NCBI GenBank assembly: GCA_028285315.1
Contig: JANQPU010000200.1
Span: 1-33,805 of the forward strand
Source: Acaryochloris sp. IP29b_bin.176
Lineage (GTDB): Bacteria; Cyanobacteriota; Cyanobacteriia; Thermosynechococcales; Thermosynechococcaceae
Direction of reading: 5' to 3'
DNA length: 33,805 nucleotides
The notes under the pieces: generated by a model
What the model saw: only the letters and a program-made list of their open reading frames with translations
Database searches by the model: none
Told to the model about the DNA's origin: nothing
Part shown: one piece after another, positions 1-33,805 of the stretch
How the letters are laid out: each line of letters opens with the position of its first letter
Numbering within the stretch: the stretch's first letter is position 1
Position numbers and translations under genes: made by a program

Positions 1-2
1 TC

Positions 3-83
3 CTGGCCCATACGGTGTGCTGTTTTCTCAACCACCAAGCGGGGCGGGAGTTGCTGCACTTTGACACGCTTGTCATTGATTAG
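3..83 (+). CDS. 3' end of a probable transposase (partial)
   Basis: An open frame enters from the left edge and stops at TAG 81-83, giving 26 residues that start LAHTVCCFLN and end FDTLVID. The AHT-x-C-x-FLN pattern resembles the C-terminus of DDE transposases of the IS982 type. The fragment is too short to be sure, and no terminal inverted repeat was recognised after it. Confidence 0.35.
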   Translation: MAHTVCCFLNHQAGRELLHFDTLVID

Positions 84-379
84 TCGCACATCGCCTTACC
101 CAATATTTTGAAGATGTGCTCAAAAGTAAATTCTGATAGCTTTTTAGTCCATACTGATATTAAGAATACTCCCTGAATGGCTGCTCCTTGCTGCACAAGA
201 ATAAGCGCCTAGAGCAAAAATAGGTGATTTCACGCATCTGTTCTGAGTTAGAAACGGTCCATCCTAAGAATGAGGGCATGCACCTGAAAAAGTTGTTCTA
301 GATCAAATCTGCCACTTGCCATCTTGCTGAGCTGGTAACTGCCAACGCTCTGACTATTAACTACCAAATCAGTTAGTCT

Positions 380-1525
380 ATGACCTATACTTCCAGTTTT
401 CCAACGCCCACCCAACAGGATAAGCCACAGGTCGCCCCTGCAAAAGTGCTGCAGAAGGTTATTTCTGAGCAACGGTCGGGCCGCATCACTATCACTGATT
501 CCCGTGATCCGTCGATTAGCTGGCGGGTGTATTTAGGTGGTGGGCAGATGCATTTTGCAGAGAGCACGATGGGACATGCCGAGCGTTTGCCTTACGTGCT
601 TAAAAAGCAGCTTCCCGACTTTAATTTGTCTGAGTCGCTACCAAATAATACGTCTGAGTATTCCTATCTGTGTAAGTATTGGCAGGCGAATAACTTACCC
701 CTTAATTTCTTTCGCAAACTGCTTGCGATGCTGACCCAAGAAGCGTTAATGCAGTTCTTAGCGCTGCCCCAAGGCTACTTGGAATTTGAGCCTAACGTTG
801 GTTTAGATCCGCTACTTTTGTCTGCTCCTTTCCGACAGTTGGTTCTACCTGTTCGGGATCAAATTAATCAATGGGCACAGTTACAGGTCGTCATTGGCTC
901 TCCGTTCCAAAAGCCTCGCTTAGAGAATCCAGATCAATTCCTAAAATTAGCTTGGCAAGAAAATGGAAATGGCCGATACTTGCAAAATATCGTCAATCTG
1001 CTAGAGCAAGATCTATGCTTTTACGAACTGGCAGCTCAGACAGAGATGGATGTGTTGACCCTTGCCACTGAGCTAGCGCCCATGGTCCAATCTGGGGCCA
1101 TTAGTTTGCACCCCTATCAAGTCATTGAAGAAAAGGCCCGCCCCGTTGTTGCCTGTGTAGATGACAGCCAAACTATTCAGCAATTCGTGAAACTGTCTTT
1201 AGAAGCAGAAGGCTTTGAAGTACTGCAATTGATGGATCCTAAGCAGGCGTTAACGGTGCTAATAGAGCAGCAACCCAATGTTATCTTAATGGACATTGAA
1301 ATGCCGAAGATGGATGGCTATGAGCTGTGTCGCATGGTTCGCCAAGTCGATATGCTTAAGGAAATTCCGGTCGTGATGTTGACGGGGCGAGAAGGCATTA
1401 TTGACCGCATGCGAGCCCGCATGTCTGGATGTACTGCTTATTTGACCAAGCCGTTTAACCCCCAAGAATTGCTGGCTTTGGTACAAAAACTGGCTGCTGA
1501 AGGGGCAGCAGTTCCCCAGGTGTAA
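380..1525 (+). CDS. PATAN-domain response regulator (PatA/PixG-like)
   Basis: A 381-residue two-domain signalling protein. Residues about 18-170 resemble the PATAN (DUF4388-type) domain of cyanobacterial PatA-like regulators, with the YLGGGQMHFAES stretch near 51-62. Residues about 254-375 form a CheY-like receiver. It has the acidic pair D261/D262, the phospho-acceptor D305 in LMDIEMP, T335 and K357 in the TKPF motif, so phosphorylation looks intact. Proteins of this layout act in phototaxis/pilus (PixG, TaxP) or heterocyst-patterning (PatA) signalling. No DNA-binding output domain is visible, so it probably acts through protein contacts. No CheY/CheW/CheA partners follow, so it is an orphan here. 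The start is the first ATG of the open frame; I see no clear Shine-Dalgarno sequence. Confidence 0.88.
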   Translation: MTYTSSFPTPTQQDKPQVAPAKVLQKVISEQRSGRITITDSRDPSISWRVYLGGGQMHFAESTMGHAERLPYVLKKQLPDFNLSESLPNNTSEYSYLCKYWQANNLPLNFFRKLLAMLTQEALMQFLALPQGYLEFEPNVGLDPLLLSAPFRQLVLPVRDQINQWAQLQVVIGSPFQKPRLENPDQFLKLAWQENGNGRYLQNIVNLLEQDLCFYELAAQTEMDVLTLATELAPMVQSGAISLHPYQVIEEKARPVVACVDDSQTIQQFVKLSLEAEGFEVLQLMDPKQALTVLIEQQPNVILMDIEMPKMDGYELCRMVRQVDMLKEIPVVMLTGREGIIDRMRARMSGCTAYLTKPFNPQELLALVQKLAAEGAAVPQV

Positions 1526-1602
1526 CCACCTGTCAACCTTTCACGGTAGCTATTGCAGTAGGTTGCCATTAGGCTGGAACCACAATTTTGGATGGTGGTG
1601 CT

Positions 1603-2298
1603 ATGAGGAACTCGCTGTTTAAACTCCTGCTGGTCGGCTTGTGTCTAACGGCCTGTCAACTGCAAGCCAGCACAGCGCCTTCCTCAACGTCACCTCCCGA
1701 TCAGGACAAAATTGCAGCTTTACAAACTAAGTTTGAGCAAGAAATGAAAGCTAAGCTTGCTCAAAAAAATATTGATGACTATAGCTTTAATGAGATTTCT
1801 GAGATTGCCTTAAAAGCCTCTCAGAAAGTGTATGGTGCCCATCCACAACTGATGAAACAGCAAGTGTTGTTTGATTTGCAACAGCTTCCTACATTAGATG
1901 ACAAGGTCTTATCTGACTATGAAGTAAAGGAATCCCTGAATCTCAGGGCAATCCTGAAGGCTATATCCAGTGTTTCCAACCTACGGTCTGAGGTAAATGA
2001 TGGTGATTATCTGCCCCTGTTCTATGGCAGGAAGCCTAGATACATCGCCCAGGCTGTCAAAAATATCTTGTTTGCTAGACATCTGGGCGCGAAGCAATTG
2101 GGTCAGCGAACCATGATCAGCCAGTTTATGCCAGATAAGATCTACTACCTGCAAGCGGATGACCAGTCGCGATTAGTGGTTCAGACCTTCGAAGACGATA
2201 TCGTTATGATTACAGTTCGAGTGACTGAGTCAGGACTGCTGAAACCTTTGAGAGCAGAATGGATGCAGCCCAAAAACGCGAAGAATCGACCTGCCTAG
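1603..2298 (+). CDS. predicted lipoprotein, function unknown
   Basis: I do not recognise the family. The N-terminus has a short charged start, a hydrophobic stretch and a lipobox LTAC (Cys18 counted from this ATG), so the protein is probably exported and lipid-anchored. A Ser/Thr/Pro-rich linker follows. The mature part is mostly polar and helical, with many Lys/Gln/Glu, and has no recognised motif. An in-frame ATG at 1588 would add five residues (MDGGA). I prefer 1603 because it puts the signal peptide directly at the N-terminus. It lies 77 bp after the PATAN regulator on the same strand, so co-transcription is possible but unproven. Confidence 0.7.
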   Translation: MRNSLFKLLLVGLCLTACQLQASTAPSSTSPPDQDKIAALQTKFEQEMKAKLAQKNIDDYSFNEISEIALKASQKVYGAHPQLMKQQVLFDLQQLPTLDDKVLSDYEVKESLNLRAILKAISSVSNLRSEVNDGDYLPLFYGRKPRYIAQAVKNILFARHLGAKQLGQRTMISQFMPDKIYYLQADDQSRLVVQTFEDDIVMITVRVTESGLLKPLRAEWMQPKNAKNRPA

Positions 2299-2308
2299 CT
2301 ATCTCAAA

Positions 2309-2866
2309 CTATTGCCAACCCGCTAAGTTAGAAATGAGTTGCCGATTGAGGTGGTCTGGGGTGGAGGTAGGCGGCGAGGAAGCCTCTGTTTCTCGACAGA
2401 CCAGCACTGAACAAGGCGCATGGTGCATGACGTAATTACTCACACTGCCCAATAACCACTCACTGAGACCGGCCCGTCCTCTGCTCCCTAGCAAAATTAA
2501 GTCCGCCTGACATTCTTTGGCAACTTCACAGATGATTTCACCTGGAGATCCTTGTTTTTGGGTGGTTTCAACAGAGATCCCTGCTAACTCTGCTTCTTCT
2601 GCTTGAGCCTGAAGAATATCCCGTGCTGTTTGGATATATTGCTCCCATTGTTGCTGATAGACCTTAATCGAGGTTGCAGATAATCCTGGATAGTAATACA
2701 GGCTAGGGAAGGATGTTGGCGTGTCAGGAGCGTCCTGATCATCGGTGGATAACACATGTAACAGCATCAGATTGGCTTTGGTTGTGGTAGCCAAATCCAG
2801 GGCTTGATCAAACACTGCAAGAGCGGTTTCTGAGTGATCGAGGGCAACTAAAATTTTGTGAAACAT
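2309..2866 (-). CDS. universal stress protein (UspA family)
   Basis: A 185-residue cytoplasmic protein with one Usp domain. It opens with the usual beta strand and Asp (KILVALDHSE, Asp10). It ends with the ATP-binding signature G-x2-G-x9-G-S seen in GSRGRAG...LLGSV, followed by the terminal strand CSVLVCR. This suggests an ATP-binding Usp. A strong Shine-Dalgarno sequence (GGAGG, complement of 2875-2879) sits 8 nt before the ATG. It begins 39 bp after the ppsA stop on the same strand, so the two probably form an operon linking a stress protein to phosphoenolpyruvate synthesis. The middle part (about 45-75) is longer than in minimal Usp proteins. Confidence 0.9.
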   Translation of the reverse strand: MFHKILVALDHSETALAVFDQALDLATTTKANLMLLHVLSTDDQDAPDTPTSFPSLYYYPGLSATSIKVYQQQWEQYIQTARDILQAQAEEAELAGISVETTQKQGSPGEIICEVAKECQADLILLGSRGRAGLSEWLLGSVSNYVMHHAPCSVLVCRETEASSPPTSTPDHLNRQLISNLAGWQ

Positions 2867-2905
2867 AACGAATACCTCCAGGGACGGTATGGGAATGGCA
2901 AGTGA

Positions 2906-5410
2906 CTAGGAATGCTTAGACCTGAACGAGTGCGCTTCTGCTTGAGCGATGACTAGTAACGTTTTGAGCATGGAGTCTGGATTAAGGCTGATGGAGTCAA
3001 TCCCTTGTTCAACTAAAAAATGGGCAAATTCTGGGTAATCGCTAGGGGCTTGGCCACAGATGCCCACTTTGCAGTTATGTTGTTTAGCTTGATCAATGAC
3101 CTGGCGAATGAGCGACTGCACTCCTTCATGACGTTCATCGAACAGATGAGCGACTAAAGCTGAATCTCGATCGATGCCCAGGGCTAATTGGGTTAGATCG
3201 TTGGAGCCAATCGAAAATCCGTCAAACACCTGACTGAATTGATCGGCCAAAATCACATTACTGGGAACTTCACACATGACATAGATTTGGAGATTGTTCT
3301 GACCGCGCTCCAAACCATATTTCGCCATTTCAGCGATCACCTTCCGCCCTTCTTCTGGTGTGCGGCAAAAGGGAACCATGGGAATCACATTGGTCAACCC
3401 CATCTCCTCTCGCACTCTCTTTAGGGCTTTACATTCCAAGCCAAACGCATCTCGAAAGATTTCATCATAGTAGCGGGAGGCCCCTCGCCATCCCAGCATA
3501 GGATTTTCTTCCTGGGGCTCAAATTGCTTGCCTCCCAGTAAGTTTGCATATTCATTACTCTTGAAGTCTGAGAGTCTGACGACAACAGGTTTAGGATAAA
3601 AGGCTGCTGCGATCATACCCACACCATGGGCAAGCCGATCGACAAAAAAGTCAGGTTTGTAGGGGTAATGACGAGTCAGCTTGGCAATTTCTTGCTGGGC
3701 GAGTGGATCTTCCAGTTGATCAAAATGGAGTAAGGCCAGGGGGTGGGCTTTGATGTGATTGGCAATGATAAATTCCAATCGTGCTAGACCAACGCCATCA
3801 CAGGGTAAGGCTGCTAATCTAAAGGCTTGTTCTGGATTGCCCACGTTCAGCAGAATTTGGGTTTGGGTTTTAGGCAATTGTTCTAGAGGCGTCTCCAGGA
3901 CTGAAAAAGAGATGAGCCCATCGTAGACTCGACCTTCCTCACCCTCACAACAAGAAACCGTTACCATCCGACCGTTGGGGATTTGGCGAGTAGCATTACC
4001 ACAGCCGACGATGGCAGGAATTCCTAGCTCTCGAGCGATGATGGCGGCATGGCAGGTGCGTCCCCCTTGATTGGTGACAATGGCCGCAGCTTGCTTCATA
4101 ATCGGTTCCCAATCGGGATCTGTTTTATGGGTAACCAATACTTCTCCTGGCTGGAAGGCACTGATTTGATTGACATTCTGAATGACCCGAACATGCCCCT
4201 GGCCAAGCATTTCCCCAACGGCTCGACCGGTACTGAGCACTGAGCCTGTTTCGTCGAGTTGGTAGGTTTTGAGCAGGTTGTCAGATTTCTGAGACTGAAC
4301 CGTTTCTGGTCGGGCTTGGACCACATAGAGTTCCCCAGTGAATCCATCTTGTGCCCATTCAATGTCCATGGGGGTGTAGGTGCCCCGCACGGTTGAATAA
4401 TGGTCTTCAATTTGGCAGGCCCATTGCGCAAGGGTCAGAATCTCAGTGTTGGTTAGGGTGAATTTCTGGCGATCGCACTCTGGTACTGGCACATTCTTGG
4501 TGAGTTTACTCCCCTCCTGGTCATAAACCATTTTGATTTCTTTACTGCCGAGCCGTTTGGATAAAATCGGCTGATAGCCCTGTTTGAGCGTCGGTTTAAA
4601 CACCAAATACTCGTCAGGATTGACGGCCCCTTGGACCACGTTTTCCCCAAGTCCGTAAGCCGCCGTGATCAATACCGCATTGTCAAATCCTGTTTCCGTA
4701 TCGATGGAGAACATCACGCCAGAGGTACCCGTGTCCGATCTCACCATTTGCTGCACCCCCACGGCCAAGGCCACCTCAAAATGATCAAATCCCTTGATGG
4801 TGCGATAGGAAATGGCGCGATCGGTGAATAGCGAGGCAAAACATTTATGGCAGGCTTCTAATACTCCACGAACACCTTGAACATTGAGGTAAGTTTCCTG
4901 TTGACCAGCAAAACTGGCGTCGGGTAAATCTTCGGCAGTCGCACTAGAGCGAACAGCAACATCTAAAGACAGACTCCCGCCAGAGTGCTCACACAGCCTA
5001 GAATATGCTGAGCTGATAGCCTGTTCTAGCTGAGGCGGGAAAGGGGTATCCAGAATGAGTTCTCTGATCTGCCGACCTCGATGCCGGAGTTGGGCAATAT
5101 CTTCAACATCCACGTCCAATAAGAATTGACGAAGTTGGGATTCGATTTGAGATTGTTGAATAAAGAGTTGATAAGCATGAGCTGTAGTAGCAAAACCCAT
5201 CGGGACGTTCACACCATGCCCCCTGAGTTGCTGGATCATCTCTCCTAATGAAGCGTTCTTACCTCCCACCAGAGGGATATCGTTAATGCCTACCTGATCC
5301 AACCAAAGAACTAAAGACTGCTGTCTAGTTTTGGCCTGTAGATGGGGGGGAGAGGTATACAGCATTATTATTTCCCGCTTTGGACGGAGGACGGGATCAG
5401 AGGAATCCAT
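2906..5410 (-). CDS. ppsA: phosphoenolpyruvate synthase
   Basis: Converts pyruvate, ATP and water to phosphoenolpyruvate, AMP and phosphate in the cytosol. The open frame reaches upstream to a TTG at 5431, but ATG 5410 or ATG 5365 is more likely the start. Three family regions are in order: an N-terminal ATP-grasp part with VGGKNASLGEM and RSSATAEDLP; the mobile phosphohistidine domain with GGRTCHAAIIARELG (catalytic His about 454 from ATG 5410); and a C-terminal PEP/pyruvate TIM barrel ending with GICGQAPSDYPEF, which holds the catalytic Cys. At about 834 residues it is slightly longer than E. coli PpsA. No key residue is missing. It is followed directly by a universal stress gene. Confidence 0.95.
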   Translation of the reverse strand: MDSSDPVLRPKREIIMLYTSPPHLQAKTRQQSLVLWLDQVGINDIPLVGGKNASLGEMIQQLRGHGVNVPMGFATTAHAYQLFIQQSQIESQLRQFLLDVDVEDIAQLRHRGRQIRELILDTPFPPQLEQAISSAYSRLCEHSGGSLSLDVAVRSSATAEDLPDASFAGQQETYLNVQGVRGVLEACHKCFASLFTDRAISYRTIKGFDHFEVALAVGVQQMVRSDTGTSGVMFSIDTETGFDNAVLITAAYGLGENVVQGAVNPDEYLVFKPTLKQGYQPILSKRLGSKEIKMVYDQEGSKLTKNVPVPECDRQKFTLTNTEILTLAQWACQIEDHYSTVRGTYTPMDIEWAQDGFTGELYVVQARPETVQSQKSDNLLKTYQLDETGSVLSTGRAVGEMLGQGHVRVIQNVNQISAFQPGEVLVTHKTDPDWEPIMKQAAAIVTNQGGRTCHAAIIARELGIPAIVGCGNATRQIPNGRMVTVSCCEGEEGRVYDGLISFSVLETPLEQLPKTQTQILLNVGNPEQAFRLAALPCDGVGLARLEFIIANHIKAHPLALLHFDQLEDPLAQQEIAKLTRHYPYKPDFFVDRLAHGVGMIAAAFYPKPVVVRLSDFKSNEYANLLGGKQFEPQEENPMLGWRGASRYYDEIFRDAFGLECKALKRVREEMGLTNVIPMVPFCRTPEEGRKVIAEMAKYGLERGQNNLQIYVMCEVPSNVILADQFSQVFDGFSIGSNDLTQLALGIDRDSALVAHLFDERHEGVQSLIRQVIDQAKQHNCKVGICGQAPSDYPEFAHFLVEQGIDSISLNPDSMLKTLLVIAQAEAHSFRSKHS

Positions 5411-5598
5411 GCCTTCTTTATATAGAGACAATTTGAGAAACTTGTGAGGATCGTCTGCAAGAAAAAGCCTAGAGCGCTGACAGGGACTTAATTCGTGCGC
5501 ACAATATATTCCCTAATCCAGTAACAATTCTGGTAACAGCCATAGGTCAGGCGAGAGGTCTGAGATACATTGAGACAAATCGATCACATTCAAAATTT

Positions 5599-6507
5599 AT
5601 GCTCTTTAGAGATGCTAGAGACTTCCAAATCTTATTTCTCAGCTTGTTTTTGGTACTAGGGATTGGGACTAAAGACTGGACTTTACGACCGGAGATGATC
5701 GTAGTTGCGATCGCAACCACAATTCTGGTCCAAGTTCTAACTTCTCTGCTGACCTATCTGTATCTACAGCGAACCCAACCCACGGACCGGATCTTTAATC
5801 CCTCAATCCGTAGCGCCTTAATTACGGCTTTGGGGCTCAGCTTGTTGCTGCGAACTGACCACTGGACCACGATGTTCTTGGCGGCAGCGTTGGCGATTCT
5901 CAGTAAATTTATCTGCAAATGGAACGACAAACATTTTTTTAACCCGGCCAACTTTGGCATTATTGCGGCGTTAGTGTTGACCTCTGATGCCTGGGTCTCT
6001 CCAGGACAATGGGGAGAGGTCGGCTGGTACGGCCTCTTGTTTATGGGGGCTGGCGGCTTGGTCCTCCATCGTGTGGGTCGGTGGGATACCTCCGTGATGT
6101 TTCTGTTCACCTACGCCACCTGTCTCTCCCTGCGAGACGTGTGGCTAGGATGGAGTTGGGATGTTTGGTATCACAGTTTATCCAGTGGATCCTTGATCTT
6201 ATTTGCCCTGTTTATGCTGACTGATCCCCGCTCTATCCCGGATGCCCGTATCGCCCGCTTACTGTGGTCTGGCGGTATTGCGGGGGTCACGTTTGGGTTG
6301 CAAACCCAGTTTTTCTTGTCCACGGGGATCTTCTGGGCGTTGTTTGGTTTGGCTCCCTTGACGGTTCTCTTTGATCAAATTTGGAGTGCGCCTCGCTTCA
6401 CTTGGAACACTGCAACGATCCCCACAGACCTTATGCTTACCGAGCAACCTGCCCCAGCAAAAGAATTGGGTGGGCTGCACACCTCCCCACCCATAACCCA
6501 GCGTTAA
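5599..6507 (+). CDS. RnfD/NqrB-like integral membrane protein
   Basis: A 302-residue protein that is almost wholly hydrophobic, with about eight to ten membrane segments. The sequence around HFFNPANFGI and the motif LTDPRSIPD match the NQR2/RnfD/RnfE family, whose classical members carry flavin in Na+- or H+-pumping electron transport complexes. No other rnf or nqr genes are near it, so it is a stand-alone member of the type found in cyanobacteria, and its partner is unknown. The covalent-FMN threonine motif of NqrB/RnfD was not identified with confidence, so electron transfer is inferred from the family only. The start is the first ATG; no clear Shine-Dalgarno sequence. Confidence 0.75.
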   Translation: MLFRDARDFQILFLSLFLVLGIGTKDWTLRPEMIVVAIATTILVQVLTSLLTYLYLQRTQPTDRIFNPSIRSALITALGLSLLLRTDHWTTMFLAAALAILSKFICKWNDKHFFNPANFGIIAALVLTSDAWVSPGQWGEVGWYGLLFMGAGGLVLHRVGRWDTSVMFLFTYATCLSLRDVWLGWSWDVWYHSLSSGSLILFALFMLTDPRSIPDARIARLLWSGGIAGVTFGLQTQFFLSTGIFWALFGLAPLTVLFDQIWSAPRFTWNTATIPTDLMLTEQPAPAKELGGLHTSPPITQR

Positions 6508-6672
6508 TCTTGAAATCTCATTGGCAACCTGGTCTTAACCTAAGAATGATATTGATATCGGTGCCAGAATAATCTTGCTTTTTTCTGGAGATCCAAGTTG
6601 CGGTCTGTCCTAAGCAGAATTCTGAGTGTTATGATTGCATCACAAATAAATCCTTGAGGAAAATGACCCTGT

Positions 6673-8277
6673 ATGACGTCGACACCTATTTCACCGGTGG
6701 TGCTAGTCATATTAGATGGTTGGGGTTACCAAGAGAATTCAGATGGTAATGCTATCGCTGCCGCCAATACCCCAATTATTGACAGCCTTTGGAAAGCCTA
6801 TCCCAGCACTTTCATTCAAACCTCAGGTAAAGCCGTAGGCTTGCCAGCAGGTCAGATGGGCAATTCTGAAGTGGGCCACCTGAATTTAGGAGCAGGCCGC
6901 ACCGTCCCCCAAGAACTTGTCCGCATTGCTGATGCGATCGAAGATGGTAGCTTGACGACCAATCCCGCTTTGGTGAACGTTTGTCATCAAGTGTCCCAAG
7001 CAAATAGCAAATTGCATTTGATCGGGTTGTGCTCCCAAGGAGGCGTTCATGCCCATTCTGAGCATTTGTTAGCGTTGCTTAAACTTGCTAAAGAGAAAAA
7101 TGTTCCGCAGGTTTGTATTCATGCCATTTTGGACGGGCGTGATACCCCTCCCAAAAGTGGCAAAGAAGAAATCCAACTTTTACAGCAACAGATTGCCCAT
7201 ATTGGTGTTGGTCAAATTGTCACCTTGAGTGGACGCTATTTTGCCATGGATCGCGATCGACGTTGGGATCGGGTTCAGCAGGCGTATGAGGTGATGGTCA
7301 ACGATAAGGTTTCGATCCCTAGGGACTGGTCTCCCCTAGATGCGATCATGGATGCCTATGATCACAAAACTACGGATGAGTTCATTCCGCCGACCCGAAT
7401 CGCCCCTGGTGCAATCGAGCCAGAAGATGGCATCATTTTCTTTAATTTCCGACCTGATCGAGCCCGTCAATTGACTCAGGCCCTAGTTGATCCCAACTTC
7501 GATGGGTTTGAGCGGGAGCAGATTAAGCACCTGCACTTTGTCACGTTCACTCAATATGATCCCGATCTGCCGACGGATGTCGCCTTTAAACCCCAAAACC
7601 TAGACAACATTTTGGGCGAGATTGTCTCTAACCACGGCTTGAAGCAACTGCGATTGGCAGAGACGGAGAAGTATGCCCATGTCACCTATTTCTTCAATGG
7701 CGGTATTGAAGATCCCTTGCCAGGAGAGGATAGGATTTTGGTCCCCAGTCCAATGGTGACCACCTATGACCAGGCTCCTGCCATGTCAGCTAGTAAGGTG
7801 ACTGAAGAAGCGATCGCAGCCTTAGAAAAACGCCACTATTCTTTGGTGGTGATTAACTATGCCAATACCGATATGGTGGGCCATACTGGCATAATGGATG
7901 CCACGATTAAAGCGGTAGAGACGGTGGATCAGTGTTTAGGGAAACTGCTAAACCAGGTGATTAATGTCGGTGGCACGCTGTTGATTACGGCCGACCATGG
8001 TAATGCGGAACGGATGTGGGATGAGAACGGTAACCCCTGGACAGCCCATACGACAAACCCTGTGCCCTTGATTTTGGTGGAAGGGGAAGGCCGCAAGATT
8101 CCAGGTCATGGCACTGAAGTCCAGCTGCGAGCAGATGGCCGCTTGGCCGATATTGCCCCCACCATTTTGGATATTTTGCAACTTCCCAAACCGGAAGAGA
8201 TGACGGGATCAACCTTAATTCAGGCGGCGGATTTTGAAGTCCGCTCCAACAAGAGCCCTGTCCGGATCCGTCTCTAA
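6673..8277 (+). CDS. gpmI: 2,3-bisphosphoglycerate-independent phosphoglycerate mutase
   Basis: Interconverts 3- and 2-phosphoglycerate in glycolysis and gluconeogenesis, using two Mn2+ ions and a phosphoserine intermediate. Metal ligand Asp15 lies in LVILDGWGY and the catalytic Ser65 in QMGNSEVGHLN. The phosphotransferase insert follows with GRYFAMDRDRRWDR. The alkaline-phosphatase-like C-terminal half has the second metal cluster, in TADHGNAE and TAHTTNPVP. The length of 534 residues is normal. An AGGA sequence about 10 nt before the ATG can serve as ribosome binding site. It lies upstream of secG on the same strand, a pairing also familiar in other cyanobacteria. Confidence 0.97.
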   Translation: MTSTPISPVVLVILDGWGYQENSDGNAIAAANTPIIDSLWKAYPSTFIQTSGKAVGLPAGQMGNSEVGHLNLGAGRTVPQELVRIADAIEDGSLTTNPALVNVCHQVSQANSKLHLIGLCSQGGVHAHSEHLLALLKLAKEKNVPQVCIHAILDGRDTPPKSGKEEIQLLQQQIAHIGVGQIVTLSGRYFAMDRDRRWDRVQQAYEVMVNDKVSIPRDWSPLDAIMDAYDHKTTDEFIPPTRIAPGAIEPEDGIIFFNFRPDRARQLTQALVDPNFDGFEREQIKHLHFVTFTQYDPDLPTDVAFKPQNLDNILGEIVSNHGLKQLRLAETEKYAHVTYFFNGGIEDPLPGEDRILVPSPMVTTYDQAPAMSASKVTEEAIAALEKRHYSLVVINYANTDMVGHTGIMDATIKAVETVDQCLGKLLNQVINVGGTLLITADHGNAERMWDENGNPWTAHTTNPVPLILVEGEGRKIPGHGTEVQLRADGRLADIAPTILDILQLPKPEEMTGSTLIQAADFEVRSNKSPVRIRL

Positions 8278-8382
8278 GCGTTATACTTTTTGAGTATGCC
8301 TAGCCCATGTTGTGGGTTGGCCTCGCTGTGCGGTGATTGAGCTGCCATGAGTGTTTTTATCGTTTACTAGGGTTTCAGTTGG

Positions 8383-8610
8383 ATGCTGACTAACGTGGTT
8401 CAAGGTGTGTGGTTCTTCTCTGCGGTCGCTCTTATTGCCTTGGTACTCTTACATAGTCCTAAAGGGGACGGCTTGGGAGGGATTGGTGGTCAAGCCCAAC
8501 TGTTTACCAGTGCTAAGAGTGCAGAAAAAACCCTCAATCGGATCACTTGGACCCTCACCCTATTATTTATGGGGTTGACGGTGGTTCTCAGCGCAGGCTG
8601 GCTCGGTTAA
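8383..8610 (+). CDS. secG: preprotein translocase subunit SecG
   Basis: A 75-residue protein with two membrane helices (about 6-22 and 54-73) joined by the conserved cytoplasmic loop LLHSPKGDGLGGIGGQAQLF. This is the signature of SecG, the small accessory subunit of the SecYEG channel. It sits 105 bp after gpmI and 16 bp before the metalloprotease gene on the same strand. Confidence 0.93.
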   Translation: MLTNVVQGVWFFSAVALIALVLLHSPKGDGLGGIGGQAQLFTSAKSAEKTLNRITWTLTLLFMGLTVVLSAGWLG

Positions 8611-8626
8611 ACCGTTATTGTGAATT

Positions 8627-9367
8627 ATGATGCGGTGGCCTAGTCTGAGGAATTGGCCTGCAGTTATTGGCTTAGGTCTGTTGGGTCTTTTAGCTGCTAC
8701 TTTTGTACATCTAGGATTTGTTCAGCCGAGTCATGCTACGCTCCAAGCCCCTGCTGCCCAGATTCACCCATTGCCAGCGGCTTTAGAGCAGTGGCGGGAT
8801 CCCCAGCAACAAGGGGACTATTTCGATCAGATTAAAGTGACCCGTGTGGGATATTTGGTCTGGAGCCACTTCCCCGTCAAAGTGTATGTCCAGCCCGCCC
8901 CTGAGTCCTTGCCCTTAATCCAGGAGAAATGGCCCCAGGCTGTTGATCAGGCAATCCAAGACTGGCAGGCTTATTTCCCGCTCGAAATCACGCCTGATAT
9001 CAGCCAAGCCGATATCGTCATCTCAGCGGTTGATCCCACCCAACGCAGTCAAGGTCGCATTCGCTCAGCAGAAACTCGCTTTAAGCTCTATGTGGATGAG
9101 CAGCAGCGGTTGTCTCATCGCTATACGATTCAAGTGCGTACCAACCAAACTCAGACTTATATCGCTGCTGCTGTGCGGCATGAACTGGGGCATGCATTGG
9201 GCATTTGGGGCCATAGTCCCTTAGAAACTGATGCTCTCTATTTTGCTCAAGTTCGTACACCGGCTCCTATCTCTGCTAGAGATATGAATACCCTCAAGCG
9301 GGTCTATCAGCAACCGACTCGACTGGGCTGGCCTGTGCAATCCTCGGATGCTCCCTCTGCACCTTAG
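8627..9367 (+). CDS. secreted matrixin-like zinc metalloprotease
   Basis: A 246-residue predicted exported protease. The N-terminus has a signal or anchor helix (about 11-33) that ends near SHA. The zinc site is HELGHALGIWGH, matching HExxHxxGxxGH, with ligands His185, His189 and His196 and general base Glu186. A candidate Met-turn follows at RDMNTLKRVY. This is the metzincin/matrixin fold; cyanobacterial members are usually annotated as peptidase M10A-type or predicted Zn-dependent protease. Substrates are unknown. The gene follows secG by 16 bp, and pyrD starts 15 bp after it, so the three are probably co-transcribed. MMR gives two possible ATG starts one codon apart. Confidence 0.82.
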   Translation: MMRWPSLRNWPAVIGLGLLGLLAATFVHLGFVQPSHATLQAPAAQIHPLPAALEQWRDPQQQGDYFDQIKVTRVGYLVWSHFPVKVYVQPAPESLPLIQEKWPQAVDQAIQDWQAYFPLEITPDISQADIVISAVDPTQRSQGRIRSAETRFKLYVDEQQRLSHRYTIQVRTNQTQTYIAAAVRHELGHALGIWGHSPLETDALYFAQVRTPAPISARDMNTLKRVYQQPTRLGWPVQSSDAPSAP

Positions 9368-9382
9368 CGGGCTATACTCTCA

Positions 9383-10531
9383 GTGCGATGCTGGTCTGAG
9401 AAAACTGTGGATTTATATCAACAAGGGTTACGTCCTCTCTTATTTTCGGTTTTGAAGGCCGATCCAGAAACGGTCCATCGTCAATTGATGCGGACTTGTG
9501 CCTGGTTGGATCAGAAAGCGGATCAAGGATTGGGGCAAGGGCTGCAAAAAAGGTTAGCGTCTACTCTACGAGTAGATGATCCGCGTCTCTCTCAATCCCT
9601 GTGGGGACTTTCCTTTGCGAATCCCATTGGATTGGCAGCAGGGTTTGATAAAGATGGGGTGGCAACCAATGTTTGGCCCCATTTGGGTTTTGGATTTGCA
9701 GAAGCCGGAACCGTGACGTTCCATGCCCAACCCGGAAACCCTCAGCCCCGTTTGTTTCGTTTACCTGAAGATCAAGCTGCCCTGAATCGAATGGGATTTA
9801 ATAATCAAGGCGCAGCCCAGATGGCGAAGGTGATTGCCGCTTCGCAGGATCGCCAAGACCGTTCCTATCCCCTAGGGATTAATTTGGGTAAGTCGAAGGT
9901 GACGCCTTTAGAGCAAGCGGTAGATGACTATGTGGAAAGTTTTCGCCTGCTGAAATTCTATGGGGACTATTTTGTAGTGAATGTAAGTTCGCCTAATACA
10001 CCGGGGTTGCGATCGCTACAAGCAGTTGAACAGTTGGCCCCCATTTTGGCAGGTCTGCAGGCCGAGAATACAGAGGCGAAGCCTCTGCTGATCAAGATTG
10101 CCCCAGATCTAGAGTGGGAAGATATTGCCGCGATTGTAGATTTGGCTCAAGCGCATCAGCTTGCAGGCATTATTGCCACAAATACAACGATTCGGCGGGA
10201 TCTAAAAACAGAGCGGATTGCCGCTACGGGAAATGCTCCCAGTGAAGAAGCCGGGGGGATTAGTGGTGCCCCAGTGCGATCTCGTTCAACAGACGTGATT
10301 CGATTTATTCATCAACAGACTCAAGGCCAACTGCCGATTATTGGTGTAGGTGGCATCTTTACGGCTGAGGATGCTTGGGAAAAACTCTGTGCAGGGGCTA
10401 GCCTATTACAGGTCTATACGGGGTGGGTGTATGAAGGCCCCTGGATGGTACGCCGGATTTTGGAAGGTTTACTGACAAAAATGCAAGAGGAAGGGATTCA
10501 GCAAATTTCTGAGATTGTTGGCAAATTATAG
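9383..10531 (+). CDS. pyrD: dihydroorotate dehydrogenase (quinone), class 2
   Basis: Oxidises dihydroorotate to orotate in pyrimidine synthesis, passing electrons to membrane quinone through FMN. Class 2 is shown by the N-terminal membrane-associating extension ([18 protein letters not shown]). It is also shown by a catalytic Ser203 in [11 protein letters not shown], where class 1 enzymes have Cys. FMN and phosphate contacts are visible in [18 protein letters not shown] and IIGVGGI. The length of 382 is slightly long. The frame opens with GTG 9383; a second GTG at 9407 (VDLYQQG) is an equally plausible start. It is the last gene of the secG-protease-pyrD run. Confidence 0.94.
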
Positions 10532-10778
10532 GTGCATTGTCGGTAATTAGTAGGTTTAAGCATCTGAACATTTGGACATTTAAATTTCAAAGACATAATG
10601 CTGTTTTTGGGAGCTAAGTGCATAGAATTGAGCCTTTGTTGTTTTCTTGCCTATTTCATATACCAAAATAGATTTTCAACGAATGATTCAGAGTAAAAAT
10701 GAAGCTACGATACAGAAGTAGATCAGTTAGGCTGGAGTTCAGCAAGATGCCCCAAGATTAGCGCTGTCATGCAATACG

Positions 10779-11696
10779 ATGCCAAAACGAAATATTCAAT
10801 GTTGTATTTGTGGTGAGCACATCGAAGAGACTCGATGGGAGCCACTTTCTATATCAATTCGTGAAAGGGGAAATAGTGGGTCTCAATATCTCTGGTCTCA
10901 TGTAGACTGTTTCCTCCATAAGCTGCATCAATCAATACAATTTTTATCTCTCCAAGATCGGAAAGATATTTATGATTTGTGGAAAAAGGAGCAAGTCCAA
11001 GATCTAGAAATCGGTCAACTGATTGATGGACCGATAGAGCGGATTAAAGACTCTTGGGTTAGCGTCCACTTAGGTGATGGCTTTAATGCTTTACTTCATA
11101 TTTCCAATATTTCCCAGATGGAAGTTGAACATCCTAGCGAAGTCTTTAGTAAAGGTGATTGGGTGAGAGCTGTCATCATTGATTTAGACAAGGAAAAAGG
11201 GCGCGTCTCACTTTCAACAAGCGCTTTAGAGCCAGAACCTGGAGATATGCTTCGAGACCCAAAGGAGGTGTATGAAAGCGCAGGAGAAATGGCTGATAGA
11301 TATTGCAGAAATATCTTCGGTAAAGAAAGAGTTCCCAATACAAGCTTTGCAACACTGACCGATGAAGAGCAAGATATGATCTACCAGTGTTTAAAGGCAG
11401 CCGTTGAAGGACCATTTTTCCCTGATAACGAGTTTCCAACTCTGTTTGGGGTGACTAAAGATGATGTTGTAAGGCTGATTGCCTTATGGCCTGACATCAA
11501 TCATGCTCAAAGTCTTACAAAAGTTGCGATCAACAATTCCATGAACAACTTGCTTGGATATCCGCACAAGAAATTTGATATCTGGCACGAATATATATCC
11601 GTTGACCCTGCACAATTAGCAGTGATTTTTCAGAAGTGGAGAAATGAGGATAGCTTCGATTCAAGTGGTCGAGGCCACTTCAATAGGATGATGTAA
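10779..11696 (+). CDS. S1-domain protein with N-terminal Cys cluster
   Basis: A 305-residue protein of unknown role. The first 45 residues carry a CxxC pair (CCICGEH) and a later HVDCF, which suggests a small zinc-binding fold. Residues about 77-150 are an S1/OB-fold RNA-binding domain. It starts after LEIGQLIDGPIERI, contains LLHISNIS and GDWVRAVIIDLD, and ends with GRVSLST, all hallmarks of S1 repeats. The C-terminal half (about 165-305) is not recognised. It is flanked by 247 bp without genes on the left, and the Cys-rich gene on the right is convergent. A role in RNA binding or translation is inferred from the S1 domain only. Confidence 0.72.
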   Translation: MPKRNIQCCICGEHIEETRWEPLSISIRERGNSGSQYLWSHVDCFLHKLHQSIQFLSLQDRKDIYDLWKKEQVQDLEIGQLIDGPIERIKDSWVSVHLGDGFNALLHISNISQMEVEHPSEVFSKGDWVRAVIIDLDKEKGRVSLSTSALEPEPGDMLRDPKEVYESAGEMADRYCRNIFGKERVPNTSFATLTDEEQDMIYQCLKAAVEGPFFPDNEFPTLFGVTKDDVVRLIALWPDINHAQSLTKVAINNSMNNLLGYPHKKFDIWHEYISVDPAQLAVIFQKWRNEDSFDSSGRGHFNRMM

Positions 11697-11755
11697 GTAG
11701 CTGCTCATCATATTCTCTTAACCAGGCTTAGAGATTTGATCGGAAAATAGGAGCT

Positions 11756-12046
11756 TTAAGAACCGTCAACCCATTGAATGAGCGTTTGTCGCTGAAGTCG
11801 TTGCTGGTAGCAAATCGAACAATAAAGCTTCCACTCGGCAAAGTTACTGGCTTTTTCAGTCCATCCTCTTTCTGACTCAAGCACCTGATCACAATCCTTG
11901 CACCATGCTTGGGCAGGTTCATCCTCTTCAGCGGAGATAGCGTAATAGCCAAGGCTATTTTTCTCACATAAATGAGTACAAATGATGCCGTACTTACTGG
12001 GACCGTGTAAGTCACAATGAATTAGCTGTGGAGGCGTTTCAGTCAT
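11756..12046 (-). CDS. small Cys-rich protein, possible zinc binding
   Basis: A 96-residue protein that I do not recognise. Its Cys/His spacing looks designed for metal: CDLHG near residue 11, C/H in ICTHLC, a CxxC pair (WCKDC) near 49-52 and another CxxC (YCSIC) near 75-78. The start is the ATG at 12046. It lies convergent to the S1-domain gene and 40 bp upstream of the trpF stop side. That the frame is coding is supported by the regular Cys motifs, not by homology. Confidence 0.55.
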   Translation of the reverse strand: MTETPPQLIHCDLHGPSKYGIICTHLCEKNSLGYYAISAEEDEPAQAWCKDCDQVLESERGWTEKASNFAEWKLYCSICYQQRLQRQTLIQWVDGS

Positions 12047-12086
12047 TTCGTAAGTTTTCTTGTACGGAAGAATTTACACCAGCATC

Positions 12087-12743
12087 TTATAGATCAACCA
12101 ACTGATGAAGCTGCTGAAAGAGCTGCTCTACCTTTTTCAGATCTTTATTACCTGGTGCTTGTTCTACCCCGCTGGATAAATCAATCCCTGGTGGCGTTAG
12201 AGCTGTTACAGCTTGATTCACATTATCTGGCGTCAGGCCCCCTGCGAGAAACCAAGGCAGCTTTGGTGTAAAAGTCTTGAGCAGTGTCCAATCCCAAGTA
12301 TGTCCCGTCCCGCCCAAGGCTTGGGGGGTATAGGCATCGAGGAGCAGGGTATTCGCAATGGCTTCATAGGGAGGGATCTGAGTGAGTGTGCCAGCGCTAC
12401 GAACCTGAAACGCTTTGATCAATTCAACCTCGGGCAGTTTTGCTTTGACCTGCTGGCAGAACGCTGGTGATTCGTCTCCGTGGAGTTGGACTCCGGTTAA
12501 CTGGCCGACTTCTACGGTTTGTTGAATCAGGTCTAGATCTGCATTGGCAAACACACCAATCCGGCTCAGGGGCTCTCCCTTCAGAGTTTGTGCGGGTAAC
12601 GCTTGGGTAATCGCCTGAATCTGCTGGGGCGTTACGTAGCGGGGAGACTGGGAGACACAGATAAATCCGAGGGCATCGGCACCTAGGGCTGCGATCGCAA
12701 CCCCTTGATCCGGTTGAGTAATACCACAAATTTTGACTCGCAT
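12087..12743 (-). CDS. trpF: phosphoribosylanthranilate isomerase
   Basis: Catalyses the Amadori rearrangement of phosphoribosylanthranilate in tryptophan synthesis. It is a single TIM barrel of 218 residues. The general base Cys6 lies in MRVKICGIT and the general acid Asp lies in [15 protein letters not shown]. The phosphate site is [11 protein letters not shown] and the C-terminal motif is GIDLSSGVE. An in-frame ATG at 12755 would add MWEP. I prefer 12743 because the family starts right at the first strand. No other trp genes are near it, as is usual in cyanobacteria with scattered trp genes. A HIP1 palindrome lies inside the gene (around 12691-12698). Confidence 0.95.
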
Positions 12744-12920
12744 TGGTTCCCACACATCCGTTGTATTTCTTTCAACATAAGGTGGGATCAGTTTTATAGC
12801 GAAATGTTAACTCTTGACACAAAACAAAATTTTGCGACAGTTCAATTTTTATAATTCTGTCAGCGACGTTACAGAGTTTCAGATTTAGTCCGTATCGCTG
12901 TTTTTAGGAGAACAATTTTG

Positions 12921-13181
12921 ATGCATCCCATACTTTTGACGACCTTCGAAAGTCATCCCTGGACAGTTAACACGGGGATACTCATGCTGTTTATTAATTT
13001 GCTCATGGTGTTCTTGGGACGATATACCATTAAATATCCAGGTCAAGGTCCGGCCTTGCCCTTTGCTGTACCGGAAGCCATGAAGGACTTTGGCGTACCC
13101 GAAATGTTGGCTACAGGCGTCTTTGCCCATTGGATTGGTGCAGGTATGATCTTAGGTCTACGTTCTGCTGGAGCCCTCTAA
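12921..13181 (+). CDS. psaK: photosystem I reaction centre subunit X (PsaK)
   Basis: An 86-residue small thylakoid protein at the periphery of photosystem I, where it binds chlorophyll and helps dock antenna. Two membrane helices are visible: one near TGILMLFINLLMVFLG and one near the C-terminus (ATGVFAHWIGAGMILGLRS). The positively charged loop contains IKYPGQGPALPF, typical of PsaK. The start is ATG 12921, with AGGAG at 12907-12911 as ribosome binding site. The gene stands alone between trpF (divergent) and the PLP enzyme and has its own terminator. Confidence 0.93.
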   Translation: MHPILLTTFESHPWTVNTGILMLFINLLMVFLGRYTIKYPGQGPALPFAVPEAMKDFGVPEMLATGVFAHWIGAGMILGLRSAGAL

Positions 13182-13232
13182 ACCTTCCCTCGTATTGTCT
13201 TTATTGGTAATAGTCACTCTCCCCGTTGTTTA

Positions 13233-13263
13233 CCCCAGCAAAGGTTGGATTGCGGGGATTTTT
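13233..13263 (+). terminator. intrinsic terminator after psaK
   Basis: Stem CCCCAGCAA (13233-13241) pairs with TTGCGGGG (13250-13257), with one bulged A and an 8-nt loop. The run ATTTTT follows. It starts 52 bp after the psaK stop, so psaK is probably a single-gene transcript. Confidence 0.7.
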
Positions 13264-13338
13264 GCTGGTAAAACGGCTTTAACCTTTTGTTCTCAGAACA
13301 TGCGACTGTAGGGATAGTTGAGATCAACTGTTGCCAAT

Positions 13339-14334
13339 ATGCCGTTTCGTCATTTACCTCGACGAGCACTAGGATTTTTCCCAACGCCGATTGTCGAGCT
13401 ATCTCGACTGTCTGAATATCTGGGCGGGCCTAAAATTTTGATGAAGCGAGACGATCAGACAGGCTTGGCTTTAGGGGGCAACAAGACCCGCAAGCTGGAA
13501 TTTTTGATAGCAGAAGCACTGCGCCAAAACTGCGATTGCGTGATTACCGCAGGGGCGGCTCAATCGAATCATTGTCGGCAAACGGCGGCAGCAGCAGCAA
13601 TGGTTGGTCTAGAGTGTCATCTGGTTTTAGGGGGAACTCCACCTGAGCAGATCAATGGGAATTTGTTGTTGGATGAGCTTTTGGGTGCCCAAATTCATTG
13701 GACAGGGGCTGATCGAAAAGGAGAGCAATTGGGTGCGATCGCATCCCAGCTACATGCCCAAGGTAAACGCCCCTACTTGATTCCCTATGGCGGCTCGAAT
13801 GCCCTTGGTGCCGTCGGCTTTGTGGCTGCGATGGCTGAACTTCAGCAGCAGCTTCTTGACATGGAGCAATCCGTCGATGCGATCGTGTTTGCCTCTAGTT
13901 CTGGTGGGACGCAAGCGGGCCTAACAGTGGGTCAATCACTCTTGGCAATGGATGTGGAGTTGGTAGGGATTCGCATTGACAAGGATGATAAGGAACAATT
14001 GAGCTATAACGAACAATTAGCTGAATTGGCTACTTCAACAGCACAAATCCTCCAAAGATCAAATTGCCACTTCCAACCATCGGACTTTCGAGTGGAAACA
14101 GCTTATTTGGGTGCAGGGTATGGCATTGTTGGTGAATTGGAGCGGTCGGCTATTAACTTAGTGTCGCAAACAGAAGGGATTCTTTTGGATCCGGTTTATA
14201 CAGGTCGAGCAATGGGAGGGTTGTTAGATTTGCTCCAAACACGGCACTTCCATCCTCAACAAACCGTTCTGTTTTGGCATACAGGTGGTCTCCCAGCCCT
14301 GTTTGAACCAGCTCTTTCATTGAAAAGAGAGTAG
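13339..14334 (+). CDS. PLP-dependent D-cysteine desulfhydrase / ACC deaminase family
   Basis: A 331-residue fold-type II PLP enzyme. The cofactor lysine lies in LGGNKTRKLEFL (K49 region), the substrate-carboxylate loop in AAQSNHCRQTA, and a glycine-rich phosphate loop in SSSGGTQAG. These match the D-cysteine desulfhydrase (DcyD) and 1-aminocyclopropane-1-carboxylate deaminase family; the two activities cannot be separated by eye. DcyD-like activity (D-cysteine to pyruvate, sulfide and ammonia) is the likelier reading for a free-living cyanobacterium. The open frame reaches to a TTG at 13318, but ATG 13339 (MPFRHLPR) fits the family start better. Confidence 0.85.
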   Translation: MPFRHLPRRALGFFPTPIVELSRLSEYLGGPKILMKRDDQTGLALGGNKTRKLEFLIAEALRQNCDCVITAGAAQSNHCRQTAAAAAMVGLECHLVLGGTPPEQINGNLLLDELLGAQIHWTGADRKGEQLGAIASQLHAQGKRPYLIPYGGSNALGAVGFVAAMAELQQQLLDMEQSVDAIVFASSSGGTQAGLTVGQSLLAMDVELVGIRIDKDDKEQLSYNEQLAELATSTAQILQRSNCHFQPSDFRVETAYLGAGYGIVGELERSAINLVSQTEGILLDPVYTGRAMGGLLDLLQTRHFHPQQTVLFWHTGGLPALFEPALSLKRE

Positions 14335-14624
14335 TTTGATAACGTTTGTTTCGATATGTCCCTCATCAAGCAGTCATTCCTATTCAGTCATCAATGCAAA
14401 CTTTTTGGGGATAATAGGGTGGTTGAGTGCGTTGCCAGTAAAGACTTTGGCTGGTTTAATGCTGCCCAAACTTGAGACACCTTCCTGTATCTCTTCTATC
14501 ATTCATCGGAGCAAAATAGCCGAGTAGCTGATTGAGCTATCGCTTCCTGATATGAGCAGCGTCAATCTCTAAGAACCGCACCGGACCCAAGGTAGTGTCT
14601 ATGACCTGAATATCTCAAGTGAGA

Positions 14625-15299
14625 TTAACTTGATGAGGTGGCTGTCGTTTCTGCTGGTAACCGTCGAGACACAACAGCAAAAAAGGGATCACTCCCTCCT
14701 AAACCCATCCAAGACAACAGAGTAGATTGGGGTGTCTGATTGGATATCACTTGAGGGTCACTCAAACCTGCCACTGAGCCCATATAAGATTGCACCAATT
14801 GTACCCGCTGATCATCAGTACCGTCCCGCCAAGCCTGAATTGCTTTTTGATAAAACATGCGGTTGGAGAAACTCACAATCACCACGCCACTAGGCTTGAG
14901 CACTCGGTGAATTTCACTAAAAATAGCTTCAGGGTATTGCAAGTACTGCACAGAAACCGCAATCAATACAGCATCGAAGGTTTGATCGGCTTGAGGGAGC
15001 TGTAACTCTTGGTTGAGATTCTGAATAAAGAAATCATCAAAGCGGGGGTTCTTTGCCAGCTCTTCAGCATTTAAGCCATGACCAACGACTTTCGTAAACT
15101 GGATCTCTTCTGGTAGGTGGGACACCCAGCTACTCATCAAATCTAAGATGGTAAAACCCGGCTGGAGCTGCTGCCGGTATAGATCGGTCAGTTGTTGAAT
15201 AAATCCAGTATCGACATGGGTGACAAAGCGCGGGTAATCGTAGAAAAACGTATCATCAGCATCATCTAACTTTGTCCGTTGATGGGGTTGAAGCAACAT
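14625..15299 (-). CDS. SAM-dependent methyltransferase (Methyltransf_11-like)
   Basis: A class I Rossmann methyltransferase of about 224 residues. Motif I is present in modified form (TILDLMSSWVSHLP, lacking the usual G-x-G). Later motifs include VVGHGLNAEEL, FDAVLIAVSVQYL and the post-motif EIHRVLKPSGVVIVSFSNR, which is characteristic of the family. The N-terminus carries DDTFFYDYPRFVTHVD. The substrate is unknown. The frame can be extended to GTG 15350, but ATG 15299 (MLLQPHQRT) is the more likely start. A MITE-like inverted repeat lies 74 bp upstream of it and may affect its promoter. Confidence 0.78.
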   Translation of the reverse strand: MLLQPHQRTKLDDADDTFFYDYPRFVTHVDTGFIQQLTDLYRQQLQPGFTILDLMSSWVSHLPEEIQFTKVVGHGLNAEELAKNPRFDDFFIQNLNQELQLPQADQTFDAVLIAVSVQYLQYPEAIFSEIHRVLKPSGVVIVSFSNRMFYQKAIQAWRDGTDDQRVQLVQSYMGSVAGLSDPQVISNQTPQSTLLSWMGLGGSDPFFAVVSRRLPAETTATSSS

Positions 15300-15372
15300 A
15301 GGCAAAGGCAAGATACACTCCGAAAATTGGCCTGAACCGCTGTTCTTCACAATCCAGTTCAGACTTTAGACT

Positions 15373-15465
15373 TATAGCAGTCGCCACTTTTTGCAAGACA
15401 CGCAAATGATGAGAATAAACTGTTATAGTTAGCCCCTTGTCCTCGATAAAATGGCGACTGCTATA
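15373..15465. mobile_element. MITE-like element, 93 bp with 14-bp perfect terminal repeats
   Basis: TATAGCAGTCGCCA at 15373-15386 is the exact reverse complement of TGGCGACTGCTATA at 15452-15465. Just inside, a further four T/A pairs match after one mismatch. The 65-bp interior has no coding capacity. The ends can be read as TA target duplications, as IS630/Tc1-mariner-related elements make. A single copy is seen in this window, so mobility is inferred from structure only. Confidence 0.6.
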
Positions 15466-15565
15466 CATCAAAGTGTAAAAGAATATGATTCTGTAGTGTG
15501 TTTTGCCCCTGTTATCAGGCAGGAATGCTGGTTCCTGATGGAGAGTTTATTGTAGTGATAACGGT

Positions 15566-16204
15566 CTAGAGACGCTTACACAGCAGTAGCCGCTTGGATG
15601 AAGAGAAAAATAAATTAGACCAAGCAGGCGGGCTATCTACAAGTTGATATCCCGCTTTCGCATAAAGACGACGGGCAGGGGTATTGTCATCCATCACATG
15701 GAGATAGAGACGATGATGTCCCCACTGACGTACCATTTCTTCGCACGCAAATAGCAGTTGTTTCCCCACCCCTTGACAACGACATTGAGGAGCCACCGCT
15801 AGATTGGAGATGTAGGGGACCGATGGGGTAAGGGGTAACCAGGGTGACAGAGACTTAAGGGTAACCTCAACGGTACCAATTAACTCCGATTCGGACGGTG
15901 ACCCCTGAACCACTTGGGCTCCAATCAAACTTGTAAAAGGCATGAGGCGAACACTGTAACGGGATTGGAGATCGTGGAAAATACCCATTTGCAGAATGGG
16001 ATTAAACCAGGATTGCCATCCTTCCTGAGGATAGAAACATTGGCTGAGGAGGGCAGCTACATCGGATAAATCCCTGTGTTTCAGGGTGCGCAGCCGAAAA
16101 GACGCATCAAGCCGACTGATATATCGGGCACCGTCAATGGCGGAGCCTTTGGAATGAAAAATACCTAAATCTGCCACGAATTCTATAGAAGCTGCACGAA
16201 ACAA
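15566..16204 (-). CDS. GNAT family N-acetyltransferase
   Basis: A 212-residue protein with one GNAT domain. The acetyl-CoA site is the Q-x-x-G-x-G loop in QCRCQGVGKQLL (residues 140-151), preceded by the strand YISNLAVAP. The C-terminal NTPARRLYAKAGYQ matches the conserved end of the fold. Cyanobacterial relatives are of the RimI type, but the substrate is not predictable. The open frame begins with TTG 16204; no ATG lies near, and V10 (GTG) is an alternative. The first 35 residues before FRLRTLKHRD are weakly typical and the start may be further in. It is transcribed like the methyltransferase and TPR genes around it. Confidence 0.8.
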   Translation of the reverse strand: MFRAASIEFVADLGIFHSKGSAIDGARYISRLDASFRLRTLKHRDLSDVAALLSQCFYPQEGWQSWFNPILQMGIFHDLQSRYSVRLMPFTSLIGAQVVQGSPSESELIGTVEVTLKSLSPWLPLTPSVPYISNLAVAPQCRCQGVGKQLLFACEEMVRQWGHHRLYLHVMDDNTPARRLYAKAGYQLVDSPPAWSNLFFSSSKRLLLCKRL

Positions 16205-16267
16205 TTTGAGTCTGAAAGTGTAAATGCCATTATAAGGCCATCAAAGTCGGGAAACCCTTACGTTTAT

Positions 16268-17176
16268 TTACGGGGTTTCTGAGCCTTCTTTGGATGTACT
16301 GGCAGCCGTCCCGTCATCCGTCTCGACGTCCAGCTCACTTAAAGCGGCTTGCATCTCAGGGGTCGCAAACACAACTTTTGTATCAGCAATGAGCTTTTCG
16401 CCCCAGAGATTTTCTTCCAAGAAGGCCACTTTGCTATAGCGACCATCTAACTGCAGCGCTGACTTGGCTAAGGACAGCCCTTCTTCTTTATTCCCTTTGA
16501 CATAAGTGGCAATAGCAAGGGCTAACTGAGGTTCACCCGACTTCTCATCAATCTCAATGGCGGCTTGCCACTGTTTCATGGCACGATTGACATCGCCCTT
16601 TTCGTAATGAACTAAGCCAATATTATTGATAGCAGGCCAAAACTTTTCGTTCTGGTCTAAAGATTTTTCATATTGTTTGATGGCATCTTTCAACTTCCCC
16701 ATCTTGTAAAAGGTATTGCCTAAATCAAATAGTGCTTCGGGAACATCTGGCTTGATTTTGAGGCCCATTGTCAATAACTGGGCCGCCTGTTCATATTTCT
16801 CTTGGCTGAAATAGGCAGAGCCTAAACTAAAGTGAACCCCTGCATTTTTGTCATTCAAGGATCTGGATTTTTCTAATGCTGAAATCCCTTGATCGACTTG
16901 CTTTTGGCTAAGGTATAACCCCCCTAGCAAAGCCCAGGCGTCCGCCGACTTAGGCGCCAGTTGAGTGGCTAACTTGACACGGGCTAGGGCAGGTTCAACT
17001 TGCTGAAATTGGCTCAGATAGACAGCCTCTTTGAACAAGACGAGTCCCGTTTGTTCAAGCTGCTTGGAGTCTATTTTAAGGGTACGAGGTGCAACGGCTT
17101 GCCCTAGGGCGGGTTGAGCAATAGTGCCAAGACCAGCAGCTAGGAAAAGCGAAATCAGGGTTGAACGTTGAAGCAC
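16268..17176 (-). CDS. exported TPR-repeat protein
   Basis: A 302-residue protein with an N-terminal signal peptide (hydrophobic LISLFLAAGLGTIAQ, possible cleavage after ALGQA, about 27). About six tetratricopeptide repeats run from residue 60 to 240, seen as repeats of the kind ALLGGLYLSQKQVDQGI, LGSAYFSQEKYEQAA and LGNTFYKMGKLKDAI. TPR arrays hold protein complexes together; a periplasmic or thylakoid-lumen role in assembly is possible but not shown. The tail is acidic and Thr/Ser-rich (DVETDDGTAAST). The frame opens with GTG 17176. Confidence 0.82.
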   Translation of the reverse strand: MLQRSTLISLFLAAGLGTIAQPALGQAVAPRTLKIDSKQLEQTGLVLFKEAVYLSQFQQVEPALARVKLATQLAPKSADAWALLGGLYLSQKQVDQGISALEKSRSLNDKNAGVHFSLGSAYFSQEKYEQAAQLLTMGLKIKPDVPEALFDLGNTFYKMGKLKDAIKQYEKSLDQNEKFWPAINNIGLVHYEKGDVNRAMKQWQAAIEIDEKSGEPQLALAIATYVKGNKEEGLSLAKSALQLDGRYSKVAFLEENLWGEKLIADTKVVFATPEMQAALSELDVETDDGTAASTSKEGSETP

Positions 17177-17351
17177 AGCAAATGCCCAAATATAACGTAT
17201 TCATAAGCTAGCTTAGCTCAGATTTTCAGTGCTTGACTGAAACAGTTACAGACTATTGAGTCTAAAAATGGAGCGATCATATCGATCACCTCGCCTAGAG
17301 TTACGATTTGCCAACCGAGCCATCTATTTTTGCCGTTATGATCCGGCTGTT

Positions 17352-17368
17352 AGACTTAAGTTAAGTCT
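17352..17368. promoter_or_regulatory. perfect 17-bp palindrome, candidate operator
   Basis: AGACTTAA-G-TTAAGTCT is a perfect 8+1+8 inverted repeat. It lies 34 bp before the GTG start at 17403 and just upstream of a possible -10 box TACAAT (17378-17383). That places it over the -35 region, a usual site for a dimeric repressor. The binding protein is unknown. Confidence 0.4.
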
Positions 17369-17402
17369 TGTACACATTACAATCTGCGACGAGGATAACT
17401 TG

Positions 17403-17579
17403 GTGGATAGTCAAACGATGCGCGATCGCATTGCCTTATTAGAAGTAAAACGGGGGGTATTGGTGCAGTTGCTGGATCAACCAGATTTAGGCACCCTCAG
17501 AATTGACGTCAACCAGGCTTTGGAAGAAATGGATGACCTGATTGATGAATTTAAGAAAACCTTTCCTGCCAATGCATAG
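17403..17579 (+). CDS. small conserved cyanobacterial-type protein
   Basis: A 58-residue acidic, helical protein (DSQTMRDRIALLEVKRG through IDEFKKTFPANA). I do not recognise the family. The open frame reaches upstream to 17256, but the extra 49 residues look like translated promoter DNA. GTG 17403 has AGGA about 8 nt upstream, so I choose it. The selU gene begins 15 bp after the stop, which suggests co-transcription and coupling. A perfect palindrome and a possible -10 box lie in its leader. Confidence 0.6.
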   Translation: MDSQTMRDRIALLEVKRGVLVQLLDQPDLGTLRIDVNQALEEMDDLIDEFKKTFPANA

Positions 17580-17594
17580 ACCTACTAGACCTGG

Positions 17595-18641
17595 ATGCCC
17601 CTGACCCCCAACGTAACGACCAATCCTTGCCCGCAAATTTATAGCGAAATTATTGATGTGCGATCGCCCGCCGAATATGCGGAAGATCATCTCCCTGGAG
17701 CCATCAATTTGCCGGTTCTCAATAACCAGGAACGGGCTGAGGTGGGAACGCTATACAAGCAAGTGTCGGCATTTGTGGCTCGTAAGCAGGGGGCGGCTCT
17801 TGTGGCCCAAAATCTCTCTTATCACTTGAGTCACCACTTTGCAGATAAACCAAAGGGATATCATCCGTTTATTTACTGCTGGCGCGGAGGACAGCGATCG
17901 CACAGTATGGCCTTGGTCCTAACCCAGGTAGGATGGCAAACCACCTTGCTAGATGGGGGATACAAGACTTATCGCACCTATGTGCGAGAGCAATTAGAGC
18001 AGGTGCCGCATCGCTTTTCGTATCGCATTTTATGCGGGCTAACGGGCACAGCTAAAACTGAGATTTTACAGAGACTCTCTCAAGCCCAGGCGCAAGTCTT
18101 GGACTTGGAGGGCTTGGCTAATCATCGAGGGTCTTTGCTAGGGGCAGCCGAAACCTCTAAACAGCCCTCCCAGAAGAAATTTGAGTCAGATTTACTCTCG
18201 GTTCTGCAAACGTTCGATCCGACCCAACCCGTTTGGATCGAAGCGGAAAGTAGCAAAATTGGTGAACGCTTTGTACCCACGGCCCTATGGGACCAAATGA
18301 AAACCGCTCCTTGCCTTGAGATCCAAACCCCTATGAGCAGTCGAGTGGAATGGTTGCTCTCCCATTACGAGCATTTCATGCACAACCCCTGTTTATTGAA
18401 AGACAAACTGAATCAGCTTCAGCGTAGTTATGGCAAGGCTCGACTTCAGCACTGGCATGAACTGATTGATGGTCAGCAGTGGTCAGCACTTGTGCGATCG
18501 CTGCTTGAAGAACATTACGATCCGGCCTATCGTCGTTCCATGAAACGGCAGTATGCCAATATTCAGCAGAGCTATGACCTGCCCGATTTATCAGCCATTT
18601 CCTTACAAGAATTTGCCCAAAAGCTAGCCGAAACACGGTAG
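17595..18641 (+). CDS. mnmH (selU): tRNA 2-selenouridine synthase
   Basis: Replaces the sulfur of 2-thiouridine at wobble position 34 of certain tRNAs by selenium, through a geranylated intermediate. Residues about 15-130 are a rhodanese domain with the catalytic Cys95 in FIYCWRGGQRS. It is followed by a P-loop domain with Walker A GLTGTAKT (148-155). The ordering and the CWRGGQRS signature are diagnostic for SelU, and the length of 348 is normal. No selD or other selenium gene is present in the window, so activity depends on a selenophosphate synthase elsewhere. Confidence 0.93.
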   Translation: MPLTPNVTTNPCPQIYSEIIDVRSPAEYAEDHLPGAINLPVLNNQERAEVGTLYKQVSAFVARKQGAALVAQNLSYHLSHHFADKPKGYHPFIYCWRGGQRSHSMALVLTQVGWQTTLLDGGYKTYRTYVREQLEQVPHRFSYRILCGLTGTAKTEILQRLSQAQAQVLDLEGLANHRGSLLGAAETSKQPSQKKFESDLLSVLQTFDPTQPVWIEAESSKIGERFVPTALWDQMKTAPCLEIQTPMSSRVEWLLSHYEHFMHNPCLLKDKLNQLQRSYGKARLQHWHELIDGQQWSALVRSLLEEHYDPAYRRSMKRQYANIQQSYDLPDLSAISLQEFAQKLAETR

Positions 18642-18777
18642 TAGACTTCCCTTCAATCATCCTGGCCTTGCGACACAGATATGTGAGCAAGATCATCTCT
18701 TCCTATGACTGAGATCATCTGTTTGCTGTAACGAGCGTCCTAGGATTGGACTGACACATCGAGAAATTTAGACCTTG

Positions 18778-18957
18778 CGAACCAAGAGTTATTCAGATAT
18801 TGAAGGTTTAGATTTCGGGGGAGTAGCCAATCATAACAGCGCTATCTTGGCATCCCAGGCCCTCAACCCATAACTAGACGTTGCCAATCAAACGGTGAAA
18901 GCCCCCATTGAAAGAACCATCCCTCACCTACGTCCTGGTTTTTATCTCAACAATTAA
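18778..18957 (+). pseudogene. possible remnant of an unrecognised gene
   Basis: The 18642-18969 gap has no intact gene. One frame reads as protein-like for 60 codons: RTKSYSDIEGLDFGGVANH, then SAILASQALNP, a TAA, then LDVANQTVKAPIERTIPHL and RPGFYLNN, then TAA. The text on both sides of the inner stop looks like natural protein, suggesting a decayed C-terminus. I do not recognise the family, and it could be chance. Confidence 0.25.
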
Positions 18958-18969
18958 CACTTACCTGAT

Positions 18970-19656
18970 ATGAATTACTCTGAGACCTTTCTCAATTTGC
19001 TGAAAGACCGTCAATCCTTCCTGCAAGAAATTCACGATGGCAAACGACTCAATAGTAAAATTTCGGCTTTATTACTCTGTAGTTTCTGCTGCTTTGCCAT
19101 CTATGGCAGTATTGTCGGCTCCTTTCATAGCCCCATGCAGGCCGTGTCATCTGCGATCAAACTACCGGCACTTTATCTAATTACATTAGTAGTTTGCTTG
19201 CCTGCACTTTACATTTTTAATGCTCTCTTTGGGTCAAAGAAAACGCTGACACAGCACTTCACCTATGTGCTGAGTGCGGCCTCCGTTATCTCCATTCTGC
19301 TCTGTGGATTTGCTCCCATCACCCTCTTTTTCATTATTACCATTTCGCCTATCAAAGACTATGCCTTCTACCTACTCTTAAATGTGGTGATTTTTGCCCT
19401 TACCGGGGTGTTTGGAGTCACCTTTCTGTATCAGGCGATGCGTCCTGCTGATAAAGATAGTGCCAACTACAAGCTTAGACTCACGATCTTGAGACTCTGG
19501 TTGGGACTTTATGGTGTGGTGGGGAGTCAATTGGGATGGATTTTGAGACCATTCTTCGGTTCTCCAGGACAGTTCGAATGGTTTCGCGCCCGAGAAGGTA
19601 ATTTTATTACTGGAGTTTGGAATACTCTGATCAATCTTCTGGATGGTGCTGGATAG
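18970..19656 (+). CDS. multi-pass membrane protein (Yip1-like)
   Basis: A 228-residue protein with about five to six membrane helices (for example LLLCSFCCFAIYGSIVGSF and LITLVVCLPALYIFNALF) and a short polar N-terminus (FLNLLKDRQSFLQEI). The layout is like Yip1-domain proteins; relatives in cyanobacteria are often labelled actin-binding WH2 domain-containing protein, a label I would not trust. Function unknown. It ends 5 bp before the next gene, so the pair forms an operon. Confidence 0.7.
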   Translation: MNYSETFLNLLKDRQSFLQEIHDGKRLNSKISALLLCSFCCFAIYGSIVGSFHSPMQAVSSAIKLPALYLITLVVCLPALYIFNALFGSKKTLTQHFTYVLSAASVISILLCGFAPITLFFIITISPIKDYAFYLLLNVVIFALTGVFGVTFLYQAMRPADKDSANYKLRLTILRLWLGLYGVVGSQLGWILRPFFGSPGQFEWFRAREGNFITGVWNTLINLLDGAG

Positions 19657-19661
19657 CGGCT

Positions 19662-20348
19662 ATGACCCCGGCGTTAGAAGACTTGTGGATCTCTGCTCTT
19701 GAAATTGAACGTCTGAGCGGCCTAGAAGTTAGTGACCATATCCTCAATGGCTTCCTGTGGGGGGCCTATCGGCTGCCGATATGGTCTCCGAGACGTCTAT
19801 TGGTGGTGGTAACGACGGAATCTTTGGTTCTGGGACTCATGCTGATTTTTGCAACCCCCCTCGGTCTGGGATTCTCGCGAGGATCAACTTCAGATCACGC
19901 TGTTTTGGCGTGGATAGGTGCGATCTCACTTTCTCTCTGGATTATTCGCCAGGTAAGAATGTGGTTTAAAGCTCAACATCTGCGGAGCTTTATGCGATTG
20001 CTAGATGAAGTAGATCATTACCATCAAGTGTTGCAGGCCGTCGATTTGTTTGAGCAATTAAGTGGTGCCGAGCAGATGCAACCTATGCTTATGGAAGCCC
20101 TCCATAAAGCACGAGAAAGTTTAATTGCAGGTCTGATGACGGAGAAAATCCTGCGGCAAAATCATGGGCTACTATCTCGTCGCCAAGCGCTGTTGGACAA
20201 TATTGAGCAAAATCTCATGACTTTGCAGTCGATAGAACTACAGCATCAAGCCCAAAACTACAGTGATATTTTGAATCAAGCCGTCGATATCAGTATCCGA
20301 GTGCAAGATGAGGTAAACAAACTATCCCATCTAGAATCAAGCCGTTGA
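19662..20348 (+). CDS. membrane protein with coiled-coil C-terminus
   Basis: A 228-residue protein of unknown function. Two hydrophobic helices lie near residues 46-68 and 78-97. They are followed by about 120 residues of amphipathic helix, rich in Leu/Gln/Glu (HYHQVLQAVDLFEQL to DEVNKLSHLE), likely coiled coil and cytoplasmic. The frame can extend to 19617, overlapping the upstream gene, but ATG 19662, 5 bp after the preceding stop, is the natural start. Tight spacing with the Yip1-like gene suggests the two proteins work together in a membrane. Confidence 0.68.
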   Translation: MTPALEDLWISALEIERLSGLEVSDHILNGFLWGAYRLPIWSPRRLLVVVTTESLVLGLMLIFATPLGLGFSRGSTSDHAVLAWIGAISLSLWIIRQVRMWFKAQHLRSFMRLLDEVDHYHQVLQAVDLFEQLSGAEQMQPMLMEALHKARESLIAGLMTEKILRQNHGLLSRRQALLDNIEQNLMTLQSIELQHQAQNYSDILNQAVDISIRVQDEVNKLSHLESSR

Positions 20349-20368
20349 CCAACAAGGTGGCCAGATTC

Positions 20369-20815
20369 TTAGTTCGCTGATTGTTGCAGCCATTGGTCTA
20401 AGCGGGGAAATTCATCCTCGATGGTCAACTTGCTCCGTTCATTCGTTGAATCTTCATCTGTTGTGAATGAACCATATTCAAGACCTGCCATGAGCAAATG
20501 TCGGAAATCGCTTTTATCTGCTGGGTTCATGCCTGTGAGCAGGCTTAGCACTTTCTCTTCACCCAGTTGGTAGGTAACTTTTGCCAAGACTTCGCCATGC
20601 CAATAACAGAAGGACGCTCCTCCACAGTCAAACTTTATGAGGGTCTTAAAGGCTTTCGAGTTGCCCTTGATAGATTCTTGAATCAAGGTTTTATAGGCGT
20701 TCTGTTCTTGGGTATCAAAAAAGTTAAGCAGCTTTTGGCTAATGGGGATGTCTGAAGCCTGTAGGGGGCTACTCGCTAACCACATACTGGCAACTAACAC
20801 TCCCAATGCATACAT
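20369..20815 (-). CDS. small exported protein, function unknown
   Basis: A 148-residue protein. The N-terminus is a signal peptide (MYALGVLVASMWLASSPLQA, likely cleavage after LQA). The mature part is helical and holds two nearby Cys (FDCGGASFCYWHG), which may form a disulfide in the periplasm. No family is recognised. GTG 20833 would add six residues; ATG 20815 is preferred. It is convergent with the membrane operon (20 bp apart) and lies downstream of the first kinase gene on the same strand. Confidence 0.6.
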   Translation of the reverse strand: MYALGVLVASMWLASSPLQASDIPISQKLLNFFDTQEQNAYKTLIQESIKGNSKAFKTLIKFDCGGASFCYWHGEVLAKVTYQLGEEKVLSLLTGMNPADKSDFRHLLMAGLEYGSFTTDEDSTNERSKLTIEDEFPRLDQWLQQSAN

Positions 20816-20885
20816 GACTGGGCCAAATAACACAGTGGAGACCTCTTGCTTCTCCGACCGTTATAACAGTGGGATATAAAAAGGG

Positions 20886-22901
20886 CTACTGTAATTTCCT
20901 CAGTAAATTACGGGTGATTCTATACCGTCTAGTGTCTCCTTGTTGCTGAAAGAGATCGGCCGCTATTTTTAGATCCTCGATCGCACTAGTGATATCATTC
21001 AGCTTGCTTTTGGCACTGCCCCGGTTGTAGTAGCTATCGGCGGGGCTATCACTATTCCCCCAACCAGAATTAATCCTTAAGGCTTGGGTATAGTCTTCAA
21101 TGGCTGCTTTATATCGCTTGAGGGCATGCTTGGCCTTACCACGGGCACTGTAGGCAAAAGAGCTTTGTGGATCTAGGCGAATGGTTTCGGTACAGTCTGC
21201 GATCGCACCTTCGGCATCTTTCAATTTCAGTTTGGCTTCCCCTCGATTGCAATAGGCAAAGGGGCTCTCAGGATTAAGGCGGATGGCCTCTGTGAAATCT
21301 TGAATGGCCCTGCGACTGTTCCCTAACTTGTATTTGGCTACCCCTCGGTTATTGAAGGTATCCGAGTTCTCGGGATTGAGACGGATGGCTTCGGAATAGT
21401 CTTCGATAGCTCCAGCATGATTATTCAATGCCGCTTTAGAAATTCCGCGCTGTAAATAGGCTGGCTCGTATTGAGGATTAAGGCGAATGGCTTGGCTATA
21501 GTCTTCAATCGCCGCGCGGTGCTCTTGGAGAGTAGATTTGACATTGCCGCGATTAAAAAAGGCCAGAGTGAACTGAGGATTGGTTTGGATGGCTTGGTTG
21601 TAGTCTTCGATTGCTGCCTCATAGTCTTTACGGGCGAATTTCACATTCCCACGACCATTGAAGGCATAGGCATTGTCTGGGTCATGCCTTAGGGTTTCTT
21701 CGTAGTCTTTCAGAGCCTCTGAATATTGTTCTAAGGCATATTTGGCATTGCCCCGCCCCAAATAGGCTTGGACATTATCAGGACTGAGACGAATCGCTTC
21801 AGAATAATCTGCGATCGCAGCTTCATAATCTTGCCGATTATACTTGGCATCCCCTCGGCGAATAAACGCTGTGGCACTTTCTCCTGATGTTTCAGAGGAG
21901 GGGGTGCGTGTGGCAAGCATGTAGGTGACCCCTGCCAAACTCCCTAGGAGCACGAATGCGATCGCAGTGCCTATCCAGATCTTCCGAGATTTGCCAATCT
22001 GGCTGAACCCCTTGGAGAGATTAGGGGGATGACGGGTTAAGCCTTCTAAGAGTTCCTGGGCCGACTGGTACCGTTGGCTAGGATCTGGATGCAGCAATTG
22101 GGTCAGGGTGGCTTGTAGCTCTGAACTACAGGATGAATTCACATGAGCCTGCCAATTCTGGCTCCAGGTCTGTCCTTGGGTTTGAATCAGTGTTGAAGGG
22201 GATATACCACTGAGAAGATGAAAGCAAGTCGCGCCTAACCCATATAGATCACTCACCGGGCTAGCTTGTCCCCGCAGTTGTTCAGGTGGTCTATAGCCAA
22301 TAGAACGACTGCTGGTTGGCCGCTGTAAGGCTTGCGTTTCGTTTAAAAACTGGGCAATTCCAAAATCAATCAGGATGTAGTGCCCCCGAATATCTTGGAG
22401 AATATTTTCTGGTTTCAGATCTCTATGCACCACGCCTTGATCATGCACCACCTGCAGCACAGGCAACAGATCCAAGAGCAAGTTGCGAATTTGGACTTCG
22501 CTGAACGTTCCTTGTTGCAACTGTTCGAGTAAGGTTTTTCCCTCAATTAACTGGTGAACCAGATAGAGATACTCGCCTTCTTGGAAGTAGGCGAGTAAAT
22601 CCGGGAGCTGGGGATGATGGCCTAACGCTTGCAACTGCTTGGCTTCATTCTGAAATAGTTGAACCGCATTAGGATTTGCGCCTAAGGTTTTCAGGGTTAG
22701 TTGCTTGACGATGCATGGAGTGTTGAGCTGATCGATATCCTTCGCCAGGTAGGTCTTACCCCATCGCCCAGACCCCAGCGGTTTTACGAGCTTGTAGTGT
22801 TTGTGCAAGAACTGAACTAAGGCAGTACCGCATTGCTGACAATACTTGTGAGTGTCAGGGTTGAGAGGCTTCGTGCACTCAGGATTCAGACAACATGTCA
22901 T
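20886..22901 (-). CDS. zinc-ribbon Ser/Thr protein kinase with TPR repeats
   Basis: A 671-residue Hanks-type kinase. The N-terminus is a zinc ribbon (CCLNPEC and YCQQCG, residues 3-24). The kinase domain covers about 36-290, with the glycine loop GSGRWG (43-48), Lys66 in CIVKQL, catalytic HRDLKPEN (Asp161) and DFG (Asp179). One membrane helix lies at about 308-330. The remaining 340 residues are about nine TPRs of the form AIEDYSEAIRLNPE, expected to lie outside the cytoplasm. The kinase motifs are complete, so it should be active. Targets are unknown. It is a paralogue of the gene at 24173-26140, with the same domain order. Confidence 0.93.
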   Translation of the reverse strand: MTCCLNPECTKPLNPDTHKYCQQCGTALVQFLHKHYKLVKPLGSGRWGKTYLAKDIDQLNTPCIVKQLTLKTLGANPNAVQLFQNEAKQLQALGHHPQLPDLLAYFQEGEYLYLVHQLIEGKTLLEQLQQGTFSEVQIRNLLLDLLPVLQVVHDQGVVHRDLKPENILQDIRGHYILIDFGIAQFLNETQALQRPTSSRSIGYRPPEQLRGQASPVSDLYGLGATCFHLLSGISPSTLIQTQGQTWSQNWQAHVNSSCSSELQATLTQLLHPDPSQRYQSAQELLEGLTRHPPNLSKGFSQIGKSRKIWIGTAIAFVLLGSLAGVTYMLATRTPSSETSGESATAFIRRGDAKYNRQDYEAAIADYSEAIRLSPDNVQAYLGRGNAKYALEQYSEALKDYEETLRHDPDNAYAFNGRGNVKFARKDYEAAIEDYNQAIQTNPQFTLAFFNRGNVKSTLQEHRAAIEDYSQAIRLNPQYEPAYLQRGISKAALNNHAGAIEDYSEAIRLNPENSDTFNNRGVAKYKLGNSRRAIQDFTEAIRLNPESPFAYCNRGEAKLKLKDAEGAIADCTETIRLDPQSSFAYSARGKAKHALKRYKAAIEDYTQALRINSGWGNSDSPADSYYNRGSAKSKLNDITSAIEDLKIAADLFQQQGDTRRYRITRNLLRKLQ

Positions 22902-23382
22902 AAAGCAGCAATCTTCCGGGAATTAATGGCCTCAAACAGTTGTCAGAGCATATTCAGTATCGGATAAAGACCTTCATCAGAGCAAACTCATTTCCTCCAA
23001 TGCGGTCAAATCGCTATTTTCCCCCACCGCTTAAAAGCACGAGAAGACAGCCCATCAATGGTAATTCTCAAAAGTAAGTGATCGGCTGTTTGAGCAATTC
23101 TAAAAACAAGTCAGAAGATATGGCTGTTATTTTTAGCATTAATGCTATAACTCCCAAATTAATTCGATCGGTATAAAAAATATCTGAGATCTGAATCAAT
23201 CACTTCATTAGTAATTTTCAAGATTTAAAAAATATTGAGAAGAAGTATATTGGCAATGATCTAGTTTATCTGCTCTTGTTAAAAATCGGAAAAATAGTAT
23301 ATTCAAAGTGCAACCGGATTCACTTATGATCGAATTTGGAAATCGTGTTCTACTTTATTTTGCTCTAGAAGGAGCTATGTCT
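22902..23382. other. AT-rich spacer without recognised genes
   Basis: About 480 bp between the divergent kinase and the membrane methyltransferase genes. It is AT-rich, especially 23100-23310, and should hold promoters for both. I see no tRNA, terminator or clear inverted repeat in it. Confidence 0.4.
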
Positions 23383-24036
23383 ATGAAGGTTAAGCATTTT
23401 ATAAATCTTCACAAAGGGACTACTTTTATCTTTGTTTTAGGGCTAATGTTTATTTATCAAAATTTCAGCTTAGGACCGTGGGTTTATTTAGCGCTTCATG
23501 GCTCCTATGGTATTTTATGGCTCTTGAAAGATAGACTTTTCCCTGATAAGCGCTGGGAGGAAGAGTTTCCTTTGGCTATAAATCTGATTGGATTTGCGGT
23601 GATAAGTTTATATTGGGTGGCACCCTTTATCTTAGTCAGTCATCAAGTTGAACCCCCTCTTCCTCTGCTATCAGCAGCAATTACGCTCAATATGTTTGGA
23701 ATCTTCCTTCATTTTTGTAGTGATGCGCAAAAATTCTATACTCTCAAGTATCAGCCTGGATTAATTACTGAAGGCTTCTTCGCTCGCTGCCGAAATACTA
23801 ATTATCTTGGTGAAATTTTTATTTATTTAGCATTTGCAATGCTAACGATGCACTGGCTACCCTTTTTGATTCTAGGAGGATTTATTGTAGCTATTTTTAT
23901 CCCCAATATGCTTAAAAAAGAACAATCTCTATCTCGATATCCTGGATTTGATGAATATCGAGCTAAGTCTGGATTACTATTCCCTATATTTACGGGATAT
24001 CATAGCCAGGATACAGCACCCTCACCTAAGATTTAG
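23383..24036 (+). CDS. isoprenylcysteine methyltransferase-like membrane protein
   Basis: A protein of 217 residues with about five membrane helices. The C-terminal part has the ICMT/DUF1295/steroid-reductase-type arrangement: FARCRNTNYLGEIFIYLAF, then a helix pair, then KKEQSLSRYPGFDEYRAKSG. The N-Y-x-G-E and E-x-x-L-x-R-Y-P motifs bind SAM or cofactor and are conserved in that superfamily. The substrate is unknown. AAGGAG (23369-23374) is 8 nt before ATG 23383, so I choose that start rather than GTG 23308 or ATG 23377. The gene is AT-richer than its neighbours and sits between two paralogous kinase genes that face the other way. Confidence 0.78.
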   Translation: MKVKHFINLHKGTTFIFVLGLMFIYQNFSLGPWVYLALHGSYGILWLLKDRLFPDKRWEEEFPLAINLIGFAVISLYWVAPFILVSHQVEPPLPLLSAAITLNMFGIFLHFCSDAQKFYTLKYQPGLITEGFFARCRNTNYLGEIFIYLAFAMLTMHWLPFLILGGFIVAIFIPNMLKKEQSLSRYPGFDEYRAKSGLLFPIFTGYHSQDTAPSPKI

Positions 24037-24172
24037 ATATTGTGTGAAGAATAGAGTTTTTTCCTCAAACAAAAGATTTACCTTCACTTTGCAGAACAAA
24101 ATCTTTTTAAATAGAGCAAGGAAGCAGAGTAGGTTAGTATTGCGCTAAATGAACGAAATACAGTCGTTCCCA

Positions 24173-26140
24173 TTAATTCCCGACTTGCTTCGCTTCCGCA
24201 GCTTGAAGCCGTCTCAGTTCTCGCAGAGCATTTTGTTGACGTTGATCACCCCGTTTCTGATAGAGATTGGCCGCAGTTTGAAAATCGGCCTTCGCTCCTT
24301 CAATATCATCCTGAACTTCCTTCACAAATCCGCGATTGAAGTAGGCAACCGCATAGTTTGGGTCTAATCGGATTGCCATATTGTAGTCCTGGAGAGCCTC
24401 TTGATAATTCTTGCGGTTGTATTGGGCTAAGCCTCGACCGTTGTAGGCGTCCTCAAGCTGGTCATTCAACTGGATCGCTTGATCAAAATCAGCCAGCTCA
24501 CCCTGCCAATCGCCTAGCTTGCCTTTGGCATGAGCGCGGCCATTATAGGCATTGGCATTATCCCCATCGAGGCGAATCGCGTCATCATAGTCTGCTAGGG
24601 CGGCGCGATAGTTGCCTAGCTCATAGTACGTTCGGCCCCGAGATCGCAACGTATCTGCTCGGTTCGGATCAATGCGTAGAGCTTGATCGTAGTCTGACAG
24701 CGCTCCCTGCAAATTCTTGAGGTTGTATTTGGATAGTCCCCGATTGTGATAAACATTGGCATATTGAGGATTGAGGCGAATGGCCTGGTTGTAGTCTTCA
24801 ATAGCACCTTGATAGTCTTGCAGGGCATGTTTAGCAAGACCCCGATTACCGTAGGTATTAGAGTGTCGATCGTCTAGTTTGAGTGCCTCGTCATAGTCCG
24901 ATAGCGCAGCTTGATAGTCCTGGAGGGCGTATTTGGCTAACCCTCGCTCATTAAAGGCATCGGCATTCTGGGCATCCAGGCGAATGGACTCGTCATAATC
25001 TGCGATCGCACCTTTATAATCCCCCGCTCGATACTTCTCGTACCCACTACGGAGCAGGGCTTCTGCCTGGCTCATGGGCGATATGGATACGGTATCGTTG
25101 GCCCGTATCGCTACATATCCAATCCCAAATAGACTGACTAAACCGAGAAATGCGATCGCAGCCCACATTTTGCCAGACAGTTGGGGGATATGGGGGGGTA
25201 GATAAGATTGAGCCGGTAACGTGATTTTTTGCTGTTGCGGTAAGACAGGCGCAGCCTTCAGATCTTGCAAAACTTCATTGGCAGACTGATAGCGTTGAGC
25301 AGGCTCGATTTGCAGCAGCTTATCGAGAATTTTCTGGAGATCAGGACTTAAGGGTTGAGCAATATATTGCTGCCAGTTTTCACTCCAGAGGTAATTAAAT
25401 TCTAAGGATAGGTGATAGGGAGACACATGGCTGAGTAGATGAAAACAGCTCGATCCCAAACCGTACAAATCTCCCACTGGTGTTGCTCGACCCCGCTGAA
25501 TCTGCTCAGGAGACGCGTAGCCCGGTGAGCCGACAATGGTGCCAGCCCCAGCATGAGCCATTGCCGTTTGCTTCAGCAGTTTCGCCACGCCAAAATCAAT
25601 CAGCACATGCTGACCATCCCGCCGTCGCATAATATTGTCCGGCTTTAAATCGCGATGAATGACCCCTTGATCGTGCAGACTTTGCAATACGGGCAATACA
25701 TCCAGTAGGACCTGTCGGATTTTTTGCTCATCAAAGGTCCCCTCCTTTTCCAGTAGTTCAATTAAATTCAAGCCATCCACATACTGCTGAACCAAATACA
25801 AATTCTGACCTTCTTGAAAGTAGGCCGTCAGCTTCGGGATTTGTGGATGATGCCCCAACTGCTTAAGCTGTCGGGCTTCGCTGGCAAACATATCGATGGC
25901 TTTTTGCTGTTCCCAAGCTTCCGTCGCCTGATAGGTGAGCTTCTTGACCACACAAGGCTCATTCAGCCGATCCGTATCTTCAGCCAGATAGGTATTGCCA
26001 AATCCACCTCGGCCGAGGGGTTTAATCACCTTAAAGCGATCGCGCAACAAATGAACGATAGGCGTGCCACATTGCTGACAAAACTTGTGGGAATCCGGAT
26101 TAATCGGCTTTTTGCAGTCAGGATTTAGGCAGCAAACCAT
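24173..26140 (-). CDS. zinc-ribbon Ser/Thr protein kinase with TPR repeats (paralogue)
   Basis: A 655-residue protein of the same build as the kinase at 20886-22901. It has the zinc ribbon CCLNPDC...CQQCG, the glycine loop GRGGFG (43-48), lysines 66/67 in VVKKL, HRDLKPDN (Asp164) and DFG (Asp182). One membrane helix lies at 325-345, then about eight TPRs (AIADYDESIRLDAQN type) to the C-terminus. The activation segment GTIVGSPGYASPEQ is canonical, unlike the more divergent SIGYRPPEQ of the paralogue. The two probably arose by duplication and then diverged. Substrates are unknown. Confidence 0.93.
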   Translation of the reverse strand: MVCCLNPDCKKPINPDSHKFCQQCGTPIVHLLRDRFKVIKPLGRGGFGNTYLAEDTDRLNEPCVVKKLTYQATEAWEQQKAIDMFASEARQLKQLGHHPQIPKLTAYFQEGQNLYLVQQYVDGLNLIELLEKEGTFDEQKIRQVLLDVLPVLQSLHDQGVIHRDLKPDNIMRRRDGQHVLIDFGVAKLLKQTAMAHAGAGTIVGSPGYASPEQIQRGRATPVGDLYGLGSSCFHLLSHVSPYHLSLEFNYLWSENWQQYIAQPLSPDLQKILDKLLQIEPAQRYQSANEVLQDLKAAPVLPQQQKITLPAQSYLPPHIPQLSGKMWAAIAFLGLVSLFGIGYVAIRANDTVSISPMSQAEALLRSGYEKYRAGDYKGAIADYDESIRLDAQNADAFNERGLAKYALQDYQAALSDYDEALKLDDRHSNTYGNRGLAKHALQDYQGAIEDYNQAIRLNPQYANVYHNRGLSKYNLKNLQGALSDYDQALRIDPNRADTLRSRGRTYYELGNYRAALADYDDAIRLDGDNANAYNGRAHAKGKLGDWQGELADFDQAIQLNDQLEDAYNGRGLAQYNRKNYQEALQDYNMAIRLDPNYAVAYFNRGFVKEVQDDIEGAKADFQTAANLYQKRGDQRQQNALRELRRLQAAEAKQVGN

Positions 26141-26255
26141 TTTTATTCTCTGGGGCTAGAGTTTGCGGGTCTCAGGGGAACACAGTACTCTATCGTTAAT
26201 TTAACGCTGCCCTATGCATTTTGCAGGATTCAGAATCAAAAAATTGCAGTCTGTA

Positions 26256-27251
26256 TTATGTCTGGGGAACGTAGTCGTGGCTAATAAACCAATCGACCGC
26301 TTCTTGAAGTGCCTGTCGGACTGGGGTTTGGGGCAGTCCCAACTCCTGAATAGCTTTAGTAGGATTATAAAACATCATTTGCTTCGCCATTTGTACCCCG
26401 GCTAGGGGCACAGAGGGGGTTTTGCCCATCGCCGCTAGAACCACTTCATCGATCCAGGCGGTGGTCAGGGGAATCCATGCAGGAATCTCGCCTTTGGGAG
26501 CGGACAACCCCGTTAATTCAGCCAGCACATCTAGCATTTCTTTCAGGGTCATATTCTGATTGCCCAGAATATAGCGCTCTCCCGTTTTTCCCTTTTCTAG
26601 GGCCAGCAAATGGCCGCGAACCACGTCTTGCACATGGATAAGGTTCAACCCCGTATTCAAATAAAAGGGCATCTGCCGCCGCAGAAACCGCAAAATCATA
26701 TCGCCTGTGGGTGTGGGTTTAATATCCCAAGGGCCAATGGGGGTGCTGGGATTGACAATCACGATGTCCTGGCCCATTTGGACGGCTTTGTAGGCTTCCT
26801 GCTCTGCCCAATATTTCGACTTTTTATAGTCACCGATCAGCTTCTCCACCGGACTCTGATAGGTTTCATCGGCACTATTCCCTGCTTTCACGCCAATAGC
26901 TGCTACTGAGCTGGTGTAAACAGTGCGTTCAATCCCGGCGTCTCGGGCTGCTTGCAGCAGATTGCGAGTGCCCTCCACATTGCTCTGCCAAAGCTGTTCG
27001 CGGTCGGCTCGCCACAGGCTGTAATGGGCCGCAACATGAAAGAGTATCTGACACCCTTGTAATTTTTGACTCAAGTCGTCATCTGTAAGCCGTCCAGTCA
27101 CTTGCTCCACGTCTAACCCCGCTAGGTTCGTCAGATCGCTTTGGGGCCTGACTAGTACGCGTACTTGATGGCCTTCCGACAACAGTAAACGGACTAGATT
27201 AGCGCCGACGAATCCGGTTGCACCAGTTACAAAAACATTTAATTTGGCCAT
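26256..27251 (-). CDS. hpnA: NAD-dependent epimerase/dehydratase, HpnA type
   Basis: A 331-residue extended short-chain dehydrogenase. The N-terminus has the nucleotide loop VTGATGFVGANL. The active site contains YTSSVAAIG and the YxxxK motif in DYKKSKYWAEQEA. Further family marks are NPSTPIGPWDIKPTPTG and IHVQDVVRGHLLALEKG, close to hopanoid-associated sugar epimerases (HpnA) and dihydroflavonol-4-reductase-like enzymes. HpnA is linked to hopanoid side-chain sugar metabolism. No other hopanoid gene is in the window, so the exact substrate is inferred. The start ATG 27251 gives the usual MAKLNVFVTG start. Confidence 0.85.
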   Translation of the reverse strand: MAKLNVFVTGATGFVGANLVRLLLSEGHQVRVLVRPQSDLTNLAGLDVEQVTGRLTDDDLSQKLQGCQILFHVAAHYSLWRADREQLWQSNVEGTRNLLQAARDAGIERTVYTSSVAAIGVKAGNSADETYQSPVEKLIGDYKKSKYWAEQEAYKAVQMGQDIVIVNPSTPIGPWDIKPTPTGDMILRFLRRQMPFYLNTGLNLIHVQDVVRGHLLALEKGKTGERYILGNQNMTLKEMLDVLAELTGLSAPKGEIPAWIPLTTAWIDEVVLAAMGKTPSVPLAGVQMAKQMMFYNPTKAIQELGLPQTPVRQALQEAVDWFISHDYVPQT

Positions 27252-27521
27252 AACTAAGGCTCTTTGCCACTTCAGATAGTCTAGTAGGGGTAAACAAGGT
27301 TAGTTTTTTACCTTACAGGCATAGGCAAAGAAAACAATTTTTCTACAAGTCTAACGTCCGATACATGCACTATATCGTGAAATTCTCAACCGAAGTTTTT
27401 GAAAGATTGGATAATTCCCCTGAAGCTAGGATTATCTCATGTGGATTCAATAATGCCATTATTTTGGCTTTATCAGGTTTTTGGCGGACAATATCATCAG
27501 AACAAAATTTATTATCCACTT

Positions 27522-30293
27522 ATGAAAAAAATTAATTCAAATCAAAAAATATCATCTCAGGTTTTGATGGACTATCTAAATTGCAAGTACAAAGCTTATC
27601 TAAGAATCTCCAAAGAAAATGAAGAGATCACTAATTTCCAGGTTTTAAACAAAGAAATTATTGACTTAACTAGACAACAATACAAAAAGATCTTCTGCCA
27701 GAAACCAACTACTTCATTTGGAGACTTTTCTACAGAGTCTTACGTTTCATCACGGACTCTAAAGAAGAGATTTAATAAACTATTTAATATAAAGATTGTG
27801 GATAAAGATCTAGAGGCGACAATTGATGTTATTGAACAAATATCATATAAACCTCCTATATATGTGCCAATTTCTATTTTGTCAGACTATAAAGTATCAA
27901 AAAATGATAAACTTTTATTGGCTTTCAATAGTTTTATTCTGAGTCAATCACTAAATAAGAATATAGAATTTGGAAAAATATTCTATGGATATCCATTAAA
28001 GTCACTAAAAGTAAATATAAAACCTTTATTTGATTCTATTTTAACTATTGTTGATGATATTAGAAAATTTATTTTTGAGAAAAAAGAACCAAATCATATA
28101 CTTAATAATCATTGTGAAATATGCATCTTTAAACAAAACTGCTATCAGAAAGCTCTTGATAATGACAATCTAAGCTTACTAAAAGTTTTAAGAAATAAAG
28201 ATATTCAGAAATTAAGGGAAAAAGGTATGTTTACAATATTTCAACTATCCCATACTTTTAGGCCAAGGCGAAGAATAAAGAAGAGGACACGAAACTCAAA
28301 GACTAGACATATCCCTGCCCTAAAAGCTTTAGCTATTAGAGAGAAAAAAGTCTATATATATAAAGAAGTAGAAATCCCAAAAACAAGAGTTAGAGTTTAT
28401 TTCGATGTAGAAGGAGATCCCGATAGAAATTTATTTTACTTATTAGGTATACTAGTAGACAAAGGGAGTTCACTAGAAAAAAAGTCTTACTGGATTGGCA
28501 ATGAATCAAACAAGGATCAAATAGCAGAAGACTTCTTAGATTACTTTGATCAACTTAGTGAATTCACTATATTCCACTATGGCAGCTATGAGATAAAATT
28601 CCTTAAATTTCTGCTAAAGAGTCTAATCAAAAGAAGAGAGAAGTCAATAGAAAGAATTATTGATAATAGCATAAATGTGTTGTCAATAGTTTACACATCA
28701 ATTTATTTTCCAACCTATTCTAATGGCCTGAAAGAAATATCTGGTTACTTGAGTTTTGAATATTCAGAACCTAATTCGTCAGGTTTATATAGTATTTTAT
28801 GGAGGAGACTATGGGAGGTGGATTATGATGAAGAGCTATATAAAAAATTAATTTTATATAATATGGAAGACTGCTTTGCATTAAAGAAGCTGACAGAATT
28901 TATTTTTGCCATATCGAATGATGAAAAGATTTCTAATCCTGAATTCTCTTCTATAGAAATTACATCAAATTTTTACAATGAAATCTCACAAAGATATGGA
29001 GGCTATAATTTTGGATCTCATAAATTTGCTTTAGATAATTTTGACTTTGTCAATAAACGTGCTTATTTTGACTATCAAAGAAATAAAGTTTTTTTCAGAA
29101 CTGATAAAAGATTGAAGAAGATCAATAAAAAAAATAAAAAAGGAGTGAGATTCAAGAGAAAAGTAAATCAAGAAAAATGTATCAACCCATCAAGAATTTG
29201 CCCAAATTGTGGTTCAACAGATACTTATAAGCAGAATACTAATTTTTATAAGATCGTTGTTGACTTAAAGTTCTTCACTGGCGGAATTAAGAGGTGGATC
29301 ACAAAGTACATTGGCTATTATGGCAAATGTAGGAAATGCAAAAAACAATATCTTCCTAATAAGTACAAGAAAATAAGAGTTAAATACGGTCATAATTTAA
29401 TAAGTTGGGTTATTTATCAAAATATTGTCAATAAGATTAGTTTTGAGAAAATCGAAAAGACATTAGCAGATAGTTTTCAGATATCAATAGGTACAGTTGG
29501 CTCTGGCAACTCTTATTACTTCAAAAAAATTGCCGCAAATTATTATCAAATATCTTATGATGAAATAGCTCGAAGGATTCAAGACTGGAGTATTATTCAT
29601 GCTGATGAGACTAGAGCTAGTATAAGAGGTGAAAATGGTTATGTATGGGTTTTTACAAACATGACTGAGGTATACTTTTTATATACTAATGATAGAAAAA
29701 CTGATTTTATTCCAGATCTCATTCAAGGCTTTAGTGGTGTTTTGATATCCGATTTTTATAAAGGTTATGAAAGTATTGGTTGTGAACAACAGAAGTGTTT
29801 AATTCACATCATGAGAGATGTTAATGATACTCTGTTTAAGCATCAACAAGATGAGGACCTGATACTTATTTCTCAGGGTTTTTCTGATCTATTACGAACA
29901 ATCATTGAAACAATAGATAAATATGGGCTTAAAAAAAGACATTTGAATAAACACAAGAAAGATGTTGATAAGTTTTACCGAATGTTGTGCAATAAATCAT
30001 GGGAATCTGAGATTGCGATAAAATTCAAAGAAAGATTTCAAAAACAGAGAGGTAAGTTATTTCTATTTCTTGATAAGGATGGCGTGCCTTGGAACAATAA
30101 TAATGCTGAACACGCCTTTAAGCACTTTTCAACCTATCGACGAGATACTAATGGAGTATTTACAGAGGAAGGTCTTCAAAGATATCTCATCTTGCTAAGT
30201 ATATATGAAACATGTAAGTATCAAGGTGTTAATTTTCTTGACTTTCTTTTATCAAAAGAGAAGAATATATATAAATATTTAGGAGAGAAATAA
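27522..30293 (+). CDS. Cas4/RecB-like nuclease + DEDD exonuclease + IS66 transposase fusion
   Basis: One intact frame of 923 residues from ATG 27522; it can extend to TTG 27399, and the numbering here counts from that TTG. The domains are, in order: (1) 50-250, a Cas4/RecB-like TM0106-type region with Cys62 (NCKYKAYL) and a distal CxxC-x5-C (C239, C242, C248), the layout of a Cas4 iron-sulfur cluster; (2) 330-505, an RNase H-like DEDD exonuclease fold with FDVEGDP (D336, E338) and YNMEDCFAL (D491); (3) a zinc ribbon with C601/C604 and C644/C647; (4) an IS66-type DDE domain with HADET (D736), ISDFYKGYE (D785), CLIH (800-803) and NNNNAEHAF (E904). The catalytic triad of IS66 is complete, while the E-x-K of the Cas4 core is not obvious. 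Base composition is far more AT-rich than the flanks, a sign of transfer. No IS66 helper genes (TnpA/TnpB types) adjoin. Confidence 0.85.
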   Translation: MKKINSNQKISSQVLMDYLNCKYKAYLRISKENEEITNFQVLNKEIIDLTRQQYKKIFCQKPTTSFGDFSTESYVSSRTLKKRFNKLFNIKIVDKDLEATIDVIEQISYKPPIYVPISILSDYKVSKNDKLLLAFNSFILSQSLNKNIEFGKIFYGYPLKSLKVNIKPLFDSILTIVDDIRKFIFEKKEPNHILNNHCEICIFKQNCYQKALDNDNLSLLKVLRNKDIQKLREKGMFTIFQLSHTFRPRRRIKKRTRNSKTRHIPALKALAIREKKVYIYKEVEIPKTRVRVYFDVEGDPDRNLFYLLGILVDKGSSLEKKSYWIGNESNKDQIAEDFLDYFDQLSEFTIFHYGSYEIKFLKFLLKSLIKRREKSIERIIDNSINVLSIVYTSIYFPTYSNGLKEISGYLSFEYSEPNSSGLYSILWRRLWEVDYDEELYKKLILYNMEDCFALKKLTEFIFAISNDEKISNPEFSSIEITSNFYNEISQRYGGYNFGSHKFALDNFDFVNKRAYFDYQRNKVFFRTDKRLKKINKKNKKGVRFKRKVNQEKCINPSRICPNCGSTDTYKQNTNFYKIVVDLKFFTGGIKRWITKYIGYYGKCRKCKKQYLPNKYKKIRVKYGHNLISWVIYQNIVNKISFEKIEKTLADSFQISIGTVGSGNSYYFKKIAANYYQISYDEIARRIQDWSIIHADETRASIRGENGYVWVFTNMTEVYFLYTNDRKTDFIPDLIQGFSGVLISDFYKGYESIGCEQQKCLIHIMRDVNDTLFKHQQDEDLILISQGFSDLLRTIIETIDKYGLKKRHLNKHKKDVDKFYRMLCNKSWESEIAIKFKERFQKQRGKLFLFLDKDGVPWNNNNAEHAFKHFSTYRRDTNGVFTEEGLQRYLILLSIYETCKYQGVNFLDFLLSKEKNIYKYLGEK

Positions 30294-30473
30294 TTCTTTC
30301 AAGCTGTATTTAAAATGCTCAAAAGTTAGGTTGCTTAATAAATCGTTCAAGGTTTAATTGGAGCGGCAAGCAATAAATTTTGACTGCATCTTCGATTTCT
30401 TTGTTTCTGCTCAACTCTAACGATATCTTTTTTTATTTATATTGGCTCACTCAACAGAGACAAAATCTTTAAC

Positions 30474-30825
30474 TTAAGGCCCATGCAAAAAAGAGGGATT
30501 GGAAGGTTTCGGTGTGATCAGTCCATCTTCTACATAGACCACCCGATCGGCGATATCCATAATCCGAGGGTCATGGGTCACCATGAGGACCGTACAGCCT
30601 TCTTCCTTGGCTAATTTTCGCAGCAGTTCCATGATCGTATGGCCTCGCTGAGAGTCTAGGGCAGCCGTGGGTTCATCTGCCAGAATCAGCTTGGGATTTC
30701 CCGCTAACGCTCTTGCTGCTGCCCACCCGATAGATTGCAGCGGGAACTTCAATTTTATTGGCTAGCCCAACTTGTTTCAGCAATCTTAGGGAGTCTTGTC
30801 TAACTACACGACTTTGGCTGCTCTT
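30474..30825 (-). pseudogene. DevA-like ABC transporter ATPase remnant
   Basis: The C-terminal part of an ABC ATPase reads clearly from 30752 to 30474: ARALAGNPKLILADEPTAAL (Walker B), then VLMVTHDPRIMDIADRVVY (H-loop). Upstream, a second frame (30825-30730) reads QDSLRLLKQVGLANKIEVPA, which is the helical part just before the signature motif. The LSGGQ signature and the join are lost by a frameshift or deletion, and Walker A is absent. The family is DevA/MacB-like exporters. The gene is dead, and the AT-rich transposase gene lies at its 3' side. Confidence 0.72.
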
Positions 30826-30826
30826 C

Positions 30827-30855
30827 AAACGGGTCTATCAATCAACCCGTTTTTA
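30827..30855 (+). terminator. orphan intrinsic terminator
   Basis: AAACGGGT (30827-30834) pairs with ACCCGTTT (30845-30852) over a 10-nt loop, followed by T residues. It points along the plus strand, but no intact plus-strand gene ends before it, so it may be left from a deleted gene. Confidence 0.5.
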
Positions 30856-30959
30856 TCACTAAGGCTGAAAAGCCCTTCCCGCAGGGGTTAGTAAGCCAAT
30901 TATTGGTGCTTGCTATCAAAAGACCTAGCAAGCATGGAGCAAAAAAGTGATTCACACAG

Positions 30960-31008
30960 TTGACAATATATTAAGTTACTGTTACATTTATTTACATAAG
31001 GTTACATC
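30960..31008 (+). promoter_or_regulatory. hli1 promoter with HLR1 triple repeat (RpaB site)
   Basis: TTGACA (30960-30965), a 17-nt spacer and TACATT (30983-30988) form a promoter. Three 8-mers with 10-bp period overlap the -10 box and run downstream: GTTACATT (30981), TTTACATA (30991) and GTTACATC (31001). They fit the HLR1 consensus (G/T)TTACA(T/A)(T/A) with 2-nt gaps, bound by RpaB. The position over the -10 implies repression in low light, as known for hli genes. Confidence 0.7.
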
Positions 31009-31035
31009 ACACATGATTTTACGGAGTCCAAGATT

Positions 31036-31179
31036 ATGAATTCATCCAACAACTTTTTTGGTTTCAATCCCTTTGCAGAAGCTTGGAGTGGCCGCCTAGC
31101 TATGGTCGGCATTTACATTGCCTTGATCATTGAACTCGTCACTGGTAAGGGTGTCCTACACTTCTGGGGATTGATGTAA
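31036..31179 (+). CDS. hli: high-light-inducible protein (Hlip), first copy
   Basis: A 47-residue single-helix protein of the chlorophyll a/b-binding-like family. The chlorophyll-binding motif E-x4-R is in FAEAWSGRLAMVG (Glu15, Arg20), followed by the helix IYIALIIELVTGKGVL. Hlips sit in thylakoid membranes, bind chlorophyll and carotenoid, and dissipate energy during photosystem II repair and chlorophyll synthesis. GGAG (31023-31026) precedes the ATG by 9 nt. It has its own HLR1 promoter and terminator, so it is a one-gene unit. It is short but complete for the family. Confidence 0.9.
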   Translation: MNSSNNFFGFNPFAEAWSGRLAMVGIYIALIIELVTGKGVLHFWGLM

Positions 31180-31306
31180 GTTCTGAAGTTGCCAAGCCTA
31201 GAACTCTCTTCCCGACTGCCGAAGGAAAATTTAAAGAACGGAGATTTTTCCGTCCAAGCAGCTTCAACATTTTCAGCCGTTCAAGCTTAATAAACTCTTC
31301 TCAAAC

Positions 31307-31331
31307 CCAGCCAAAAAGGCTGGTTTTTTTT
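31307..31331 (+). terminator. intrinsic terminator after first hli gene
   Basis: CCAGCC (31307-31312) pairs with GGCTGG (31318-31323) over an AAAAA loop, followed by eight T residues. This is a strong rho-independent terminator, 128 bp after the stop codon, leaving a rather long 3' UTR. Confidence 0.88.
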
Positions 31332-31408
31332 ATAGATGTTGCCGCTGCCGGTTGGAAGAGGGAAGGGCAGCAATTCACTGCCAGCACCATAGAAAGTTCG
31401 CATTTTAG

Positions 31409-31450
31409 TTGACAAAACTTTACATAAAGTTTACATTAATTCATGTAAAT
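31409..31450 (+). promoter_or_regulatory. hli2 promoter with HLR1-like repeats
   Basis: TTGACA (31409-31414), a 17-nt spacer and TACATT (31432-31437) repeat the layout of the first hli promoter. TTTACATA (31419-31426) and TTTACATT (31430-31437) are HLR1-type half-sites with a 3-nt gap, one more than the consensus. An inverted copy, ATGTAAAT, lies at 31443-31450. RpaB control is likely. Confidence 0.62.
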
Positions 31451-31476
31451 CATTTTCTACTACGGAGTCAAACACC

Positions 31477-31635
31477 ATGAGCATCAAGAATCAGACTTGG
31501 GGTTTTAACAGCTTTGCAGAGACTTTCAGTGGCCGCTTAGCCATGTGGGGCTTTTTCGTTGCCTTGGTCACCGAGGCCTTAACCGGAAAAGGAATCCTTG
31601 GACAACTGACTGCATTTTTCTTCTTTATTAACTAA
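31477..31635 (+). CDS. hli: high-light-inducible protein (Hlip), second copy
   Basis: A 52-residue single-helix protein, clearly paralogous to the first hli product. It has the E-x4-R chlorophyll-binding motif in FAETFSGRLAMWGF (Glu15, Arg20), the helix FVALVTEALTGKGIL and a hydrophobic tail (LTAFFFFIN). GGAG at 31464-31467 lies about 9 nt before the ATG. The shared leader word ACGGAGTC in both hli genes, and the shared promoter layout, suggest a tandem duplication including the control region. It has its own terminator. Confidence 0.9.
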   Translation: MSIKNQTWGFNSFAETFSGRLAMWGFFVALVTEALTGKGILGQLTAFFFFIN

Positions 31636-31682
31636 TAACGACTTGCGCCTAACTCATCATCCTGAATTACCTCTATCATTTG

Positions 31683-31713
31683 ACCCCAGTTGTGAACTGG
31701 GGTTATTTTTTTT
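31683..31713 (+). terminator. intrinsic terminator after second hli gene
   Basis: ACCCCAGT (31683-31690) pairs perfectly with ACTGGGGT (31696-31703) over the loop TGTGA, followed by TA and nine T residues. It lies 47 bp after the stop. Confidence 0.9.
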
Positions 31714-31730
31714 CTCCGTCTCTTCCATCC

Positions 31731-32399
31731 TTGAATCCTCCCCACGATGAAATCAAGCAACAGCAGACGGAACAACTCGACCAAGAACCTACACTACCGG
31801 AATGAGCAGAACAAGCTGAAATGTCTGTTTCTCAGCTTCAGACAGACCTGAAGCTAGGTCAAACTGCCAACCGAAAGATGGTTGAGTCCAATTTGCGATT
31901 GGTCGTCTCCATTGCCAAGAAAGATAACAAAGCCAAGCTCGAATTTCTCGCTCTGATTCAAGAAGGCACGATTGGCTTGCGACGAGGCGTAGAGAAATTC
32001 GACCCTACCAAAGGCTATCGATTTTCTACCTATGCCTATTAGTGGATTCGACAAACCATAACTCGGACAATTGCCGATCAAGAGCGAACCATTCGTTTAC
32101 CAATCCATATCAATGAAAAGTTAAGCAAGTAACGTAAAGTTAAACGCCAATTCTCCCTCAAGCTCCATCGTGACCCGATTATTGCGAAGTTAGCAGCGGC
32201 AATGGACCTTTCCCCGGAGAGAGTTGAAGCCTTCTGGAGTTATGATCGCCATTCGATTTCTTTGGATATACAGATTGGCGATCAGCAAAGGGAGAGCGAC
32301 TTAATGTGAGCAGAGAATGGGTGCGTCGGGTTGAGCGAGAAGCATTCCAACTGCTTCGGTCTCAGAAAAGGGGTCTTGCAAGAGTATATGGCGTCCTAA
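31731..32399 (+). pseudogene. decayed group-2 RpoD-like sigma factor
   Basis: The sequence follows sigma-70 region 2 closely ([54 protein letters not shown]), then region 3 (LAAAMDLSPERVEAF). It is broken by TGA 31803-31805 and TAG 32040-32042, both where tryptophan is expected, and by TAA 32130-32132 where leucine is expected. After ISLDIQIGDQQRESDL about 70 residues are deleted. Region 4.2 then resumes in another frame (SREWVRRVEREAFQLL), and a further shift leads to the normal C-terminal end LQEYMAS. Each stop is one base from the sense codon. The gene cannot make a full sigma factor; a fragment from ATG 31821 to TAG 32042 remains open. Confidence 0.85.
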
Positions 32400-32431
32400 C
32401 CTAGAGCCCCTCAAACATCCTTCTATCTTTC

Positions 32432-32463
32432 AAGCTGCTCTTCTATCAAAGAGCAGCTTTTTT
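32432..32463 (+). terminator. intrinsic terminator after the sigma pseudogene
   Basis: AAGCTGCTCTT (32432-32442) pairs perfectly with AAGAGCAGCTT (32449-32459) over a 6-nt loop, followed by T residues. The 11-bp stem has been kept although the gene before it is broken. Confidence 0.9.
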
Positions 32464-32700
32464 GTTTTACATAAATTTATAAAAATAATCGCCCCAGAAA
32501 TTTCGTGACTTCATCACAGCAATCCTTAATCTACAAATCCATGACTAAATTGACCTTAAATCTCTATAAAATCAATTTTTTATATCTTTAAGTGCCTATA
32601 TCTCGTCTTTAAGGTTCAATAAATTGATTTACAGTTTAATAACCAAATATTTCTAAGTTAAATTCAATTATCATAAAAAACTAAATATGTAAATTTATTT
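32464..32700. other. AT-rich spacer
   Basis: Very AT-rich DNA between the sigma pseudogene terminator and the pgr5 promoter. No gene, repeat pair or RNA was recognised. It could hold upstream regulatory sites of pgr5. Confidence 0.4.
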
Positions 32701-32708
32701 GATATAAC

Positions 32709-32753
32709 GTTACAAACTAGTTAATATAATTTACATAACGTTACAAAAAGGAG
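32709..32753 (+). promoter_or_regulatory. pgr5 promoter, HLR1 site and ribosome binding site
   Basis: TATAAT (32725-32730) is a good -10 box. TTTACATA (32730-32737) and GTTACAAA (32740-32747), 2 nt apart, match the HLR1 consensus and lie at the start of the transcript. One more half-site, GTTACAAA, is at 32709-32716. AAGGAG (32748-32753) follows at once, so the operator and the ribosome binding site abut. This position suggests repression by RpaB. Confidence 0.62.
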
Positions 32754-32759
32754 TTCATC

Positions 32760-32957
32760 ATGTTTGCCCCTCTCATCATCCTAGTCCGCAACATTGTTGG
32801 TCAGCCCAAATTTGTAAAGCTAAGAGGTAAAGCCATCGCTATGCACTCTAAAGCAATTACTAATGTCTGCAACCAAATAGGTATTGATCGGAGTCGCCGT
32901 CAAGGTTGGATTCGACTAGCTCGTGACAATGGCAAACGCCTTGGACTCCTAGCCTAA
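32760..32957 (+). CDS. pgr5: PGR5 homologue (proton gradient regulation 5)
   Basis: A 65-residue protein that matches the mature part of plant PGR5 and cyanobacterial Ssr2016 along its whole length: FAPLIILVRNIVG, KLRGKAIAMHSKAI, then IGIDRSRRQGWIRLARDNGK and the end RLGLLA. PGR5 is needed for ferredoxin-dependent cyclic electron flow around photosystem I in plants, and Ssr2016 has been linked to the same in Synechocystis. The protein is very basic and has no membrane helix. AAGGAG lies 6 nt before the ATG. With the HLR1 promoter and the neighbouring Hlips it belongs to a high-light cluster. Confidence 0.9.
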   Translation: MFAPLIILVRNIVGQPKFVKLRGKAIAMHSKAITNVCNQIGIDRSRRQGWIRLARDNGKRLGLLA

Positions 32958-33177
32958 AGAGTCAGCGCAGTAGTGGGTGAATGTTATCCCCACCTCAAGA
33001 TCTAAGCCTTGCTTTTCTTTAACTTACATTTAGCTGTTCTGCAACCAAGTAATGCCCTTTCAAAACAGCTCAGTATTTCTTCACTGCTCGACAATTTGGT
33101 GATTGGACCTAGGTAGATTAAGGGCGTTTTTCACCAAACGTTGAGCCACACACCACTTTTTAAATAAGGGCCTTCTC

Positions 33178-33732
33178 ATGCCTGTTAATGACAAACCACG
33201 ACGTCCTAATCCCTTTAGAACGATTTTACTGTTACTGCCCTTGGGCCTATTAGTTTTAAATCTAGTTTTGACCTTCGGTAACGGTCCACGAGTTTCCAAA
33301 GTGCCCTATAGCTTCTTCCTTGAGCAAGTCCAAGATGGAGAGGTAGCTCGGGTCTCCGTTGGCCAAGATATCATCCGCTATCAACTCAAAGGCATGGAGG
33401 GAAATGCAGGTCAGGTGCAAGAAACGACCCCTATTTTCGACTTAGAGTTGCCTAAGTTACTTGAAGCCAACGATGTCGAATTCGCCGCCACTCCTCCTGC
33501 TGGAAATCGCTGGTTCACCACTCTTTTGAGCTGGGTCATTCCCCCAGTTATCTTCGTCGCCATCTTCCAATTCTTCAGCCGGGGCGGCATCGGTGGTGGG
33601 GGTCCCCAAGGTGCCCTTTCCGTCACCAAGAACAAAGCCAAAGTCTATGTTGAAGGCGATGACAACAAAGTCACCTTTAATGACGTTGCTGGTGTGGAAG
33701 AATCTAATACCAAACTGTGCCTGCAAGCGTAA
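33178..33732 (+). pseudogene. ftsH: FtsH protease, N-terminal part only
   Basis: The 184 codons cover the FtsH N-terminus. A first membrane helix lies at 14-33, then comes the periplasmic/lumenal domain (VPYSFFLEQVQDGEVARVS to EFAATPPAGN), a second helix at 113-134, the Gly-rich linker and the strand before the AAA domain (VTFNDVAGVEE, to residue 175). There the homology stops. Nine unrelated residues follow to TAA 33730-33732, so Walker A, the AAA module and the zinc protease are missing. The remaining 73 bp of the window do not restore them. It may be a dead fragment, or a short protein able to mix into FtsH hexamers. Thylakoid FtsH degrades damaged D1. Confidence 0.78.
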
Positions 33733-33805
33733 TTTTCAAATCTGTGAAATTCTCTCCTAGCCTACTTTAGTCACTAATCAAAATTACACTCTTGGAGACT
33801 TATTG

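Follow-up and report, generated by a model that had tools for sequence, protein, structure and literature searches.

What does a gene encode that joins a TM0106-type half to an IS66-type transposase in one chain: a mobile element, a factor of defence or repair, or an enzyme acting on DNA ends of other origin? The question is raised by a locus in the window, by which we mean the whole 33,805-nucleotide stretch of DNA analysed here. The earlier note on this DNA had proposed a mobile element, or an element-derived defence or repair factor, that couples DNA end processing to transposition.

Domain build and active-site residues

The fusion gene is a single ATG-started open reading frame (ORF) at positions 27522-30293 of the forward strand. 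It codes for 923 aa with no internal stops and is supported by profile matches and by relatives. An in-frame TTG upstream, at 27399, would give an alternative product of 964 aa. The earlier note had numbered its residues from this TTG, and its triad D736, D785 and E904 is confirmed as D695, D744 and E863 when counted from the ATG (offset 41), as done here. Among the NCBIfam profiles, TIGR03491 (TM0106 RecB-like) matched residues 12-461 with 173.5 bits, well above its cut-off of 97.45, and positions 3-462 of the 462 in the profile were covered, so that the whole N-terminal half resembles TM0106. NF033517 (IS66 transposase) matched residues 543-910 with 176.3 bits, slightly below its cut-off of 180. 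The Pfam matches were DDE_Tnp_IS66 (2e-30), RNase_H_2 (7e-20) and, below the family cut-off, Cas_Cas4 (0.0024).

Four domains with predicted folds follow one another on the forward strand. These are a Cas4-like domain (27531-28160, residues 4-213) that keeps C21, C198, C201 and C207 and has lost the E-x-K of positions 118 and 120; a DEDD 3'-5' exonuclease-type domain (28383-28967, residues 288-482) with D295, E297, E357, Y446 and D450; a zinc ribbon (29199-29339, residues 560-606) with C560, C563, C603 and C606; and an IS66-type DDE domain (29382-30179, residues 621-886) with D695, D744 and E863. The arrangement of the domains is unsure in the predicted structure (pTM 0.60). TM0106-type proteins usually run on into a helicase, according to the earlier note; here, a transposase takes that place.

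Residues were counted over 193 aligned fusion rows (188 distinct, five being identical to others), with ORFs shorter than about 850 aa and stop-containing frames left out. D295, E297, Y446 and D450 do not vary, and position 357 holds E or D throughout, i.e., the D-E-D/E-D residues of a DEDD exonuclease are present together with the predicted fold. In the DDE triad, D695 and D744 are each kept in 192/193 rows and E863 in 193/193. Since 81 locus rows had been picked by a pattern with E or V at E863, the fair count for this residue is that of the 112 unselected rows, in which E863 is found 112 times and D695 and D744 111 times each. By their residues, both the exonuclease and the transposase sites look intact.

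In the Cas4-like domain, C198, C201 and C207 are present in 193/193 rows and C21 in 189/193. The acidic-x-Lys pair is motif III of PD-(D/E)XK nucleases, and mapping from the Cas4 structure 8d3l placed its E and K at positions 118 and 120 of the fusion. E-x-K in register was found in 0/193 rows, position 118 being acidic in a single row and position 120 a lysine in none; an out-of-register D/E/Q-x-K occurs somewhere in residues 112-125 in nine of the 193. No nuclease activity is therefore predicted for this fold. The proposed single chain of TM0106-type half, DEDD exonuclease, zinc ribbon and IS66-type DDE domain was thus borne out, except for the label "nuclease" given to its Cas4-like part. 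Likewise, DNA end processing coupled to DDE chemistry is still plausible, minus an active Cas4-like nuclease. A clean E-x-K is also absent from stand-alone TM0106 proteins of the same phylum (L007, L017, L018, L019 and L022; e.g., IDIRLGKRPK), so the loss may predate the fusion.

A putative trimmer-integrase and its known counterparts

DDE chemistry requires a defined 3'-OH; the DEDD exonuclease could supply one by trimming. We infer a mechanism in which 3' DNA ends would be shortened by the DEDD domain and then joined by the DDE domain to target DNA, and in which holding or choosing the end may fall to the zinc ribbon together with the Cas4-like domain, itself predicted to be inactive. The ends acted upon would be other than classical transposon ends of the gene's own. 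The reading that we prefer, with a probability of roughly 45%, is that the protein is a trimmer-integrase on a transposase core that travels as cargo on other mobile platforms. Against it, self-mobility is the default expectation because the DDE half is nearest to ordinary IS transposases, and no integration product of the fusion protein was found.

With the IS66-family transposases (NF033517, PF03050), the fusion protein shares the DDE triad with its NNNNAE motif and the zinc ribbon; it differs in falling just below the family cut-off, in its TM0106-type N-terminal half and in IS66-type ends that occur at chance level. In TnsA-TnsB of Tn7, a nuclease partner also stands beside a DDE transposase, but TnsA is an active restriction-type nuclease, whereas the nuclease-type fold of the fusion is predicted to be inactive and its DEDD exonuclease looks intact. 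A natural fusion of CRISPR Cas1-Cas2 with a DEDDh exonuclease, which trims 3' ends ahead of integration, has been named a trimmer-integrase (PMC10284694). It, too, has a DEDD exonuclease joined to a DNA integrase; however, the integrases are unrelated (Cas1 there, an IS66-type DDE domain here) and the present protein has in addition a Cas4-like domain predicted to be inactive. By analogy, the pairing of DEDD and DDE domains with a Cas4-like domain that would not cut points to a trimmer-integrase with a transposase as its core. With Cas4 and solo-Cas4 (PMC5704561), the fold and the four cysteines are shared, while the nuclease residues are lost in the fusion; the main text of that family survey, as far as searched, does not mention IS66, transposase or TM0106.

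We found no description of a TM0106-IS66 fusion in the open-access journal papers searched. Trimming and joining of DNA ends by one protein has so far been described for the CRISPR integrase. Cas4, a DEDD exonuclease and an integrase, three folds either employed in CRISPR adaptation or recruited to it, are here combined in one chain, with a different integrase, and if the fusion does trim and integrate DNA, the same design would have arisen more than once.

Transposon ends, copies and cargo settings

As a positive control for the search for ends, the same method was applied to plain IS66 genes in genomes of relatives (11 of 20 loci with a usable ORF). The fusion counts take L210, L217 and L218 as repeats of L044, L069 and L104 and leave out L042, which is near-identical to L041. 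Inverted repeats scoring at least 15 were detected at just 6/86 fusion loci, none of the six being of IS66 type, and at 6/11 plain IS66 loci, where they start with GTAA or similar. The IS66-type pattern GTAA...TTCA was found at both sides of 1/83 fusions (1.08 in shuffled flanks) versus 7/11 plain IS66 genes, and at either side of 15/83 fusions (17 in shuffled flanks). The flanks of the window copy held no terminal inverted repeats beyond chance, the best inverted pair scoring 9.0 against 8.5 for the shuffle. Moreover, similarity halts at or near the ORF ends in most of 20 related pairs, with L041/L042 and L047/L070 as exceptions. An 8-bp target-site duplication is a feature of IS66-family transposons; the ends of the window gene could not be located with single-base precision, and its nearest relatives carry other cargo in the slot. 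A 30-nt inverted pair at L089, considered as element ends, was rejected as a dispersed motif. This motif, ACTNTTCGRACCTACGTCYCTC, has 14 sites in the G099 genome and forms inverted pairs about 125-165 bp long in two contigs; one inverted pair of it surrounds the fusion gene in L089.

All of this argues against an autonomous single-gene transposon, i.e., an IS66 offshoot with short or diverged ends whose nuclease-like half would process its own ends at excision or insertion, as would otherwise be suggested by the nearly invariant DDE residues, by the patchy spread across many phyla and by the low GC of the window copy (an AT-rich island at 27400-30480, with a GC of 0.29 for the gene and 0.47 for the rest of the window). 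Copy number points both ways. The search for copies within the same genome covered 50 of the 80 loci, in 48 genomes. Two or more matches were present in 14 of the 48, some of these matches being parts of a single gene, and many short contigs, as repeats give, are among the homologues listed. However, 29 same-genome pairs from 12 genomes included no recent, near-identical full-length duplicates; the most similar pair was 76% identical over 2780 nt, and one fragment pair 91% over 448 nt. The copy and end evidence is strong and not final, as drafts may collapse or hide identical copies. In addition, a match covering at least 80% was found in just 2 of 72,556 plasmid records. The gene seems not to be an ordinary IS66 element, it is doubtful that it is itself a transposon, and self-transposition with short or diverged ends is a serious alternative that we nevertheless judge improbable. 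Against the proposed mobile element stand the lack of conserved terminal inverted repeats or IS66-type ends, the divergence of the same-genome copies compared, and the position of some members in integron-type cassettes or between direct repeats.

Direct repeats within 2500 bp flank 15 of 83 fusion loci and are absent from the other 68. Within 1500 bp, they were found at 9/83 fusions and 0/54 TM0106 controls (one-sided P 0.009), and in a same-contig control at 7/62 versus 0/18 (P 0.15), a control too small for significance in which the contigs of L044, L069 and L104 are counted twice. Site-specific integrases also generate direct repeats. The repeat overlaps a called tRNA gene in L037, L056 and L060, and by eye those of L103, L106, L107 and L209 look tRNA-derived or tRNA-adjacent. 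An excess of tRNA genes was not clear, with 10/80 fusion loci and 7/58 TM0106 controls having one in flanks of up to 4 kb (two of 6 kb) and 1.5 kb, respectively; among 19 further fusion loci, the only one with a tRNA gene was a repeat of a contig already counted. L037 is a 3.5-kb contig that carries the fusion gene alone between identical 44-bp ends overlapping a tRNA-Glu gene; these ends may reflect a circle, tandem tRNA genes or an att site. The second copy in the window's genome (L166, on G000:C380) lies between 97-bp direct repeats that are 86% identical. For L086, no empty site spanning the junction was found in 58 genomes of relatives.

An attC site directly behind the gene was clear by score only in L054. 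By eye, integron-type attC sites were recognised in L036 and in the Bacteroidota cassettes L057, L063 and L076, and L062 and L072 were grouped with the attC cassettes through homology to L063. The attC-bounded unit is either the fusion gene or the fusion gene with an AbiE toxin-antitoxin pair. In the Bacteroidota loci L057, L062, L063, L072 and L076, the fusion gene and a DUF6088-AbiEii pair form one unit.

In the window, the fusion gene occupies a cargo slot (27475-30421) between an epimerase-type gene and a fragment from the 3' end of an ABC exporter ATPase gene (30474-30752, reverse strand). On the left, the match to relatives extends to about 27337 and, more weakly and by eye, to about 27475; on the right, it resumes at about 30421. 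The same slot holds other cargo in three relatives, each time closed by the same ATPase fragment. This hotspot behind the ABC exporter ATPase gene (27475-30752 in the window) has different cargo in L163 (G002), L162 (G003) and L161 (G001), which in each case ends with a 242-296 bp copy of the ATPase 3' end, three of them in a row in G002. Further to the right (30720-33805) lie what we take to be gene fragments, including a sigma factor piece (31821-32042) and an FtsH-like N-terminus from 33178. Given the lack of typical ends and the cargo settings of some members, we consider action on captured or foreign DNA ends likelier than self-transposition, with modest confidence.

Pfam and PADLOC scans of 133 of the 213 flank ORFs gave matches to DUF6088 (5), AbiEii (5), Gp49 (3) and PIN (3). 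AbiEii was confirmed adjoining L056 and L106, and PIN adjoining L206 and L113; an MNT-HepT type toxin-antitoxin pair lies near L166. Toxin-antitoxin genes are thus often found near the fusion gene. Together with the cargo-type settings and single defence-model matches in the flanks, such as DpdF, they are what one might expect of a domesticated transposase turned anti-phage or anti-plasmid effector, whose DDE and DEDD domains would cut and degrade invading DNA with no integration. However, the partner genes vary between loci, toxin-antitoxin genes are common in accessory islands anyway, and PADLOC models at E up to 0.1 matched the Cas4-like part alone, so we hold such an effector to be unlikely. 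An element-derived defence or repair factor, as proposed, is possible, and a defence factor of this build would be one with no description in the literature searched. Extending the trimmer-integrase reading, one could imagine a CRISPR-adaptation-like DNA-capture machine that arose independently around a transposase core, with a single protein holding, trimming and integrating captured ends, which would spread as cargo of toxin-antitoxin islands or integron cassettes and might itself build its direct-repeat-bounded islands; this extension is speculative and, in our view, quite unlikely.

Recurrence and spread of the fusion

In a homologue search, 3950 of the 7998 scored candidates matched at E<=1e-3. 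Of the 120 matches listed, one of which is the window protein itself, 117 align with at least 87% of the query and the remaining three with 63, 77 and 83%. In a search of genome contigs, 279 fusion loci were confirmed, and 80 were retained for analysis. Recurrence in other genomes at unrelated loci, which had been set as a check, was thus found in many phyla. By locus titles, the fusion is present in nine bacterial phyla (Cyanobacteria, Proteobacteria, Acidobacteria, Planctomycetes, Verrucomicrobia, Bacteroidetes, Nitrospirae, Nitrospinota and Hydrogenedentota) and in one archaeal MAG, although single phylum assignments may be wrong because several groups consist of metagenome-assembled genomes only. 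This conserved family has hitherto been filed under two unrelated names.

A second fusion copy, 33% identical, is present on another contig of the window's genome. In a tree of N-terminal halves, which 24 of the 27 stand-alone TM0106 sequences from the window's phylum entered, these 24 were split from 36 fusions at 100/100, so that the proteins with a C-terminal transposase form one separate clade. The distances of the two halves are correlated (r 0.78 over 18528 pairs). A merger of two genes by assembly or annotation, suspected near residues 510-590, is ruled out with near certainty by relatives that span the full length in many separate assemblies, by the other copy in the window's genome, by the single clade and by the correlated halves.

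The distribution of the fusion is patchy. The full-length form is limited to the window's own genome in a set of 97 drawn as relatives, and to 2/386 genomes (G000, the window's, and G263) in its phylum. Similar counts were obtained for the order of G123 (2/399, the seed included), for the phylum of G103, a Planctomycetia MAG (3/294, two of them already known), and, at the DNA level, for the Nostoc-type copy L046 in its family (2/217). No relatives of the fusion were found in the viral contigs searched. Finally, dN/dS ranged from 0.08 to 0.28 in five close fusion pairs, and the protein is therefore kept by purifying selection in those pairs.
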